Shown here: positions 1-64,000 of the stretch, piece after piece
How positions within the stretch are numbered: the stretch's first letter is position 1
Layout of the letters: the number at the start of each line of letters is the position of its first letter
Origin: Pseudotamlana agarivorans
GTDB lineage: Bacteria; Bacteroidota; Bacteroidia; Flavobacteriales; Flavobacteriaceae
Length of the DNA stretch: 64,000 bases
Assembly: GCF_018860245.1 (NCBI RefSeq)
Contig: NZ_JAHKPD010000001.1
Coordinates: forward strand, 1 to 64,000
Direction of reading: 5' to 3'
Notes under the pieces: model-generated
Database searches by the model: none
The model's input: the letters and a program-made list of their open reading frames with translations, nothing else
Told to the model about the DNA's origin: nothing
Translations under genes and position numbers: made by a program

Positions 1-75
1 TTTTAACCCTAATTTAATACCTGAAAACTGTTAATGAACTACCGCTACAATGGCTATGCCTTTGTTAGCGGGGTG

Positions 76-108
76 CAAATATACAACTGTTTATATCTAT
101 CCAACAAA
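76..108 (-). promoter_or_regulatory. Bacteroidota-type promoter reading out of the window to the left
   Basis: On the minus strand TATATTTG (76-83) fits the TAnnTTTG -7 box. TTTG (105-108) lies 21 bases upstream as the -33 box, and an alternative TTG at 102-104 gives 18. No ATG lies between this site and base 1, so the gene it serves is outside the window. Confidence 0.55.
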
Positions 109-523
109 CTTTTTATGGGCTTTTTTTAATTATTTTTTATCAAGTGTTTTAATACCCACTAAACGTGTGGTTTATACTTGAAAAAAGTTTTGGTTTGTTG
201 GTGGGGTTTAGAGTTTTGATAGCCCCTACTCTATTTGTCCTTTTATAATAGTGGCTGTTTGTGCTGGAATATGCATGTTTGAATGTTTTCGTTTAGGTTA
301 GATTTAGTATAATTATAATCGAAAAGAACTGAGTTTATCTTTTATTCCACTCAAAAAAGACTTTACACTGAGGTAACAATAGCTAAAACATGTCTGCTTC
401 AGCTTAATTGTGCCCCTTCTATATTATTAGAAATATTCTTTTTACACGAAATCTTCTAAAAACTTTAAAAGTTATTGAATGTTCTTCCTATTATATAGGT
501 ACACATTATATGTAACGAGAATA

Positions 524-617
524 ATTCCGCCGAAAGGCTAATCATTTTTATAGTGAATAGTGAAAATTTGACGGGAGACCGAAGACAGAAGTTGTCGCTC
601 CTGACGAAAGGCGGAAT
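524..617. repeat. Inverted repeat in the left intergenic block
   Basis: ATTCCGCC (524-531) is repeated in inverted form as GGCGGAAT (610-617). Both arms are extended by GAAAGGC-like bases. The interior carries a GACGGGAGACCGAAGACAG phrase of the kind that recurs in flavobacterial intergenic DNA. No coding potential is seen, and function is unknown. Confidence 0.4.
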
Positions 618-627
618 CGTTTAAATT

Positions 628-650
628 AAAAACGGGCAACTCTATTTAGG
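628..650. repeat. Dispersed 23-base repeat, copy 1
   Basis: The core GGGCAACTCTATTTAGG, preceded by AAAAAC, is identical to the copy at 54891-54913 and nearly identical to the copy at 834-856. All three lie outside genes, in AT-rich spacers after a run of TTAAA/AAAAT. Confidence 0.6.
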
Positions 651-833
651 GAAGCTCAGTCGTGTCTAAAAAATTGGATCCCGACTGCGCTCGATCTGAC
701 ATTCTACTAATATTCTATTTTTAGTTCTTCGTGTTACTCTGTGAAATCCTCTGCGTAGCTCTGCGTAATAGTTTTTTCTCGCAAAGGCGCGAAGTCGCAA
801 AGCGTAATAATTAAAAATTAATAGTGAAAAATT

Positions 834-856
834 AAAAATGGGCAACTCGATTTAGG
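834..856. repeat. Dispersed 23-base repeat, copy 2
   Basis: This copy differs from copies 1 and 3 at two positions (ATGGGC for ACGGGC and CTCGATT for CTCTATT). It lies 206 bases from copy 1 in the same orientation. Confidence 0.6.
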
Positions 857-990
857 CTGCTCAACCTGTAATGAGATACGGAACAAATCTGTGAAATCTG
901 TAAAATCTATTTCTAGAAAATTCTAAACGTAACAGTGAGCTACCAATAACCAGCAACCAACAACCATCAACTACTTACTATTTTTTAAAA

Positions 991-2319
991 CTAAAACTCT
1001 ACATTCAACAGTTCCCCACTAATTTGAAGTAATTCAATTTCGGCAACCTTAGCCAAATATTTTGCCTTATTTCTATTTAACTCGGCGTTTAGAAGGTTCA
1101 CCTGTGCCAAACGAAATTCAATAGAATTGACTTGACCGAGTTTAAATTTTTCTTCGGTGCGATCGAAGTTGTTTTGAGAGGTCCTTATATTATCTTCCTC
1201 CAGACGATAAATATTTAATCGGTTGTGGTAATTATCCCAAGCGTTATTGAAATCACGTGCTAAGGAGACAAGTAGTTGCTGCTTTTGAATATTCTGCGCT
1301 TCTAAACTCAACTTCGCATTTTTTACGCGCGTAATCGTAGTACCACCATCAAACAAATTCCAGCTTAGGTTTAAACCGCCAGACAAACCATTGGATGTTG
1401 AAACCGCGACGAAAGAGGCTGCATTGTTATCGTTTTTATTCCACCCGTAACTTCCTATTAATCCTAAGGTAGGTAAATAAGCTGATTTTTCTGAACTTAC
1501 CCCTAGCCTACTAATGTCCATGTTTTTATCAACCTGCAAAATGCTCACATTATTTGCAATGGCCTTTTGCTTCAACTCTTCCTTATTATATATGGTATTG
1601 AAATTGATAGCGGTATCCACATCGAAAGTATCGGGAAGGGAGTTGCCTAAAACCACATTCAAATCACGCTTAAAATTTCTAAGTTGCTGACGCGTATTCA
1701 TCATGGTAATACTATCGTTGTTAATATCAACTTCGGCGTTAAGTACATCAAGCTTGGTATTCTGTCCGTATTCAAATTGATATTGAGCACGAAGTAAACG
1801 ATCTTTGGAAATCGCAAAGGTTTGTATGATGGCGTTGTAATTATCGGCAATCTCGGCAACATTATAATATACCGTAAATAATTGCAAAACGGTATTTTCA
1901 ATAGTAGCACGTGCTTCTAGTGCTGTTAAGGCTTCCGTTTCTTTAAGACGTTTATAATTATAAGAGCGCCCTAAACCATCAAAAAGCACATAATTTAAAT
2001 CTACCGAGGCATTATACCTGGAACTTTCGGCTCCCGATAACTCTGTAACTCTACCGTCTGCAAACTCAGCCTCCGTATTATCTTTGTTAAAAGTAGCACC
2101 AGCATTTCCCGTTAGAGTGGGCAAATAGCCAGAATTTAAAATATCTGCATTGTTTTTAGCAATCTCTACATCGGTATTCACTAATTTAATACCATAGTTA
2201 TGCTCGAGTGCCAAACTAACTGCTTCTTGCTGCGTTAATACGTCTTGAGCAAATAACGACGAGGCTTGCGAAAACAATAGGATACTAAAAACAAGGGATT
2301 TAATGTGCATTCTCTTCAT
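991..2319 (-). CDS. TolC-family outer-membrane efflux channel
   Basis: The product is the outer-membrane duct of a tripartite efflux pump. The start chosen gives MKRMHIKS followed by a hydrophobic segment and a cleavage site near SLFAQ; an upstream ATG at 2343 would add eight polar residues before the signal peptide. The mature protein shows the two TolC-type internal repeats with long amphipathic helices and NxxR/QxxL-type heptads, and about 440 residues is usual for the family. The 5' end overlaps the end of the RND pump gene by about 20 bases, so the two are translationally linked. This is the last gene of the operon adaptor-pump-channel. The substrate cannot be told from sequence. Confidence 0.9.
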   Translation of the reverse strand: MKRMHIKSLVFSILLFSQASSLFAQDVLTQQEAVSLALEHNYGIKLVNTDVEIAKNNADILNSGYLPTLTGNAGATFNKDNTEAEFADGRVTELSGAESSRYNASVDLNYVLFDGLGRSYNYKRLKETEALTALEARATIENTVLQLFTVYYNVAEIADNYNAIIQTFAISKDRLLRAQYQFEYGQNTKLDVLNAEVDINNDSITMMNTRQQLRNFKRDLNVVLGNSLPDTFDVDTAINFNTIYNKEELKQKAIANNVSILQVDKNMDISRLGVSSEKSAYLPTLGLIGSYGWNKNDNNAASFVAVSTSNGLSGGLNLSWNLFDGGTTITRVKNAKLSLEAQNIQKQQLLVSLARDFNNAWDNYHNRLNIYRLEEDNIRTSQNNFDRTEEKFKLGQVNSIEFRLAQVNLLNAELNRNKAKYLAKVAEIELLQISGELLNVEF

Positions 2320-5300
2320 TTTGTTCTTTAATAGCGCGTTCAACTTCTTCTTTAGTCACATCTTTTCCGGTTGCCAACCACTTTACATTTTTCTTAATAT
2401 CGTTACTAAATGATAAAAATAATGGTAACACTAATAAAGTTAATACGGTGGCATAAGCGATTCCGAAGGATATTGAAATGGCCATAGGTTTTAAAAATTG
2501 TGCTTGTCTACTTTTCTCTAATAGTAAAGGTGCTAATCCAGCAACTGTAGTAAGTGAAGTTAAGAAAATAGCTCTGAATCTCGATTTTCCAGCTTCCAAA
2601 AGGGCATCATCAAACAACATCCCTTCTTTTAAATTACTATTAAACTTGCCTATTAATACGAGACCATCGTTTACCATGATCCCAATTAATGCAATAATCC
2701 CTAACATAGATAAGACATTTACAGGAAATCCTAAAAGCCAGTGTCCCCATGCCACAGCGGTTAAACTGAAAGGCACTAATAGAATTAACAGTATTGGCTG
2801 ACTATAACTTCTAAATGTAAAGGCAATCGTGATATAAATAAGCAGTAAAATAGGTATTCCGGCATTAGCTAGAGATGATGAAAGCTTATTGGCTTCTCTA
2901 TTCTGACCTTCATAAGACGTTGAAATTGTAGGGTATTTGGATTGAATAGCAGGAATTACATTCGTCTTGATATCATTTAAAATATCCGTTGTACTCGTAC
3001 TTGGGTCTTTTAAATCGGCTGAAACCTGAATTTCACGTTGCCCAAGTAAATGATTGATAGCGACATCTCCTCTTTCAATAGAATAATTTGCGATGTCTTT
3101 TAAAGTCACCCGATTGCCCGTTGGTGTGATGATATGCATGTCGTCCAAATTATTTATAGACTCTCTATTCGATCTGTCGTAACGCACCCAAACTCGAATT
3201 TCATCTTGTCCACGTTGAAAACGTTGTGCTTGCACACCAAAAAATCCGGCACGCACTTGGTCCATCACAGTCCTTAGGTTCAAGCCTAGTAAATAGGCGC
3301 TTTCTTTTAATTCCAGTCGAATTTCTTTAATCCCCGCAGGATCATTATCCTCAACATCTTTTAATAAAGGATTGGACTGTAGTACTTTTTTTAGTTCTTC
3401 CTTAGCGCCTTTAAGGTCGGTTATGTTATTACTTAATAATGACACCGAAACCGGGCTTCCTCCAAAATTGCCTCCAGAACCAAAAATTAAGCGCTCTGTT
3501 CCAATAATTGGTCCAACTAGTTCCCTTAATCGATTAGCCACCAAACTGGAACTGATTTCATCAGGTCGTTCTTCCCCTGGTAATAAATTGATACTTAAAC
3601 GCGCACTTGATGTACTGTTTAGGGTTAATATCGTATTTTCAAAAAGTTCCTGACCTGTACCTTTTAAATATTTCTCGGTAAGCTCTTGATTGACGATAAA
3701 AGATTTCTGTTCAATCATTGAAATGATAGAGTCTGTAATTTTTACATTCGTACCATTTGGCATATCCAATTCGACATTAACACGATCACTGGCAATGGAC
3801 GGGAAAATGGTCATTCCGATGATACCCCCGCCAATGGACCCAAAAGTTAAAATCAATAAAGCCACAAAAATACCTAGAGATAAAAACTTAAATTCTAATA
3901 CGAAATCGAAGGTAGGGCTATAAACCTTGTCTCTTAAAAAAGACATTATTTTATCGCCAAGCTTATTAATACCTCGCATTTTGGTGAAAAACTGTTTTAC
4001 TTTTGAAGGATTTTCTTCTTCAACAGGTTTTTGTAGCGCTTTCGAGTGTGCTAAATGCGCCGGCAAAATAATGAGCGCTTCAATTAAAGAGACCACCAAA
4101 GTTAAAATAACAATAACGGAGACTTCACTGAAAAATTCACCAATGCGACTATCTAGGAATAAAAATAATGAGAAAGCTAATAGCGTTGTGATAATTGCTG
4201 AAACTACTGGAGGTATAACTTCCATAGTACCATCTATAGCTGCTTGAATTGGCGTTTTCCCTTTTTCATAGTGCTGATAGATATTCTCTGCGATAACTAT
4301 ACCATCATCCACGAGGATTCCGATAACGATAATCATTCCAAAAAGTGACAATACATTAATGGTCACATCAAACTGACCGGCAAAAATAAACATCCCTAAA
4401 AAGGAAACCGGCAAACCAAACGCCACCCAAAATGCTAAACGGGTGTTTAAAAATAATGACAAGAAGGCTAAAACAAGTAGCATCCCAACAATAGCATTTT
4501 CAGCCAAAAGTTGTGTACGCTGACTTAATGGAATGGACCTATCTTGAACAACATTAATTTGAACATTATTATAACTCTGGTTATAGCCTTCAATATATTC
4601 ATTCACCTTATCGGCAGAAGACATTAAATCTTCATTGTTGGTACTAGTTACTGTTATATTAACAGCTAATTCTTCATTATAAAAAGTAGCGTTGGGGGTT
4701 TCTGAAAAGCGATCCCGAATCACGGCAACATCTTTTAGTCTAACTGTTTTACCGTCGTTTGTGGCTTTGATAACAATATTAGATAATTCATCACCGTAAT
4801 ACGATCTGTTATTGGCTCGTATTAAATATTCCTCAGCATCAGTTTTAATATTTCCACCTGTTACCAAAATATTGGAAGCTCCAATGGCTTGGGAAACATC
4901 GCTGAAACTGATATTATAAGCTAATAAGCGACTTTCATCTACCGCTATTTCAATTTCTTCTTCCGGATAACCGGTTACTTCAACTTGAGAAATGCCATTT
5001 ATAGCACGTAAATCATTTTCAATTTGCCTACCAATTTGCTTTAAAGTGACTAATGGCACATTTTTTCCACTTAAAGCGAAAGAAATTGTTTCTCTTACCT
5101 CTTCACGTTTAGCAACAATTAAAGGCTCCATGCCTGTTGGAAAAGATGGCACGCGGTCTACAGCATTCTTAACCTCTAAGAGCATAAAGTCTATATTCTC
5201 GCCCTTTTCAATTTCTACGGTAATAGTTCCGCTATTTTCTTTTGAAACTGAAGTAACACGATCAACCCCTTTTAAACCTTTAAGGTTATCTTCTATTTTC

Positions 5301-5497
5301 AGTACCACCCCTTCTTCAATCTCTTGAGGAGAAGCGCCAGGGTAGGTCACATTTATCGAAATAATTTTAGAATCTATTAAGGGAAAAAACGAAGACTTTA
5401 GTGAAACTACTCCAATAACCCCAAAAACAAAAAACGCCAAAAGAAACACGTTAACCGCAACGTGGTACTTAATAAAATACGCGATTAGTTTCCTCAT
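2300..5497 (-). CDS. RND efflux pump, inner-membrane permease
   Basis: A proton-driven pump of the AcrB/MMPL-like superfamily, 1065 residues, the usual length for the family. The first membrane helix lies at about residues 7-32 and is followed by a large periplasmic domain (TYPGASPQEIEE near 51-62). TM4 carries the paired proton-relay aspartates D397-D398 in GILVDDGIVIAENIY. A second half repeats the layout, with GIMVNDGLVLIGKF at the equivalent helix. The presence of DD in the first half argues for a drug or hydrophobic-substrate efflux pump rather than a heavy-metal CzcA type, but the substrate is unknown. The start ATG overlaps the stop of the adaptor gene by one base (TAATG), a translational-coupling arrangement. 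Confidence 0.93.
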   Translation of the reverse strand: MRKLIAYFIKYHVAVNVFLLAFFVFGVIGVVSLKSSFFPLIDSKIISINVTYPGASPQEIEEGVVLKIEDNLKGLKGVDRVTSVSKENSGTITVEIEKGENIDFMLLEVKNAVDRVPSFPTGMEPLIVAKREEVRETISFALSGKNVPLVTLKQIGRQIENDLRAINGISQVEVTGYPEEEIEIAVDESRLLAYNISFSDVSQAIGASNILVTGGNIKTDAEEYLIRANNRSYYGDELSNIVIKATNDGKTVRLKDVAVIRDRFSETPNATFYNEELAVNITVTSTNNEDLMSSADKVNEYIEGYNQSYNNVQINVVQDRSIPLSQRTQLLAENAIVGMLLVLAFLSLFLNTRLAFWVAFGLPVSFLGMFIFAGQFDVTINVLSLFGMIIVIGILVDDGIVIAENIYQHYEKGKTPIQAAIDGTMEVIPPVVSAIITTLLAFSLFLFLDSRIGEFFSEVSVIVILTLVVSLIEALIILPAHLAHSKALQKPVEEENPSKVKQFFTKMRGINKLGDKIMSFLRDKVYSPTFDFVLEFKFLSLGIFVALLILTFGSIGGGIIGMTIFPSIASDRVNVELDMPNGTNVKITDSIISMIEQKSFIVNQELTEKYLKGTGQELFENTILTLNSTSSARLSINLLPGEERPDEISSSLVANRLRELVGPIIGTERLIFGSGGNFGGSPVSVSLLSNNITDLKGAKEELKKVLQSNPLLKDVEDNDPAGIKEIRLELKESAYLLGLNLRTVMDQVRAGFFGVQAQRFQRGQDEIRVWVRYDRSNRESINNLDDMHIITPTGNRVTLKDIANYSIERGDVAINHLLGQREIQVSADLKDPSTSTTDILNDIKTNVIPAIQSKYPTISTSYEGQNREANKLSSSLANAGIPILLLIYITIAFTFRSYSQPILLILLVPFSLTAVAWGHWLLGFPVNVLSMLGIIALIGIMVNDGLVLIGKFNSNLKEGMLFDDALLEAGKSRFRAIFLTSLTTVAGLAPLLLEKSRQAQFLKPMAISISFGIAYATVLTLLVLPLFLSFSNDIKKNVKWLATGKDVTKEEVERAIKEQNEENAH

Positions 5498-6630
5498 TAT
5501 TTAGCAGTGGTTTTAGACGTTTCACCTTTAAAAGGCCTCACCAGCATGCCTACATAAGCACCAGGAACTGCTTTTTTCAAGATTACCGTACCATCAGGAA
5601 TAGCTTTTAAAACGACTTTAGTATCCGAGAAATGAACTGGTTTCACAGGAATCACATCTAAAATACTATCGCGAACCACAAAAACTTCATGATCTTCTAA
5701 TAACAGATTCCTGTCAATTTCAAAAGCGTTCTCTTCTTCTTTAGCATCTACTCGAGCTTCTAAATACATGCCTTCTTTAAGGTCTTCATTTTCAACATCG
5801 ATGTAAGCTGTTATGGTTTGGGTAGTTGCATCAATACTACCGTTAACACGTGAAACACGACCTTGGTACGTTTCCGTATCATCTAAATTATTTAGCGTTA
5901 CGGGCTCTCCAACCTTTAGTAAACTCGCATACCCTTTACTAAGGGCTACTTCCATTTCATAAACAGAAGGATCTATAAACTCCCCTAATTTTTGTCCGCT
6001 ACGAATTAAAGAACCTTCGGTAACTAAAGCTTCTGTTAGAATTCCAGAAAAAGGCGCTGTGATATTATATTTATATAAACGCTGCTCTAAATTTTTAACA
6101 TTGTAATAGCTGGAAACAATACCACGACCTGTTATAAAGTAATTTTCCTTATCGGAAGTCATTTCTGGCAACTTTGGTGTTGATTTATTTATGTTGAAGC
6201 TGTTAAGGTAGGACTGCCATTTTTTATAAACGTCTGGAAAATCCAAACGTAAATCTGGCATAATTGAAGATAGCGTATTATATAAATCACTTTTTGCCGA
6301 TTGAACGCTTGCGTAATATTCGGCAGCGTCCATACCAATTAAAGTTTGACCTTTTCTATATTTTTGTCCGGGTTTAAAGAGTACACGCGATGGCTTGAAA
6401 ACACCTTGAACTTCCGCATATAATTCTACACGACGTTTGGCTACTAAACTTCCATTGGCAGGAATTATAATTTTAACTGTAGTATTCTTAACCGTATCTG
6501 TAAAAACCGTTTTAACAACTTTTTCTTTTACTGGTTTTGGTTTGTTTTTATTTGCAATCAGTTTTTTTGCAAACAAAAAAGAAAACACAATGAGCAAAAT
6601 GCCTATTGCAGAAAGTATAATTTTTCGCAT
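5497..6630 (-). CDS. RND efflux periplasmic adaptor (HlyD/AcrA family)
   Basis: This membrane-fusion protein links the RND pump to the TolC-like channel. From the chosen start the protein begins MRKIILSAIGILLIVFSF, a single N-terminal membrane anchor. A first lipoyl half lies around GSLVAKRRVELYAEVQG, then a short helical hairpin, the second lipoyl half (YNITAPFSGILTEALV), a beta-barrel domain and a membrane-proximal domain. An in-frame ATG at 6669 would add 13 residues. I prefer 6630 because a -7-like box TAATTTTG (minus, 6657-6664) lies between the two starts, and because the shorter form places basic residues directly before the anchor. It is the first gene of the operon. Confidence 0.9.
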   Translation of the reverse strand: MRKIILSAIGILLIVFSFLFAKKLIANKNKPKPVKEKVVKTVFTDTVKNTTVKIIIPANGSLVAKRRVELYAEVQGVFKPSRVLFKPGQKYRKGQTLIGMDAAEYYASVQSAKSDLYNTLSSIMPDLRLDFPDVYKKWQSYLNSFNINKSTPKLPEMTSDKENYFITGRGIVSSYYNVKNLEQRLYKYNITAPFSGILTEALVTEGSLIRSGQKLGEFIDPSVYEMEVALSKGYASLLKVGEPVTLNNLDDTETYQGRVSRVNGSIDATTQTITAYIDVENEDLKEGMYLEARVDAKEEENAFEIDRNLLLEDHEVFVVRDSILDVIPVKPVHFSDTKVVLKAIPDGTVILKKAVPGAYVGMLVRPFKGETSKTTAK

Positions 6631-6704
6631 TCGTATAAGTTTAGGGGTATTGTCGTCAAAATTACCCAATACTTAACCGCGAAATGTTAAAAAAAACTTA
6701 AATT

Positions 6705-8621
6705 CTAAGCCTCGAATTCATCTATTTGCATGTGAATTTCTTCCCATTTTTCAATAAAACTTTCTAAGTCAGATTTCTTTTTTTGGTAATCATCGAAGAA
6801 ATTAGGTTTCGATGTGGTTTCCTCGTAATTAACTTCAAGTTCAACATCGATCGCTTTAATGTCTCGCTCTAATTGATTGATTTTAGATTCAACATTGCTA
6901 AGCTTATTATTTAAAGATTTTAACTTCTTTTGATCTTCGTAAGATTGTTGCTTTTTTACTTTAGGGGCTTCCTCTTTTTTAACCACGGTACGTTTTTCAA
7001 CTTCTCTTAAGTTTTCAACTTTACGTTGCTCTAGGTAAAAATCGATATCTCCTAAATACTCTTTAAGTTTATGGTCCTTGAACTCATAAACAATATTTGT
7101 TAAGCCTTGTAAAAAATCACGATCGTGAGACACTAAAATCAAAGTACCTTCAAAACGTTTCAAGGCATCTTTTAATACGTTTTTAGATTTAATATCTAAG
7201 TGATTCGTTGGCTCATCCATTATTAGAACGTTAAACGGTTGGAGCATTAGCTTGGCTAAAGCCAAACGATTTCGCTCACCACCAGATAGTACACGCACGT
7301 ATTTATCGGCCTCTTCGCCACGAAATAAAAAGGAACCTAAAATATCACGTACTTTACTTCTATTGGTTTCGTTGGCGGCATCTACCATAGTATCATAAAC
7401 GGTTTTATTCCCGTCGAGATATTCAGCTTGATTTTGTGCAAAATATCCAATTTGCACATTGTGCCCCAATTTTAAATGTCCGTTATATTTCACATCACCA
7501 ACCATAATTTTGGCCAATGTGGATTTACCTTGTCCATTTTGGCCAACAAAAGCTGTCTTACTATCGCGTTCAATAAGTAAATCTATATTTTTTAAAACGT
7601 GATTATCACCATAGTTTTTTGAAACACTTTCAGCCTCAACCACTACTTTTCCTGGTGTAATAGACACAGGGAAGTTAAGGGTCATCACACTATTATCATC
7701 TTCATCAACTTCAATACGATCAATCTTATCTAACTTTTTAATAAGCGATTGCGCCATGGTCGCTTTAGAAGCCTTAGCACGGAATTTCTCAATAAGTTTT
7801 TCGGTTTGCTCAATTTGCTTTTGCTGATTTTTTTGAGAAGCCAACTGCTGTGTTCTTAATTCTTCACGCAATACCAAAAACTCAGAATATGGTTTCGGAT
7901 AATCATAAATACGTCCTAAAGAAATCTCAATCGTACGATTCGTGACATTATCTAAGAACATCTTATCGTGCGAAACGATAGCTACAGCACCAGCATAATT
8001 TCTTAAAAACCCTTCTAACCAAATAATAGATTCAATATCTAAGTGGTTGGTAGGCTCATCCAGAAGTAAAATATCATTATTTTGAAGTAATAATTTCGCC
8101 AACTCAATACGCATACGCCATCCTCCCGAAAAAGTATCGGTAAGTTTATCAAAATCTTCGCGTTTAAAGCCTAAACCTTGAAGAATTTTTTCTGTATCGC
8201 CCTGGTAGTTATATCCACCTAAAATTTCATACTGATGCTGAAGCTCATTAATATCGACCATTAACTGATGGTACCCTTCACTTTCATAATCGGTACGTTC
8301 GGCCATCTCGGTATTAACCGCTTCCATTTTAGCTTCAACTTCTTTTATCTCAGTAAAAGCTTCATAAGATTCCTCCAAAACCGTTCTCCCCAGAATAAAA
8401 TCAATATCCTGTTTTAAAAAACCAATTTTTAATTCCTTATCGGCTGCAATCTGCCCTGTATCGGGTTCCATTTCTTTCGACAAGATTTTAAGCATTGTCG
8501 ATTTACCGGCACCATTTTTTCCAATTAACCCGATTCTATCACCATTACCAAGCTTGAATGTAATATCTTCAAACAGGTATTCCCCTTGAAATGAAATCGA
8601 TAAATTATGAATGTTCATCAT
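6705..8621 (-). CDS. ABC-F family ATPase (ribosome-associated, Uup/EttA-like)
   Basis: A soluble duplicated ABC ATPase without membrane helices. The first Walker A is GLIGKNGAGKST (about 31-42), with signature FSGGWRMRIELA and Walker B DILLLDEPTNHLD. The second cassette has GQNGQGKST, LSGGERNRLALA and NVLIMDEPTNHLD. The linker between the cassettes is rich in Lys and Gln, as in the ABC-F P-site tRNA-interaction motif. A C-terminal coiled coil (about 570-638, rich in K/E) resembles that of Uup. Family members act on the ribosome or in antibiotic protection; which applies here cannot be decided. Two consecutive ATGs (8621, 8618) are possible starts. Confidence 0.9.
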   Translation of the reverse strand: MMNIHNLSISFQGEYLFEDITFKLGNGDRIGLIGKNGAGKSTMLKILSKEMEPDTGQIAADKELKIGFLKQDIDFILGRTVLEESYEAFTEIKEVEAKMEAVNTEMAERTDYESEGYHQLMVDINELQHQYEILGGYNYQGDTEKILQGLGFKREDFDKLTDTFSGGWRMRIELAKLLLQNNDILLLDEPTNHLDIESIIWLEGFLRNYAGAVAIVSHDKMFLDNVTNRTIEISLGRIYDYPKPYSEFLVLREELRTQQLASQKNQQKQIEQTEKLIEKFRAKASKATMAQSLIKKLDKIDRIEVDEDDNSVMTLNFPVSITPGKVVVEAESVSKNYGDNHVLKNIDLLIERDSKTAFVGQNGQGKSTLAKIMVGDVKYNGHLKLGHNVQIGYFAQNQAEYLDGNKTVYDTMVDAANETNRSKVRDILGSFLFRGEEADKYVRVLSGGERNRLALAKLMLQPFNVLIMDEPTNHLDIKSKNVLKDALKRFEGTLILVSHDRDFLQGLTNIVYEFKDHKLKEYLGDIDFYLEQRKVENLREVEKRTVVKKEEAPKVKKQQSYEDQKKLKSLNNKLSNVESKINQLERDIKAIDVELEVNYEETTSKPNFFDDYQKKKSDLESFIEKWEEIHMQIDEFEA

Positions 8622-8639
8622 AGAAATGTAACTTTTATC

Positions 8640-8700
8640 ACAAGCGCTTTAGTATTAAAATATTATTTTTGTCCTGCGATTGAGCTTGCAAAAATACATT
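8640..8700. promoter_or_regulatory. Divergent promoter region between the ABC-F and DUF983 genes
   Basis: Two oppositely directed -7 boxes are visible: TATTTTTG on plus (8664-8671), serving the DUF983 gene, and TATTTTTG on minus (8689-8696), serving the ABC-F gene. Neither has a clear TTG box at the right distance, so the assignment rests on the -7 elements alone. Confidence 0.4.
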
Positions 8701-8707
8701 AAATTAT

Positions 8708-9094
8708 ATGTTTAAAAAAGGATCTAAAATATATAGCATTTTTACTGGAACATGTCCTAAATGTCATGAAGAATCGATGTTTAAAAACACCAACCCGTAC
8801 ATCCTTTCTGAAGCTTTAGATATGCATGAAAAATGCTCTAATTGCGGGACAAAATACAAAATTGAACCTTCCTTTTTCTACGGCTCCATGTATGTGAGTT
8901 ATGGTGTAGGTATTGCTTTTGCAGTAGCCGCATTTGTGATTTCGTTTTTTGTGTTTAACGCAGGCATTAATACAATTTTCATCTCAATTATAGCCACGCT
9001 AATTATATGTATGCCAATTATTCTAAGACTATCTCGAAATATTTGGATTAACATTTTTATGCATTACGATAAGAGCTTGGCTAAGAAAAAGTAG
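8708..9094 (+). CDS. DUF983 family membrane protein
   Basis: A small protein (128 residues) with an N-terminal zinc-ribbon-like pair, CPKC (about 16-19) and CSNC (about 44-47), followed by two closely spaced membrane helices (about 60-83 and 86-105). This matches the DUF983 family, which has no established function. An amphipathic region with SFFYGSMYVSYG precedes the first helix. It stands alone between the divergently transcribed ABC-F gene and a repeat element immediately downstream. Confidence 0.8.
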   Translation: MFKKGSKIYSIFTGTCPKCHEESMFKNTNPYILSEALDMHEKCSNCGTKYKIEPSFFYGSMYVSYGVGIAFAVAAFVISFFVFNAGINTIFISIIATLIICMPIILRLSRNIWINIFMHYDKSLAKKK

Positions 9095-9099
9095 TTTTT

Positions 9100-9207
9100 G
9101 GGCGTTCCCACATCCTTCGACTCCGCTCAGGACAGGTGGTCGGGCTATCCGTTACAATCTTTTTACTCGTGCCTCGCAAAAAGGATTTCCACTGCTATCC
9201 CTAACGC
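9100..9207. repeat. Palindromic intergenic repeat element, about 108 bp
   Basis: Starting six bases after the DUF983 stop, the element has outer ends GGGCGTT and AACGC. It contains the phrases CTTCGACTCCGCTCAGGACA and GGTCGGGCTATCC, and an inner hairpin AATCTTTTT (9156-9164) with AAAAAGGATT (9178-9187). TATCC recurs at both ends of the inner hairpin. I recognise this layout from memory as a dispersed intergenic repeat of Bacteroidota genomes; no other full copy lies in this window. It could end transcription of the DUF983 gene. Confidence 0.55.
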
Positions 9208-9253
9208 ATTTCAAGATAAATTCAAGAGCACATTTATAGAAAAAATTTGAATA

Positions 9254-10297
9254 TTAAGATTCAAAACGTTTAATATCAACTTCCTTTTCTAAAGGGATCT
9301 TGTTTTCAATGAGATTATAAAGTTGCTGCGCGACATACGGACCAATCATAACCCCTCGAGTACCTAAACCATTTAAAACATACAGGCTTTTATGTTCAGA
9401 GTGCTGCCCTACCAGAGGTCGTCTATCTTTAACTGTAGGTCGAATGCCCGCCACTTGATTCACAATCTCAAACTTGCATCTAATTAATTTTTCTAATTTC
9501 CCTAAAAGTTCATTTTTGGCTTTCTCTGAAACTTGGTTGCTTAAATCCTTCCACTCATAAGTAGCCCCCACAATATACTGGTCTTCCCCTATCGGAATTA
9601 AAAACACACCAGCTTTTAGTACGTAATCAATTTTCAATTCCGGGGCATAAATAATAAGGAGTTCACCCTTTGCAGGATTTAAAGGCAAGGTATTAAAAAA
9701 CGGATTCTTCTTGATACCAAAGCCTTCACAAAAAACAAGTTGTGCCGCTGTGATATCTTTATACTTTACTTGATTTACACTAGTCTCTAAAACATGGTAT
9801 TCAAAAGGAGTGTCAAAATATAACTCTTTTGCGCGTAAATCTTTTTCGTAGGCGTTAACCATGGTATTAACATCAATACGTCCGGTTTCTAGAACCTCTC
9901 CATAACCAAACGGGGCATCAATAACGGCATTATCATTTTTAATAATTTTAGCAGAGAGCCATTTTGACAGCAAAGGTTTATCGCTAGCCGTGAACCAATC
10001 ATTTTGTTCTTCCAAAGAAGCAAACTTTCTGTACACAGGAATTTTATAATCTAATTTAACGCCTAATTCCTTTTCAATGGTAGCATAAAGCGGTAACGCC
10101 AACGCTAACTGTTCATCACTTTTCCAAACCGATGTGAAGCGTTTTAACACCACTGGATTATACAAACCACCTGCAACGGCTGAAGACTGCTGTGAGGCAT
10201 TATCAAAAACAACAAATGTTTTATTAGCGCGCTTTAGTTCCTCACAAAAACAAATACCAGCAATACCACTACCTACAATAATATAATCTACTTTCAT
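9254..10297 (-). CDS. FAD-dependent oxidoreductase (DAO family)
   Basis: A flavoprotein of the D-amino-acid oxidase/glycine oxidase fold, 347 residues. The N-terminal dinucleotide-binding motif is VGSGIAG with the acidic residue of the second strand in FVVFDN (about 29-34). The C-terminal FAD-contact segment is YVLNGLGTRGVMIGPYVA, typical of this family, and GIRPTVKDRRPLVG precedes it. No signal peptide is present, so the protein should be cytosolic. The substrate is probably an amine or amino acid, but this is inference from family only. It stands alone, followed by the repeat element. Confidence 0.85.
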   Translation of the reverse strand: MKVDYIIVGSGIAGICFCEELKRANKTFVVFDNASQQSSAVAGGLYNPVVLKRFTSVWKSDEQLALALPLYATIEKELGVKLDYKIPVYRKFASLEEQNDWFTASDKPLLSKWLSAKIIKNDNAVIDAPFGYGEVLETGRIDVNTMVNAYEKDLRAKELYFDTPFEYHVLETSVNQVKYKDITAAQLVFCEGFGIKKNPFFNTLPLNPAKGELLIIYAPELKIDYVLKAGVFLIPIGEDQYIVGATYEWKDLSNQVSEKAKNELLGKLEKLIRCKFEIVNQVAGIRPTVKDRRPLVGQHSEHKSLYVLNGLGTRGVMIGPYVAQQLYNLIENKIPLEKEVDIKRFES

Positions 10298-10610
10298 ATA
10301 ATAACTTGACTCAGTAATCTAAAATTAATAAGTTGTAATAAAATTATTGATTACCCATAAACTGTCTTAATACTAAAAACACAATGCTTTTGACATTCAG
10401 AAGAAGATACGACTGAAGAATACGTCAAAGATTCGAGAGATTCCTCAATTCTTCGGAATGACAAAAAACACGTTAGCTGTGTTTTACGGATAAATCAGAT
10501 AAACTAAAACCAATTTAGATAACAAAGATAATACGCTTTAAACCAAAAACTCTCAGATTATAGAAATAACCTGAGAGTTTAAAATAGTTATGCATTTTAA
10601 GAATACCTTT
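10298..10610. other. Intergenic region with a degenerate repeat and a terminator
   Basis: No gene is visible. Around 10430-10461 lies GATTCCTCAATTCTTCGGAA followed by TGAC, with ATTCC (10440-10444) and GGAAT (10455-10459) as arms. This resembles the common flavobacterial repeat built on ATTCCTC...CGGAATGAC. The region ends with the terminator at 10545-10580. Confidence 0.5.
10545..10580 (-). terminator. Terminator of the beta-barrel gene
   Basis: Arms AAACTCTCAG (10547-10556) and CTGAGAGTTT (10571-10580) form a 10-bp stem with a 14-base loop. Read on the minus strand it is followed by a short T-run. It lies 30 bases after the stop at 10611. Confidence 0.75.
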
Positions 10611-11411
10611 TTATTTCATGAATTGTAAGTTAATACCAGTCAACACCTGAAATACTGGCTGAACCCCTTGAACATATATAGAATATTGTGGTTCAACATA
10701 CATATTGAATACCGTATTGCCCATTTTTATTACTTGTCCAATACCTAAAGCAATAGGAAATGAGTAAGCTTCCTTTTCAAAGTCCATAACCCAAATAGGA
10801 ACCCCTCTTAAATAAGTTCCTTTACCCAATTGCCAAAAGTAAAACGGTTGAATAGCCGCCAAACTCGTTGAATCACGATCAGAATCACCTGCAAAAGATG
10901 CTTGCCAAGTAATTAATGTTCCGAATTGAAAAACTGGAGACTTGGCTACGAAAGCAACAAAAGCAAAACCTCCTTGCCATTTACCAGAACCTAAAACATC
11001 ATCACTAGCCGTAGGCGCTGTAATGGATGGTCCGATACCCATGGTTGTCGTAGCATTTGATACAAAGTTATAGGATAAGAAGGCATTAAAATCTCCAACG
11101 CCACTTGTTGTATTAACAACTCCATTGGCGTTAGGCATTCCTAAAGTTGAAAAAGGCATAGATGCTCTTAAAAGCAACTTACCCTTAGAAATTGGTTTTG
11201 CAAAGCGCAACCATGTGGTATTCATAAAGGCAGCGTCGGGTGCCTCAGACAATTTTGGAAAATAATAGTTCTGAAAACTTAAAGATGTCATATTTGCTAA
11301 TGGATTATTAGCCTGCGCTTCGCTAGAACTAGCCGCTGGCGCATCTTCTTGGGCAAATGACACCGTAGTGGTAAGTAAAAAAACGATGAATATTCTGGTA
11401 ATTTTATTCAT
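10611..11411 (-). CDS. Predicted outer-membrane beta-barrel protein, function unknown
   Basis: The chosen start gives MNKITRIFIVFLLTTTVSFAQ, a clear signal peptide; an ATG 12 codons upstream (11447) would put polar residues ahead of it. The mature 245 residues alternate short beta-strand-like stretches (LRFAKPISKGKLLLRASMPF, FNAFLSYNFVS, FGTLITWQASFAG) and end in LQFMK. This resembles predicted transporter-like barrel proteins such as the neuromedin-U/phenol-degradation (MetA-like) group, but I do not recognise it with certainty. It is a single gene with its own terminator. Confidence 0.65.
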   Translation of the reverse strand: MNKITRIFIVFLLTTTVSFAQEDAPAASSSEAQANNPLANMTSLSFQNYYFPKLSEAPDAAFMNTTWLRFAKPISKGKLLLRASMPFSTLGMPNANGVVNTTSGVGDFNAFLSYNFVSNATTTMGIGPSITAPTASDDVLGSGKWQGGFAFVAFVAKSPVFQFGTLITWQASFAGDSDRDSTSLAAIQPFYFWQLGKGTYLRGVPIWVMDFEKEAYSFPIALGIGQVIKMGNTVFNMYVEPQYSIYVQGVQPVFQVLTGINLQFMK

Positions 11412-11749
11412 AAATACAGTTTTTGTGTTAAATAAAGATATGCTCAATGGTTTACTAATAAATAAAGTTAGGAAAATAATAGTATCCTAGTTGTTAAAAA
11501 GTAAGATTTCACGTTACTAAACCTGATAACATTCTACGTAATTAATCATTATTTATATCTAAAAATTTAAACTAAAATAGATCACCATCAGATTAACGTC
11601 TCGTAACAATTATATTCATTCTACTAACTAAAAATAATTATTATTGGAACATATAAATCCATGAATAATCAATGCTATTAGTAAACTATAAAACAAAAAA
11701 ACGCCCACTATAAAAGTAGGCGTTATATAATAATAAATGAATTTTAAAA
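11412..11749. other. Intergenic region between gldN and the beta-barrel gene
   Basis: AT-rich, without coding potential. It contains the gldKLMN terminator on its right. A weak minus-strand -7-like box TATCTTTA is readable near 11430 ahead of the beta-barrel gene, without a convincing -33 box. Nothing else is recognised. Confidence 0.5.
11693..11724 (-). terminator. Terminator of the gldKLMN operon
   Basis: On the minus strand a hairpin (11701-11724; arms AACGCCTACTT and AGTGGGCGTT with one mismatch) is followed by a run of T residues (complement of the A-run before 11701). It lies 25 bases beyond the gldN stop. Confidence 0.8.
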
Positions 11750-12640
11750 TTAATATGTCCACATATCAAGTTCAAAATCTCTAATTTTATCTTTAATTCT
11801 TTGAGATTCTAAAAGTTGCATTAAAGCATTATCCGAAACATATTCAGAAATAGCTCTATCACCTTGTACATTCTCTTCTCTATAGATATAACCATGGAAA
11901 CGTCTAGCATTTAGCACGTGATCGAACGAAAACGGTATAGAACTATTTTCATTATTAAATGATTTTGCTTCATGTAACACGGCTCTAGCATCTGGGAAAA
12001 ACACCCAAAACAATTCTACCAAATCAGGTTGATCGGTATCAATAAAGTTTACATCTGGAGCTACCGGAGCGATACCTAATAATCTGTACTTCATTTCAGC
12101 TTGACGCTTATCAAAATACCATAGACCTTTAATATGAAATTCTTTAATGTCTGCTGCTGTAATATCTCTTCTGTTGATATACTCTGCAGATAAAGTTTCA
12201 CCAGCATTAATTTGCTCAATACCAAGTTCTGTAGTGTCAATCATAGCTAAAGAAGCTTCAATATCTTTAAGCGTTCTTTTAGTGGTAAAGTATGAATCAC
12301 TATAAATGTTTTCAATCGTTCCGTTTTGAATATTCTTCATAAGAACATCGTACAATGAACGTCTATCATGACCAATATTATTGGTGTCAATAGGATAATA
12401 TAACGGGAAGTTTGCGCGCTCATCAAGAACTACCTTTTCCCAAACCATTTTAGAAAATAAGATATCTCTATCATCCACATAACCGTATTCCAAAGGTTTA
12501 TCATTATCTACGGCCTTTTGATCTTCTGTTCTAACGCCAATTTCTTCTGGACTCTTTGCATTTAATATATTCGCTTGAGCAAACATATTAGAGACTGTAA
12601 AAACAGTTACAAGGGTTAATAAAAAACTTCTTAAATTCAT
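11750..12640 (-). CDS. gldN: Gliding motility / T9SS protein GldN (PorN)
   Basis: A periplasmic component of the type IX secretion system; GldN/PorN forms the ring with the lipoprotein GldK/PorK under the outer membrane. The start chosen gives MNLRSFLLTLVTVFTVSNMFAQ, a signal peptide; the ATG at 12700 would add 20 residues. The body contains family-typical stretches (ADDRDILFSKMVWEKV-like, NIGHDRRSLYDVLMKNI, YRLLGIAPVAPDVN, LFWVFFPDARAVLHEA). It is last in gldK-gldL-gldM-gldN and is followed by the operon terminator. Confidence 0.93.
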   Translation of the reverse strand: MNLRSFLLTLVTVFTVSNMFAQANILNAKSPEEIGVRTEDQKAVDNDKPLEYGYVDDRDILFSKMVWEKVVLDERANFPLYYPIDTNNIGHDRRSLYDVLMKNIQNGTIENIYSDSYFTTKRTLKDIEASLAMIDTTELGIEQINAGETLSAEYINRRDITAADIKEFHIKGLWYFDKRQAEMKYRLLGIAPVAPDVNFIDTDQPDLVELFWVFFPDARAVLHEAKSFNNENSSIPFSFDHVLNARRFHGYIYREENVQGDRAISEYVSDNALMQLLESQRIKDKIRDFELDMWTY

Positions 12641-12787
12641 CTGCTTATATTTATTATTTCTCAATGGTATTATAAAACATCCGTTTCGTTTCAGTTGCAA
12701 ACAACGTCATCTATTACGGATGTTATATATTATAATTTTTCCTTTTAATACTTATAGCACTTCCGTACTTGTGATATTAACTCAGGT

Positions 12788-14350
12788 TTAGTTTGTAAGC
12801 TCTATAAAAACTGGAGATACTTTTTTAAGTATAACACTTACTCCAGAAGCCTTAGCTTCAATGTCAAATATTTGAACACCAGATCCACGTTTAGCTCTTG
12901 CTAAAGCTTGTTGTGCTCTACTATCTAACTTGTTACCTCTAACACTAATAGTTGGTTGCCCAGGCACTTTAAATTTAAATCCAGTAACACGTAATGGTAA
13001 TTCGAAATCGAAATCATCAAACTTAGCACCAATAGTAGAGATTTTAAGACTATTACGTTGCATTTTTAATGCGCCATCTTCACCTCTTACTGTACCAGTT
13101 GGTTTAGGTAAATCTTTAATTCTAAATTTCGCTTTATCACCAACAGTCTTACCATCAGGTAAAGTTCCTGTTACGTTAATAGTTACTTCACGACCTTTAA
13201 CACGGGTTGCATCCATAACATAAGAACTACCAGATTTTCTAGATAAACCAGATGCACGTGCACTAACTTTATTATCAGGAATACCAGCAAATGAAATGGT
13301 CATCGGGTTTTTAACACCTCGGTAAACCACATTCATTTTGTCAGCAGAAATAGTTGCTGAATTAGGCTTAGCCACTGTAGCAAAAGAAGAGTTTACAGGT
13401 ACTGCAATTTCTTCTCCACCTTCTCCAAAAAACAAGTTTCCTTCAATTTTATGTTCTCCAACGCCTCCAGTTCCGATTTTCAACTTCACCTTACCATCTT
13501 CAATTGAAAATTGATCTTCAGTAAGTTTTTTACCATCTAAAGTTAATTCCACTCTTTTTGGTTTAGTAGATGCATCTTTACGCCCTAAAACAATTTGTCC
13601 ATCAAACTCCTCACCATTAAAGTAAGCCGATTTAGTCGTTTCCATTAAAGTGGTGTAGTTAGTCATGGAAACTTCGCTAGAAAGTGTTCCTTGTAACATC
13701 GTTGATAAAACTTCATTTTGAGTGGTTTTAATATCAGCTTGAAGTTGTGTCATTTTAGTTAAAGAAGCCACTAATGGAAATCCTTTATAGTGATAATCTA
13801 ACCATCTCACAGGGCGACCATCTCTATTAGTTACTTCATCTGTATTAAATTCAGATTGTACATCTTTAATAACAGGTTCCATACCTGGCTCACCTTTTAA
13901 GATCGCAGATACCCCATCCCTGAAGGTTGCTATTTGGTTTAAAAACGCTTCACCATCAGCTTTGATCTTGTCGCCTTGAAAAAAGTTTGCGTCTAAGTAA
14001 TCGCCTTTATCCATAATCTCATAATCTGTAGGATCATCAATTTTAGCGGTCATATTACCTTTTAATTCTTCTAAGTAAGCATCAAATTTGTCTGCCAACG
14101 CATCAATTTGAACTGCTTTAGCTTTTAACTCCTGATATTTTTCTGGTTGATCTGAAGCCTTTTGCTCTAAGTTTGCCATAAAACTGTCATTCTGAACAGT
14201 ACTTGCAACATTAGATTTAGTAAGCTTCTCATTCATTAATCCGAAGGCTGAAAGCACTTCTTTTGACATATTTAAAGCAAGCATCGCTATAAATATTAAA
14301 TACATCAGATTAATCATTTTCTGTCTAGGTGATAAATTTCCTCCTGCCAT
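12788..14350 (-). CDS. gldM: Gliding motility / T9SS motor protein GldM (PorM)
   Basis: The inner-membrane-anchored, periplasm-spanning part of the GldLM proton-driven motor that powers type IX secretion and gliding. The N-terminus MAGGNLSPRQKMINLMYLIF leads into one membrane helix (about 13-35) with the invariant-looking NLMYLIFIAMLALN and KEVLSAF just after. The rest (520 residues total) is a string of periplasmic domains, ending in the beta-rich C-terminal domains that contact the GldKN ring. It lies between gldL and gldN, as in known operons. Confidence 0.95.
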   Translation of the reverse strand: MAGGNLSPRQKMINLMYLIFIAMLALNMSKEVLSAFGLMNEKLTKSNVASTVQNDSFMANLEQKASDQPEKYQELKAKAVQIDALADKFDAYLEELKGNMTAKIDDPTDYEIMDKGDYLDANFFQGDKIKADGEAFLNQIATFRDGVSAILKGEPGMEPVIKDVQSEFNTDEVTNRDGRPVRWLDYHYKGFPLVASLTKMTQLQADIKTTQNEVLSTMLQGTLSSEVSMTNYTTLMETTKSAYFNGEEFDGQIVLGRKDASTKPKRVELTLDGKKLTEDQFSIEDGKVKLKIGTGGVGEHKIEGNLFFGEGGEEIAVPVNSSFATVAKPNSATISADKMNVVYRGVKNPMTISFAGIPDNKVSARASGLSRKSGSSYVMDATRVKGREVTINVTGTLPDGKTVGDKAKFRIKDLPKPTGTVRGEDGALKMQRNSLKISTIGAKFDDFDFELPLRVTGFKFKVPGQPTISVRGNKLDSRAQQALARAKRGSGVQIFDIEAKASGVSVILKKVSPVFIELTN

Positions 14351-14412
14351 GTTTGTTAATTAGGTCTTTATTAATTATTAATTAATTAGTAGTTTGAGAT
14401 TAACTCCCCTAA

Positions 14413-15051
14413 TTATTTGTTCATTGCAGATAACATACCTCCGTATACTCCATTTAAAGAAGATAAGTTAGATGCTAAAGCTTTCATTTGCTCTTCTAAC
14501 TTAGCTGCGTTTTCAACAGACTCTTGGTTAATACTAGCTTGTTTATTTACACTTTCTAATTGCACTTTGTAAAGGCTGTTTAATGACTCCATTTGAGCAG
14601 CTGCTAAAGACATTTCTTCACCATATTTTTTTGTAGCTTGAATTGAATCTACTGTTGGGCTAATGTTTTTAGCTGCACCTTCAAAATTTTTGATGCTATT
14701 TCCTAAACTAGAGATTAATTCACCATCAATTTTAGCTTCTTTTAATAAATCATCTAATTTTTGAGATAATAATCCTTGTGCATCTTGCTTCGCCTCACCT
14801 TTAGCCGATGACGCCCCACCTGCTAATTCTGGATATACCAAAGCCCAATCTAAATCATCATCAACTGGTTCAAATGCCGATAATGCGAAAATAATTGCTT
14901 CTGTTACAAGACCGATAGTTAACATTACGTTACCTGTTAGTGGTCCAATTTCGAAGTGAATAATTTTGAATAATGCTCCAACGATTACGATAGCGGCACC
15001 TAATCCGTATGCCATATTCATAAATTTCTTGTTTGCTTTTGACTTTGCCAT
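14413..15051 (-). CDS. gldL: Gliding motility / T9SS motor protein GldL (PorL)
   Basis: An inner-membrane stator-like protein that pairs with GldM. It has two membrane helices near the N-terminus (about 11-31 and 37-60) joined by a short loop with FKIIHFEIGP. The second helix carries the conserved Glu in GLVTEAIIFALSAFEP that is implicated in proton flow. A cytoplasmic helical tail follows (about 90-212) with repeated Ala/Gln-rich segments. Length 212 fits the family. It is separated from gldM by 62 bases. Confidence 0.94.
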   Translation of the reverse strand: MAKSKANKKFMNMAYGLGAAIVIVGALFKIIHFEIGPLTGNVMLTIGLVTEAIIFALSAFEPVDDDLDWALVYPELAGGASSAKGEAKQDAQGLLSQKLDDLLKEAKIDGELISSLGNSIKNFEGAAKNISPTVDSIQATKKYGEEMSLAAAQMESLNSLYKVQLESVNKQASINQESVENAAKLEEQMKALASNLSSLNGVYGGMLSAMNK

Positions 15052-15122
15052 AATGTTCGGTTTTAAATTTTTAGTAGGTTAATTTTAATTATTTTGTTTA
15101 ATGAATTGGTTATAAATATGAT

Positions 15123-16487
15123 TTACTTCTGACCGTTCGCTGTTACTTGTGTCCCCATATAATCTTGAACAGTTCTAAAGCCTATATAACTTCTTGAAGA
15201 ATCTGCATACTCATAATCTCTTGAACTTACTTGTAAGAAGTATGCGACATCTTTCCAAGACCCGCCTCTTACAATTTTACGTTGGTTTTCCGCATCGTTT
15301 ACACTTGGATTAATTGTAGAAGTGTACTCGTAGGCAGATGGATCATAAGATGCATTTACCCATTCAGATACATTACCAGCCATATTGTATAAGTTGTAAT
15401 CGTTAGGATCGTAAGACTTTGCTTCAACCGTATATAAAGCTTGATCGGCAGCGTAATCACCACGTACAGGTTTAAAGTTGGCCATAAAACATCCTCTATC
15501 AGATTTAGTGTAAGGTCCACCCCAAGGATATGTTGCTGCTTGCAACCCACCTCTGGCTGCATACTCCCATTCGGCTTCAGATGGCAATCTGAACGTATTT
15601 ACTGCAGCAGATCCTCTTTTAGATTTTTGGTAAATGTTTTTCCAAAGTGTTCTCCACTCACAAAACGCTTTAGCTTGTTTCCAAGTCACACCAACTACAG
15701 GGTAATCACTATAAGCATCATGCCAAAAATAATCGTTATGCATTGGCTCATTATATGAGTAAGCGAAATCTCTAATCCAAACGGTTGTATCTGGATAAAT
15801 TTCAATTTCTTCTTTTATGATAACATCCTTACGTTTAACACCTCTTTTCTTAGCAGCTTCTTGTATGTCCATATGGTTATACTGAAACTTGAATTTGGTA
15901 ACATCCCAAGTACGTTGTCCATTATAAGATTCTTCTAAAGGCAAATACATCGTATCCATAACCTCTGTATAGTACTCATCTGGATATTCAGCAGTATCTA
16001 AAATTAAATCTATATCTTGATTAATTTTTCTCCCCTCATAACCTGTTGGTCCAAGTCCTGTATAATTTTCGAACATGTACTTTTCGTAAACAGACATATC
16101 GGTCGTATCAACATCCTTAAACGCAAATTCACCAATACCACCATCATCTGGTGTTAATCCAACTTCATCAGCTAAAACAGCTAATTTCATTCTTACGATC
16201 GAATCTCTTACCCAGTTTACAAATTGACGGTATTCACTATTTGTAATTTCTGTTTCGTCCATATAAAAAGACCTAACAGTAACAGTTTTTGCAGGGGCAT
16301 CATGTACACCAGCAAGGTCATCATCAGCTTTACCCATAATAAATGCACCACCAGGAATAAGTTGCATTCCATAAGGTTTTTCTGGATGCCATTTCTTTCC
16401 TTGCACACCAACTAGTTCGCCTCTGTCTTTAGAGCCACAACTGGCAAGAACAGCTAACACTGCGGTTAATAATAATAACTTCTTCAT
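15123..16487 (-). CDS. gldK: Gliding motility / T9SS lipoprotein GldK (PorK)
   Basis: An outer-membrane lipoprotein that forms the periplasmic ring of the T9SS with GldN. MKKLLLLTAVLAVLASC is a lipoprotein signal with Cys at position 17; a second ATG two codons upstream (16493) is possible. The body is a formylglycine-generating-enzyme/SUMF1-type fold: FIMGKADDDLAG, FYMDETEITNSEYRQF, FRLPSEAEWEYAARGG and NLYNMAGNVSEWVNASYDP, with a final VRGGSWKD...RSYIGFRTV. It is first in gldKLMN, behind its own promoter. Confidence 0.95.
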   Translation of the reverse strand: MKKLLLLTAVLAVLASCGSKDRGELVGVQGKKWHPEKPYGMQLIPGGAFIMGKADDDLAGVHDAPAKTVTVRSFYMDETEITNSEYRQFVNWVRDSIVRMKLAVLADEVGLTPDDGGIGEFAFKDVDTTDMSVYEKYMFENYTGLGPTGYEGRKINQDIDLILDTAEYPDEYYTEVMDTMYLPLEESYNGQRTWDVTKFKFQYNHMDIQEAAKKRGVKRKDVIIKEEIEIYPDTTVWIRDFAYSYNEPMHNDYFWHDAYSDYPVVGVTWKQAKAFCEWRTLWKNIYQKSKRGSAAVNTFRLPSEAEWEYAARGGLQAATYPWGGPYTKSDRGCFMANFKPVRGDYAADQALYTVEAKSYDPNDYNLYNMAGNVSEWVNASYDPSAYEYTSTINPSVNDAENQRKIVRGGSWKDVAYFLQVSSRDYEYADSSRSYIGFRTVQDYMGTQVTANGQK

Positions 16488-16538
16488 ATCCATAGTAAAC
16501 TCGAGGTTAATTTATTTAGCTTTTCGATTCCGAGAGCG

Positions 16539-16569
16539 TAAACATATTTATATATTTTTTAAAAAACAA
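16539..16569 (-). promoter_or_regulatory. Promoter of gldKLMN
   Basis: On the minus strand TATGTTTA (16539-16546) is one mismatch from TAnnTTTG, and TTG (16567-16569) lies 20 bases upstream. It sits about 50 bases ahead of the gldK start. A 160-base gap after the arginase-like gene supports separate transcription. Confidence 0.5.
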
Positions 16570-16648
16570 CTATTTATCTAAAAAAATAACGTTTCATCGT
16601 GAAAAAATAACACTTAAACGGTAGTCTCCTCAGGTTGATCTTTAACAA

Positions 16649-17815
16649 TTAGACACTATTTTTTTGAAATGCTTTATACCAACGCTCTGGTATTATATTA
16701 TTACAGGCATCTTTATAATCTTGATGCATGCATGGTAATAACGTATGACGCTTCAATTTATTATTAACTTCCGATAAAAATGGTATTTCAATCCACCAAC
16801 GACCTGTTTTATTGCTCTTATAGAACACAAGTGACTCATCTTCAACCAGTATGATAAATTTCTGATAACTATTGTCATCTGAAAAATCATCATCCAGAAC
16901 CCTATAATTAACACCTTCAATAAAATACCACATCATTTGTGCAATTAATAAAGAGGTCATATCATCATCTCTTGAAGGTTTGTATTCATAAATACCAAAA
17001 GAACTCACTTTATTACTTATACCCGCATACCTAGCGATGGCACAAATTTCTTTTCCATCTAACCCGTTTGGCGAATAACGTTGATTTAAACCTAATTCAG
17101 AGCCTTTTACTGCATTTAAATCGACGCTTACAATATTTGCATCGCGTAATGCAGGCTCAACCGATGTGATATCATGTGATACTTGTCCTAGCCTATAAGA
17201 TTCAAAATACAAACTATCCATCAAGTCTAGCTCCTCTTGGGAGTTAAAATAGGTTTGATATCCGATCGTCGCGTAGTTAAAAAGATTGTAAGGTTCATCT
17301 AAAATAATTTTACCAACAAAGCTGTTATTTTTTATAGGCTTTGAAGAGTCGCCCAAATTAAATTGCGCATCGACATTAACGATATTAACCATAGGGATTA
17401 AATCGTCGTAAGCACGGTAATTGGCATAAGTTAAGTCTTGTGAACCACCTAGAATAATAGGAATTATCTTTTTTTGCAACAGCAAGCTAATCGCCTCCCT
17501 TAGGGCAAAATAAGTATCTTCAACACTCTCCCCTTTGTGTATATCACCTAAATCGGCTACACCCAAATTCCAGCTTCCTGGAAATAAACTATAAAAAGAT
17601 TTACGAATTTCATGCAGTTGAAACTCTTCCCCAATATAATTAATATCATTCCTGTTTTCTAAAACACCAATAATAGCAATATCAACATCGTCTAGGTCTG
17701 GCATACCATGTTGCGCAGAATGTATTTTAAGTTTTCTTCCTAGAGCTTGCGTTGAAAGTAATTCGTTATGTGCTAAAACTAAATCTGAAACAGGCGAAAG
17801 AAAATTAAAATTCAT
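16649..17815 (-). CDS. Arginase/formimidoylglutamase-fold protein with degenerate metal site
   Basis: The fold is recognisable as the ureohydrolase (arginase, agmatinase, formimidoylglutamase) family, but the manganese ligands are mostly gone. The GGDHS motif reads GGSQD (123-127), DAHxD reads DAQFN (149-153), and SxDxD reads SVDLN (230-234). Thus His to Gln, His to Gln, Asp to Asn and Asp to Asn; only D149 and D232 remain. The protein is 388 residues, longer than active members (about 300), with no signal peptide. It is 9 bases downstream of topA and directly upstream of gldK. A structural or regulatory role is inference; I would not call it an active formimidoylglutamase. Confidence 0.8.
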   Translation of the reverse strand: MNFNFLSPVSDLVLAHNELLSTQALGRKLKIHSAQHGMPDLDDVDIAIIGVLENRNDINYIGEEFQLHEIRKSFYSLFPGSWNLGVADLGDIHKGESVEDTYFALREAISLLLQKKIIPIILGGSQDLTYANYRAYDDLIPMVNIVNVDAQFNLGDSSKPIKNNSFVGKIILDEPYNLFNYATIGYQTYFNSQEELDLMDSLYFESYRLGQVSHDITSVEPALRDANIVSVDLNAVKGSELGLNQRYSPNGLDGKEICAIARYAGISNKVSSFGIYEYKPSRDDDMTSLLIAQMMWYFIEGVNYRVLDDDFSDDNSYQKFIILVEDESLVFYKSNKTGRWWIEIPFLSEVNNKLKRHTLLPCMHQDYKDACNNIIPERWYKAFQKNSV

Positions 17816-17824
17816 ATATCTATA

Positions 17825-20347
17825 TTACTTTTTTGCGGTGGGCTTTTTCTTAACAGCAGGCTTCTTTTTAGCTGCTGGCTTTCTTTTAGTTGCTTTTTTC
17901 TTTGGAGTTGCGGCTTCAATAATGCCTTGAGCTTCTTCCAAACTCATTTCAGAAACATCAACAGTTTTAGGTAATTCAACTTTAATCTTACCTTTTAAAA
18001 CGTTATGTCTTCCCCAACGGGCTTTTTCAACACGAATACCTTCATCTTCCCAATTGTGAATCACCTTATCGATTTCCTTCTGAATTTTTGTTTCAATTAA
18101 TTCAACAATATCTTCATCGGACAAATCATCCCAATCGTATTTTTTGTTCACGTTAATGAACATATTGTTCCATTTAATATATGGTCCGAAACGTCCTTTA
18201 CCTTTTTGAACTGGCAAATCGTTATACATATATATAGGGGCATCTGCTTTTTGCTTTTCTTTTATTAAAACAATGGCATCGTCTATTTCTACACTTAGCG
18301 GATCTGTTCCTTTAGGAAGTGACACATAAGCTTCTCCAAACTTCACATAAGGACCGAAACGGCCATTATTCACTAAAACCTCCTCACCCTCATAATTACC
18401 TAATGTTTTTGGAAGCTGGAATAAATCCATAGCCTCTTCATAAGTAATGGTTGTTAATTGTTGATCTGGACTTAAACTGGCAAATTGCGGCTTTTCTTCA
18501 TCATCAACAGTTCCTATTTGAACCATGGGTCCGAAACGCCCTAAACGCACACTCACCTGTTTACCTGTTTTAGGATCTTTACCTAAAATACGTTCTCCAG
18601 ATTCTCTATCGGCATTTTCTTTTACATCTTCCACCACCGGATGAAAGTCTTTATAGAAAGCCTTCATCATTTTAATCCAGTTCTCGTTTCCTTCGGCGAT
18701 TTCATCAAAATCGGCCTCAACTTTTGCTGTGAAATTATAATCTAAAATCGCATCAAAATGATTCACCAAAAAGTCGGTAACAATCATTCCAATATCTGTT
18801 GGAACTAACTTTCCTTTATCAGAACCTACTTTTTCCGAAAGGGTATTATCCTTTACGTTTCCTTCACTTAATACTAACTGCGTATACGCGCGTTCCACAC
18901 CTTCAACTGTACCTTTTTCAATATAATTTCTATTTTGAATGGTTGAAATGGTTGGTGCATAAGTAGAAGGTCTACCAATACCTAACTCTTCTAACTTCTT
19001 AACTAAAGAAGCCTCTGTATATCTTGCCGGAGCACGTGTATAACGCTCTGTAGCGGTAATGTAGCTATTTAATAGCTTTTCATTAACACGCATTGCTGGC
19101 AACATGCCTTCTTGTTCTACATCTTCATCATCGGTACCTTCTAAATAAACCTTTAAAAACCCATCGAAAGTAATCACCTCTCCGTTTGCAGTAAAAGTTT
19201 CTTTATGTGTTGACGCTTCAATTTTCACATTAGTACGTTCAAGTTCGGCTTCACTCATTTGCGAAGCAATCGAACGTTTCCAAATTAAATCGTATAAACG
19301 CGCTTGATCTCTATCAATATCAACAGAATGTGTTGCGAAATTAGTTGGACGAATCGCCTCATGCGCCTCTTGAGCTCCTTTAGATTTCCCTTTAAAATTT
19401 CTTGGCTTGCTATATTCGTCTCCGTAAGCATTTTTAATTTCTGCTTCAGCCCCTTTACGCGCTTCATCAGATAAATTCACACTATCGGTTCTCATATAAG
19501 TAATTAAACCAGCTTCATAAAGGCGCTGTGCCATTGTCATGGTTTTACTTACTGAAAAATACAATTTACGAGATGCTTCCTGCTGAAGTGTTGACGTGGT
19601 AAACGGTGCAGCGGGTGATTTCTTAGCTGGCTTTTTTGTTAAATCGGCAACGTTAAAATCTGCTGTTGCGTTTTTTTCTAAGAATTTTTGAGCCTCTTCT
19701 TTAGAAGAAAAGTTCTTCGGAAGTTTCGCTTTAAACGTCTGCCCATCTTCATTTGAAAATTCGGCATCAATTCTATATGAAGCTACAGGTGTGAATCCTT
19801 CAATTTCACGTTCTTTTTCAACAATTAAACGTACCGAAACAGATTGCACACGTCCTGCTGAAAGTCCGCCCTTTACTTTTCTCCAAAGCACAGGTGACAA
19901 TTCGTAACCTACTATACGGTCTAACACACGACGCGCTTGTTGCGCATCAACTAAATCGTAATCTATACCTCTAGGGTTTTCAATTGCTTTTTTTATAGCC
20001 GTTTTAGTAATCTCATGAAAAACAATACGTTTGGTTTTGTCTTTATCTAGTTTTAGTGTTTCCGCTAAATGCCATGCAATAGCTTCTCCCTCGCGATCCT
20101 CATCACTTGCTAGCCAAACCATTTCTGCTTTCTTCGCTAAGTCTTTCAGTTTTTTTACAACTGCTTTCTTATCTTTTGAAACTTCGTATTTTGGTTTAAA
20201 ATCACCTTCAACATTAACCCCTAATTCTTTCGATGGTAAATCGGATATATGTCCGAAACTTGATTCTACTTTAAAATCTTTACCTAGAAATTTTTCAATG
20301 GTTTTCGCCTTTGCAGGTGACTCTACGATTACTAAATTCTTCGCCAT
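17825..20347 (-). CDS. topA: DNA topoisomerase I
   Basis: A type IA topoisomerase that relaxes negative supercoils. The Toprim domain begins at once with LVIVESPAKAKTIEKFLG and contains DEDREGEAIAWHL. The catalytic tyrosine is in GLITYMRTDSVNLS. The middle gate domains are complete (RPSTYAPTISTIQNRNYIEK). The C-terminal third has several glycine-rich repeats (GRFGPMVQIG, GRFGPYVKFG, GRFGPYIKWN) in place of the Cys4 zinc fingers of E. coli TopA; no CxxC is present. It ends in a lysine-alanine-proline-rich tail (about 813-840). The gene leads a likely operon with the arginase-like gene. Confidence 0.95.
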   Translation of the reverse strand: MAKNLVIVESPAKAKTIEKFLGKDFKVESSFGHISDLPSKELGVNVEGDFKPKYEVSKDKKAVVKKLKDLAKKAEMVWLASDEDREGEAIAWHLAETLKLDKDKTKRIVFHEITKTAIKKAIENPRGIDYDLVDAQQARRVLDRIVGYELSPVLWRKVKGGLSAGRVQSVSVRLIVEKEREIEGFTPVASYRIDAEFSNEDGQTFKAKLPKNFSSKEEAQKFLEKNATADFNVADLTKKPAKKSPAAPFTTSTLQQEASRKLYFSVSKTMTMAQRLYEAGLITYMRTDSVNLSDEARKGAEAEIKNAYGDEYSKPRNFKGKSKGAQEAHEAIRPTNFATHSVDIDRDQARLYDLIWKRSIASQMSEAELERTNVKIEASTHKETFTANGEVITFDGFLKVYLEGTDDEDVEQEGMLPAMRVNEKLLNSYITATERYTRAPARYTEASLVKKLEELGIGRPSTYAPTISTIQNRNYIEKGTVEGVERAYTQLVLSEGNVKDNTLSEKVGSDKGKLVPTDIGMIVTDFLVNHFDAILDYNFTAKVEADFDEIAEGNENWIKMMKAFYKDFHPVVEDVKENADRESGERILGKDPKTGKQVSVRLGRFGPMVQIGTVDDEEKPQFASLSPDQQLTTITYEEAMDLFQLPKTLGNYEGEEVLVNNGRFGPYVKFGEAYVSLPKGTDPLSVEIDDAIVLIKEKQKADAPIYMYNDLPVQKGKGRFGPYIKWNNMFINVNKKYDWDDLSDEDIVELIETKIQKEIDKVIHNWEDEGIRVEKARWGRHNVLKGKIKVELPKTVDVSEMSLEEAQGIIEAATPKKKATKRKPAAKKKPAVKKKPTAKK

Positions 20348-20366
20348 ACTTCATTTTTTGAAGCTA

Positions 20367-20374
20367 CAAATGTA
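20367..20374 (-). promoter_or_regulatory. Candidate -7 box of topA
   Basis: TACATTTG on the minus strand fits TAnnTTTG and lies 20 bases before the topA start. No good -33 box is present at 18-23 bases. Confidence 0.4.
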
Positions 20375-20491
20375 TATCAAAAAAACGTTATCTGTAGCAT
20401 ATTCGTTATAATCTGTAAATTATTTCAGCCTACAAACCTGCTTTTAACAGTATTAAAATAGGTCTTTTTAATGAAAAACAAGTCTTATTTA

Positions 20492-21250
20492 TTATGAAGC
20501 CCCGATTTCATCAATGGCACTTTTCCTTCCAAAACCAATAACTTCCTTGTAAATAAAAAACACTGGCAAATACGCTATGGATATGGTAAATAAAATACCT
20601 ATACCACAACCTAAAAAGCCTAATACCCCCATCAAACCAGCCACAAACATAGTCCCAAAGGATAACCACCATTTTTTGTTTCCTAATTTAAAACTGGCTT
20701 TTAGAATTTCTATCTCACTTAAATCTGGATTAAAAGCAAAAAATACAGTAATATATCCTAACGGCACATATACATATATAGCAGGTATTACAAATAGAAA
20801 CAATGCTAGGGTAGATATTCCCGTATGGATCATTCCAAGGGTTAAAAGTTTTGAAAAATAGCCATGTTTAAAAAAATAGAAATAATCATCTTCTACATTT
20901 TCGTCAAATATCACATGTTTACAAATTCTATAAAAACCAGCTAGGAAAGCCATGGTTAAAGTGCTTATTAATATGTTTTGCGGAATGGCGTACAACACAT
21001 TCTTAGAATAAGTATTTACCAAATCATCCACATTAAAACCTGCTTCAATATTTAATTCTGTAGTTGTATTCAAACCAATTAAGTTAAATAATATACTAGC
21101 TACCCCAGCGCACACCACTATTATCAAAACAAGCACCAAGCCTTTTTGCCACACTTTTTTAAATAACGAAATCACTTCATCTATAATAGTCCCAAATTCT
21201 AAGTCTTTGGCATTTTCAATTTTTTCAAATAAATTTTCAAGTGTAGGCAT
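20492..21250 (-). CDS. Multi-pass membrane protein, function unknown
   Basis: 252 residues without a recognised family motif. An amphipathic cytosolic N-terminus (about 1-33) is followed by roughly five to six hydrophobic stretches: LVLVLIIVVCAGVASILF (38-55), LISTLTMAFLAGFYRI, GISTLALFLFVIPAIYVYVP, and two near the C-terminus including the Gly-rich GLMGVLGFLGCGIGILFTI. The composition resembles small integral proteins such as the glycerophosphoryl-diester phosphodiesterase membrane-domain and DUF975-like groups, but I cannot assign it. It is transcribed divergently from miaB. Confidence 0.7.
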   Translation of the reverse strand: MPTLENLFEKIENAKDLEFGTIIDEVISLFKKVWQKGLVLVLIIVVCAGVASILFNLIGLNTTTELNIEAGFNVDDLVNTYSKNVLYAIPQNILISTLTMAFLAGFYRICKHVIFDENVEDDYFYFFKHGYFSKLLTLGMIHTGISTLALFLFVIPAIYVYVPLGYITVFFAFNPDLSEIEILKASFKLGNKKWWLSFGTMFVAGLMGVLGFLGCGIGILFTISIAYLPVFFIYKEVIGFGRKSAIDEIGAS

Positions 21251-21368
21251 TGAAGTAAGCGGTTATGGTTAATTGGGGTTAAAATTAATTTATTTTAACA
21301 CAACCGAAAGTAAATCGACCACGAATCATTAAAACTATCTTAATAGTGTGCTAAAATCAAACTGTCAC

Positions 21369-21401
21369 TTTGTCACAAATGATAATTATATTGTATCTTT
21401 G
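21369..21401 (+). promoter_or_regulatory. Promoter of miaB
   Basis: TTTG (21369-21372), 21-base spacer, TATCTTTG (21394-21401), both exact matches to the Bacteroidota consensus. The predicted transcript starts about 28 bases before the miaB ATG. Confidence 0.7.
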
Positions 21402-21436
21402 CGTGCTTATTGACCGATAAAAGGTTTCAGTAAATT

Positions 21437-22897
21437 ATGGAAAAGATTATAGACGAAAACAAACAAGGAGAAGCCTTAGTTTTGGAACAAAAAGACACAA
21501 ACAAGCGTAAACTTTTTATTGAAAGCTACGGATGTTCCATGAATTTTAGTGATAGTGAAATCGTAGCGTCTATTATGGCGAACCAAGGTTTTAACACCAC
21601 TCAAAAACTAGAAGAGGCCGATTTGGTTTTAGTAAACACCTGTTCTATTCGAGACAAGGCAGAACAAACCGTACGTAAACGTTTAGAAAAATATAACGCT
21701 GTTAAACGTGACCTAAACCCGAAAATGAAAGTTGGAGTTTTAGGCTGTATGGCAGAACGCCTAAAAACAAAATTTCTTGAAGAAGAAAAAATTGTCGATT
21801 TAGTAGTTGGCCCAGATGCTTACAAAGATTTACCAAATCTTTTAGCTGAAGTTGACGAAGGTCGAGATGCTATAAACGTGATTCTTTCCAAGGAAGAAAC
21901 TTACGGCGACATATCACCTGTGCGATTAAACACGAATGGTGTGACTGCTTTTGTATCCATAACCCGTGGTTGTGATAATATGTGCACCTTCTGTGTGGTT
22001 CCTTTTACTCGTGGTCGTGAACGTAGTCGTGATCCACAAAGTATTCTTGAAGAAGTAAACGACCTATGGAACAGAGGTTATAAAGAAATAACCCTCTTAG
22101 GACAAAATGTAGACAGTTACCTTTGGTATGGTGGCGGCCTGAAAAAAGATTTTGAAAAAGCTAGTGATATCCAAAAAGCGACGGCTGTAAACTTTTCAAA
22201 CTTGTTAGAAATTTGCGCCAAAGCACAACCTAAAATGCGCATTCGATTTTCAACATCCAATCCTCAAGATTTAACGCTTGATGTGATTGAAACGATGGCA
22301 AAATTCGATAACATTTGCAATCACATCCATTTACCGGTGCAAAGTGGTAGTAACCGTGTTTTAAAAGCAATGAACCGTTTGCATACACGTGAAGAATACT
22401 TCGCATTGATTGATAACATTCGTCGCATTATTCCAAATTGCGCCATCAGTCAGGATATGATCGTTGGGTTCCCTACAGAGACAGAAGAAGATTTTCAAGA
22501 TACCGTTTCCTTAATGGAGTACGTAAAATACAACTTTGGGTATATGTTTACGTATTCAGAGCGCCCAGGTACCATGGCTGGAAGAAACATGGAAGATGAT
22601 GTTCCTGAAGAAACTAAAAAACGTAGACTACAAGATATCGTAGACCTACAACGCGTTCATAGTGAAATTAGAACTAAAGAATATTTAAACACCGTAGTTG
22701 AAGTTTTAATCGAAAAAGAATCAAAAAAATCTGCCCAACAATGGTCTGGAAGAACCTCACAAAACATCGTGTGTGTTTTCCCTAAAGCCGATTACAACAT
22801 TGGTGATTTTGTAAATGTAAAGGTAACCGATTGCACAAGTGCCACCTTAATTGGAGAGGCGAGCCCCCTAACCCCCGAAGGGGGAACTGAGGCGTAA
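21437..22897 (+). CDS. miaB: tRNA-2-methylthio-N6-dimethylallyladenosine synthase MiaB
   Basis: This radical-SAM methylthiotransferase adds the 2-methylthio group to i6A37 of tRNA. The N-terminal UPF0004 domain has its three cluster cysteines in YGCSMN (C33), NTCSIRDKAEQ and LGCMAER. The SAM cluster is CDNMCTFC in RGCDNMCTFCVVPFTRGRERSR. A C-terminal TRAM domain follows. The last 13 or so codons (GEASPLTPEGGTEA) are made from a palindromic repeat (22858-22895), so the natural terminus has been replaced or extended by repeat sequence. Length 486 is slightly above the norm. Confidence 0.95.
   Translation: MEKIIDENKQGEALVLEQKDTNKRKLFIESYGCSMNFSDSEIVASIMANQGFNTTQKLEEADLVLVNTCSIRDKAEQTVRKRLEKYNAVKRDLNPKMKVGVLGCMAERLKTKFLEEEKIVDLVVGPDAYKDLPNLLAEVDEGRDAINVILSKEETYGDISPVRLNTNGVTAFVSITRGCDNMCTFCVVPFTRGRERSRDPQSILEEVNDLWNRGYKEITLLGQNVDSYLWYGGGLKKDFEKASDIQKATAVNFSNLLEICAKAQPKMRIRFSTSNPQDLTLDVIETMAKFDNICNHIHLPVQSGSNRVLKAMNRLHTREEYFALIDNIRRIIPNCAISQDMIVGFPTETEEDFQDTVSLMEYVKYNFGYMFTYSERPGTMAGRNMEDDVPEETKKRRLQDIVDLQRVHSEIRTKEYLNTVVEVLIEKESKKSAQQWSGRTSQNIVCVFPKADYNIGDFVNVKVTDCTSATLIGEASPLTPEGGTEA
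22858..22895. repeat. REP-like palindrome forming the 3' end of miaB
   Basis: CCCCC (22872-22876), GAA, GGGGG (22880-22884) form a tight hairpin inside GAGCCCCCTAACCCCCGAAG and its continuation. From memory, similar CCCCCTAACCCCCGAAGGGGG units are dispersed in Bacteroidota intergenic DNA. Here the unit is in frame with miaB and supplies its stop codon region. Confidence 0.55.
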
Positions 22898-22972
22898 TTC
22901 AAATTTGATTATTTGATATTATGTAAAAACAGCTAGGCGCAATAGAAATTAGATTAATAACTAATAAAAAAG

Positions 22973-22992
22973 ATTTCCGTTTTCACGGAAAT
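22973..22992. repeat. Short palindrome before the sigma-54 activator gene
   Basis: ATTTCCGT (22973-22980), TTTC, ACGGAAAT (22985-22992) is a perfect 8-bp stem with a 4-base loop. The right arm contains the first two bases of an in-frame ATG at 22991, which makes that codon a poor choice of start. Confidence 0.6.
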
Positions 22993-22999
22993 GAAAAAT

Positions 23000-24271
23000 A
23001 TGGAATCAGTTCAAGCAATAAAACAACGTTTTGGTATTATTGGGAATACACCAGCATTAAATCGTGCTATCGAAAAGGCTATTCAAGTAGCGCCTACAGA
23101 TATTTCGGTTTTAGTTACTGGAGAAAGTGGTGTTGGAAAAGAGAGTATTCCTAAAATTATTCATCAATTATCACATAGAAAACACAACAAATACATCGCT
23201 GTAAACTGTGGCGCGATTCCCGAGGGCACCATAGACAGTGAACTTTTTGGTCACGAAAAAGGGGCTTTTACAGGTGCTTCCCAAACCAGAGCAGGCTATT
23301 TTGAAGTCGCCGATGGCGGAACCATTTTTTTAGATGAAGTTGGCGAATTACCCCTAACGACACAGGTTCGTTTATTACGTGTTTTAGAAAATGGAGAATT
23401 CCTTAAAGTAGGTTCTAGTAAAGTACAAAAAACCAACGTACGTATTGTAGCCGCTACAAACGTGAATATGTTTGAAGCCATTGAGAAAGAAAAATTTCGT
23501 GAAGATTTATACTACCGTTTAAGTACCGTAGATATCAACTTACCGCCATTACGCGAACGCCAAGAAGACATCCATTTATTGTTTAGAAAGTTTGCCAGCG
23601 ATTTTGCTTTAAAATACAAAATGCCTACCGTAAAACTTAGCGATAGCGCCATACAAATGCTTACCAAGTTCCGTTGGGGTGGTAATATCCGTCAGTTACG
23701 AAACATTGCCGAACAACTTTCGGTTTTAGAACAAAATAGAACCATTACTTCAGAAATTCTACGTGGTTATTTGCCAGATTCAGCTTCAACTAATTTGCCC
23801 GCTGTTATTAAAACCTCAAAATCGGAGAGTGATTTTAGTAGTGAACGTGAGATTCTATATAAAATCCTTTTTGATATGAAAGGAGACCTGAACGATTTGA
23901 AAAAACTCACTATGGAGTTGATGAAAAACGGCAACACCAAGGATGTTGAAAAAAACAACGAAAGTTTAATTCAGAAAATTTATGGAGAAAATGACGATGA
24001 GGATACCGACTATGAAGAATCCTTAGACACAAGCACCGAACTTCTTTCCATTGCAGAACACCCTGTTGAAGAAGACATTACGCCTATTCAAGATAAATAT
24101 CATTTTGCTGAAGAAATTGAAGAAGAAGAAACCCTATCGCTTCATCAAAAAGAGTTAGAACTCATTAAAAAATCACTAGAACGTCATCAAGGAAAGCGTA
24201 AATTAGCTGCCGCGGAATTGGGTATTAGCGAGCGTACCTTATACCGAAAAATTAAACAATATGATCTTTAA
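23000..24271 (+). CDS. Sigma-54-dependent transcriptional activator without receiver domain
   Basis: An AAA+ bacterial enhancer-binding protein. The chosen start gives MESVQAIKQRFGIIG; the ATG three codons upstream lies in a palindrome. Walker A GESGVGKE (about 41-48) and the sigma-54 contact loop GAFTGA (88-93) are intact, with FLDEVGELP (Walker B) and RLSTVDINLPPLRER further on. A long acidic, low-complexity linker (about 305-385) separates the ATPase from a Fis-type helix-turn-helix, KLAAAELGISERTLYRKIKQ, at the C-terminus. There is no N-terminal receiver, GAF or PAS domain, so activity is probably set by abundance or by a partner. It precedes lptE and secG in the same direction. Confidence 0.92.
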   Translation: MESVQAIKQRFGIIGNTPALNRAIEKAIQVAPTDISVLVTGESGVGKESIPKIIHQLSHRKHNKYIAVNCGAIPEGTIDSELFGHEKGAFTGASQTRAGYFEVADGGTIFLDEVGELPLTTQVRLLRVLENGEFLKVGSSKVQKTNVRIVAATNVNMFEAIEKEKFREDLYYRLSTVDINLPPLRERQEDIHLLFRKFASDFALKYKMPTVKLSDSAIQMLTKFRWGGNIRQLRNIAEQLSVLEQNRTITSEILRGYLPDSASTNLPAVIKTSKSESDFSSEREILYKILFDMKGDLNDLKKLTMELMKNGNTKDVEKNNESLIQKIYGENDDEDTDYEESLDTSTELLSIAEHPVEEDITPIQDKYHFAEEIEEEETLSLHQKELELIKKSLERHQGKRKLAAAELGISERTLYRKIKQYDL

Positions 24272-24321
24272 ACAAGTTTCATAACCATAAAAATCAGCTT
24301 ATTAAGTTATAGCTATTCAGA

Positions 24322-24831
24322 ATGAAAAAATATTTAAAACACATAGCCCTTGCCGTATTTAGCTTAACATTCTTAGGCTGTGGCATCTATTCATTTACAG
24401 GCGCTTCTATTCCTGCTGGTGTAACAACCTATCAAGTTAATCGTTTTGATAACACTGCGCTTCTTGTAGAGCCAGGTTTGGAACGTGACTTTAAACTGGC
24501 TTTGGAAGATTTAATTCAGAATCAAACCAATTTAAACTTAGTACCTTCTGGGGGCGATTTAGTTTACGAAGGAGAAATTACAGAATATAGAATATCTCCA
24601 ACTACGGCAACCTCAGATCAAATCGCAGCACAAAACAGATTAACTATAAGTGTAAGTCTAAGGTTTTTTAATAAAAAGAAAGAGGAAGATGATTTAGAAC
24701 AACGTTTCTCATTTTTCTACGATTACCCAGGAACCGATCAACTTGTTGGTACTCAAAAAACAATCGCACACGAAGAAATATTTGAACGTATTACTCAAGA
24801 TATTTTCAACGCAACATTAGCGAAATGGTAA
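24322..24831 (+). CDS. lptE: LptE-like LPS-assembly lipoprotein
   Basis: A lipoprotein signal MKKYLKHIALAVFSLTFLGC (Cys 20) is followed by the family-typical GIYSFTGASIPAGVTTYQV. The 169-residue body has the mixed alpha/beta pattern of LptE (LEDLIQNQTNLNLVPSGGDLVYEG, NRLTISVSLRF). In Bacteroidota this family is annotated as the LptE partner of the LptD translocon. The match is by family resemblance; sequence similarity to E. coli LptE is weak. It lies 50 bases after the sigma-54 activator and 43 bases before the next gene, so it is probably in one transcript. Confidence 0.8.
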   Translation: MKKYLKHIALAVFSLTFLGCGIYSFTGASIPAGVTTYQVNRFDNTALLVEPGLERDFKLALEDLIQNQTNLNLVPSGGDLVYEGEITEYRISPTTATSDQIAAQNRLTISVSLRFFNKKKEEDDLEQRFSFFYDYPGTDQLVGTQKTIAHEEIFERITQDIFNATLAKW

Positions 24832-24874
24832 CATCAAACTTAAAAACTTAAAATCACTAAATTTGGCAAGGCCA

Positions 24875-25837
24875 ATGAACCAAGAAGATTACATACAAAT
24901 TCTCCAAAACCCTCAAGTTTTAACCAACGAACAAACTGAAGGACTTAAGTCCGTAATCACAAAGTACCCCTATTTTCAGTCGGCTCGCGCCATTTACCTT
25001 AAAGGCCTTAAAGACCAAAGTAGCCTACAATACAACCAAGAACTTAAAAATACTGCAGCCTATACAGCCGATAGAAGTATTCTATTTGACTTTATAACTT
25101 CAGAAATATTTACACAAAATGAAATTTCTGAAACCATTAAAAACAACAGTTCTTATTTAGGAAATATTCCTGTAGAAATAGAAGATCTTTCCGTTGACAA
25201 AAAAGTGACTATTGACGATGTTTTAAAACAACAAATTAGCGATACCGATGGTGTATTAGATCCTAGCCTTTTTGAACCAAAAGAAGCCAGAACATTAAAA
25301 GAACCCCCTCTACAAGAGACACTTACTAAAACAGTAGAAACTCCAAAAGAATCAGTTGAAACGGAAAACGCTTCAGTTGAAGCCGTGTTAGAATTGGGAA
25401 AACCACTTCCTTTCGATAAAAAGGAATCACATTCTTTTAATGAATGGCTACAATTAACACGTTTTGCACCTATTGAAAGAGTTCCCGAAAAAATAGAACC
25501 TGTAATAACGGCGGACAAACTTGCTGAAACAGCGCTTTCTACAGATTTAGAAAAGGAAAAAAAGTTTAAACTTATCGATAAATTCATCGCTGAAAACCCA
25601 AAAATTAGTCCGACAAAACCCTTATTACAGAAAGGAAATTTGGCTCAAGCCCAAATGATCCAGCCGGAAGCCCTAATGACAGAGACTTTAGCGCGTATTT
25701 ACGTCGAACAAAAAAACTTTAAAAAGGCAATTCAATCTTATAAAATTTTAAGTTTGAAATATCCAGAAAAAAGTAGTTTCTTTGCAAACCAAATTAGAGC
25801 AGTAGAGCAATTACAAGAACAAAACAATAAAAAATAA
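24875..25837 (+). CDS. Tetratricopeptide-like cytosolic protein, function unknown
   Basis: The chosen ATG gives MNQEDYIQILQNPQ; a TTG four codons upstream is an alternative. Residues 1-100 are helical (ITKYPYFQSARAIYLKGLKD). A low-complexity Glu/Thr/Val/Pro-rich middle (about 130-220) follows. The C-terminus (about 260-316) contains one TPR-like unit, TETLARIYVEQKNFKKAIQSYKILSLKYPEKSSFFA read in two halves. No signal peptide. It is stop-to-start adjacent to secG (the stop TAA and secG ATG overlap at one base, 25837). I infer a helper role near the envelope genes, without proof. Confidence 0.7.
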   Translation: MNQEDYIQILQNPQVLTNEQTEGLKSVITKYPYFQSARAIYLKGLKDQSSLQYNQELKNTAAYTADRSILFDFITSEIFTQNEISETIKNNSSYLGNIPVEIEDLSVDKKVTIDDVLKQQISDTDGVLDPSLFEPKEARTLKEPPLQETLTKTVETPKESVETENASVEAVLELGKPLPFDKKESHSFNEWLQLTRFAPIERVPEKIEPVITADKLAETALSTDLEKEKKFKLIDKFIAENPKISPTKPLLQKGNLAQAQMIQPEALMTETLARIYVEQKNFKKAIQSYKILSLKYPEKSSFFANQIRAVEQLQEQNNKK

Positions 25838-26187
25838 TGAGTACGTTTACAATATTTTTAGTCCTTATAGTGGTGGTAGCGTTTTTACTTATCGTAGTAA
25901 TTATGGTTCAAAACCCTAAAGGTGGCGGATTATCATCATCTTTCGGTGGTGGAGGAACACAACAATTAGGTGGTGTAAAGAAAACCACAGATTTCTTAGA
26001 CAAAAGTACTTGGTACTTGGCAACCTTACTATTGGTATTAATTTTAGCTTCTAACGTAGCAATCAATAGAGGGCCTTCTAACAATGAGTCTAAAGCTTTA
26101 GATACAGAAGCGATTTCTACTCCGGTAGCTTTACCAGATGCTCCTGCAGCGACTAACGATGCAGCTCCAGCAAAGGAAGCAGAATAG
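25837..26187 (+). CDS. secG: Preprotein translocase subunit SecG
   Basis: A small SecYEG component with two membrane helices (about 3-23 and 56-75) joined by a glycine-rich loop, MVQNPKGGGLSSSFGGGG, which is the SecG hallmark. The Thr/Ala-rich acidic tail (about 85-116) is longer than in E. coli SecG. It is followed by a strong terminator at 26211-26242. Confidence 0.93.
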   Translation: MSTFTIFLVLIVVVAFLLIVVIMVQNPKGGGLSSSFGGGGTQQLGGVKKTTDFLDKSTWYLATLLLVLILASNVAINRGPSNNESKALDTEAISTPVALPDAPAATNDAAPAKEAE

Positions 26188-26210
26188 TATTCGCACACAT
26201 AAAACAAGAC

Positions 26211-26242
26211 AAAAATGCCAACTTAAATAGTTGGCATTTTTT
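26211..26242 (+). terminator. Terminator after secG
   Basis: A 13-bp stem (AAAAATGCCAACT with AGTTGGCATTTTT), a 5-base loop and a T-run. It separates the miaB-secG series from groES. Confidence 0.9.
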
Positions 26243-26271
26243 GTTTCTGCAAGTTTGTCAGTTATATATTA

Positions 26272-26288
26272 TTGGCACATTTTTCGTA
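26272..26288 (+). promoter_or_regulatory. Possible sigma-54-like promoter of groES
   Basis: TTGGCAC, 5 bases, TCGTA resembles the -24/-12 form TTGGCAC-N5-TTGCA, but two bases of the -12 element differ. No TAnnTTTG box with a spaced TTG is present in this gap. Weak; offered because a sigma-54 activator is encoded 3 kb upstream. Confidence 0.3.
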
Positions 26289-26335
26289 TAAATTGACCTA
26301 GTATTTATAAACTTAATAATTAAAATATAAACAAA

Positions 26336-26611
26336 ATGGGATTAAACATTAAACCATTAGCAGACCGCGTTCTTATTGAACCAGCTGCAGCCGAAACTAA
26401 AACTGCTTCAGGAATTATTATTCCAGACAACGCCAAAGAAAAACCTCAAAAAGGAACTGTAGTAGCTGCTGGACCAGGTACCAAAGATGAACCAATTACG
26501 GTTAAGGTTGGAGATACCGTTTTATATGGCAAATATGCTGGAACAGACTTAAAGCTTGAAGGTAACGATTATTTAATCATGCGTGAGAGTGATATTCTTG
26601 CGATTGTATAA
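26336..26611 (+). CDS. groES: Co-chaperonin GroES
   Basis: The 10-kDa lid of the GroEL chamber, 91 residues. It shows [19 protein letters not shown], the mobile loop [15 protein letters not shown], the dome loop and [16 protein letters not shown]. The family pattern is complete. Unusually, it is not directly followed by groEL: a 515-base gap carries a four-helix-bundle gene between inverted repeats. Confidence 0.97.
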
Positions 26612-26620
26612 TAGGCTATA

Positions 26621-26638
26621 AGCTGTATGCTATAAGCT
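26621..26638. repeat. Left inverted repeat of the cassette
   Basis: AGCTGTATGCTATAAGCT, the partner of 27026-27043 with a single mismatch. It also contains the second of two direct copies of GCTATAAGCT. Confidence 0.75.
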
Positions 26639-26651
26639 AAAAAGCGGTTCT

Positions 26652-27002
26652 ATGAGAGATTTTAAAAAATATGATATTTGGAACTTAAGTCATGTATTTA
26701 CCTTAAAAATATATGCACTTACAAAATCTTTCCCTTCGGAAGAACTTTACGGAGTAACCTCCCAATTACGTAGAGCAAGCTCGTCTATACCTACTAATAT
26801 TAGTGAAGGTTGTGGAAGAGATAGTGACCCCGAATTTAATCGCTTTTTAACTATTGCTTCAGGCTCAGCTTCAGAAGTGGAATATCTAATTATTTTATCG
26901 AAAGATTTGAAATATATTGATGAAGCTTCTTTTAACCAACTCAGCAATGAGATTAATACAATAAAAAGAAAAATTTATTCCTTAAAACAAAAATTAAATT
27001 AA
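26652..27002 (+). CDS. Four-helix-bundle protein (23S rRNA intervening-sequence protein family)
   Basis: 116 residues matching the S23/IVP-type four-helix-bundle family: DIWNLSHVFTLKIYALTKSF, then YGVTSQLRRASSSIPTNISE with GCGR, EFNRFLTIASGSASEVEYLI, and a last helix of Lys-rich heptads (INTIKRKIYSLKQKL). Family members occur in 23S rRNA intervening sequences and as free genes; their biochemical role is not established, though basic conserved surfaces suggest nucleic-acid contact. It lies between groES and groEL and is enclosed by inverted repeats, which suggests it arrived as a cassette. Confidence 0.88.
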   Translation: MRDFKKYDIWNLSHVFTLKIYALTKSFPSEELYGVTSQLRRASSSIPTNISEGCGRDSDPEFNRFLTIASGSASEVEYLIILSKDLKYIDEASFNQLSNEINTIKRKIYSLKQKLN

Positions 27003-27025
27003 CAAGCTAATGGCATAAGGCCAAA

Positions 27026-27043
27026 AGCTTATAGCATATAGCT
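27026..27043. repeat. Right inverted repeat of the cassette
   Basis: AGCTTATAGCATATAGCT, the partner of 26621-26638. It begins 24 bases after the stop of the four-helix-bundle gene. Confidence 0.75.
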
Positions 27044-27075
27044 AAAAGAGGAAATCTCATCAAACAAAAAAGTAA

Positions 27076-28758
<1,683 letters not shown>

Positions 28759-28784
28759 TCGAGAGATTTCAACATATAATTTAT

Positions 28785-28820
28785 AAAAAAACGCTTCAAT
28801 TAATTTTGAAGCGTTTTTTG
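28785..28820. terminator. Bidirectional terminator between groEL and the convergent gene
   Basis: ACGCTTCAA (28791-28799) and TTGAAGCGT (28806-28814) form a stem flanked by an A-run on the left and a T-run on the right, so it can act on both strands: groEL on plus, the 28849-29250 gene on minus. Confidence 0.88.
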
Positions 28821-28848
28821 TTTTTTACGGGGTACAGATAAAACAGTT

Positions 28849-29250
28849 TTATACTTTTTTTGCTCGTTTTAATAACTCCAGCTCGATGTTAGTAGGAAAC
28901 TTTAAAATGCCGCGATACCAAAAATTATATGCGGTGATCTCATCTGCTTTAAATTCATATCGCTTTACGGCTTTAAAAAGTTTTAATTCCTTTTTACGAA
29001 GCTTTTTTAACTGTCTCAAATATTTTGAATTCGAAATCTTGCCAGAACTAAACAAACCCTGTTGTATTGCAAACGTCTTTTGAATGTTATTAAAACGACG
29101 TTTAAACGCTTCAGATCTGCTTTTATCCTGACTTACTAAAGTCAATGAAATTTCAGTAAACGACACCACCTGTATGTTCGAGTAGGATACAGCATGAGTC
29201 ATGCTCACGAAAAATACCAGGATAATTATAAGCGTTTTAGAATAGTTCAT
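28849..29250 (-). CDS. Small secreted protein, function unknown
   Basis: 133 residues, not recognised. A signal peptide is plausible (MNYSKTLIIILVFFVSMTHAVS). The mature part is very basic and helical (SEAFKRRFNNIQKTFAIQQG, LRQLKKLRKKELKLFKAVKR), followed by a tail with FWYRGILKFP. The charge suggests binding to nucleic acid, lipid or an acidic surface, but this is guesswork. It has its own -7 box and shares the terminator with groEL. Confidence 0.6.
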   Translation of the reverse strand: MNYSKTLIIILVFFVSMTHAVSYSNIQVVSFTEISLTLVSQDKSRSEAFKRRFNNIQKTFAIQQGLFSSGKISNSKYLRQLKKLRKKELKLFKAVKRYEFKADEITAYNFWYRGILKFPTNIELELLKRAKKV

Positions 29251-29254
29251 ACCT

Positions 29255-29289
29255 CAAAAATAGTAAAACCTTAAAGACATCCATTCAAA
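29255..29289 (-). promoter_or_regulatory. Promoter of the small secreted protein gene
   Basis: TATTTTTG on minus (29255-29262) with TTTG (29286-29289) 23 bases upstream. The -7 box lies directly next to the start codon, which implies a very short leader. Confidence 0.4.
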
Positions 29290-29319
29290 TATCTATTGAT
29301 TGCCGAGTTATTGCGCTTT

Positions 29320-30459
29320 TTAACTGTCTAGTGTTTTATTCTTTTTATAGTTTCGCCCGTACCATAGTAAAACGCCAGTTACAGGTAAACTAGCAGTTAA
29401 CAAACTCACTAAAAAGGCTATAATTTTTCCAACAATTCCTCCTATGGCTCCAATATGAATATCGTAATTCATCCTTAGAATTTTATCGGCAAGTTTAGCA
29501 TCCTTGTATTTTCCGTAAATTCCTGGTGTTTCAATTTCTTCAAGCGTGTTTTGATCAAAGAATCTAAAATCGGAATCATAAAAAACACCTGCCGTTTTAG
29601 ACACCTCGACATAAATACTAGACGTGTCCGATTCAGGATAATGCAATTCATAATTTTCAACGTTTGGAGACTCCTTCCAAAGTTTCGGAATTAATTGGTC
29701 TATAGGTGCAACGCCTTCCGAAGCATCGCTAGTTTTTATTCCACTTTTATTTTCAGGAATAATGAAAGCCGCAACTTTTTCGCCACCTGTAGACTTGTAT
29801 ACCACATATTTTAACCAATTATACGACATTACAGTTCCTGTAAAAGCTAAGATTAAAGCTAAAGAGCAGATATAAAATCCAACAACAGTATGCAGATCGA
29901 AGTTTTTACGTTTCCATCGTGTTGTCGATTTCCAATTGAAAGTTATACGTTGTTTTAAATTTTTACGCTGTTTAGGTATCCAAAGTAGAAACCCAGAAAT
30001 GATTATTATGATGAAAATTAAAATGGAAGCACCAACCAATTGTTCTCCAAATTCTTTAGGAAACCATAAGCGCGTATGGCCTTTCAAAATAAAAGGAAAA
30101 AAACCAGATAGGTTATTATTAATCTGAATGATCTCTCCGGAATACGGGTTTAAAAATACGTCCTGATAAAACTCAGGTTCCCGGTCGTAAAAAATAACTT
30201 GAATGGCTTCATCAGGTTTTCCAAAAATAGCACCATGAATATGATTATTTGGAAAAACATCTTGTGCTATAGTTTGAGCTTCGGTAACTGTAATTGGTGG
30301 CACATTTTGTATTTCAACCGTTTTATAATCGGAATACAAACCTTCTATTTCTTCTTTAAAAGCCCAACAACACCCCGTAATAGATACTATAAAAACCACC
30401 AAACCAGTTGCTAACCCGAGTATTTTGTGCAGTGTTAATATTTGTTTTCTATATTTCAT
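29320..30459 (-). CDS. PepSY-associated membrane protein (siderophore-uptake partner)
   Basis: A PepSY_TM family protein of 379 residues with four membrane helices: LHKILGLATGLVVFIVSITG (about 10-30), one near 145-165 (ASILIFIIIIISGFLLWIP), one near 190-215 (FDLHTVVGFYICSLALILAF) and one near the C-terminus. The histidines in TLHKILG, DLHTVVGF and NYDIHIGAIGG are typical and may bind heme or metal. A periplasmic PepSY domain lies between helices 1 and 2. The gene follows the TonB siderophore receptor by 102 bases on the same strand, and such pairs are thought to reduce or process iron-siderophores. Role inferred from family and position. Confidence 0.85.
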   Translation of the reverse strand: MKYRKQILTLHKILGLATGLVVFIVSITGCCWAFKEEIEGLYSDYKTVEIQNVPPITVTEAQTIAQDVFPNNHIHGAIFGKPDEAIQVIFYDREPEFYQDVFLNPYSGEIIQINNNLSGFFPFILKGHTRLWFPKEFGEQLVGASILIFIIIIISGFLLWIPKQRKNLKQRITFNWKSTTRWKRKNFDLHTVVGFYICSLALILAFTGTVMSYNWLKYVVYKSTGGEKVAAFIIPENKSGIKTSDASEGVAPIDQLIPKLWKESPNVENYELHYPESDTSSIYVEVSKTAGVFYDSDFRFFDQNTLEEIETPGIYGKYKDAKLADKILRMNYDIHIGAIGGIVGKIIAFLVSLLTASLPVTGVLLWYGRNYKKNKTLDS

Positions 30460-30561
30460 AGGCTTAAAAAAGATGGTTTGATAGTCTAGTTTTAACTCAA
30501 ACTAAAGGCAGATAATGCACTACCTACGACTATCAAACGACCTGCTAATTATAATTAATCA

Positions 30562-32952
30562 TTAAAATTTATAAGTAAAGTTGGCGATTAACGCTCTTGG
30601 CATTTGTGGCGTTATGGTTGTCCAACCTTTATAATATTCCTTATTAAATGCATTGTTTAGTTTTAGACTAATACGGTATTGATTCGCTTGATAAAACAAG
30701 GACGCATTTGCGACGGTGTAACTTGGCAAAATAAACTCACCAGTACTCGCATAGTTAATTGCAAAACGCTCGCTTGCTCCATTAAATCCCGCCCCTAATC
30801 CGAAGCCTTCTAACAGTCCTTCTTGAAATTCGTAATTCGCCCAAAGGTTATATAAAGTTTCTGGTCCAGCTTCAAGCGGGCGTTTATTCAAGATATTTAC
30901 GTTATCAGATTCGGTGGTTTCACTAAAATTATCACTAAAACCTGCTCTTATGTTTAAACCATCTAATGGATTGGCGTTCACCTCAATTTCAAAACCTCTA
31001 CTCACTACTTCTCCACCCTGAATTTTATTGAAAGGCGAATCTGGATCGGTAATCACTTGATCAATTACTTTAATATCGTAGTAACTTACCGTAGCATTTA
31101 AACGGTTTGAGAACAAATTGGTTTTAATACCAAATTCTAATTGATTGGCTTGCTCAGGATCGAAAGTTTTTAACGTTTGTGGCCCTGCACTCGGATCGCC
31201 AACAAGTGTTGGTGCTACGTTTGTAAATCCGTTTTGGTAATTAGCAAAAACGGATAATTTATTAAGTATAGGCTGAAACATTAATCCGAATTTTGGAGAA
31301 AATGTACTTTGATTATAATCATCTTCTGAATTTGACAACTCACCTTTATTGTCAAAATGATCAAAACGAAGACCAACCATCGCTGAAAAATTTTCAGTAA
31401 TATTTAATACATCTGAAGCATAGATACTGAAAATATTGTACTCCGTTTTTATGTTATTTACCGTAGCTGAAGCTAAAGCTGCATCAATTCCGGAAGTTGA
31501 TAGTGGATAACCAGCTTCGGTAGTACCATCAGCCTGGACACTTCCGTAGTAAGCATAACTTGTACTGTTATCCACACTTGTGGTGTTTAAGTAATCGATT
31601 CCAACTACCATTCTATTTCTCAAACCTAAAACATTAAAGTTTCCAATAAAATTTTGCTGAATATCTGCAGTTTCAGTGTTTGCGTTTTGTTTATTTATAT
31701 ATCTTGAAAAAGTATCCACTGGATTTCCTCCAAAATCATATAGATAAGAATAATAGCCTTTTGTAGAAGTACTACTTCTTGAAAGCAGTGTTTGTGACTG
31801 CCATTTATCAGACAGTTTATAATCCATTTCTACTCTGTAATTTTGAGTAGGGTTCTGTAAAGTAATATCATTACTTGTGAATGACAACTTATTATCATAT
31901 CCTAATTCATCTAAATTACTAGCTATACTAGGCGCGCCTCTGTTTAAGAATAAAAACATTGGATTGGTTTGTTCGGCTTGAGTAATTTCACCGTAGAAAG
32001 AAAAAGACAATTTATTATTAACCTTATAAGATAATGACGGTGCTACAAAAAAGGATTGTTTAAAACCAGCATCCTGAAAACTTTCAGATCTAGAAAAAGA
32101 AGTATTTAATCTGAAGTAAATATTCTTGTCCTTATCTAGAGCGGTGTTAAAATCTCCAACAATTTGATTAAAACCATAAGAACCTGAGGTAAACGACAAC
32201 TCACCACCTGTACCGGCAAAAGGCTTTTTAGTTACCACGTTTATTAACCCCCCATATGAACTCACGGCGTTACCAAATAATGTAGCTGAAGGCCCTTTAA
32301 TCACTTCAATACGTTCAATATTGGCTGCGTTAATAGTTCCGTTTGTTAAACCAGGAAGACCATTTACCAGTTGAGGCTGAACGGCAAACCCGCGTAAAGC
32401 GTAATATCCAGCACCATCGCCACCTCTACCTGTTGAAGTCCAAAGGTTTTCTACACCCACAGCATTTTTTAAAGCATCATCAAAGTTTGTAATTACCTGA
32501 GATTCCAGCAAACTAGTAGTTATTGTACTATACACTTGGGTGTTTTCTATATCCTTTAAAGGTAATTTAGACACGTAAGCCGTTTGCTTTCTAGAGAATT
32601 TATTTCCATTCCCGCCGTAAAGAACTACTTCATTTAGAATTTCATTACCTTCATAAAGTGTGATGACACCAAGATCTAAATCTTGATTTGGCGATACTAC
32701 AATTTCAACTTCTTTGGTTTTGTAACCTAAAAAAGAAAAAGTTAGTGTGTAAGTACCGGTTTCAATATTTTCAATTTGAAATTGCCCAGAAACATCCGTT
32801 TCTGTTCCTCGTGTACTATTTTCAAGTACAACATTAACATTTTCCACCGGCTGAAAAGCTGAGTTATTTACAACACCTTTGAGGTTGTTATTTTGAGAGT
32901 AACCTAACCAAGTGAGTGTTAAAAACAGTAAACAAGTAATTTTAAATTTCAT
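30562..32952 (-). CDS. TonB-dependent siderophore receptor
   Basis: An outer-membrane receptor, 796 residues. The signal peptide MKFKITCLLFLTLTWLGYSQ is followed by a carboxypeptidase-regulatory-like beta-sandwich (about 22-100; GTETDVSGQFQIENIETGTY). The plug begins near 125 and includes GRGGDGAGYYALRGFAVQPQ, then IERIEVIKGPSATLFGNAVS, the siderophore-receptor signature. The barrel runs to the C-terminal ANFTYKF with terminal Phe. A promoter enclosed by a 26-bp perfect inverted repeat lies upstream, which suggests iron control. PepSY gene downstream. Confidence 0.93.
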   Translation of the reverse strand: MKFKITCLLFLTLTWLGYSQNNNLKGVVNNSAFQPVENVNVVLENSTRGTETDVSGQFQIENIETGTYTLTFSFLGYKTKEVEIVVSPNQDLDLGVITLYEGNEILNEVVLYGGNGNKFSRKQTAYVSKLPLKDIENTQVYSTITTSLLESQVITNFDDALKNAVGVENLWTSTGRGGDGAGYYALRGFAVQPQLVNGLPGLTNGTINAANIERIEVIKGPSATLFGNAVSSYGGLINVVTKKPFAGTGGELSFTSGSYGFNQIVGDFNTALDKDKNIYFRLNTSFSRSESFQDAGFKQSFFVAPSLSYKVNNKLSFSFYGEITQAEQTNPMFLFLNRGAPSIASNLDELGYDNKLSFTSNDITLQNPTQNYRVEMDYKLSDKWQSQTLLSRSSTSTKGYYSYLYDFGGNPVDTFSRYINKQNANTETADIQQNFIGNFNVLGLRNRMVVGIDYLNTTSVDNSTSYAYYGSVQADGTTEAGYPLSTSGIDAALASATVNNIKTEYNIFSIYASDVLNITENFSAMVGLRFDHFDNKGELSNSEDDYNQSTFSPKFGLMFQPILNKLSVFANYQNGFTNVAPTLVGDPSAGPQTLKTFDPEQANQLEFGIKTNLFSNRLNATVSYYDIKVIDQVITDPDSPFNKIQGGEVVSRGFEIEVNANPLDGLNIRAGFSDNFSETTESDNVNILNKRPLEAGPETLYNLWANYEFQEGLLEGFGLGAGFNGASERFAINYASTGEFILPSYTVANASLFYQANQYRISLKLNNAFNKEYYKGWTTITPQMPRALIANFTYKF

Positions 32953-32953
32953 T

Positions 32954-32979
32954 ATTTTTATTTAGATTTATTATAAATA
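32954..32979. promoter_or_regulatory. Operator-like box, proximal arm
   Basis: This 26-base arm is perfectly repeated in inverted form at 33026-33051. The box itself is an imperfect palindrome, with TATTTA and TAAATA half-sites 9 bases apart. It covers the region just downstream of the predicted transcription start, where a repressor would block elongation or initiation. I infer an iron-responsive regulator of Fur or DtxR type. Confidence 0.55.
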
Positions 32980-32992
32980 GTTATTTTTTCGG

Positions 32993-33024
32993 CAAATGTA
33001 ATTGCCAAGATCCTTTCTTCCAAA
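32993..33024 (-). promoter_or_regulatory. Promoter of the siderophore receptor gene
   Basis: TTTG (33021-33024), 20-base spacer, TACATTTG (32993-33000) on the minus strand, both exact. The promoter lies in the 46-base spacer of the inverted repeat. Confidence 0.7.
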
Positions 33025-33025
33025 T

Positions 33026-33051
33026 TATTTATAATAAATCTAAATAAAAAT
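33026..33051. promoter_or_regulatory. Operator-like box, distal arm
   Basis: The second arm of the 26-bp perfect inverted repeat, immediately upstream of the -33 box. Together with the proximal arm it allows cooperative binding or looping across the promoter. Confidence 0.55.
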
Positions 33052-33170
33052 GTAATTTTTGTTAAAAACACCCGAAACCCCCTACGATTAAAGGTAAATT
33101 AAATTCTTGTACTCTAACAAGAACATAAGTTTTCATTGTTCTATTAGAAATCCCCCAATGTATTGCTCAA

Positions 33171-33309
33171 AAAAGAGGCTGTCTAAAAAGTAAAGTTTTT
33201 GTCAACCTGAACTTTGTTCAGGCCCTTATAATGACTAATTATCACTATGATATGATTCTAAAATAAATTCAGAACAACAAACTTTATTACTTTTTGAACA
33301 GCCTCTTTT
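33171..33309. repeat. MITE-like palindromic element, 139 bp
   Basis: Terminal arms 33171-33198 and 33279-33309 are complementary over about 28 bases with few gaps: AAAAGAGGCTGTCTAAAAAG on the left, and the inverse of AAAAGAGGCTGTTCAAAAAG on the right. The centre carries GTCAACCTGAACTTTGTTCA and GAATCATATC-type sequence. No ORF. It lies 43 bases past the end of the HMA gene and may end its transcript. Confidence 0.65.
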
Positions 33310-33352
33310 AGTTTTTAAAATCAAGAGTTTAAATGCTCAAAATTAAGATGTT

Positions 33353-33712
33353 TTAATCATCATTACTATGATCATCCAATACAGCTTCATCGCGATACTT
33401 ACAGCAAGGATGCACACTGTTATAAGCTTCATCTGTAGCTTTTAAATCTTTTGTATCATGACCAACAGCCAATACACTAGCTTTAATCGTTTCTACATCC
33501 GTCTTTCTTTCATCGTAGATTAAAGCGAGTTCATGAGTTTTTACATTCCAAACCGCAGATTTTACGCCTTTTGTTTTAAAACAGGCTTTTTCAATTCTGG
33601 TTTTACACATTAAACAAACGCCATCCACCTCGATACTTGTTCTAGCATTTTTGTTTTGTGCAAATGACACCGTTCCTACAAGGAACATGAATACTATAAT
33701 TACTTTTTTCAT
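33353..33712 (-). CDS. Secreted heavy-metal-associated (HMA) domain protein
   Basis: 119 residues. Signal peptide MKKVIIVFMFLVGTVSFAQ, then an HMA/ferredoxin-like domain with the CxxC metal site CLMC in VDGVCLMCKTRIEKACF (about 32-48) and the typical GVKSAVWNVKTHELALIYDE. A second thiol cluster HPCCKYRDE lies near the C-terminus, followed by an Asp/His-rich end (DDHSNDD). It is a periplasmic soft-metal carrier, most likely for copper. It lies 33 bases downstream of the TonB receptor gene, so the two are probably co-expressed. Confidence 0.85.
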   Translation of the reverse strand: MKKVIIVFMFLVGTVSFAQNKNARTSIEVDGVCLMCKTRIEKACFKTKGVKSAVWNVKTHELALIYDERKTDVETIKASVLAVGHDTKDLKATDEAYNSVHPCCKYRDEAVLDDHSNDD

Positions 33713-33745
33713 TTTTTATAGGTTTTAATAATTCATTAAATTCAT

Positions 33746-35992
33746 TTATAATTTTAAGCGGAAACCAGCATAATACAGCCCTCCAAATATAGGGCCATAT
33801 ACAAAAGTGGTATCAAAATTTGCTCCAAACGGATCGTTTGCTGCTAAAATAGGATTTGCTTGCCTCACGTTAGTTATATTTTCTCCGCCTAGATAAATCT
33901 CAAATTTTGAGGAGAATACTCTAGTAATTTGAGCATTTAAAGTAGATAACGTTGGTGTGAAATCTGGAAGCTGATAAGCTACTGGATTACTTGCAGTACT
34001 CGAAAAACGCTGTGTACCTAACCAATTAAACGTGGCGTCAAACTTCCAATGCTTACCCCCTTCTCTTAATGCTGTTTCATATGATGCATTAGCAAATAAA
34101 CGGTGTTTTGGCACTAAAGGTTTATCAAGTAACCCAGAGTCGTACTGGGTTTTAACTTCATAATATTTATAAGCTAGTCTTAAATCGAAATGCTCAAAAG
34201 CATTGTAATTTAATTCAGCTTGAAAACTATTGGCGTAACTCTTCCCTTCTAAGTTATAGAAATTGACTTCCAAAGGATTTTCATAATCTACAACCACTTG
34301 GTTGGTAAAGTCCGTTTTATAATAATCTAAAGTGATATCTGCTTTTCTTCCAAACAGGTTGAAGCCTTGCAAATAAGACACACCATAATTCCAAGCGATT
34401 TCTGGTTCTAAACCATAAATGTTTCCGTTTGAATTCAAGATATTAAAAGTTCTAGACGTCGCAAACATCTGTTGATTTTCAGCAAAAATATTAGCACTAC
34501 GTTTTCCCCTTCCAAAAGACATACGGAATGCTGACTTCTCCCAAGGCGTATATTTCGCATGAAACCGAGGCGTAATAAACGTACCTAATAAGTTACTGTG
34601 ATCAATGCGAATACCAGCTGTTAAATTCAGTTTTTCTAAATTATCGTAATTATATTCAAAGAATGCACCAATATCATATTCGGTGCGCTCGTAGTTAGAA
34701 TCTAGGTTTTTAGCATCAAGAAACTCATCGTAATGATCGTAAGTATAGCTCAACCCTGTTTTTATTTTATGTCGGGAATCGCTAATAATCGAACTATACA
34801 TTGCGCTAGTGTATAAACTATTCTGGGTGATGTCATATTGATTTAATCCAAAATAAGAGTCTTGCTCATGACTGCTAAACGCCGCTTGAATCCCTATTTT
34901 CTGATATGGAATATTGGGATTCACATAACCAAACTTTCCAGAAACTTCATAGCGACGTGTGTCAATTTCACTGCCCCAAGCCCTTGTTGTGAGTTTATCT
35001 GTTTGTGGGTCAAAATCTAACTCACCTGTTTGTTTTTCATCATTGAGAAACTTCAAATTGATAAAACTTACAAAACCCTTTTCAGGATTCGTGTACTGCC
35101 AACGGTTCATTAAATTTATTTGATTGTACTTAGGCATATCAAGAAAACCATCATGATTCACATCATGCTCGGCATTGTGTGAGTTTCCGTGTAAATACAA
35201 TCCGGTATCCCATTTATCACTCACCTTTGTACTGATGTGGGTATTTATTTCCATACGCGCACTGGAAGCACCGTAAACATTCACGAAAACCCGATCATCG
35301 GTAGAAGGTTTTACTAATTCGGCATTTATTTGCCCTGCAATACTTTCATAACCATTTACTACACTTCCAGCGCCTTTGGTGATTTGAATACTTTCAACCC
35401 AAGTTCCTGGAATGAAGCTTAAACCAAATGCCTGTGAAGCACCACGAATGGATGGTATATTCTCTGTGGCTATTAAGATATACGGACTCGTAAGTCCGAG
35501 CATTTTAATTTGTCGTGTTCCTGTAACCGCATCGGCGAAGTTAACATCAATAGATGGGTTAGTTTCAAAACTCTCTGCTAAATTACAGCAAGCAGCTTTA
35601 AGCAATTCATCACTACTTACCGTGAACGTATTTGTTGCCTGTAAATACGATTTTGAGGTAGCCTGTTTTCGTGATTTTACAGTAACCGCATCCAAATTAT
35701 CGGTTGGCTCAAGCCAATGCCTAATGGCTTTTGCTGTACCAACGGTAATCGTATCTGTTTTAAACCCTATATAACTTATCACCAGTTTTTTATATTCCGG
35801 TTTATATGGAATACTAAATTTACCATTCATATCGGTAACGGCTCCAATTGAAGAATCAAGCCAATAAACATTAGCTCCGGGCAAAACAAGATTTTTGTTT
35901 TTATTATTCGCTTCTAAAATTACACCTGCGAGTTTCTCTTGTGAAAAGAACACGGTGGGCAATAGCAAAAGCACAAAAAATATGTGTTTCAT
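33746..35992 (-). CDS. TonB-dependent receptor, probably for copper
   Basis: 748 residues with signal peptide MKHIFFVLLLLPTVFFSQ, a carboxypeptidase-regulatory-like domain (about 20-95; LPGANVYWLDSSIGAVTDMN), a plug (about 120-225) and a barrel ending YYAGFRLKL. The plug has a thiol pair, LLKAACCNLAESFETNPS (CC near 134-135), followed by ILIATENIPSIRGASQAFGL and WVESIQITKGAGSVVNGYES. The CC pair plus the HMA-domain neighbour points to a soft metal such as copper rather than a siderophore; this is inference. The HYC_CC_PP gene lies 121 bases upstream. Confidence 0.85.
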   Translation of the reverse strand: MKHIFFVLLLLPTVFFSQEKLAGVILEANNKNKNLVLPGANVYWLDSSIGAVTDMNGKFSIPYKPEYKKLVISYIGFKTDTITVGTAKAIRHWLEPTDNLDAVTVKSRKQATSKSYLQATNTFTVSSDELLKAACCNLAESFETNPSIDVNFADAVTGTRQIKMLGLTSPYILIATENIPSIRGASQAFGLSFIPGTWVESIQITKGAGSVVNGYESIAGQINAELVKPSTDDRVFVNVYGASSARMEINTHISTKVSDKWDTGLYLHGNSHNAEHDVNHDGFLDMPKYNQINLMNRWQYTNPEKGFVSFINLKFLNDEKQTGELDFDPQTDKLTTRAWGSEIDTRRYEVSGKFGYVNPNIPYQKIGIQAAFSSHEQDSYFGLNQYDITQNSLYTSAMYSSIISDSRHKIKTGLSYTYDHYDEFLDAKNLDSNYERTEYDIGAFFEYNYDNLEKLNLTAGIRIDHSNLLGTFITPRFHAKYTPWEKSAFRMSFGRGKRSANIFAENQQMFATSRTFNILNSNGNIYGLEPEIAWNYGVSYLQGFNLFGRKADITLDYYKTDFTNQVVVDYENPLEVNFYNLEGKSYANSFQAELNYNAFEHFDLRLAYKYYEVKTQYDSGLLDKPLVPKHRLFANASYETALREGGKHWKFDATFNWLGTQRFSSTASNPVAYQLPDFTPTLSTLNAQITRVFSSKFEIYLGGENITNVRQANPILAANDPFGANFDTTFVYGPIFGGLYYAGFRLKL

Positions 35993-36113
35993 TTATTTAA
36001 AATTTGAATTTATATTATTCATTAACTATTTTCAAAAAAATTAAAAATAGACTTATACTCAACATGTACGACATGACGAGTTTCCTAAAAAAAAGGTTGT
36101 AATAAACTAAAAA

Positions 36114-36530
36114 TCAAATGATAAAAACCTGATCTAAAACCTGAATATCGGTGACCAGTTTGGGTGGGGAATAATTTTTATGCGGAATCTTTTGCTTTGG
36201 TAAGTTTTCCAAACCAAAAATATAACTGTGTGTAAAAGCGTAAAGAAACTGTTGCTGTTCAAACTCTAAATCGTCATAAGATGCTAATGTTAGTTCATCT
36301 TGACCTTGAACCACATTCATTTCATCTTTACAGCAGGTTTTCTTCTGAAGTAGCTCTAAGGCTTCCATTTCACATTTATCCGCTTCGACAAAAACCGAAA
36401 CATCTACTAAAACATCGCCACAGAAATGCTTTTCAATGGTAAACGACACCGTTGAAAACAATACTAGTAAAGCTAGTAAACCCGTAAAACCTTTATATAA
36501 AAATGCCTTTAACACGTTGCAAAAATACAA
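36114..36530 (-). CDS. HYC_CC_PP family protein
   Basis: 138 residues. A hydrophobic N-terminal segment (about 12-32, GFTGLLALLVLFSTVSFTI) is followed by three short motifs that define this small family: EKHFCGD (His-Phe-Cys, about 34-38), KTCCKDE (CC, about 65-68) and NYSPPK (PP, about 124-127). Cys and His clusters fit a metal-binding role. In other Bacteroidota, members sit beside TonB receptors and HMA proteins, as here, which supports the metal link. The biochemical role is unknown. Confidence 0.75.
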   Translation of the reverse strand: MYFCNVLKAFLYKGFTGLLALLVLFSTVSFTIEKHFCGDVLVDVSVFVEADKCEMEALELLQKKTCCKDEMNVVQGQDELTLASYDDLEFEQQQFLYAFTHSYIFGLENLPKQKIPHKNYSPPKLVTDIQVLDQVFII

Positions 36531-36583
36531 AAATGAAAATTTCTATAATCCTTTTATTAACTGTTTAACATTTTGATATATCC

Positions 36584-37012
36584 TCAATTTTTAAGCTTAT
36601 GGTAATAAAATGCAGGTAATAATAGAATTAAAATAATAGGCTGAATTAAGAAACGGCGCACATTAAAAAACATATAGTAATCTTCTTGTCTTGGATGCAC
36701 AACGAAGTATAAATAAATACACATTAAAACAATAAATGCGAGTCCATAAATAACCCCAGATAACTTAACCATGCTTTTATCTAAAGAAACAACATAAATA
36801 ATAGCCAGAGAAATAATCGTATTCAAAACGTAACGCCAGGTTGTAAAACCAACAAGTTTAGCAATTTCCCTACGCGGACTATCGATATAGAGATAATCAT
36901 TTCTAAAAAAACTAAGATATGGATCGTAGAACAAGGCATCTTCAAAATACCGAATTAAAATGAGCATTAAGAACAAAAAAGATAGGACCAATATTTTATA
37001 AACTTTAGACAT
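36584..37012 (-). CDS. Exosortase F system-associated membrane protein
   Basis: 142 residues with about four membrane helices (ILVLSFLFLMLILIRYF, YVLNTIISLAIIYVV, GVIYGLAFIVLMCIYLYFVV, PIILILLLPAFYYH). The first loop holds EDALFYDPYLSFFRNDY, the mark of this partner family. The start overlaps the end of xrtF by eight bases. Small proteins of this kind are found only next to XrtF and are thought to act with it. Confidence 0.85.
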   Translation of the reverse strand: MSKVYKILVLSFLFLMLILIRYFEDALFYDPYLSFFRNDYLYIDSPRREIAKLVGFTTWRYVLNTIISLAIIYVVSLDKSMVKLSGVIYGLAFIVLMCIYLYFVVHPRQEDYYMFFNVRRFLIQPIILILLLPAFYYHKLKN

Positions 37013-37556
37013 GCTTTTTCTTGAGATTAGAAAAACGATTTACCCAAAATACCCAAAGAAAAAATACCATTCCATAAATAATTCCTGGAAAAATCACATT
37101 GTGTAGCATGCTATCATATTCAGGGAAATGATACAAACCAATAGTTAAGACCGCTATACGGAGTAAATTAATCGTATAAATAATAACACTACCAGATAAT
37201 ATATAAATCGCAGTTATTTTTAATGTGCCTGAAAATGCAATTATAAAGGAGATAAATAAAATAATAACGCTAAACGCATTACAACCTTCTACGATACGCG
37301 CTAAATATTCACCTTTTAAAAGCAGTTTTAAAGAAGGCTCTTCGGTGTGTTTTACAACTTCGCTATGATAACCAAAAAACTCCAATAATTCGGCTGTCTG
37401 CAACCCAACAAGATTTGTAAAGTAATCTGGATAATACATAGAACCATCGGAAAACTTAAGGTAAAAGCTATAAATCAAGGACAAAACAATATAAACGCCT
37501 AAAAAAGTTAGCATGAATTTTATAACCGACTTGTATTTAATAAATAGGGTCTTCAA
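37005..37556 (-). CDS. xrtF: Exosortase XrtF
   Basis: A membrane cysteine transpeptidase-like enzyme that processes C-terminal sorting signals. Several membrane helices are visible. The catalytic triad positions are intact: C92 in EGCNAFSVI, R133 in LLRIAVLT and H152 in MLHNVIFPG. Length 183 is normal for the compact XrtF type. No protein with a recognisable PEP-CTERM-like tail was noticed in this window, so its substrates lie elsewhere. Confidence 0.9.
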   Translation of the reverse strand: MKTLFIKYKSVIKFMLTFLGVYIVLSLIYSFYLKFSDGSMYYPDYFTNLVGLQTAELLEFFGYHSEVVKHTEEPSLKLLLKGEYLARIVEGCNAFSVIILFISFIIAFSGTLKITAIYILSGSVIIYTINLLRIAVLTIGLYHFPEYDSMLHNVIFPGIIYGMVFFLWVFWVNRFSNLKKKHV

Positions 37557-37688
37557 TGGAAATTTTCGGCATTTATTTTATTCAAATGCTCTGCCTTGTA
37601 CTTTTAGTTAATGAAATGTATTAATGTTATCTTAATGAATTATCAAATTACGCCATTTTAAATACTTTTACCAAAACCTTTTGAAATT

Positions 37689-38147
37689 ATGATTTTTGAA
37701 CAATTAAAACCACAGATAGAAGCTATAGTCTCTAATAACCAGAGAACAGTAGATGAACGCCTATATAGTATTTGCGAACTCCTAGAAAAAAACATCACTT
37801 ACTACAATTGGGTCGGTTTTTATTTTAGCCATGCCACTAAAGAAGAATTGCATTTGGGTCCTTATGTAGGCGCCCCAACAGATCATACGGTGATTCCATT
37901 TGGAAAAGGTATATGCGGACAAGTAGCTTTAAGTCACAGTAATTTTGTAGTACCAGATGTTAAAGCTCAAGATAATTACATCGCTTGTAGCATTACGGTA
38001 AAGGCTGAAATTGTGGTACCTATTTTTAAAAACGGCAAAAATATTGGTCAGATTGATATTGACTCGAATACACCAGATCCTTTTTCCCAATTGGATGAAT
38101 CATTTTTAGAATTTGTATGCGAACAAGTAGCCAATATACTTTCTTAA
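37689..38147 (+). CDS. GAF-domain protein related to free-methionine-(R)-sulfoxide reductase
   Basis: 152 residues, a single GAF domain. Compared with E. coli fRMsr (three cysteines, C84, C94, C118), the last two are present as C76 in GKGICGQV and C100 in YIACSITV. The first position is His (H66) in GAPTDHTVIPFG. The substrate-contact acidic residues in AEIVVPIF and QIDIDSNT are kept. The fold call is firm. Enzyme activity is likely but may rely on two cysteines only. The gene stands alone, divergent from xrtF. Confidence 0.75.
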   Translation: MIFEQLKPQIEAIVSNNQRTVDERLYSICELLEKNITYYNWVGFYFSHATKEELHLGPYVGAPTDHTVIPFGKGICGQVALSHSNFVVPDVKAQDNYIACSITVKAEIVVPIFKNGKNIGQIDIDSNTPDPFSQLDESFLEFVCEQVANILS

Positions 38148-38246
38148 ACTCAAAGTTCTAGAATATCCATTATTCGCATTTTGAGTTATCCATACCTTTC
38201 AACTATTTTATTGAACGTAAGAAAACCTTTTTTAAGAAATCAAAGC

Positions 38247-38275
38247 TTGTTTTTTAGAAGAAATAAGTACTTTTG
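38247..38275 (+). promoter_or_regulatory. Promoter of purH
   Basis: TTG (38247-38249), 18-base spacer, TACTTTTG (38268-38275). The -7 box fits TAnnTTTG exactly and is followed by CACTT. The leader to the purH start is about 80 bases. Confidence 0.7.
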
Positions 38276-38363
38276 CACTTATTTTCAAAACTTAGTGTAA
38301 AGCACTGATAAACACGATCAAATTATTTTTAAAACAAATAATTAAAAACATAACACAATAGAA

Positions 38364-39896
38364 ATGAGCAACGAGAAAACAATTAAATCTGCCTTAATTT
38401 CAGTATTCAGTAAAGATGGCTTAGAACCAATAGTTAAAGAACTTGACAAACAAGGTGTTACCATTTATTCTACTGGTGGTACAGAAAAATTTATTAACGA
38501 TTTAGGTATCAAAGTTGTTCCTGTTGAAGATGTTACTTCATACCCTTCTATTCTTGGTGGTCGTGTAAAAACGTTACACCCAAAAGTTTTTGGAGGTATT
38601 TTAAACAGACAAAGCCATGATGGTGATGTTGCTGAATTAGCAGAATATGAGATCCCACAAATTGATGTGGTTATCGTAGATTTATATCCGTTTGAAAAAA
38701 CAGTAGCTTCTGGCGCTAGTAATCAAGATATTATAGAAAAAATCGATATCGGTGGTATTTCTTTAATTCGTGCTGCAGCTAAAAATTATGCAGATGTGAT
38801 TTGTGTATCTTCAGTTAACGATTATGCTGAATTTTTAGATCTTATTTCTGCAAATAACGGCAGTATTTCTGAAGAAGACAGAAAACGTTTTGCTGGAAAA
38901 GCATTCAACGTATCTTCTCATTATGATACGGCAATTTTTAACTATTTTAATCAAAATAATGAAGAAACGGTTTTAAAAATTAGCGATCAAAACGGTAAAA
39001 CTTTACGTTACGGTGAAAACCCGCACCAAAAAGGATTTTTCTTCGGAAACTTTGATGAATTATTCACAAAACTTCACGGAAAAGAATTAAGCTACAACAA
39101 CTTATTAGATGTTGATGCGGCTGTTAACTTAATGAACGAATTTAAAAATGACGCACCAACATTTGCCATCTTAAAACATAACAATGCTTGTGGTTTAGCG
39201 CAACGTGACACCTTACACCAAGCTTATGTTGATGCTTTAGCTGGAGATCCAGTTTCTGCTTTTGGTGGTGTTTTAATTAGTAATAAAGAAATTGATTTAG
39301 CTACGGCTGAAGAAATCCATAAATTATTCTGCGAAGTGGTTATCGCACCTTCATTTTCCGCGGAAGCGCAAGCTTTACTTCAAGGTAAAAAGAATAGAAT
39401 ATTGTTAGTGATTCACGATATTGAATTACCAAAAACAAACGTAAGAAGTTGTTTAAACGGTGTTTTAGTTCAAGATAGAAATAACATTACAGATACCGCT
39501 GAAGGTTTAACAAATGTGACCACATTAGCACCAACCGAGGCACAAATAGCAGATTTATTATTCGCATCAAAAATTTGTAAGCACACAAAATCTAACACCA
39601 TTGTTTTAGTAAAAGACAATCAATTATGTGCTAGCGGAACCGGACAAACAAGTCGTGTAGATGCTTTACAACAAGCCATTCACAAAGCAGAATCTTTTAA
39701 TTTCGATTTAAAAGGCGCTGCCATGGCAAGTGATGCCTTCTTCCCTTTCCCTGACTGTGTAGAGATTGCTAAAAACGCAGGGATAACATCTGTAATTCAA
39801 CCAGGAGGATCTATTAAAGATCAATTAAGCATCGATTATTGTAACGATAATGATGTCGCAATGGTTATGACTGGTACGCGTCATTTCAAACATTAA
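38364..39896 (+). CDS. purH: Bifunctional AICAR formyltransferase / IMP cyclohydrolase
   Basis: Catalyses the last two steps of IMP synthesis. The N-terminal cyclohydrolase (MGS-like) domain shows ALISVFSKDGLEPIVKEL, YSTGGTEKFI, GGRVKTLHPKVFGGIL and DIGGISLIRAAAKN. The transformylase domain shows LRYGENPHQKGF, ILKHNNACGLA and GAMASDAFFPFPDCVE, ending MVMTGTRHFKH. Length 510 is usual. Monocistronic: own promoter, and an inverted repeat follows the stop. Confidence 0.97.
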   Translation: MSNEKTIKSALISVFSKDGLEPIVKELDKQGVTIYSTGGTEKFINDLGIKVVPVEDVTSYPSILGGRVKTLHPKVFGGILNRQSHDGDVAELAEYEIPQIDVVIVDLYPFEKTVASGASNQDIIEKIDIGGISLIRAAAKNYADVICVSSVNDYAEFLDLISANNGSISEEDRKRFAGKAFNVSSHYDTAIFNYFNQNNEETVLKISDQNGKTLRYGENPHQKGFFFGNFDELFTKLHGKELSYNNLLDVDAAVNLMNEFKNDAPTFAILKHNNACGLAQRDTLHQAYVDALAGDPVSAFGGVLISNKEIDLATAEEIHKLFCEVVIAPSFSAEAQALLQGKKNRILLVIHDIELPKTNVRSCLNGVLVQDRNNITDTAEGLTNVTTLAPTEAQIADLLFASKICKHTKSNTIVLVKDNQLCASGTGQTSRVDALQQAIHKAESFNFDLKGAAMASDAFFPFPDCVEIAKNAGITSVIQPGGSIKDQLSIDYCNDNDVAMVMTGTRHFKH

Positions 39897-39914
39897 TATT
39901 CATAATTTACATCT

Positions 39915-39956
39915 CATCGGTTTTTAAACGTGGTTCTAACCGTCTAAAAACCGATG
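39915..39956. terminator. Inverted repeat after purH, possible terminator
   Basis: Arms CATCGGTTTTTAAACG (39915-39930) and CGTCTAAAAACCGATG (39941-39956) are complementary at 15 of 16 bases around a 10-base loop. No T-run follows, so it may act as a stabilising 3' end structure rather than an intrinsic terminator. Confidence 0.5.
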
Positions 39957-40084
39957 AATAACGTATAAGATTCAGAACTGATATTTTAATCATAAAATGG
40001 ACGGCGTAAATCGCGTATATTTATATACTTTTATTACATTTACGAAATACGTTTTTTCAACTTTTTTAAAACATTTAATAGCAC

Positions 40085-41113
40085 ATGGGCTTTTTTGACT
40101 TCCTAACCGAAGAAATTGCGATAGATTTAGGTACTGCAAATACTCTTATTATTCACAACGACAAAGTTGTTGTTGATGCGCCTTCTATAGTAGCTCGAGA
40201 TAGGGTTTCAGGGAAAATAATTGCAGTTGGTCAAGAAGCCAGCTTAATGCAAGGTAAAACCCATGAGAACATTAAAACGATTCGCCCATTAAAAGATGGT
40301 GTGATTGCCGATTTTGATGCTTCAGAACAAATGATGAGTATGTTTATTAAGAACATACCTGCTTTAAAAAAGAAATTCTTCACCCCCGCTTTACGATTGG
40401 TTATTTGTATTCCATCAGGAATTACAGAGGTTGAAATGCGAGCGGTAAAAGAAAGTGCCGAACGCGTTAATGGTAAAGAAGTTTACTTAATTCACGAGCC
40501 TATGGCTGCCGCAATTGGTATTGGGGTAGATATCATGCAACCTAAAGGGAATATGGTAGTAGATATAGGTGGTGGTACCACCGAAATTGCTGTTATCGCC
40601 TTAGGTGGTATTGTTTGTGATAAATCTGTTAAAATTGCAGGTGATGTATTCACCAGTGATATTGTTTACTACATGCGTACACAACACAATTTATATGTGG
40701 GTGAGCGTACTGCTGAAAAAATAAAAATTCAAATCGGAGCTGCAACTGAAGATTTAGAATTACCTCCAGAAGATATGAGCGTTCAAGGGCGTGACTTACT
40801 TACTGGAAAACCTAAACAAGTCCAAATTTCTTATCGAGAAATCGCCAAAGCTTTAGATAAATCAATTTTAAGAATTGAAGATGCGGTTATGGAAACCCTC
40901 TCTCAAACCCCACCAGAATTAGCCGCCGATATTTATAATACCGGTATTTACTTAGCAGGTGGAGGTTCTATGCTTCGTGGATTAGACAAACGTTTGTCTC
41001 AAAAAACAGATTTACCAGTTTATATCGCTGAAGATCCATTACGTGCCGTAGTAAGAGGTACTGGTATCACTCTAAAAAATTTACCTAAATTTAAAAGCGT
41101 TTTGATAAAATAA
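40085..41113 (+). CDS. mreB: Rod-shape actin homolog MreB
   Basis: A cytoplasmic actin-like filament protein guiding lateral wall synthesis. It shows EIAIDLGTANTLI (phosphate 1), VVDIGGGTTEIAVIALGGIV (phosphate 2) and IYLAGGGSMLRGLDK (adenosine), with HEPMAAAIGIG between. Length 342 is standard. A weak -7-like box TACATTTA lies at about 40035. It is the first gene of mreB-mreC-mreD-mrdA-rodA, and the intergenic gaps are 18 bases or overlaps. Confidence 0.97.
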   Translation: MGFFDFLTEEIAIDLGTANTLIIHNDKVVVDAPSIVARDRVSGKIIAVGQEASLMQGKTHENIKTIRPLKDGVIADFDASEQMMSMFIKNIPALKKKFFTPALRLVICIPSGITEVEMRAVKESAERVNGKEVYLIHEPMAAAIGIGVDIMQPKGNMVVDIGGGTTEIAVIALGGIVCDKSVKIAGDVFTSDIVYYMRTQHNLYVGERTAEKIKIQIGAATEDLELPPEDMSVQGRDLLTGKPKQVQISYREIAKALDKSILRIEDAVMETLSQTPPELAADIYNTGIYLAGGGSMLRGLDKRLSQKTDLPVYIAEDPLRAVVRGTGITLKNLPKFKSVLIK

Positions 41114-41131
41114 GAATCCTGAATTTACACC

Positions 41132-41956
41132 ATGCAACAAATTATTAATTTTATAATTCGGTTTAAAAACTTTTTGTTGTTTTTGCTTCTGTTTTGTATC
41201 GCTCTTGCGTTTACTATTTTATCACACTCGTATCATACTAGTAAATTTATAAATTCGGCTAATTACCTTACAGGTGGTTTTTATGAATCTTTTCATCACA
41301 TTAGCCGTTACCTGGATTTAAATGATCAAAATGATTTACTAGCTGAAGAGAATCGTGCATTACGTGATTTATTATTCAACCAGAGCGTATTAGGGGATTC
41401 AACATACATCGATACGGCTTCATACAACACAGACTATCGGGTATATAGTGCTCAGGTTATAAAAAACAGTTACTCCATTACAAATAACGTGCTTACTTTA
41501 AACAAAGGTAAGGTTGATCATATACAGCAAGATTATGGGGTTATTTCTTCCAAAGGAATTATTGGTATCATTGAAAAAACCAGCACGAATTATTCCAGTG
41601 TTTTATCTATTTTAAATACTACAAGTCGTATTAGTGCGCAATTAAAGAAAACAAATCATTATGGTACTTTAGTTTGGGAAGGTTTGTCGCCCGAATTTAT
41701 AAAACTTATAGATATCCCAAAAGTCGCTCCTGTAAAACCAGGAGACACCGTTATTACATCAGGAAGATCTTCTATTTTCCCTAAAGGGGTTCAAATAGGT
41801 GTTGTTAACGATTTTAAATTAGATCAAACCGAAAACTATTATGAAGTCCAAATTAAATTATTCAACGATATGACCAATATTGAACATGTTTATATCATTG
41901 AAAATTTAAATTCAGAGGAAATTAAAAGCTTACAAAGGGAGAGCACAGATGAATAG
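41132..41956 (+). CDS. mreC: Rod-shape-determining protein MreC
   Basis: A membrane-anchored periplasmic scaffold. One N-terminal helix (about 12-30, NFLLFLLLFCIALAFTILSH), a coiled coil (about 60-85, LDLNDQNDLLAEENRALRDL), and the two beta-barrel lobes, with NKGKVDHIQQDYGVISSKGI and PGDTVITSGRSSIFPKGVQI as the family marks. Length 274. Its end overlaps the mreD start by eight bases. Confidence 0.95.
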   Translation: MQQIINFIIRFKNFLLFLLLFCIALAFTILSHSYHTSKFINSANYLTGGFYESFHHISRYLDLNDQNDLLAEENRALRDLLFNQSVLGDSTYIDTASYNTDYRVYSAQVIKNSYSITNNVLTLNKGKVDHIQQDYGVISSKGIIGIIEKTSTNYSSVLSILNTTSRISAQLKKTNHYGTLVWEGLSPEFIKLIDIPKVAPVKPGDTVITSGRSSIFPKGVQIGVVNDFKLDQTENYYEVQIKLFNDMTNIEHVYIIENLNSEEIKSLQRESTDE

Positions 41957-42455
41957 TATTCTATCCATACATACCGTACGATTTATTGTTTTAATAGTAC
42001 TACAAGTTTTATTATTAAACCATATCAATTTTTTAGGATATATAAACCCTTATATCTATATTTTATTTATTGCTTTATTTCCAATAAAAAACAACCGCAT
42101 TACGCTAATTATATTGAGTTTTTTATTAGGAATAATCTTAGACATCTTTCTAGATTCTGGAGGAATCCACGCTGGAGCTTCTGTGTTTATTGCCTATGCT
42201 AGACCTGTATTTCTAAAGTTTGCCTTCGGGACGATGTTCGAACATCAACTTATAAAATTTAATATGGTGGAGTTTACATCAAAACTCATTTATTTCACAC
42301 TACTTACTGTTACTCACCATTTTATTTTATTTTCCTTGGAAATATTTAGCTTTTCTAAGATTTTATTAATACTTGAAAAAACATTATTTTCAAGTATTTT
42401 CACTATTTTATTAAGCATCATACTAACTATCATATTTAGTAAAAAATTTAAATGA
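41949..42455 (+). CDS. mreD: Rod-shape-determining protein MreD
   Basis: 168 residues, almost entirely hydrophobic, with five to six membrane helices. The typical N-terminal segment LVLLNHINFLGYINPYIYIL-like sequence is followed by FPIKNNRITLIILSFLLGII and DIFLDSGGIHAGASVFIAY. Identity rests on these and on the position between mreC and the PBP2 gene. The stop overlaps the next start by four bases (ATGA). Confidence 0.92.
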   Translation: MNSILSIHTVRFIVLIVLQVLLLNHINFLGYINPYIYILFIALFPIKNNRITLIILSFLLGIILDIFLDSGGIHAGASVFIAYARPVFLKFAFGTMFEHQLIKFNMVEFTSKLIYFTLLTVTHHFILFSLEIFSFSKILLILEKTLFSSIFTILLSIILTIIFSKKFK

Positions 42456-44389
42456 GACAATTTTTACTTTTCATTACTATAATCGTTGTTGGTCTAATAT
42501 TCATTTCAAGACTCTTTTACCTGCAGGTTTATACTACGGGATCACACAGTCTATTTGCAGATAACGCCATAAGAAAAGTTTACGATTACCCTAAAAGAGG
42601 ATTTGTTTTCGATAGAAATGGAAAGCTATTAGTTTCGAACCAGCCTTCATATGATGTCATGATCATCCCTAGAGAGGTTGAAGAATTGGATACTATAGAA
42701 TTTTGTAACCTTTTAAAAATAGATAAAGACAAATTCTTAGATAAGTACAAAAAGGCGAGACACTATTCACCAAGATTACCATCTGTTTTTGTTTCACATC
42801 TTTCTAAGGAAGACTACGCAGTTCTACAAGAAAAAATGCGTAAATTTCATGGCTTTTACATCCAAAAACGTTCGTTAAGACATTACGAGGCCAATATTGG
42901 AGCAAACGTCCTTGGAGACCTTGGAGAAGTGAACAATAGAACTATTGAAAAAGACCCTTATTACAGAATGGGTGATTTAATAGGAAAACAAGGGATTGAG
43001 GCTTCTTATGAAAAAACACTACGTGGTGTAAAGGGAATTAAATTCATACAAAAAGACCGATTTAACAGGAATATAGGGCCTTATAAAAACGGGGAATTTG
43101 ATACCATCCCAGAACCGGGCAAAGATATTACCATTACCATTGACTCCGATTTACAAGCTTATGGTGAGCTTTTAATGCGTAATAAACGTGGTGGTGTTAT
43201 TGCAATAGAACCTGCTACGGGTGAAATATTAGCTATGGTGGCTGCTCCAACTTACGATCCGAATATATTAGTTGGAAGAGATCGTTCTAAAAACTTCACT
43301 AAACTTTATAATGATTCCATAGCAAAACCTCTTTTTAACAGGAGTTTGCAAGGGGTTTACGCTCCTGGTTCTCCATTTAAATTAATGAATGCTTTAATTT
43401 CTTTACAAGAAGGTGTCATGACGCCTAAAGAGACCGTAACTTGTTATCGCGGTTACCATTACGGTAGAAGTTTTATGAAATGTCACTGTGCTAGTGGAAC
43501 AAGAAATAACATGATATCTGGAATACAACATTCTTGTAATGCGTATTTTGCTACCGTGTACCGAAAGATACTTGATAAAAATGGTAATGCTTCCAAAGGG
43601 ATCGATGTTTGGAGTGATCATGCCAAAAGTTTTGGATTGGGTAAATTCTTAAACAATGACTTATATGTTGGTCAGAAAGGAAGAATTCCAAATCGCGAAT
43701 ACTATAAATATGCTTATCCAAAAACATTCTATTCTACCTATACCGTATCAAACGCTATTGGTCAAGGTGAGGTAGCAACAACACCCATACAATTGGCAAA
43801 CATGGCAGCTGCTATTGCTAATAGAGGTTATTTTTACACCCCACACATTATAAAAAATATTGAGGACGAAACCCTTCCTGAGCAATTTACCAAACCTAAG
43901 TATACTACGATTGATAGTAAACATTTTGACCCTGTTGTTGAAGGCATGCATGAGGTTTACAAACGAGGAACTGCAGCCTCATTACAAGTTAAAGGCATCG
44001 ATATTTGTGGAAAAACAGGTACGGTTGAAAATTTCATCAAACTGGATAGTGTTAAAATGCAATTAACAGATCACTCGATATTTTTAGCCTTCGCTCCTAA
44101 AGAAAATCCGAAAATCGCGATCTCTGTTTTTGTTGAAAATGGATATTGGGGAAGCCGTTATGCTGGTAAGATTGCCAGTTTAATGATAGAAAAACATTTA
44201 AAAGACAGCATTACTAGAACCGATTTAGAAACCTGGATTCTTAAACATAGCTTAGAGAACGAATATGCTAAACCTTATTCAGGAAAACCTTTCGGAATAA
44301 ACGGTCGTTCTGCTTTTCAGGTAGTAGATAACGAAGAATACACCGAATTAAGAGCCTTACTTGAAAAAATTAATAACCCAGAAAAATAA
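42452..44389 (+). CDS. mrdA: Penicillin-binding protein 2 (peptidoglycan transpeptidase)
   Basis: A class B PBP of the elongasome, 645 residues. One N-terminal membrane helix (about 3-23), a pedestal domain with YPKRGFVFDRNGKLLVSNQP, and a transpeptidase domain with all three motifs: SPFK (S307, K310) in YAPGSPFKLM, SCN (361-363), and KTG (521-523) in CGKTGTVEN. The segment before SCN is rich in Cys and His (CYRGYHYGRSFMKCHCASG), as in other PBP2 proteins of this phylum, and may bind a metal. It abuts rodA with no gap. Confidence 0.96.
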   Translation: MRQFLLFITIIVVGLIFISRLFYLQVYTTGSHSLFADNAIRKVYDYPKRGFVFDRNGKLLVSNQPSYDVMIIPREVEELDTIEFCNLLKIDKDKFLDKYKKARHYSPRLPSVFVSHLSKEDYAVLQEKMRKFHGFYIQKRSLRHYEANIGANVLGDLGEVNNRTIEKDPYYRMGDLIGKQGIEASYEKTLRGVKGIKFIQKDRFNRNIGPYKNGEFDTIPEPGKDITITIDSDLQAYGELLMRNKRGGVIAIEPATGEILAMVAAPTYDPNILVGRDRSKNFTKLYNDSIAKPLFNRSLQGVYAPGSPFKLMNALISLQEGVMTPKETVTCYRGYHYGRSFMKCHCASGTRNNMISGIQHSCNAYFATVYRKILDKNGNASKGIDVWSDHAKSFGLGKFLNNDLYVGQKGRIPNREYYKYAYPKTFYSTYTVSNAIGQGEVATTPIQLANMAAAIANRGYFYTPHIIKNIEDETLPEQFTKPKYTTIDSKHFDPVVEGMHEVYKRGTAASLQVKGIDICGKTGTVENFIKLDSVKMQLTDHSIFLAFAPKENPKIAISVFVENGYWGSRYAGKIASLMIEKHLKDSITRTDLETWILKHSLENEYAKPYSGKPFGINGRSAFQVVDNEEYTELRALLEKINNPEK

Positions 44390-45667
44390 ATGGTTAGAGA
44401 AACGAATAGATACTTTAAATTCGATTGGATTACAATTCTACTCTTCTTTTGCTTAGTTGGCTTTGGATGGCTTAATATATTGTCGGCTTCGCATGTGGGA
44501 ACCGAGATAAATTATTTCGACTTTTCTCAGCCTTTTGGAAAACAACTCGTTTTCATCTTTTGCACGATGGTATTAATTACGCTATTGCTGGCGATTGACG
44601 CTAAATTTTACGAACGTTTTGCCAGTATTATTTTTATTGTTTCTATGCTTTCACTCGTTGGCTTATTTGCCTTTGGTAAAAATGTAAATGGAGCTACCTC
44701 CTGGTATGGCATAGGTAGTTTCACCCTCCAACCAAGTGAATTCGCTAAAGCCGCCACCGCACTAGCAGTTGCGAAGTATGTAAGTGACTTAAACACTAAT
44801 TTGACATTCTTTAAAGACCAGATCAAGGTCTTTGCTATTATTGTTACGCCTGCAATATTAGTTTTATTACAAAATGACACTGGTAGTACGATAGTTTACG
44901 GCGCATTCTTTTTCGTTTTATACCGTGAAGGTCTACCAAAATATTACTTAAACATAGCCGTATCATTAATTTTAATCGCGATTTTATCATTAAAATTTGG
45001 GGCTATAGCAACTTCTATCATTGCTGTTCTTGTAGCTGTGGCTATCTATTTTTTCAGTAAGAAAAGATTACGAATACATTATATTGCCATGTTCTTAGCC
45101 GCTGCCATTGCCGTGTCTTTTAGTATTAAATTATTTTACAACAATGTATTACAACCCCATCAAAAAGATAGAATAAGTCTTTGGTTAAACCTTGAAAAAG
45201 ACCCGATCAAACTTGATCAAATGAAAAAAACCTTTGCTTATAACCTTAATGAATCTGAGAAAGCTATAGGGAAAGGTGGACTCTGGGGCAAAGGGTTTAT
45301 GCAAGGTACAAGAACTACAGGGAAATTTGTACCTGAGCAACATACCGATTATATCTTTAGTACTGTTGGTGAAGAATGGGGCTTTTTAGGAAGTAGCATG
45401 GTAGTCATAACTTTTGTTTTACTCCTATTGCGAATACTCCATTTAGCAGAGTTACAGAAATCTCAATTTAGTAGAATTTACGGTTATAGTGTTGCTGCCA
45501 TTGTTTTCATTCACTTTATGATAAATATCGGAATGGTTATGGGCTTAATCCCAACTATTGGTATTCCATTACCTATGTTTAGCTACGGTGGTTCAGGACT
45601 TTGGGCATTTACCATATTAATATTCATTTTTGTGAAATTAGACTCCAATAGAATTAATGAATGGTAA
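44390..45667 (+). CDS. rodA: Rod-shape-determining glycosyltransferase RodA (SEDS)
   Basis: A polytopic SEDS-family peptidoglycan polymerase, partner of PBP2. 425 residues with about ten helices. Marks include GATSWYGIGSFTLQPSEFAK, LQNDTGSTIVYGAFF (with the catalytic Asp), GKGFMQGTRTTGKFVPEQHT-DYIFS and GIPLPMFSYGGSGL. The gene's end overlaps the start of the deformylase-like gene by seven bases. Confidence 0.96.
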   Translation: MVRETNRYFKFDWITILLFFCLVGFGWLNILSASHVGTEINYFDFSQPFGKQLVFIFCTMVLITLLLAIDAKFYERFASIIFIVSMLSLVGLFAFGKNVNGATSWYGIGSFTLQPSEFAKAATALAVAKYVSDLNTNLTFFKDQIKVFAIIVTPAILVLLQNDTGSTIVYGAFFFVLYREGLPKYYLNIAVSLILIAILSLKFGAIATSIIAVLVAVAIYFFSKKRLRIHYIAMFLAAAIAVSFSIKLFYNNVLQPHQKDRISLWLNLEKDPIKLDQMKKTFAYNLNESEKAIGKGGLWGKGFMQGTRTTGKFVPEQHTDYIFSTVGEEWGFLGSSMVVITFVLLLLRILHLAELQKSQFSRIYGYSVAAIVFIHFMINIGMVMGLIPTIGIPLPMFSYGGSGLWAFTILIFIFVKLDSNRINEW

Positions 45668-46350
45668 TTTATTATTGTGTCTTTACTAGAATAAAGAAAT
45701 ACGTCTATTCAAAATCAATTTTCCACTTCAACAAATCACTACTGTATTTGTTATTTACCCTATTGGTATCAGTTAGTTGTTCATCTTCTCATTCATTTAC
45801 GGAAAATGAAACTAAGCTTATCATGAGTGCCGATAGTTTAACACCTATGCGTGTTTATAAAATTACAAACCCAGAAGATTCCCTATTACTTAGAACACGA
45901 AGTAGTAAAATAAAAGCAAACCCCAACAATCCAAATATTAAACATTTTGTAAGCAGACTTTTTGCAACAGTTAGAGATAGTGTATCGTTAGGTGTTGGTA
46001 TTGCCGCACCCCAAGTTGGCATTTTAAAAAATATTATTTGGGTGCAACGTTTTGATAAAGAAAACATCCCCTTTGAAGTGTATTTAAATCCGAAAATCAC
46101 CAAATACTCCAAGAATAAACAATCTGTAAGAGAAGGCTGTTTATCCATCCCTAACCGTAGTGACGTATTAAATTGCAGATCTCATCAAATAGAAATCGAA
46201 TACGACACTATGGAGAACGAACACAAGCAAGAAACGATAGAAGCATTTACTGCTGTTATTTTTCAGCATGAAATTGATCACCTGAATGGCATTCTTTATT
46301 TAGACCATTTGGAAAAAGAAATTCAAGAAGCTAAAACTTTGAAAGATTAG
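45661..46350 (+). CDS. Peptide-deformylase-like protein with a possible lipoprotein leader
   Basis: All three deformylase motifs are intact: GVGIAAPQVG (111-120), EGCLS (158-162; metal-ligand C160) and HEIDH (203-207; E204 catalytic). From the upstream ATG, which overlaps the rodA stop, the protein has a basic N-region, a hydrophobic stretch SLLYLLFTLLVSVS and a Cys at 40 followed by Ser residues, which resembles a lipoprotein signal. An ATG at 45823 would give a plain cytosolic enzyme of about 175 residues (MSADSLTPMRVYKI), the usual deformylase length. The two starts imply different locations. It converges on gldC with a four-base overlap of stop codons (TTAG). Confidence 0.8.
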   Translation: MVIYYCVFTRIKKYVYSKSIFHFNKSLLYLLFTLLVSVSCSSSHSFTENETKLIMSADSLTPMRVYKITNPEDSLLLRTRSSKIKANPNNPNIKHFVSRLFATVRDSVSLGVGIAAPQVGILKNIIWVQRFDKENIPFEVYLNPKITKYSKNKQSVREGCLSIPNRSDVLNCRSHQIEIEYDTMENEHKQETIEAFTAVIFQHEIDHLNGILYLDHLEKEIQEAKTLKD

Positions 46351-46685
46351 TCTTTTTTAAGTTCCAACTTTTCAGCAAAATAATCACTAAAATCTTTCAT
46401 TGTTGCGCTCATTTTATCATCTTGGGTGGCTTTGTAAAATGTATCACTCATCGCTACTAATGTTTGATGAAAAAACACTTTCATTTCGTCTACTGGCATA
46501 TCTTTGGTCCATAAGTCGATTCGTAAAGTCTCTTTTGTTTTAGAATCCCAAACGGCAAGCATCATTGCTTTAGCCTCCTCATTGGTGATACCGCCATCTT
46601 CAGCTGTCCAATGCAACTTTTCCGGCACACGGTTTTCATCAAGTTCTACGTTAAGTTCTATTTTAGATTGGTGTGTATTAGCCAT
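46347..46685 (-). CDS. gldC: Gliding motility protein GldC
   Basis: 112 residues, soluble, with no signal peptide. The pattern SKIELNVELDENRVPEKLHW-TAEDGG and AMMLAVWDSKTKETLRIDLW matches GldC. Family members support gliding, but their biochemical role is not settled. The start overlaps the gldB stop by one base, so gldB-gldC form a coupled pair. Confidence 0.93.
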   Translation of the reverse strand: MANTHQSKIELNVELDENRVPEKLHWTAEDGGITNEEAKAMMLAVWDSKTKETLRIDLWTKDMPVDEMKVFFHQTLVAMSDTFYKATQDDKMSATMKDFSDYFAEKLELKKD

Positions 46686-47659
46686 TATTTTTTTGGTTTA
46701 AACTTTGAATTATTAAAAATGTCTTCACTATTTTTTATCAGCATATCTCTTAAAGTCACCTCATTATTTTCCATGTAGGCGCGCACAATTTGCCATCCTA
46801 TATATTGTCCAACACGCCCTGGTGAATTGGCATCAATATCTTCAAGATAAAATTTTGAAAAAGGCGCAGGGTTTATAAATCGTGTGGGTAATTTGGAATC
46901 GGTACTGTAAAGAAGTTCTCGCTCAACAAAATAACGCCAAATATAACTTTCATTGGTTTTGGCCCAGTCCAATTGTACCTGACTATATCCAATACGCTCA
47001 GCTTCAGATTTAAATGGTACAACAGCATCTTTGAAATAGAGTTGCTTTCCGAAGAAAATCATTTCATCTAATAAGGATTTACGTTTAGCCTGATAAATGT
47101 ATTTTTCGGAATAAGCATCTGCCAAATCAACAACAATTTGTTCTGGGTTAAGGCTTTTTCGAAGATACGTCGGAATACTTCCGTAGAATTTATGATCGGT
47201 ACCCAAATAAGCATCTAATGCAATTACAGCAATGGTATCGGTAACAATAACACGGTTTCGGTAATCAACATCGTTGGTAACGGTTATCAATCTTGGCGTT
47301 TTAAACTCTGGGAAATAGTATTTCAGATGATTGAACAAGGATTCAATTTCAAACTCTGAAGTTTCAAAGGAAGCAAATGATTTATGAACTTCATTAAACA
47401 ATTCGATTTGTAAGGAATCAGACTTTTTCTCTATCCAAAATTCATCTGGATAGCGATTTGAAAACATAAAGGGATAATCCGATTTTAAATTTTCTAAACC
47501 TTCTGGTGTTACTTTCGCAAATAACCTATCGAAACGTTCTACCTTAATATCTGTGTTTATTTGAGCAATCTCATTTTCTAGAGCATCTTCAGTTTTACAA
47601 GAAATCATTGCCGCTAAAACAAACACCATCAATAATTTCATTAAAAACTTAAAGCTCAT
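46685..47659 (-). CDS. gldB: Gliding motility lipoprotein GldB
   Basis: A lipoprotein needed for gliding in F. johnsoniae. The leader has FLMKLLMVFVLAAMISC (Cys at 21). The body shows FDRLFAKVTPEGLENLKSDY, PDEFWIEKKSDSLQ, IALDAYLGTDHKFYGSIPTY, IVVDLADAYSEKYI and PGRVGQYIGWQIVRAYM, typical of the family and loosely reminiscent of a metalloprotease fold. First gene of the pair with gldC, divergent from nadE. Confidence 0.93.
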   Translation of the reverse strand: MSFKFLMKLLMVFVLAAMISCKTEDALENEIAQINTDIKVERFDRLFAKVTPEGLENLKSDYPFMFSNRYPDEFWIEKKSDSLQIELFNEVHKSFASFETSEFEIESLFNHLKYYFPEFKTPRLITVTNDVDYRNRVIVTDTIAVIALDAYLGTDHKFYGSIPTYLRKSLNPEQIVVDLADAYSEKYIYQAKRKSLLDEMIFFGKQLYFKDAVVPFKSEAERIGYSQVQLDWAKTNESYIWRYFVERELLYSTDSKLPTRFINPAPFSKFYLEDIDANSPGRVGQYIGWQIVRAYMENNEVTLRDMLIKNSEDIFNNSKFKPKK

Positions 47660-47686
47660 AAATTTTTATAAATTAAGTGTTTGGGT

Positions 47687-47694
47687 TATTTTTG
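47687..47694 (+). promoter_or_regulatory. -7 box of nadE
   Basis: TATTTTTG fits TAnnTTTG and is followed by TTTGCAAAGG; the predicted transcript would begin near 47700. No clear -33 TTG is seen. It decides the nadE start: the in-frame GTG at 47677 lies upstream of it. Confidence 0.45.
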
Positions 47695-47733
47695 TTTGCA
47701 AAGGTACTATTCTTTGACTTAAATTCATTTAAA

Positions 47734-48522
47734 ATGCAAACAGAAAAAGTAATTGATCACATTGTAAATTGGCTAAAAGATTACGCAACTAAAGCTGGAG
47801 TAAATGGTTTTGTAATAGGGATTTCTGGAGGAGTTGATTCTGCCGTAACCTCAACATTATGCGCCAAAACAGGACTAAATGTTTTGTGTATTGAAATGCC
47901 TATTCATCAAGCTGAAAGTCATGTTTCTAGAGCACAAGAACATATAGCACAGCTTAAAGCGCGTTTTGATAATGTAAGTGAGACACGTACCGACTTAACT
48001 CCTGTATTTGAAGAATTTAAAACTGAGGTGTTTTTTGATGGTGACCAAGCTACCGTAGACATGGCTTTGGCCAACACAAGAGCGCGTTTACGTATGACTA
48101 CTTTATATTACTATGCTGGATTATACGGTTTGCTTGTTGCTGGAACAGGAAATAAAGTTGAAGACTTCGGAGTGGGCTTTTATACAAAGTATGGCGATGG
48201 TGGTGTGGATTTAAGTCCGATTGCCGATTTGATGAAATCTGACGTTTTTGAATTAGCAAAAGCCTTAAATGTACCAGAATCGATTTTAAATGCAACCCCT
48301 AGTGATGGATTATTTGGTGATGCTCGAAGTGATGAAGATCAAATTGGAGCCAGTTATCCAGAGCTTGAATGGGCGATGCAAAAAGACGCTGAAGGCAAGG
48401 TTTTAAGCGACTTTTCTGACAGAGAACAGGAAGTGTTTAACATTTACAAACGTTTAAATAATGCCAACAAACACAAAATGATTCCTATACCAATCTGCGA
48501 AATACCTACAAATTTGTCATAA
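47734..48522 (+). CDS. nadE: Ammonia-dependent NAD synthetase
   Basis: Converts deamido-NAD to NAD. The P-loop SGGVDSAVTSTLC (about 28-40) is intact. Further marks are NTRARLRMTTLYYYAG, VAGTGNKVEDFGVGFYTKYG, DLSPIADLMKSDVF and PSDGLFGDARSDEDQIGASY. No glutaminase domain is present, so the enzyme should use free ammonia (263 residues). The start at MQTEKVIDH follows a -7 box; a GTG 19 codons earlier is unlikely. Confidence 0.95.
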   Translation: MQTEKVIDHIVNWLKDYATKAGVNGFVIGISGGVDSAVTSTLCAKTGLNVLCIEMPIHQAESHVSRAQEHIAQLKARFDNVSETRTDLTPVFEEFKTEVFFDGDQATVDMALANTRARLRMTTLYYYAGLYGLLVAGTGNKVEDFGVGFYTKYGDGGVDLSPIADLMKSDVFELAKALNVPESILNATPSDGLFGDARSDEDQIGASYPELEWAMQKDAEGKVLSDFSDREQEVFNIYKRLNNANKHKMIPIPICEIPTNLS

Positions 48523-48556
48523 GAATTGCAATTAATGTAAAAAATCATTACTTTTG
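48523..48556 (+). promoter_or_regulatory. Promoter of the LuxR-type regulator gene
   Basis: TTTG (48523-48526), 22-base spacer, TACTTTTG (48549-48556). The box lies in the nadE/regulator gap and overlaps the end of the nadE stop region by its -33 element. Confidence 0.55.
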
Positions 48557-48624
48557 CGGTAAGCTTAATCTCTCAATATAACTTGCTCTCTAACTTAGTT
48601 ATATTTAAAAAAGCTCTCTTGATT

Positions 48625-49254
48625 ATGATAAATTTATTAATAGCAGACAATCATCCGATTACCAGAAAGGGACTCGAAGTACTTTTCTCGGCATCACCCA
48701 ACATTAATATTGTTGGTAGCGTAGACGATGGCGACGCCATCCTCGAATTTGTAAAGAAAAACCCCGTAGACATTATTCTTACTGAAACTGATTTCCCAAG
48801 ATTAAACGGGTTAACAGTTTTACGGTATTTAAAGAATGACTACCCGGACATTAAAACCATTATTTTTAGTGCTCAACCAGAAGAAGTTTATGCCATTAAC
48901 GCTATAAAAGCTGGCGCTGCAGGTTATTTAAACAAATCTGTTAATGTAATTACCATTAATGAGGCTATAATGAAAGTTCATGACGGTGGTATTTACTTAA
49001 GTAACGATTTAACCCAACAATTAGCGTTTGGTTCTAGAGTAAACAAAGGTGGTGCATTTTACAAAAAACTTTCAACCAGAGAATCTGAAGTTTTAAAACT
49101 TCTAACTATTGGTAAGAAAAACAAAGAAATATCTAAAGAATTAGATATAAACGAAAAAACAGTAAGTACTTATAAGGCCCGTTTAATGCGCAAATTAAAA
49201 GTAACGAACTTGGTAGATTTAGTAAACCAAGCAAAATTAACGCAGGAGTTATAA
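48625..49254 (+). CDS. LuxR-type response regulator with Glu at the phosphorylation site
   Basis: From the chosen start MINLLIADNHP the protein has a receiver fold (1-120) and a NarL/LuxR helix-turn-helix (about 148-206: LSTRESEVLKLLTIGKKNKE, then ISKELDINEKTVSTYKARLM). The phospho-acceptor Asp is replaced by Glu (E54 in DIILTETDFPRLNG), and one of the two acidic metal ligands is Asn (ADNHP). The switch Ser (FSAQ) and Lys (LNKS) remain. It may work as a phosphorylation-independent or locked regulator. An upstream ATG at 48583 adds 14 residues and is less likely. No histidine kinase is encoded nearby. The gene converges on dnaG with a six-base overlap of ends (TTATAA). Confidence 0.88.
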   Translation: MINLLIADNHPITRKGLEVLFSASPNINIVGSVDDGDAILEFVKKNPVDIILTETDFPRLNGLTVLRYLKNDYPDIKTIIFSAQPEEVYAINAIKAGAAGYLNKSVNVITINEAIMKVHDGGIYLSNDLTQQLAFGSRVNKGGAFYKKLSTRESEVLKLLTIGKKNKEISKELDINEKTVSTYKARLMRKLKVTNLVDLVNQAKLTQEL

Positions 49255-51207
49255 AACCCGGTTAAGTTTTCTTGACAACAACATTTTTAGACTCGAATAG
49301 TCTTTTACTTCTTCAAGTATATTTCTATTCGTGTCTATTTTGTTTTGTAAGGTTTCCTGCTGGAAGCCTTTTACTTTTTGATCGATTAAGAAACAACGTA
49401 AACTCAATATCGTTTCACTTACTATTTGGGCAATAGTCACTTCCTTTTCTTTGGGAAATATATCCATACGATTCCAATCGTCTAGACTATAACGCTCATC
49501 CTCCATTAAAATAGTGGTAATTTCATTAGCCATATCCTGATCTACTGAATTCACAAAAGTTTTTAGATCAAACGCTGCATCTTGATTTAGTCTATCTATA
49601 ATCGTATAGTAAAGTATTTTGAACTGCGGATTACTAAATTCCATTTCATCATCCTGTAGGTCTAAAAATATTTTCTCAAAAACTTTAGCTTGCTGAATTA
49701 CCGGTTCTAATTCCAACTCCCCCTTTTCATTTTCTTTAAAAACCAGATCTTCAAAATCCTTTGTTTTACTTCCGTAAAGTAATAAAAGCTCAATAATTTT
49801 ACGCTCTAAAATGTATTGCACATCAACCTTTTCTTGTGGGGCTTCATGTTTAATAACCTCAAAAGCTTTTTGATCAGATTGTGTTTTTTTATGTTCCTCT
49901 TGAGTTTCCTTTTTATCAAGCTGCGCCAAAGTAGTAAATAAAACTTCCTCACTTATATCCATGATTCGCGCACATTCCTGAATATAGATTTCCTGTTTAA
50001 TACGGTCTGGTATTTTGGAAATGCTCATTATTATATCACGAACTGTTTCAGCTTTTTTTATAGGATCATTTTTTGAATCTTCAAATAAAACAGAAGCCTT
50101 AAACTGAATAAAATCTTTGGCATTTTCATTAAGATAAGTCCCTAATTCTTCAAGTGTATTTTGTTTGGCGAAACTATCGGGGTCTTCTCCTTCTGGAAAA
50201 GTACACACCCGAACATTCATACCCTGTTCTAGAATTAAATCAATTCCACGAAGGGAAGCACGCATCCCTGCAGCATCACCATCAAAAAGTACCGTAATGT
50301 TTTTTGTAAGCCTATTAATTAACCTAATTTGCTCTGAGGTTAAAGCCGTTCCAGAAGAAGACACGACGTTGTGAACTCCCGTTTGATGAAACTGGATAAC
50401 ATCGGTATACCCTTCAACTAGGAAGCAATTATCTTCTTTAGCTATACTTTGTTTGGCTAAATGAATACCATACAAAACTTTACTTTTATAATAAATTTCA
50501 CTCTCTGGTGAATTTACATATTTCGCCGCTTTTTTATCGGTGATGAGTATCCGTCCACCAAAACCTAATACGCGACCACTCATACTCTTTATTGGAAACA
50601 TCACGCGGCCTTTGAATCGGTCGAAGCGCTTATCTTCCTTAACTATGGTGAGTCCTGTTTTGGCTAAATAATCAATATTATAACCTTTTTTCAAGGCCTC
50701 ATCGGTAAAAGCTCGCCATTCGTTTAAAGAATATCCTAAATCGAATTTTTTAATAGTTTCTTCGGTGAACCCACGTTCTTTAAAATAACTAAGTCCGATA
50801 GACTTGCCTTGATCGGTTTTATGTAGTATGTTTTTAAAATATTCACTAGCAAATTCACTTACCAGATACAAGCTCTCTTTTTCGTTTGCTTTCTCCTTTT
50901 GCTCGTCGGACTGTACCGTTTCTTCAATTTCGATATTATACTTTTTCGCTAAATACCTTAAGGCTTCCGGATAGGTAAAATGTTCATGTTCCATCAAAAA
51001 TGAAACCGCGGTCCCGCCTTTTCCTGTTGAAAAATCTTTCCAAATTTGCTTAACAGGAGACACCATAAAACTAGGTGAGCGTTCATCGCTAAAAGGACTT
51101 AATCCCTTAAAATTACTCCCAGCCTTTTTTAATTGTACAAAATCGCCAATAACTTCCTCTACACGAGAAGTTTCAAATATTTGATCTATGGATGATGGTG
51201 ATATCAA
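49249..51207 (-). CDS. dnaG: DNA primase DnaG with degenerate zinc-binding domain
   Basis: Makes RNA primers for replication. The Toprim core is complete: FLVEGYTDVIQFHQTG and VLFDGDAAGMRASLRGID, with YEARLRVMF-type FKGRVMFPIKSMSGRVLGFG before it. The N-terminal domain aligns with CHC2 zinc ribbons, but the ligands are replaced: S37 and S40 in LSPFSDERSPSF, D58 and T61 in WKDFSTGKGG (normally C, H, C, C). The C-terminal helicase-interacting region (about 430-652) is helical. Because flavobacterial primases may share this loss, it could be a lineage trait and not damage. Confidence 0.94.
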   Translation of the reverse strand: MISPSSIDQIFETSRVEEVIGDFVQLKKAGSNFKGLSPFSDERSPSFMVSPVKQIWKDFSTGKGGTAVSFLMEHEHFTYPEALRYLAKKYNIEIEETVQSDEQKEKANEKESLYLVSEFASEYFKNILHKTDQGKSIGLSYFKERGFTEETIKKFDLGYSLNEWRAFTDEALKKGYNIDYLAKTGLTIVKEDKRFDRFKGRVMFPIKSMSGRVLGFGGRILITDKKAAKYVNSPESEIYYKSKVLYGIHLAKQSIAKEDNCFLVEGYTDVIQFHQTGVHNVVSSSGTALTSEQIRLINRLTKNITVLFDGDAAGMRASLRGIDLILEQGMNVRVCTFPEGEDPDSFAKQNTLEELGTYLNENAKDFIQFKASVLFEDSKNDPIKKAETVRDIIMSISKIPDRIKQEIYIQECARIMDISEEVLFTTLAQLDKKETQEEHKKTQSDQKAFEVIKHEAPQEKVDVQYILERKIIELLLLYGSKTKDFEDLVFKENEKGELELEPVIQQAKVFEKIFLDLQDDEMEFSNPQFKILYYTIIDRLNQDAAFDLKTFVNSVDQDMANEITTILMEDERYSLDDWNRMDIFPKEKEVTIAQIVSETILSLRCFLIDQKVKGFQQETLQNKIDTNRNILEEVKDYSSLKMLLSRKLNRVL

Positions 51208-51419
51208 GGCCTAGTTTTATAAGTTAATTGCAATATTAGAGAATTCCGATTGTAAAATTAAGCATAAACTGAGTTGAATCATAATTTCAATTTCAACTAT
51301 AAAACGACGACCAAAAATATATAATTCACAAATTTTAGAGTCCAAAATCTAATTTACGAATATTATTATCAGTGTTTTTTGAATTTTACAGATTAATTAT
51401 TTGATAACACTGTAATTCA

Positions 51420-51449
51420 TTGAATTTAATTCAAAATTAACTATCTTTA
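51420..51449 (+). promoter_or_regulatory. Promoter of the ATP-grasp operon
   Basis: TTG (51420-51422), 19-base spacer, TATCTTTA (51442-51449; one mismatch from TAnnTTTG). The transcript would start close to the ATG at 51465. The rest of the gap 51208-51419 is AT-rich with nothing recognised. Confidence 0.5.
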
Positions 51450-51464
51450 AAAAAAGTCAAGCTG

Positions 51465-52907
51465 ATGACTAACAAACAATTATTTTCTTCATACCAATTA
51501 CTTCCTAACACTTGGGATGAAATGTATAGCGATACATCCAACATTCGCTCACAGTACGAAATCATTAATGATTACCTGCGCAACACCTCTACCAAGGTAT
51601 TATACAAAAAGGAAGAACTATCGCGGCAATTATTTATGAGTCAAGGTGTCACTTTTACGGTTTATAACGATAAAGAAGGGGTCGAGAAGATTTTTCCATT
51701 TGATATTGTTCCTAGAATCATTACAGCTTCTGAATGGGAACACATCGATATAGGCATTAAACAACGTTTAAAAGCGTTAAACCTATTTATTAAAGATATT
51801 TATCATGATCAATTTATAATTAAAGATGGTATTATCCCTGCCGAACTTATTTACTCCTGCCCTTACTTTCTTCGTGAAATGAAGGGCGTTAAAGTGCCTC
51901 ATGATATTTATGTTCATATTGCTGGAGTAGATTTAATTCGAAATAGCGATGGTGAATTCTACGTACTTGAAGATAATTTACGCACCCCTTCAGGTGTGAG
52001 TTATATGCTTGAAAACAGGGAGATTTCAAAACGCATTTTTCCAGGTATATTACCTAAAAATAATATTAGACCCGTTTCAGATTATCCTAATTTATTATAT
52101 AAGAAGCTTAAGGCACTCTCCAACCAAAGTGACCCGAACATTGTGCTTTTAACACCAGGGATTTACAATTCGGCATATTATGAGCATACCACCTTAGCCA
52201 GACTTATGGGTATTGAACTTGTAGAAGGCAGTGATTTAGTGGTCCAAGACCATGTGGTTTTCATGAAAACAACTAGTGGCTTAAAACGCGTAGATGTGAT
52301 TTATCGCCGTGTGGATGATGATTTCCTAGACCCCTTAGAGTTTAACGCGTCTAGCACTTTAGGTGTAGCCGGTATCATGGCAGCATACCGAAACGGTAAT
52401 GTTAATATCGTTAATGCGCCAGGAACGGGAATTGCAGATGATAAAGCCATATATATTTATGTACCCGAGATGATTCGTTACTATTTAAATGAAGAACCTA
52501 TTTTAAAGAGTATAAAAACATATCAATTAGCCCATGCTGAAGACTATGCTTATGTTATTAAAAACATCAAAAAAATGGTATTGAAAAAAACCGATGGTAG
52601 TGGCGGTTATGGCATGCTTATGGGCCACGAAGCATCAGATGAAGAAATCGCAGATTACATCAATACCGTTAATAAAAAACCTGAAAATTTCATTGCACAA
52701 CCCATATTGAGCTTATCGACAGCCCCCTGTTGTATTAATGGCGTATTATCTCCTAGGTGTATTGATTTAAGACCATTTGCATTAACAGGTCCAGATGGTA
52801 TAGATATTACACCGGGTGGTTTAACCAGAGTTGCCTTAAAAGAAGGCTCGTTGGTTGTAAACAGTTCCCAAGGTGGTGGCAGCAAGGACACCTGGGTTAT
52901 TCAATAA
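51465..52907 (+). CDS. Circularly permuted type 2 ATP-grasp protein
   Basis: 480 residues of the COG2308-type ATP-grasp family. Marks are GVTFTVYNDKEGVEKIFPFD, DIVPRIITASEWEHIDIGIK, QRLKALNLFIKDIYH, YVLEDNLRTPSGVSYMLENR, RVDVIYRRVDDDFLDPLEF and LKKTDGSGGYGMLMG (nucleotide-binding Gly-rich loop). Such enzymes join a carboxylate to an amine at the cost of ATP; the substrate of this family is not known. Family literature predicts a peptide or amide ligation. Co-encoded with alpha-E and transglutaminase proteins, 14 bases upstream of the former. Confidence 0.9.
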   Translation: MTNKQLFSSYQLLPNTWDEMYSDTSNIRSQYEIINDYLRNTSTKVLYKKEELSRQLFMSQGVTFTVYNDKEGVEKIFPFDIVPRIITASEWEHIDIGIKQRLKALNLFIKDIYHDQFIIKDGIIPAELIYSCPYFLREMKGVKVPHDIYVHIAGVDLIRNSDGEFYVLEDNLRTPSGVSYMLENREISKRIFPGILPKNNIRPVSDYPNLLYKKLKALSNQSDPNIVLLTPGIYNSAYYEHTTLARLMGIELVEGSDLVVQDHVVFMKTTSGLKRVDVIYRRVDDDFLDPLEFNASSTLGVAGIMAAYRNGNVNIVNAPGTGIADDKAIYIYVPEMIRYYLNEEPILKSIKTYQLAHAEDYAYVIKNIKKMVLKKTDGSGGYGMLMGHEASDEEIADYINTVNKKPENFIAQPILSLSTAPCCINGVLSPRCIDLRPFALTGPDGIDITPGGLTRVALKEGSLVVNSSQGGGSKDTWVIQ

Positions 52908-52921
52908 TTAAAACATAAAAT

Positions 52922-53848
52922 ATGCTTAGCAGAGTAGCAAATAATTTAATTTGGTTAGAAAGGTACATGGAGCGTGGCAATGGCATATTGAGTTTACTAA
53001 AAGTAAATTTTTATGCCAACCAAGACTCACCTGAGCTTTTTCCATGGACGCCAATTATAAAAAACTACAGTGACTTTAATAATACGTTTTACACAGAAAA
53101 CACCGTGGATTGTCTAGATTTCATGATTTTTAATAAAGATAATGCGAATTCAATTGTAAATATTGTAACTAGGGCTAGAGAAAACGCCAGAAGTGTTCAA
53201 GAGCATATATCTAGAGAGTTATGGATTTGCGTAAACAATTATTATCTTTTTTTAACAAAAAAAGGGTTGCGCAAAAAACTAAAAAATGAAGACTCTATAG
53301 ATTTTCTTGATAACCTAAGAAACTACCATTTGATGTTTTACGGTGTTATGGATATTACCCAAGAACGTGGGGCGCCTTACTATTTTCTTAATTTAGGAAA
53401 GTTTCTGGAGCGTATGATTTTAGTTTCCGATTTCACTGAACTTAAACTCACCGAAATAGCAAAAACAACAGATAAATTAGAACAGAGTTTTTATTGGAAA
53501 AACCTACTACTTTCTATGGGCGGTTATCAGTTATATTTAAAAAAATATAAATCGGCTTTTAAAGAAGACCATATTATTTCCATGGTTTTTCAAGAAAAAT
53601 TATTCCCAAGATCGCTGTACTACTGCGTGAACAAATTAAACCTTAGTGTTAGCAAACTTATAGAAGGTGGTCAACTCGATAAAAATTACATTGAATTTTC
53701 TTTAGGAAAACTTGAAAGCACCATTAAATACACCTCTATTGAAAGCATTAACAAACAAGGTCTCGAACATTTTATAAACGAAATAAAACAGGATATTCAT
53801 GAGATATCAATGAGTATAAACAAGATTTATTTTTCAGAAATAACCTAA
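52922..53848 (+). CDS. Alpha-E domain protein
   Basis: 308 residues, all-helical, with the alpha-E (COG2307) opening MLSRVANNLIWLERYMERG and the later ITQERGAPYYFLNLGKFLER. The conserved Arg/Glu residues in both motifs are typical. No catalytic function is established; the family is always found with the ATP-grasp partner. Spacing is 14 bases from the upstream gene and 5 bases from the downstream gene. Confidence 0.9.
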   Translation: MLSRVANNLIWLERYMERGNGILSLLKVNFYANQDSPELFPWTPIIKNYSDFNNTFYTENTVDCLDFMIFNKDNANSIVNIVTRARENARSVQEHISRELWICVNNYYLFLTKKGLRKKLKNEDSIDFLDNLRNYHLMFYGVMDITQERGAPYYFLNLGKFLERMILVSDFTELKLTEIAKTTDKLEQSFYWKNLLLSMGGYQLYLKKYKSAFKEDHIISMVFQEKLFPRSLYYCVNKLNLSVSKLIEGGQLDKNYIEFSLGKLESTIKYTSIESINKQGLEHFINEIKQDIHEISMSINKIYFSEIT

Positions 53849-53853
53849 CCATT

Positions 53854-54804
53854 ATGCCAACATTTTATATCAAACATATTACGGAATACAACTATAGCGA
53901 TTCAGTTTATGATGCCGCCAGTCAGATGATGCTTCATCCTATACAAGATGCGTATCAAAACATTCCATCACATACCCTCAGTATTACCAATAACCCTACC
54001 ATTGAAACTCGTAAGGACTTCTACGGTAATACCGTTGGCACCTTCATGATTATTGAACCACATACTCAATTATCTATAATTTCTGAAGTGGAAGCTGTGA
54101 CGTTTGAAAAGTCGCTCCCCGAGGATCAAGCACCGTTGGAACAACAATGGGACACCTATAAGCAATTAAAAAACAATCCGTTATTCATGGATTTTTTAGA
54201 CTATAAACCTTTTGACGGCTCCCATGAAATCACAAACCTTATAGAAAGCAAAGGCCTACGTCGCACCACCCCATTTAAAGCTTCTATGGCACTTTGTGAC
54301 TATGTGTTTAACAACTTTAAATACATTCAAGGCATCACTAATGTAGACTCCAATCTCAATGATATCTGGACATTAAAAGCAGGTGTGTGCCAAGACTTTA
54401 GCATTTTACTCATTCAATTGGTTAGAATGTTAGACATACCCGCTCGCTATGTTAGTGGCTACATCTGCCCTAATGATGATAATTCAAGAGGCGAAGGTGC
54501 TACTCATGCTTGGGTGGAAGTTTACATGCCGTTTTATGGTTGGCTAGGACTGGACCCAACAAATAATGTTATTGCGAATCAATTCCATGTACGACTTGCG
54601 GCAGGCCGAAATTTTAAGGACTGCACCCCTGTAAAAGGCGTTTATAGTGGGCAAGCCGAAGAAGATTTATTTGTAAAAGTTGAAATTAATACCACTAAAA
54701 GCATTATTAACGATACGGCCTTCTCCCAAAATGAGGGCGAACATGTAAAACACCGTAACAGTTATAGGCAAAGTCTTAAAAATATGCCTAACCAGCAGCA
54801 GTAA
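53854..54804 (+). CDS. Transglutaminase-like protease family protein
   Basis: 316 residues. The N-terminal beta domain (YIKHITEYNYSDSVYDAASQ) is followed by the catalytic core with Cys in AGVCQDFSILLIQLVRMLDI, His in GATHAWVEVYMP and Asp in GWLGLDPTNN; the triad is complete. It is the third gene of the ATP-grasp / alpha-E / transglutaminase operon. Family members can cleave or form isopeptide-type bonds. The operon does not continue: the next feature is a repeat region and a convergent gene. Confidence 0.9.
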   Translation: MPTFYIKHITEYNYSDSVYDAASQMMLHPIQDAYQNIPSHTLSITNNPTIETRKDFYGNTVGTFMIIEPHTQLSIISEVEAVTFEKSLPEDQAPLEQQWDTYKQLKNNPLFMDFLDYKPFDGSHEITNLIESKGLRRTTPFKASMALCDYVFNNFKYIQGITNVDSNLNDIWTLKAGVCQDFSILLIQLVRMLDIPARYVSGYICPNDDNSRGEGATHAWVEVYMPFYGWLGLDPTNNVIANQFHVRLAAGRNFKDCTPVKGVYSGQAEEDLFVKVEINTTKSIINDTAFSQNEGEHVKHRNSYRQSLKNMPNQQQ

Positions 54805-54890
54805 TGCGTATATCTGTTTGAAGTTTCAGGTTTCAACTAGGCGAATAAAGACATAAATGAGTCTTCAATAAAGAATGAAAAGTTAAAAAT

Positions 54891-54913
54891 AAAAACGGGC
54901 AACTCTATTTAGG
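54891..54913. repeat. Dispersed 23-base repeat, copy 3
   Basis: Identical over 23 bases to copy 1 (628-650), 54 kb away. It lies in the gap between two convergent genes, again after an A/T-rich lead. Confidence 0.65.
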
Positions 54914-54922
54914 AAAGTACTC

Positions 54923-54970
54923 GTCAATAGTCAATAGTCAATAGTCAATAGTCAATAGTCAATAGTCAAT
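54923..54970. repeat. Tandem repeat of GTCAATA, about 6.9 copies
   Basis: Six perfect copies of the 7-base unit plus GTCAAT. It sits between the 3' ends of the transglutaminase gene and the polyprenyl synthase gene, 9 bases before the latter's stop. Copy number is likely to vary between strains by slippage. Confidence 0.95.
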
Positions 54971-54978
54971 TTAATAAA

Positions 54979-55956
54979 CTATTTCTTCCTGTCAATCACA
55001 TAGTTAACCATAAGTTCTAGTGAAGATTTAAATTCGGAACTTGGAAATGTATTTAATAGCTGAAGCGCCTCATTTTGAAATTGCTTCATTTTTTCAACGG
55101 CATAGTCCAAACCACCATTGTCCTTCACAAATGCAATCACCTCTTTAACACGCCTTGTGTCCTTATTATGATTTTTAATGGAGTTAATTAGCCATTTTTT
55201 TTCTGCTTTAGAAGCATGGTTAAGCACATAAATTAAAGGCAAAGTCATTTTTTGTTCCTTGATATCAATTCCTGTAGGCTTTCCTATTTTAGCGCTACCA
55301 TAATCAAACAAATCATCTTTTATTTGAAAAGCCATACCAATAAGTTCTCCAAATTTACGCATGGTTTCTACATGTGTAGATTCAGGCTTTACAGAAGCGG
55401 CTCCTAAGCTGCAACATGCTGCGATTAAGGTTGCCGTTTTCTGACGAATAATTTCATAGTAAACGTCTTCAGTAATATCAAGTTTTCTTGCCTTTTCAAT
55501 TTGAAGCAATTCACCCTCACTCATTTCTCGAACGGCAATCGATATAATTTTTAACAAATCAAAATCGCCATTATCAATAGATAAAAGGAGGCCTTTTGAA
55601 AGCAGAAAATCACCAATTAAAACGGCAATTTTATTTTTCCAAAGGGCATTTACAGAGAAAAATCCGCGACGACGGTTACTATCGTCTACCACATCGTCGT
55701 GAACTAAAGTAGCTGTATGAATGAGTTCGATAACCGAAGCACCACGATAAGTGCGCTCGTTCACTTCGCCATTGGACACCATTTTAGCCACTAAAAACAC
55801 GAACATCGGACGCATTTGCTTCCCTTTTCTATTAACAATGTAAGTGGTTATTCGGTTAAGTAAAGCGACTTTACTAGACATTGACAACAGAAACTTTTGC
55901 TCGAAAAGGTCCATTTCAAAGGCTATAGGTTGTTTAATTTGCTCTACTATTTTCAA
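54979..55956 (-). CDS. Polyprenyl diphosphate synthase (IspB-like)
   Basis: A trans-prenyltransferase that builds a long isoprenoid chain, likely for menaquinone. The first aspartate-rich motif is HDDVVDDSNRRRG (about 91-103), the second FQIKDDLFDYGS (about 213-224). LIGDFLLSKGLLLS and GKQMRPMFVFLVAKM are also typical. Length 325. Chain length cannot be set from sequence by eye. A -7 box TATATTTG lies on minus at 55977-55984. Confidence 0.9.
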   Translation of the reverse strand: MKIVEQIKQPIAFEMDLFEQKFLLSMSSKVALLNRITTYIVNRKGKQMRPMFVFLVAKMVSNGEVNERTYRGASVIELIHTATLVHDDVVDDSNRRRGFFSVNALWKNKIAVLIGDFLLSKGLLLSIDNGDFDLLKIISIAVREMSEGELLQIEKARKLDITEDVYYEIIRQKTATLIAACCSLGAASVKPESTHVETMRKFGELIGMAFQIKDDLFDYGSAKIGKPTGIDIKEQKMTLPLIYVLNHASKAEKKWLINSIKNHNKDTRRVKEVIAFVKDNGGLDYAVEKMKQFQNEALQLLNTFPSSEFKSSLELMVNYVIDRKK

Positions 55957-56003
55957 ACGTTGGAATTATGAGTATTCAAATATAAGTGATAGAAAATAAT
56001 TTT

Positions 56004-57044
56004 TTAAGATTTATTCGCTAATTGTCCGCATGCCGCATCAATATCTTTTCCGCGACTGCGACGCACATTCACCACGATTCTATTCTTTTCTAAAGTTGAA
56101 ATATAATTTTCTAAGGCCTCATTGGTAGCTTGCTGAAATTCCCCATCATCAATAGGGTTGTATTCGATGATATTTACTTTACATGGCACATATTTACAAA
56201 ACTTAACAAAGGCATCAATATCTTTTTGACGATCATTAATACCATTCCAAACGACATATTCATAGCTTATTTTGCGTTTGGTTTTTAAGTACCAATACTC
56301 TAAAGCTTCTCTCAAATCTTCTAAAGGGAAAGTTTCATTAAATGGCATAATAGATGTTCGAACCTCATCAATAGCCGAGTGTAAAGACACGGCTAAATTG
56401 AATTTCACTTCATCATCGGCCATTTTTTTAATCATCTTTGGTACGCCTGAGGTAGAAACGGTGATACGCTTTGGTGACATGCCAAGACCTTCATCGGAAG
56501 TAATTTTATCAATAGCTTTAATCACGTTATTATAGTTCATGAGAGGCTCTCCCATACCCATAAAAACGATATTACTTAACGGACGATTATGATACAATCT
56601 ACTTTCATTATCAATCGCCACTACTTGATCGTAAATTTCATCTGGATTCAAGTTTCTCATGCGTTTTAAACGTGCCGTTGCACAAAATTTACAATCTAAA
56701 CTACAACCAACCTGACTAGAAACACAAGCCGTAGTACGGGAAGCTGTAGGGATTAAAACCGACTCTACGATTAAGCCATCATGCAATCGCACCGCATTTT
56801 TTACGGTACCATCGTTACTGCGTTGCATGGTATCCACTTCAATGTGGTTGATAACGAAATTCGCCTCAAGCATATCACGTGTTGCCTTTGAAATATTTGT
56901 CATATCATCAAAAGTATGTGCTGCTTTTTGCCATAACCACTCGTAAACTTGATTGCCACGAAAGGCTTTATCACCTTCCTTTACAAAGAAATCTCGAAGT
57001 TGCTCTTTAGTTAATGCGCGTATGTCTTTTTTTCCTGTTGCCAT
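56004..57044 (-). CDS. rlmN: 23S rRNA (A2503-C2) and tRNA (A37-C2) methyltransferase RlmN
   Basis: A radical-SAM enzyme, 346 residues. The cluster motif is CSLDCKFCAT (about 114-123). FMGMGEPLMNYNNVIKAID and LAVSLHSAIDEVRTSIMPFN are typical. The second conserved Cys of the mechanism is near the C-terminus in RRSRGKDIDAACGQLA. The -7 box TATTTTTG on minus at 57053-57060 lies right before the start, implying a very short leader. Confidence 0.96.
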   Translation of the reverse strand: MATGKKDIRALTKEQLRDFFVKEGDKAFRGNQVYEWLWQKAAHTFDDMTNISKATRDMLEANFVINHIEVDTMQRSNDGTVKNAVRLHDGLIVESVLIPTASRTTACVSSQVGCSLDCKFCATARLKRMRNLNPDEIYDQVVAIDNESRLYHNRPLSNIVFMGMGEPLMNYNNVIKAIDKITSDEGLGMSPKRITVSTSGVPKMIKKMADDEVKFNLAVSLHSAIDEVRTSIMPFNETFPLEDLREALEYWYLKTKRKISYEYVVWNGINDRQKDIDAFVKFCKYVPCKVNIIEYNPIDDGEFQQATNEALENYISTLEKNRIVVNVRRSRGKDIDAACGQLANKS

Positions 57045-57109
57045 AAGAGTTGCAAAAATAGTGAAAGCAAATTAGAATACAGATTTGAAATGAATACATT
57101 CATCGTGTG

Positions 57110-57141
57110 CAAAAAAAAAGAGCCCCTAAAAAAGAGGCTCC
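57110..57141 (-). terminator. Terminator of queA
   Basis: On the minus strand GAGCCTC, TTTTTTA, GGGGCTC form a hairpin, followed by nine T residues (complement of the A-run at 57111-57119). It lies 25 bases after the queA stop. Confidence 0.85.
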
Positions 57142-57166
57142 TATTATATTTTAACGTTTTTACAAA

Positions 57167-58216
57167 TTAGATGATTAACATCGCATCACCATAACTGTAG
57201 AATTTGTAGCCTTCTTTTACAGCTTCATCGTAAGCACGTTTCATAAAATCGTGACCAGCAAATGCAGAAACCATCATTAATAATGTTGATTTTGGCGTAT
57301 GGAAGTTTGTAATCATACTGTTAGCGATGCTAAATTCGTATGGCGGGAAGATAAATTTATTTGTCCACCCTTCAATTTCATTTAAACGACCACTTGAAGA
57401 CACCGCACTTTCAATAGCACGCATAGCGGTTGTACCTACGGCACAAACACGACGTTTTTCTTCAATACCTTTATTAACGATACCTACCGCTTTTTCGTCT
57501 ATTTTAAGCTCTTCACTATCCATTTTGTGTTTCGATAAATCTTCAACCTCAACTGGATTAAAAGTCCCTAAACCAACGTGCAAAGTAACCTCAGCAAAAT
57601 TAACACCTTTAATTTCTAAGCGTTTTAATAAGTGTTTTGAAAAGTGAAGACCAGCAGTAGGTGCTGCTACAGCCCCTTCATTTTTAGCGAAAATCGTTTG
57701 GTAGCGCTCTTCATCTTCTGGTTGTACGTCTCTTTTAATATATTTAGGAAGTGGTGTTTCACCAAGTTCATTTAATTTTAAACGGAATTCTCTGTAAGAC
57801 CCATCATATAAGAAACGTAAAGTACGTCCTCTTGATGTGGTATTATCAATAACCTCTGCTACTAACGTATCATCATCACCAAAATAAAGCTTATTACCAA
57901 TTCTTATTTTACGTGCTGGATCTACTAAAACATCCCATAGGCGTTGCTCTTCATTTAATTCTCTTAATAAGAAAACTTCAATTCTAGCGCCAGTTTTTTC
58001 TTTATTACCATATAAACGTGCTGGAAAAACTTTAGTATTATTCAGAATTAAAACATCATCCTCTTTAAAATAGTCGATCAAATCTTTAAACATCTTATGT
58101 TCAATAGTTTGCTCTTTTCTATTTAAAACCATTAAACGAGATTCATCTCTATTTTCAGCAGGAAATTCTGCTAATAATTCATCAGGTAATTCGAAACCGA
58201 AGTTTGATAATTTCAT
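57167..58216 (-). CDS. queA: S-adenosylmethionine:tRNA ribosyltransferase-isomerase QueA
   Basis: Makes the epoxyqueuosine of tRNA. 349 residues with [75 protein letters not shown] and [20 protein letters not shown], all typical of QueA. Transcribed from its own strong promoter and ended by its own hairpin, hence monocistronic. Confidence 0.96.
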
Positions 58217-58249
58217 AGGTGTTGTTTATTATTTTTTATGAGAAAGCTG

Positions 58250-58281
58250 CAAATATACAATCTGCGAATAGGCCTTGTCAA
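58250..58281 (-). promoter_or_regulatory. Promoter of queA
   Basis: TTG (58279-58281), 21-base spacer, TATATTTG (58250-58257) on minus, both exact. The leader is about 30 bases. Confidence 0.7.
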
Positions 58282-58296
58282 GTAAATAGGTGATTA

Positions 58297-59520
58297 TTAT
58301 TTAGTTATTTGAAACCCTATAGCTTCAAGGTCTTCCCAAAATGTAGGGTATGACTTTGAAACCACCATAGCATCTTCAATAATAATTGGCACTTTTAAAG
58401 CCATAGGCGCAAACGCCATAGCCATTCTATGATCGTTATAGGTTGCAATTGGCACTAAACTATTAAAATCTTTAGAAGCCTTTAAATGTAAAGATTCATC
58501 AGTAATTCTAACCTCTCCTCCTAATTTTTCGATTTCAGTTTTTAGGGCAACCAATCTATCGGTTTCCTTAATTTTTAAAGTATGTAATCCTGTTAAATAG
58601 CAAGGCATTCCCAAGGCAAAACAAGATACCGCGATCGTTTGTGCGATATCTGGTGCGTTTCTTAAATCTAAATTCAAGCGATCAACTCCTTGCCTTTCCT
58701 TGTTTATTGTTAAAGCATTTCCATCAAAAGTCGCCGAAACTCCAAAGTTTTTATAAATTTCAATTAAAGCGGAATCGCCTTGTAATGAATTTTCTTTGTA
58801 CGATGAAATCGTAACTTCTGTACCAATGTCGCTTAAGGCCACAATACTAAAGTAATAAGACGCCGAAGACCAATCGGATTCTACCGTTAAGGTTTTGGGT
58901 GTTAATTTTTCAGTAATCGGTTTTACGGTAATAACCTGACCTTCAAATGATGATTTTACGCCAATTTCATCTAAAAGCGCTAAAGTCATTTTAATATAAG
59001 GGACTGAAGTTATTTCACCTTCTAAAGTTAATTCTATACCATTTTCAAGTTTTGAAGCAATTAACAACAAGGCTGAAATATACTGACTACTTACATTAGC
59101 ATTTAGGGACACCTTATTTTTTAACAGTTTTTTACCCTTAATTTTTATAGGCGGAAAACCTTTGTTTTCAACATAACTAATTTTAGCGCCTAAGGCTTTT
59201 AATGCACTTACCAATATTTTAATTGGACGCTCCTTCATACGTTTTGATCCCGTAAGAATCGTTTCACGACCTTCTTGAATGGAGAAATAAGCGGTTAAAA
59301 AACGCATAGCTGTTCCAGCATGGTGAATATCAACAACAGTTTCGGTTGAACTTAATGCATTTGTCATTAAATTACTATCATCTGAATTTGAAACATTTGC
59401 CAGTTTAAATTCTGGATATAAAGCTTGAAGAAGTAACAACCTGTTCGATTCACTTTTAGAACCAGTTATTTGAACAGAAGATTGTTTTGCTATTTTAGAT
59501 TTTTGAAGCGTAAAGTGCAT
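58297..59520 (-). CDS. aroA: 3-phosphoshikimate 1-carboxyvinyltransferase (EPSP synthase)
   Basis: Sixth step of the shikimate pathway. ITGSKSESNRLLLLQALYPE holds the shikimate-phosphate contacts. HHAGTAMRFLTAYFS reads in place of the more common NAGTAMRP form. Further marks are ILTGSKRMKERPIKILVSAL, QYISALLLIASKLENGIELT, LKIKETDRLVALKTEIEKLG and YNDHRMAMAFAPMALKVP. Length 407 is slightly below the 427 of E. coli. The start is 34 bases from the mazG-like stop, so the two are probably co-transcribed. Confidence 0.95.
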   Translation of the reverse strand: MHFTLQKSKIAKQSSVQITGSKSESNRLLLLQALYPEFKLANVSNSDDSNLMTNALSSTETVVDIHHAGTAMRFLTAYFSIQEGRETILTGSKRMKERPIKILVSALKALGAKISYVENKGFPPIKIKGKKLLKNKVSLNANVSSQYISALLLIASKLENGIELTLEGEITSVPYIKMTLALLDEIGVKSSFEGQVITVKPITEKLTPKTLTVESDWSSASYYFSIVALSDIGTEVTISSYKENSLQGDSALIEIYKNFGVSATFDGNALTINKERQGVDRLNLDLRNAPDIAQTIAVSCFALGMPCYLTGLHTLKIKETDRLVALKTEIEKLGGEVRITDESLHLKASKDFNSLVPIATYNDHRMAMAFAPMALKVPIIIEDAMVVSKSYPTFWEDLEAIGFQITK

Positions 59521-59554
59521 ATTCGAGATATTTCTTTTTAGAGAAGCGGTAAAT

Positions 59555-59881
59555 TTACTTTAATTTTTCGTTATTATGATGCCGATCATGGTCTCGTTTT
59601 GCTTTCTTATCCATTCTTTTATCGAATGCTTTTTGCAAATCTACTCCTGTTTGATTGGCTAAGCACAGTACGACAAATAAAACATCGGCTAACTCTTCAC
59701 CTAAATCTTTATCCTTGTCGCTTTCTTTTTCGCTCTGTTCACCATAACGTCTGGCGATAATACGGGCAACTTCCCCTACTTCTTCAGTTAGTTGTGCCAT
59801 ATTAGTTAATTCATTAAAGTAACGAACACCGTGCTCGTTAATCCATTCATCTACTATTAATTGCGCATTTTTTATGTCCAT
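59555..59881 (-). CDS. MazG-like nucleotide pyrophosphohydrolase
   Basis: 108 residues of the all-alpha NTP pyrophosphatase (MazG-type) fold. The metal-binding acids are in TEEVGEVARIIARRYG and GEELADVLFVVLCLANQTGV, giving the ExxE-to-ExxD pattern. A short, charged tail (RMDKKAKRDHDRHHN) follows. A house-cleaning NTPase is likely; the substrate is unknown. Its start overlaps the stop of the upstream DUF3857 gene by one base. Confidence 0.85.
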   Translation of the reverse strand: MDIKNAQLIVDEWINEHGVRYFNELTNMAQLTEEVGEVARIIARRYGEQSEKESDKDKDLGEELADVLFVVLCLANQTGVDLQKAFDKRMDKKAKRDHDRHHNNEKLK

Positions 59882-61896
59882 TATATTCTACTTAAAACGA
59901 TTTGCTCACCTTGTTTATCTACGAGTTGGCTAAAATACGTTTTTAATGCCGCATAATAAACTGGTGTAATTACAGATTCGCTAATATGAGTTTCTACCGC
60001 CAATTGCACTTTATTCCCTTGAGGTAAAATATTATATTTAAAAAGCCCCAAATCATCTGGCATCATAAAAGCTCCAGCCTCAGGAATACTCTCAATTTTA
60101 TAACCTTCCGGAATCGATACTATAATTTTACAACTGGTTACCGAAGGATAAGCAAAATCGACAGGATACTCACGATTTTCTAATTTAAATGGATTTTGCG
60201 TATCACGTAAAAAGAACATCGGTGAAAAATATATTTTATCACCTATAATGTCGGCTTGATTCTCTTTTACAAATTTATAAGACTCTCGTACTGGTTGAGA
60301 TAGATCTAAATCATTTTTTACAGCATAATCTGAAATCTCCATACCATCATATTTATTCTCCAAACGTTCCAAATAATCATCCAAATTAACACCAATATAA
60401 TTTTCTCTAAACTCCAATGCTTTATGAGTCGTTTTCATTGTTCTACAAGCGCCTTCTATACTCCCATCTTCTTTCAATTTTGCCATCATGAAGATGGTAT
60501 TCTTAGATTTTTCCTTTGGATATAAATCAATTAACGTAGACCCTCCGTGCTCTGAAATCATTCGACCTTGCCAGTTTAATGCTTTTGTTGGTAATACATT
60601 TGGAACTGCATACTTATTTGTGGCATCTAAAAGCATGTCTCCCTCAGGGAATCGAATGCAACTTACCACATAATTATACCCTTCTCTTGTTGGGAAAATT
60701 GGGATACCATGACTTCTCGTACTTACTAAAACCGGGTAAGCTCTTAATCCTGCATAACGCAACATAGATGTAAGCATCAAGTTTATTTCGGCAACATTAC
60801 CTACGTGATCTTTGTATGCGCTTTTCACACCTTGATTCGTATAAAAACTATGATAATTATTCCATTTCATCCTAGATTTCACGAAATCGAATATTAAATA
60901 AGCTCTTTTAACAGGATCTGAAATAGACCCTATTAACGCATCAATATCTTTTTCGTAATAACCACTTTTATCCAATTCATCACCAAAACTTGAACTTTCA
61001 TAAATTGTTTTAACAACATCTTCCCAAGTCGTAGAATAATAATCTACCGAACTATTAGGATAGTGCGTATAAGACAATTCGTATTTAACTCCTGATCTGT
61101 AGTTATCAATATTACTCACATATGGTTCCTCCTTTAACGCTGGAATATTTAATAGATCATATGATGTCTTATTTGTTAAATGAGTCACTTCTTGAGTATA
61201 CCTCTCCTTTTTCACACTACTCGTTCCAGCTTCCCCAGTATTATTACTTACACCATGATACACGAATTTATCATTTAGTCTTTCTGTTTTTGGTGTTACA
61301 GGTAAGTAGCCTTTAACATTCTTTTTGTAAACAAAATATTCTGGTGCTTCAAAAACGGCCTCTAATTTTTTAATAGGAATATCTTCTTGAAAAACGTACT
61401 CATCAATATTTGTTATAAAAGGTGAAAATATTTTATATCGATATTCTACGATGCACCCGTTTTTTATATTAGGCAAGGTAAACTTAAGCTGATCCCAATA
61501 TTTTGAAGTTTCCGTTTTAAAAACAGCATCTTTACTCATCTTATCTTCTATAATTTTTCCATCTATTAAATTATAGGTATAAGCTTTTAATCCACTAACT
61601 TCCTCTTCATTATTTCTACTCTTATACAGTGCAATTTGCTTTGTCGCGTATTCGTAACCTTCTTGATTGTAAATTTTAACGCGTTCGTGAACTTCAGTAA
61701 CGACGTTAAATCCATTCTGGGGTAAATATTGAAAATGTGTTTTTCTGTTTTTGTACAAATAACTTGCCGTTGCCGATGAATCTATAGGGTTGATGACCTC
61801 TTGCAATTCTTCTTTAGATACTTTTCCAAACTTATAGTTTTGTGAAAATGCCGTTATTGAAATAAGTAAAGCTAATAGGTTAAAAGTGATTCTCAT
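59881..61896 (-). CDS. DUF3857 transglutaminase-fold protein without catalytic Cys and His
   Basis: 671 residues. Signal peptide MRITFNLLALLISITAFSQ, DUF3857 domain (about 45-290) and a transglutaminase-like domain (about 330-440). When aligned with the neighbour gene, the catalytic Cys position is V368 (HVGNVAEINLMLTSMLRYAG) and the His position is Y409 (GYNYVVSCIRF), while D424 (MLLDATN) remains. It should be enzymatically inactive and may bind rather than process a ligand. It overlaps the next gene upstream (61896) and the mazG-like gene downstream, each by one base. Confidence 0.85.
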   Translation of the reverse strand: MRITFNLLALLISITAFSQNYKFGKVSKEELQEVINPIDSSATASYLYKNRKTHFQYLPQNGFNVVTEVHERVKIYNQEGYEYATKQIALYKSRNNEEEVSGLKAYTYNLIDGKIIEDKMSKDAVFKTETSKYWDQLKFTLPNIKNGCIVEYRYKIFSPFITNIDEYVFQEDIPIKKLEAVFEAPEYFVYKKNVKGYLPVTPKTERLNDKFVYHGVSNNTGEAGTSSVKKERYTQEVTHLTNKTSYDLLNIPALKEEPYVSNIDNYRSGVKYELSYTHYPNSSVDYYSTTWEDVVKTIYESSSFGDELDKSGYYEKDIDALIGSISDPVKRAYLIFDFVKSRMKWNNYHSFYTNQGVKSAYKDHVGNVAEINLMLTSMLRYAGLRAYPVLVSTRSHGIPIFPTREGYNYVVSCIRFPEGDMLLDATNKYAVPNVLPTKALNWQGRMISEHGGSTLIDLYPKEKSKNTIFMMAKLKEDGSIEGACRTMKTTHKALEFRENYIGVNLDDYLERLENKYDGMEISDYAVKNDLDLSQPVRESYKFVKENQADIIGDKIYFSPMFFLRDTQNPFKLENREYPVDFAYPSVTSCKIIVSIPEGYKIESIPEAGAFMMPDDLGLFKYNILPQGNKVQLAVETHISESVITPVYYAALKTYFSQLVDKQGEQIVLSRI

Positions 61897-63809
61897 TATA
61901 ATTTCTTTTTTATTAATGCTATTTTTGAGTTGTCTAGTTGTGCTACTTTTTTATAAAAATTTCTGAATGCACTATAATCTTCCTTAGGAAAATCACCATC
62001 GTTAACTATGAATTCGCGCTTATAAACGAGCGTGTTTTCATTTTTTTCTTCTAATTCAACTTTATAACTTCCAAATTTATTTTCGATTAGCGCATTATTG
62101 GGTTTTGCTTCAATTTGATAGCCTGCAGGAAGTTTTATTTCAACCTCATCAACATCTTTAAAACCTCTACTTATTTTAAGTGGCCATTTTCGGTTTCTAT
62201 ACCTATCTGGAATCTCTGTGTTTCTATTCACCGCATTTAAGGTAAGCAACAGGCGGTCTCCTATTTTTTTAGCATAACCTCCTGCCTGAAAATTGATATC
62301 TTCTATAAATTCTGCAGTTGACTTGTTGTTTTCAATATGCATGTTATCAATGGCCATGCGATTAAGGTATTTCCAACGATTTTTATAAGCTTTGTCTAAC
62401 TCACGCTTGGTTTCAACTTCTAAATTATATTTATCGCCATACTGAATTCCTTTTGAAATCACTTTTACCTTTGCAGAGATTCCTCCATCGTTTTGCACTT
62501 CGTATTGCGCTTTAATGGTTTGAAAATTCTCTTCAACGGTGTATTTTTTTGTGTGTTTAATTTGTGCTCCTTCAGGCGTAATCACTAAAACATCTCTATC
62601 ATCTGTAAAAACACCAATAAATCCGAAAGGCAGTTTTTGACTCGTACATTCTAACCAAACATCTTCACCTTCCGTAGGAATATTTAGAATAACATGATTC
62701 CCTTGCATGGAAGCAAAATCGGGTTCGAAACTACGTTGGGATGCCCTAGCATAAACCACCGTGTAATTAGACTTAATACCTACAGCCTGCAAAAGTGCCA
62801 ACGTATAATTTGTTAACCCTTTACAATCGCCATATCCCAAAGCATCAACTTCTGAAGCGTTAAAGGGTTTCCAACCACCAATACCTACTTGAACACCTAT
62901 ATAACGGGATTTATTCTGAACATATTCGTATATTTTTTTAGCTTTAGAAAGATCGTCTGGCTCATCTTTTACCAGCTCCTGCATTTTGATTTTTGTAGCT
63001 TCAGACAAATCATGAGTGTCTTTAATTAAATCGTGATACATCCATTTTCCAAAGTCATTCCAATTTTCAACTTTTGTTTGCACACCCTCCAATTGAAATT
63101 CTGTAGAGCGTACCAGAACCATCGGGGCAATATCAAAAAAACCAGGACTATAATCTTCCTGTTTGAATGCCTCAATATTTTTAACTTCAAAATAAATTTC
63201 ACCATCACCTACTTCCTTTTCTAAATTGAAATTCTCGAAGTTCTTTTCCTTTGACTTAATGTTTATATGCTCAGGATAAGTAATCCTATAGCTGCTCTTT
63301 TCTACACTTACCAAATAATCTTTTACCGGCATAAACGACCGAATAAAAGCGGTGTTTTTATTTACAATTTCATAATTAAATTCTACTGTATAAGGATACT
63401 TTATGGGCGTGTAGTTATAATATTTTACACGAGAATCTGAATAAAGTGTACCACCAGGAACAGCGCTTACATCCTTAAAATCATTTTCCTTTATTTTATC
63501 AATGAGAATTCCTGAGGCATTATAGATTGACACTTTTAGGTCCTTAATTTTAATATTAGGATCATAATAGACATGTGCATCGACATGCCTGTCTCCCCTT
63601 TTATTTAAAACAGTGATGATTTTTCTACCTTGAACATGCATTTCGGATTCTGAATCTATTATTACAGATTGTTCATTTAGTCGAATAACCGCATTAGAAT
63701 TGGCTGAAAGCTCACTAGGAATAGTGATTACTGGGTATAGATTTTCTTGGCCGAAAACCAGCATAGTAGTGAATAGAATACAAATATTCACAGAGAATTT
63801 TAAATTCAT
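61896..63809 (-). CDS. DUF3857 transglutaminase-fold protein with intact Cys-His
   Basis: 637 residues with signal peptide (NICILFTTMLVFGQ), a DUF3857 beta-rich domain (about 35-240) and a transglutaminase core with C329 in YGDCKGLTNYTLALLQ and H372 in QGNHVILNIP. The third position is Glu (E387 in VWLECTS) instead of the usual Asp. A C-terminal beta domain (about 430-637) follows. Likely periplasmic or surface-exposed, processing peptides or peptidoglycan-linked substrates; this is inference. First gene of the pair with the inactive paralog. Confidence 0.87.
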   Translation of the reverse strand: MNLKFSVNICILFTTMLVFGQENLYPVITIPSELSANSNAVIRLNEQSVIIDSESEMHVQGRKIITVLNKRGDRHVDAHVYYDPNIKIKDLKVSIYNASGILIDKIKENDFKDVSAVPGGTLYSDSRVKYYNYTPIKYPYTVEFNYEIVNKNTAFIRSFMPVKDYLVSVEKSSYRITYPEHINIKSKEKNFENFNLEKEVGDGEIYFEVKNIEAFKQEDYSPGFFDIAPMVLVRSTEFQLEGVQTKVENWNDFGKWMYHDLIKDTHDLSEATKIKMQELVKDEPDDLSKAKKIYEYVQNKSRYIGVQVGIGGWKPFNASEVDALGYGDCKGLTNYTLALLQAVGIKSNYTVVYARASQRSFEPDFASMQGNHVILNIPTEGEDVWLECTSQKLPFGFIGVFTDDRDVLVITPEGAQIKHTKKYTVEENFQTIKAQYEVQNDGGISAKVKVISKGIQYGDKYNLEVETKRELDKAYKNRWKYLNRMAIDNMHIENNKSTAEFIEDINFQAGGYAKKIGDRLLLTLNAVNRNTEIPDRYRNRKWPLKISRGFKDVDEVEIKLPAGYQIEAKPNNALIENKFGSYKVELEEKNENTLVYKREFIVNDGDFPKEDYSAFRNFYKKVAQLDNSKIALIKKKL

Positions 63810-63885
63810 CTTAGGGCGTTAGTATGTAAGCATAAATGACAAATGGTTAGTTTATCACAGCTTATTATTTTGAAAAAAATTAATG

Positions 63886-64000
63886 CTACTTTTTTGAGAG
63901 ATGGTTTCTTAAAATTTTTCGTACGGCCAATATAAGAAAAACAGGGATAACTATATAAACAAATTCACTGAAAAGCACTTTCAAACCCCACTCTGAAAAA
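63886..64000 (-). CDS. C-terminus of a membrane protein, cut by the window edge
   Basis: An open frame of 37 codons with a TAG stop at 63886-63888 runs off the right edge on the minus strand. It reads SEWGLKVLFSEFVYIVIPVF then LILAVRKILRNHLSKK, which is one hydrophobic helix followed by a basic tail, as expected for the end of an inner-membrane protein. No family can be named from so short a piece. The 76-base gap to the DUF3857 gene holds no clear promoter. Confidence 0.55.
   Translation of the reverse strand, partial: FSEWGLKVLFSEFVYIVIPVFLILAVRKILRNHLSKK

Follow-up and report, generated by a model that had tools for sequence, protein, structure and literature searches.

In the window (the whole 64-kb stretch of DNA analysed here), groES (26336–26611, plus strand) and groEL (27127–28758, plus strand) are separated by a gene of the IVP family (26652–27002, plus strand), which encodes an S23/Avd-like four-helix-bundle protein of 116 amino acids. 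The order had been proposed by a sequence-only reading, from a groES stop at 26611 to a groEL start at 27127, and the open reading frames agree with it, as does the protein's match to PF05635 (23S_rRNA_IVP; 133.9 bits, cut-off 33.8). The protein also matches TIGR02436 (130.8 bits, cut-off 24) and has PDB relatives 2gsc and 2rld. A Pfam search of the cassette ORF returned PF05635 as the sole match and no tyrosine (HUH) transposase gene, and an Rfam search of the cassette region returned no match. Relative to its nearest relative (L101), substitutions fall 15/10/55 on codon positions 1/2/3; thus, the window gene encodes a constrained protein. We know of no established function for S23/IVP proteins.

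The sequence-only reading had also noted two 18-base arms around the gene, at 26621–26638 and 27026–27043 (plus-strand coordinates), and recomputation again found them complementary at 17 of 18 positions. Each arm is part of a longer heptad array that had gone unnoticed. The 5′ array (26615–26645, plus strand; pattern match 26615–26637) repeats the word GCTNTAN, with complete heptads GCTATAA, GCTGTAT and GCTATAA at 26615–26635 followed by a further GCT, and the duplication already seen on this side is that of GCTATAAGCT, present at 26615–26624 and 26629–26638 with a spacing of exactly two 7-mers. The 3′ array (27006–27047, plus strand; TRF array 27004–27048) carries the reverse complement of the GCTNTAN-type word and consists of six heptads (GCTAATG, GCATAAG, GCCAAAA, GCTTATA, GCATATA and GCTAAAA). 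GCTNTAN is common to nearly all relatives that lie between groES and groEL. Directly downstream, 27044–27126 (plus strand) aligns with the groES-groEL gap of cassette-less congeners (L041, L043) and contains the right half of a first hairpin and a second hairpin, TTCCCGCCTGTGCGGGAA, at 27092–27109.

The groES-groEL gap folds more stably than shuffled sequences (z −3.6, 0/100 shuffles as good), with an arm duplex of −29.9 kcal/mol when gap sequences are used and −38 kcal/mol with 90-nt flanks. The arm-pair score is 15.5; for the flanks of 422 other ORFs, the 95th percentile is 12.5 and the 99th 17.4. Taken alone, the window pair is moderately unusual; it is decisive through its recurrence at other loci.

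Copies at other loci and their words

The genome contains nine PF05635 genes, eight intact and one broken by a frameshift. All nine lie between two genes (neighbours verified for most), mostly of one pathway or complex: rfbB-rfbA, thiD-thiE, gmd-fcl, thrB-thrC, sufC-sufD, moeA-tauE, groES-groEL, the mvaD gene and its neighbour, and two parts of methionine synthase. In the last case (L003, G000:C23:84662-84976), methionine synthase is split into two genes and the end of the IVP gene between them overlaps the downstream start; the broken copy is the one at sufC-sufD, where sufC was identified by eye from sequence. Most copies have their own word of 7–8 nt, repeated and inverted across the gene, and these words, on which the sequence-only reading was silent, change from one copy to the next (among them AGGAGTTA, GTTGACC/GTCAACA, GACGGAA, TTAATAATGAA and AAGTGCCTAAAG). 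The best match of an upstream array was its own downstream array in seven of the nine copies; it was not for the metH copy, nor for the broken sufC-sufD copy, whose upstream array best matches the downstream array of the metH copy. The expectation of further repeat-flanked copies was thus borne out, here and elsewhere. Within genomes, paired IVP genes are at most 73% identical (n = 161) and there is no sign of recent copy-paste. A simple promiscuous (autonomous) transposon was rejected because of this divergence.

PF05635-type genes are common in the Bacteroidota, with 90 of 118 sampled genomes carrying them. About 120 loci of this phylum were sampled and most show the inverted-arm pattern, which is also seen on cyanobacterial plasmids. 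For 63 loci drawn from the window's genome and from other members of its genus and phylum, the own-arm median was 13.5 versus 9.0 across loci, and 41 of the 63 exceeded the cross-locus 95th percentile. Sixty further loci gave 12.5 versus 7.5 (37/60 above the 95th percentile) and ten plasmid copies from Cyanobacteria and Azospirillum gave 16.0 versus 7.5; the flanks of the 422 other ORFs scored 9.5. The dominant period was 7 nt in 61 of 86 loci and 8 nt in 18, and the signal was flat once the sequences were shuffled. The arms also have a polarity: the AG-rich strand lies 5′ of the IVP gene (AG exceeds CT in 72 loci versus 3) and the GC skew of the 5′ arm is positive rather than negative in 75 loci against 6. 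IVP genes are co-directional with both neighbours in 54 of 63 cases; a special orientation bias was not upheld, since control genes gave 30/48 in the window and 90/109 elsewhere. When arms were searched against the 64-kb window, own arms matched a mean of 0.43 places and foreign arms 0.04, a difference that is suggestive only, with few matches and AT-rich words. Viral-class contigs (L380–L397) carry IVP genes as well, several with heptad arms such as GGCTGTCGGCGTTCGGCC in L383 and L384.

Does the word follow the protein? We compared words among 212 proteins, keeping 19,600 pairs whose genomic neighbours are non-homologous. Word similarity, computed in part on AT-rich sequence, was flat at about 9 below 50% protein identity, rose to 13.9 at 50–60% and reached 17.1 at 60–70%, and the likeness was greater in the same than in the opposite orientation. 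Judged by these comparisons, IVP proteins at unrelated sites have a common word when they are more than 50% identical, and more distant ones do not. The coupling crosses phyla: a Trichormus plasmid copy has the word CAGAATT in common with several Bacteroidota copies at 66–73% identity, and GC heptads occur at a Pseudanabaena copy (cas6-IVP-cas4) whose protein is 56% identical to the window IVP. Because unconstrained flanks should not stay recognisable at such divergence, the word appears to be under selection, and we infer that recognition by the IVP protein would be the simplest source of that selection.

Arrays without a gene and the history of the groES-groEL site

Arrays of the words also occur away from any IVP gene, which the sequence-only reading had not reported. 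Among six related genomes of the genus, which are not independent, pattern matches (counting overlapping windows within an array, and also the arrays that flank the IVP gene) numbered 58, 53 and 37 for the GTCAA word in genomes with the cognate gene versus 5, 8 and 13 in those without, and 21, 8 and 5 versus 1, 2 and 0 for AGKAGTT; patterns reversed as controls gave near zero. For AGKAGTT, the high group includes a gene with one internal stop (G064), and the low group comprises a genome with an intact gene whose word has diverged (G061), one with a broken gene (G063) and one with none (G060). The intact thiD-site gene of G061, yet with few AGKAGTT arrays, counts against a dependence of arrays on the gene. 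GC heptads away from the gene were found in 5 of 7 genomes with a clade member versus 10 of 53 without. The window itself contains an ORF-less array, (GTCAATA)x6.9, at 54923–54970 on the plus strand (TRF array and pattern matches), which carries the word of the gmd-IVP-fcl copy. Period-7 arrays of TAATAATGAAAAAT and ACCAACA at window positions 805–840 and 938–971 resemble the words of the mvaD-side and metH copies, and a dispersed period-7 repeat, GCACTAGGCCTTAGGCCATAGGC, occupies about 20 places (for example L326) in G023, a genome that lacks close IVP relatives of this clade.

The 39 array sites examined divide into 28 between co-directional genes and 11 between convergent genes; divergent gaps hold none (P about 0.001–0.004, with expectation taken from the window's gap shares). 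REP elements likewise avoid divergent promoter gaps. Dispersed arrays were sense or antisense in a 14:12 ratio, and the majority of ORF-less arrays run in a single orientation, without a partner array.

Taking the 80 nearest relatives from named genomes, at least 64 sit between groES and groEL, in many Flavobacteriaceae genera; a GCTNTAN-type word is also carried by relatives at other places, in Cytophagales and related groups. At groES-groEL, IVP distances follow those of GroEL (rho 0.66), some supported splits being in conflict, and this correlation suggests mostly vertical descent with losses. In the window's genus, five of six genomes have no IVP gene at the site. Four of these congeners, whose groES, groEL and upstream region are 85–97% identical to the window in DNA (the GroES proteins being 97–99% identical), have a pair of hairpins in the gap. 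The empty sites sought by the sequence-only reading exist, with readable joints. The window keeps the right part of this hairpin structure directly after the cassette and the left arm of the first hairpin is missing. Parsimony favours a gain of the cassette in the window's lineage, in which about 16 nt would have been replaced, with repeated loss as the alternative.

Several relatives without an IVP gene retain inverted GC heptads in the groES-groEL gap. In many relatives (L041, L042, L043, L044, L013, L014, L018, L020 and L031), the gap contains a GGAAT-type hairpin pair, partly inverted, and not heptads. Stem-forming repeats seem to enter this gap readily.

A possible repeat-recognising protein and its rivals

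What keeps the words and the genes together? The explanation we prefer, tentatively and at a little short of even confidence, is that the window cassette behaves as a REP-like element and that its four-helix-bundle protein recognises the word carried by the cassette. The IVP protein, whose family forms a pentameric ring, would bind this word in nucleic acid, and word recognition would spread or keep the cognate arrays and the cassette in transcribed gaps downstream of genes. The dependence of REP sequences on RAYT would be the analogue. A different enzyme would carry out the joining chemistry, and the IVP gene would probably be expressed by operon read-through. Since dispersed arrays favour neither orientation, DNA would be a likelier target of recognition than RNA; arm pairing in the mRNA may then be a side effect or may serve to leave the host message unharmed. 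Several observations count against this reading: the divergence of copies within a genome shows no recent transposition of the gene, the groES-groEL copies seem to have descended mostly vertically, IVP proteins are near neutral (median net charge +2), which is unlike a typical nucleic-acid binder, and one genome (G045) has GC heptads in its groES-groEL gap, yet no IVP-family gene. Less confidently still, S23/IVP proteins and their repeats may form an undescribed class of repeat-protein pairs, in which each protein recognises a private word of 7–8 nt and seeds or maintains its arrays across the genome. If so, these proteins would supply the partner that heptamer (STRR-type) repeats in Bacteroidota and Cyanobacteria have so far lacked.

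The arms might instead act in RNA. The sequence-only reading had proposed an IVS-like element, in which the arms pair in the mRNA, RNase III cuts the stem, the IVP segment is removed and the groES and groEL messages are separated. The arms are able to pair in many copies (−87 kcal/mol at thiD-thiE, besides the window duplex and its stable fold), and the protein family and a similar size are shared with the rRNA IVS. Among orthologous loci, however, pairing is weakly locus-specific: own arms scored 13.94 versus 13.22 for arms of other species at 65 groES-IVP-groEL loci (53/5000 permutations), and RNAduplex gave −25.6 versus −24.2 at 37 loci (54/5000 permutations). By these comparisons, a conserved stem has weak pair-level support (p about 0.01), whereas the word is strongly conserved. 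Moreover, the own arm pair is not the most stable one at rfbB-rfbA, metH and thrB-thrC, most ORF-less arrays are one-sided with nothing to pair with, and a perfect stem does not need a 7-nt period; we therefore regard RNA excision as unlikely. An RNA-binding autoregulator, in which the IVP ring binds AG-bearing words every 7–8 nt in its own leader and, like TRAP with its GAG/UAG triplets, tunes expression of its own or the downstream gene, would fit the polarity of the 5′ arm, the strict period, the tie between word and protein clade, and the co-direction of the gene with its operon. It is quite improbable, because the 3′ array carries the word in inverted form, which leaves one sense copy per RNA, and because dispersed arrays are almost equally sense and antisense and also lie between convergent genes.

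It is also conceivable, but to our minds very improbable, that the IVP gene is an ordinary old operon gene, inherited vertically, whose arrays and their inversion arose neutrally by replication slippage and template switching. Tandem arrays do grow and shrink, the IVP and GroEL distances are correlated at the groES-groEL site, and co-direction is near that of ordinary genes elsewhere. Neutral arrays, however, would not hold a word at 50–70% identity, at unrelated loci and in other phyla, nor would they scale with the presence of the cognate gene, and the flanks of other genes lack such arms.

Relation to known systems

RNase III excision of a 23S rRNA IVS has been demonstrated in Coxiella (PMC4990558). 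The window cassette resembles the rRNA IVS with an S23/IVP ORF of Coxiella and Leptospira in its protein family, its length of about 0.4 kb, its sporadic presence and its complementary, stem-forming ends. It differs in lying between protein genes of an operon and not inside an rRNA gene, and in having heptad arrays with lineage-specific words as its ends. The REPtron, a RAYT gene flanked by short repeats with ORF-less repeat copies elsewhere in the genome (PMC3733652), is similar in its repeat-flanked gene and its scattered ORF-less repeats; for IVP cassettes, dispersed ORF-less copies of the flanking repeat occur in cognate-gene genomes for three words in few genomes. Avoidance of divergent gaps, noted above for REP elements, is another likeness. 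Unlike RAYT, the IVP protein is a four-helix bundle in which no catalytic residues are known, and it is no HUH/tyrosine transposase, and its repeats are tandem heptads whereas REP repeats are GTAG palindromes. Avd of diversity-generating retroelements is a pentameric four-helix bundle homologous to IVP (PMC10053308). One IVP protein (L004) weakly matches the Avd model (33.7 bits, cut-off 80); however, no reverse transcriptase or TR/VR adjoins the IVP genes, whose neighbours are groES/groEL and the pathway genes listed above.

The P6b stem of the cyanobacterial tRNA-Leu intron also has degenerate heptads along its two sides, as in the IVP cassette, and we know of no protein partner for it. IVP genes are found in CRISPR operons of cyanobacterial plasmids (L181 1501–1860 and L185 1492–1848; cas6-IVP-cas4 and cas10-IVP-cmr3), and IVP genes in cas or other operons may be hitch-hiking cassettes, not functional members. 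In the open-licence literature, the IVP family is described in rRNA, retroelement and CRISPR contexts and heptamer repeats are described without IVP; we found no link there between the S23/IVP family and heptad repeats.

The closest repeats are the STRR/TAACTGA heptamers, intergenic direct repeats of Cyanobacteria, Bacteroidetes and Beggiatoaceae for which we know of no origin and which were described in a report that names no S23/IVP gene (MacGregor 2015, PMC4679880). IVP arrays differ from these in being tied to a protein lineage and in bracketing a gene in inverted orientation. The coupling between clade and word links a protein family without a known function to intergenic heptamer repeats that, to our knowledge, have had no known maker. 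Both become testable questions: which residues read each word, whether it is read in DNA or RNA, and which agent spreads the arrays.
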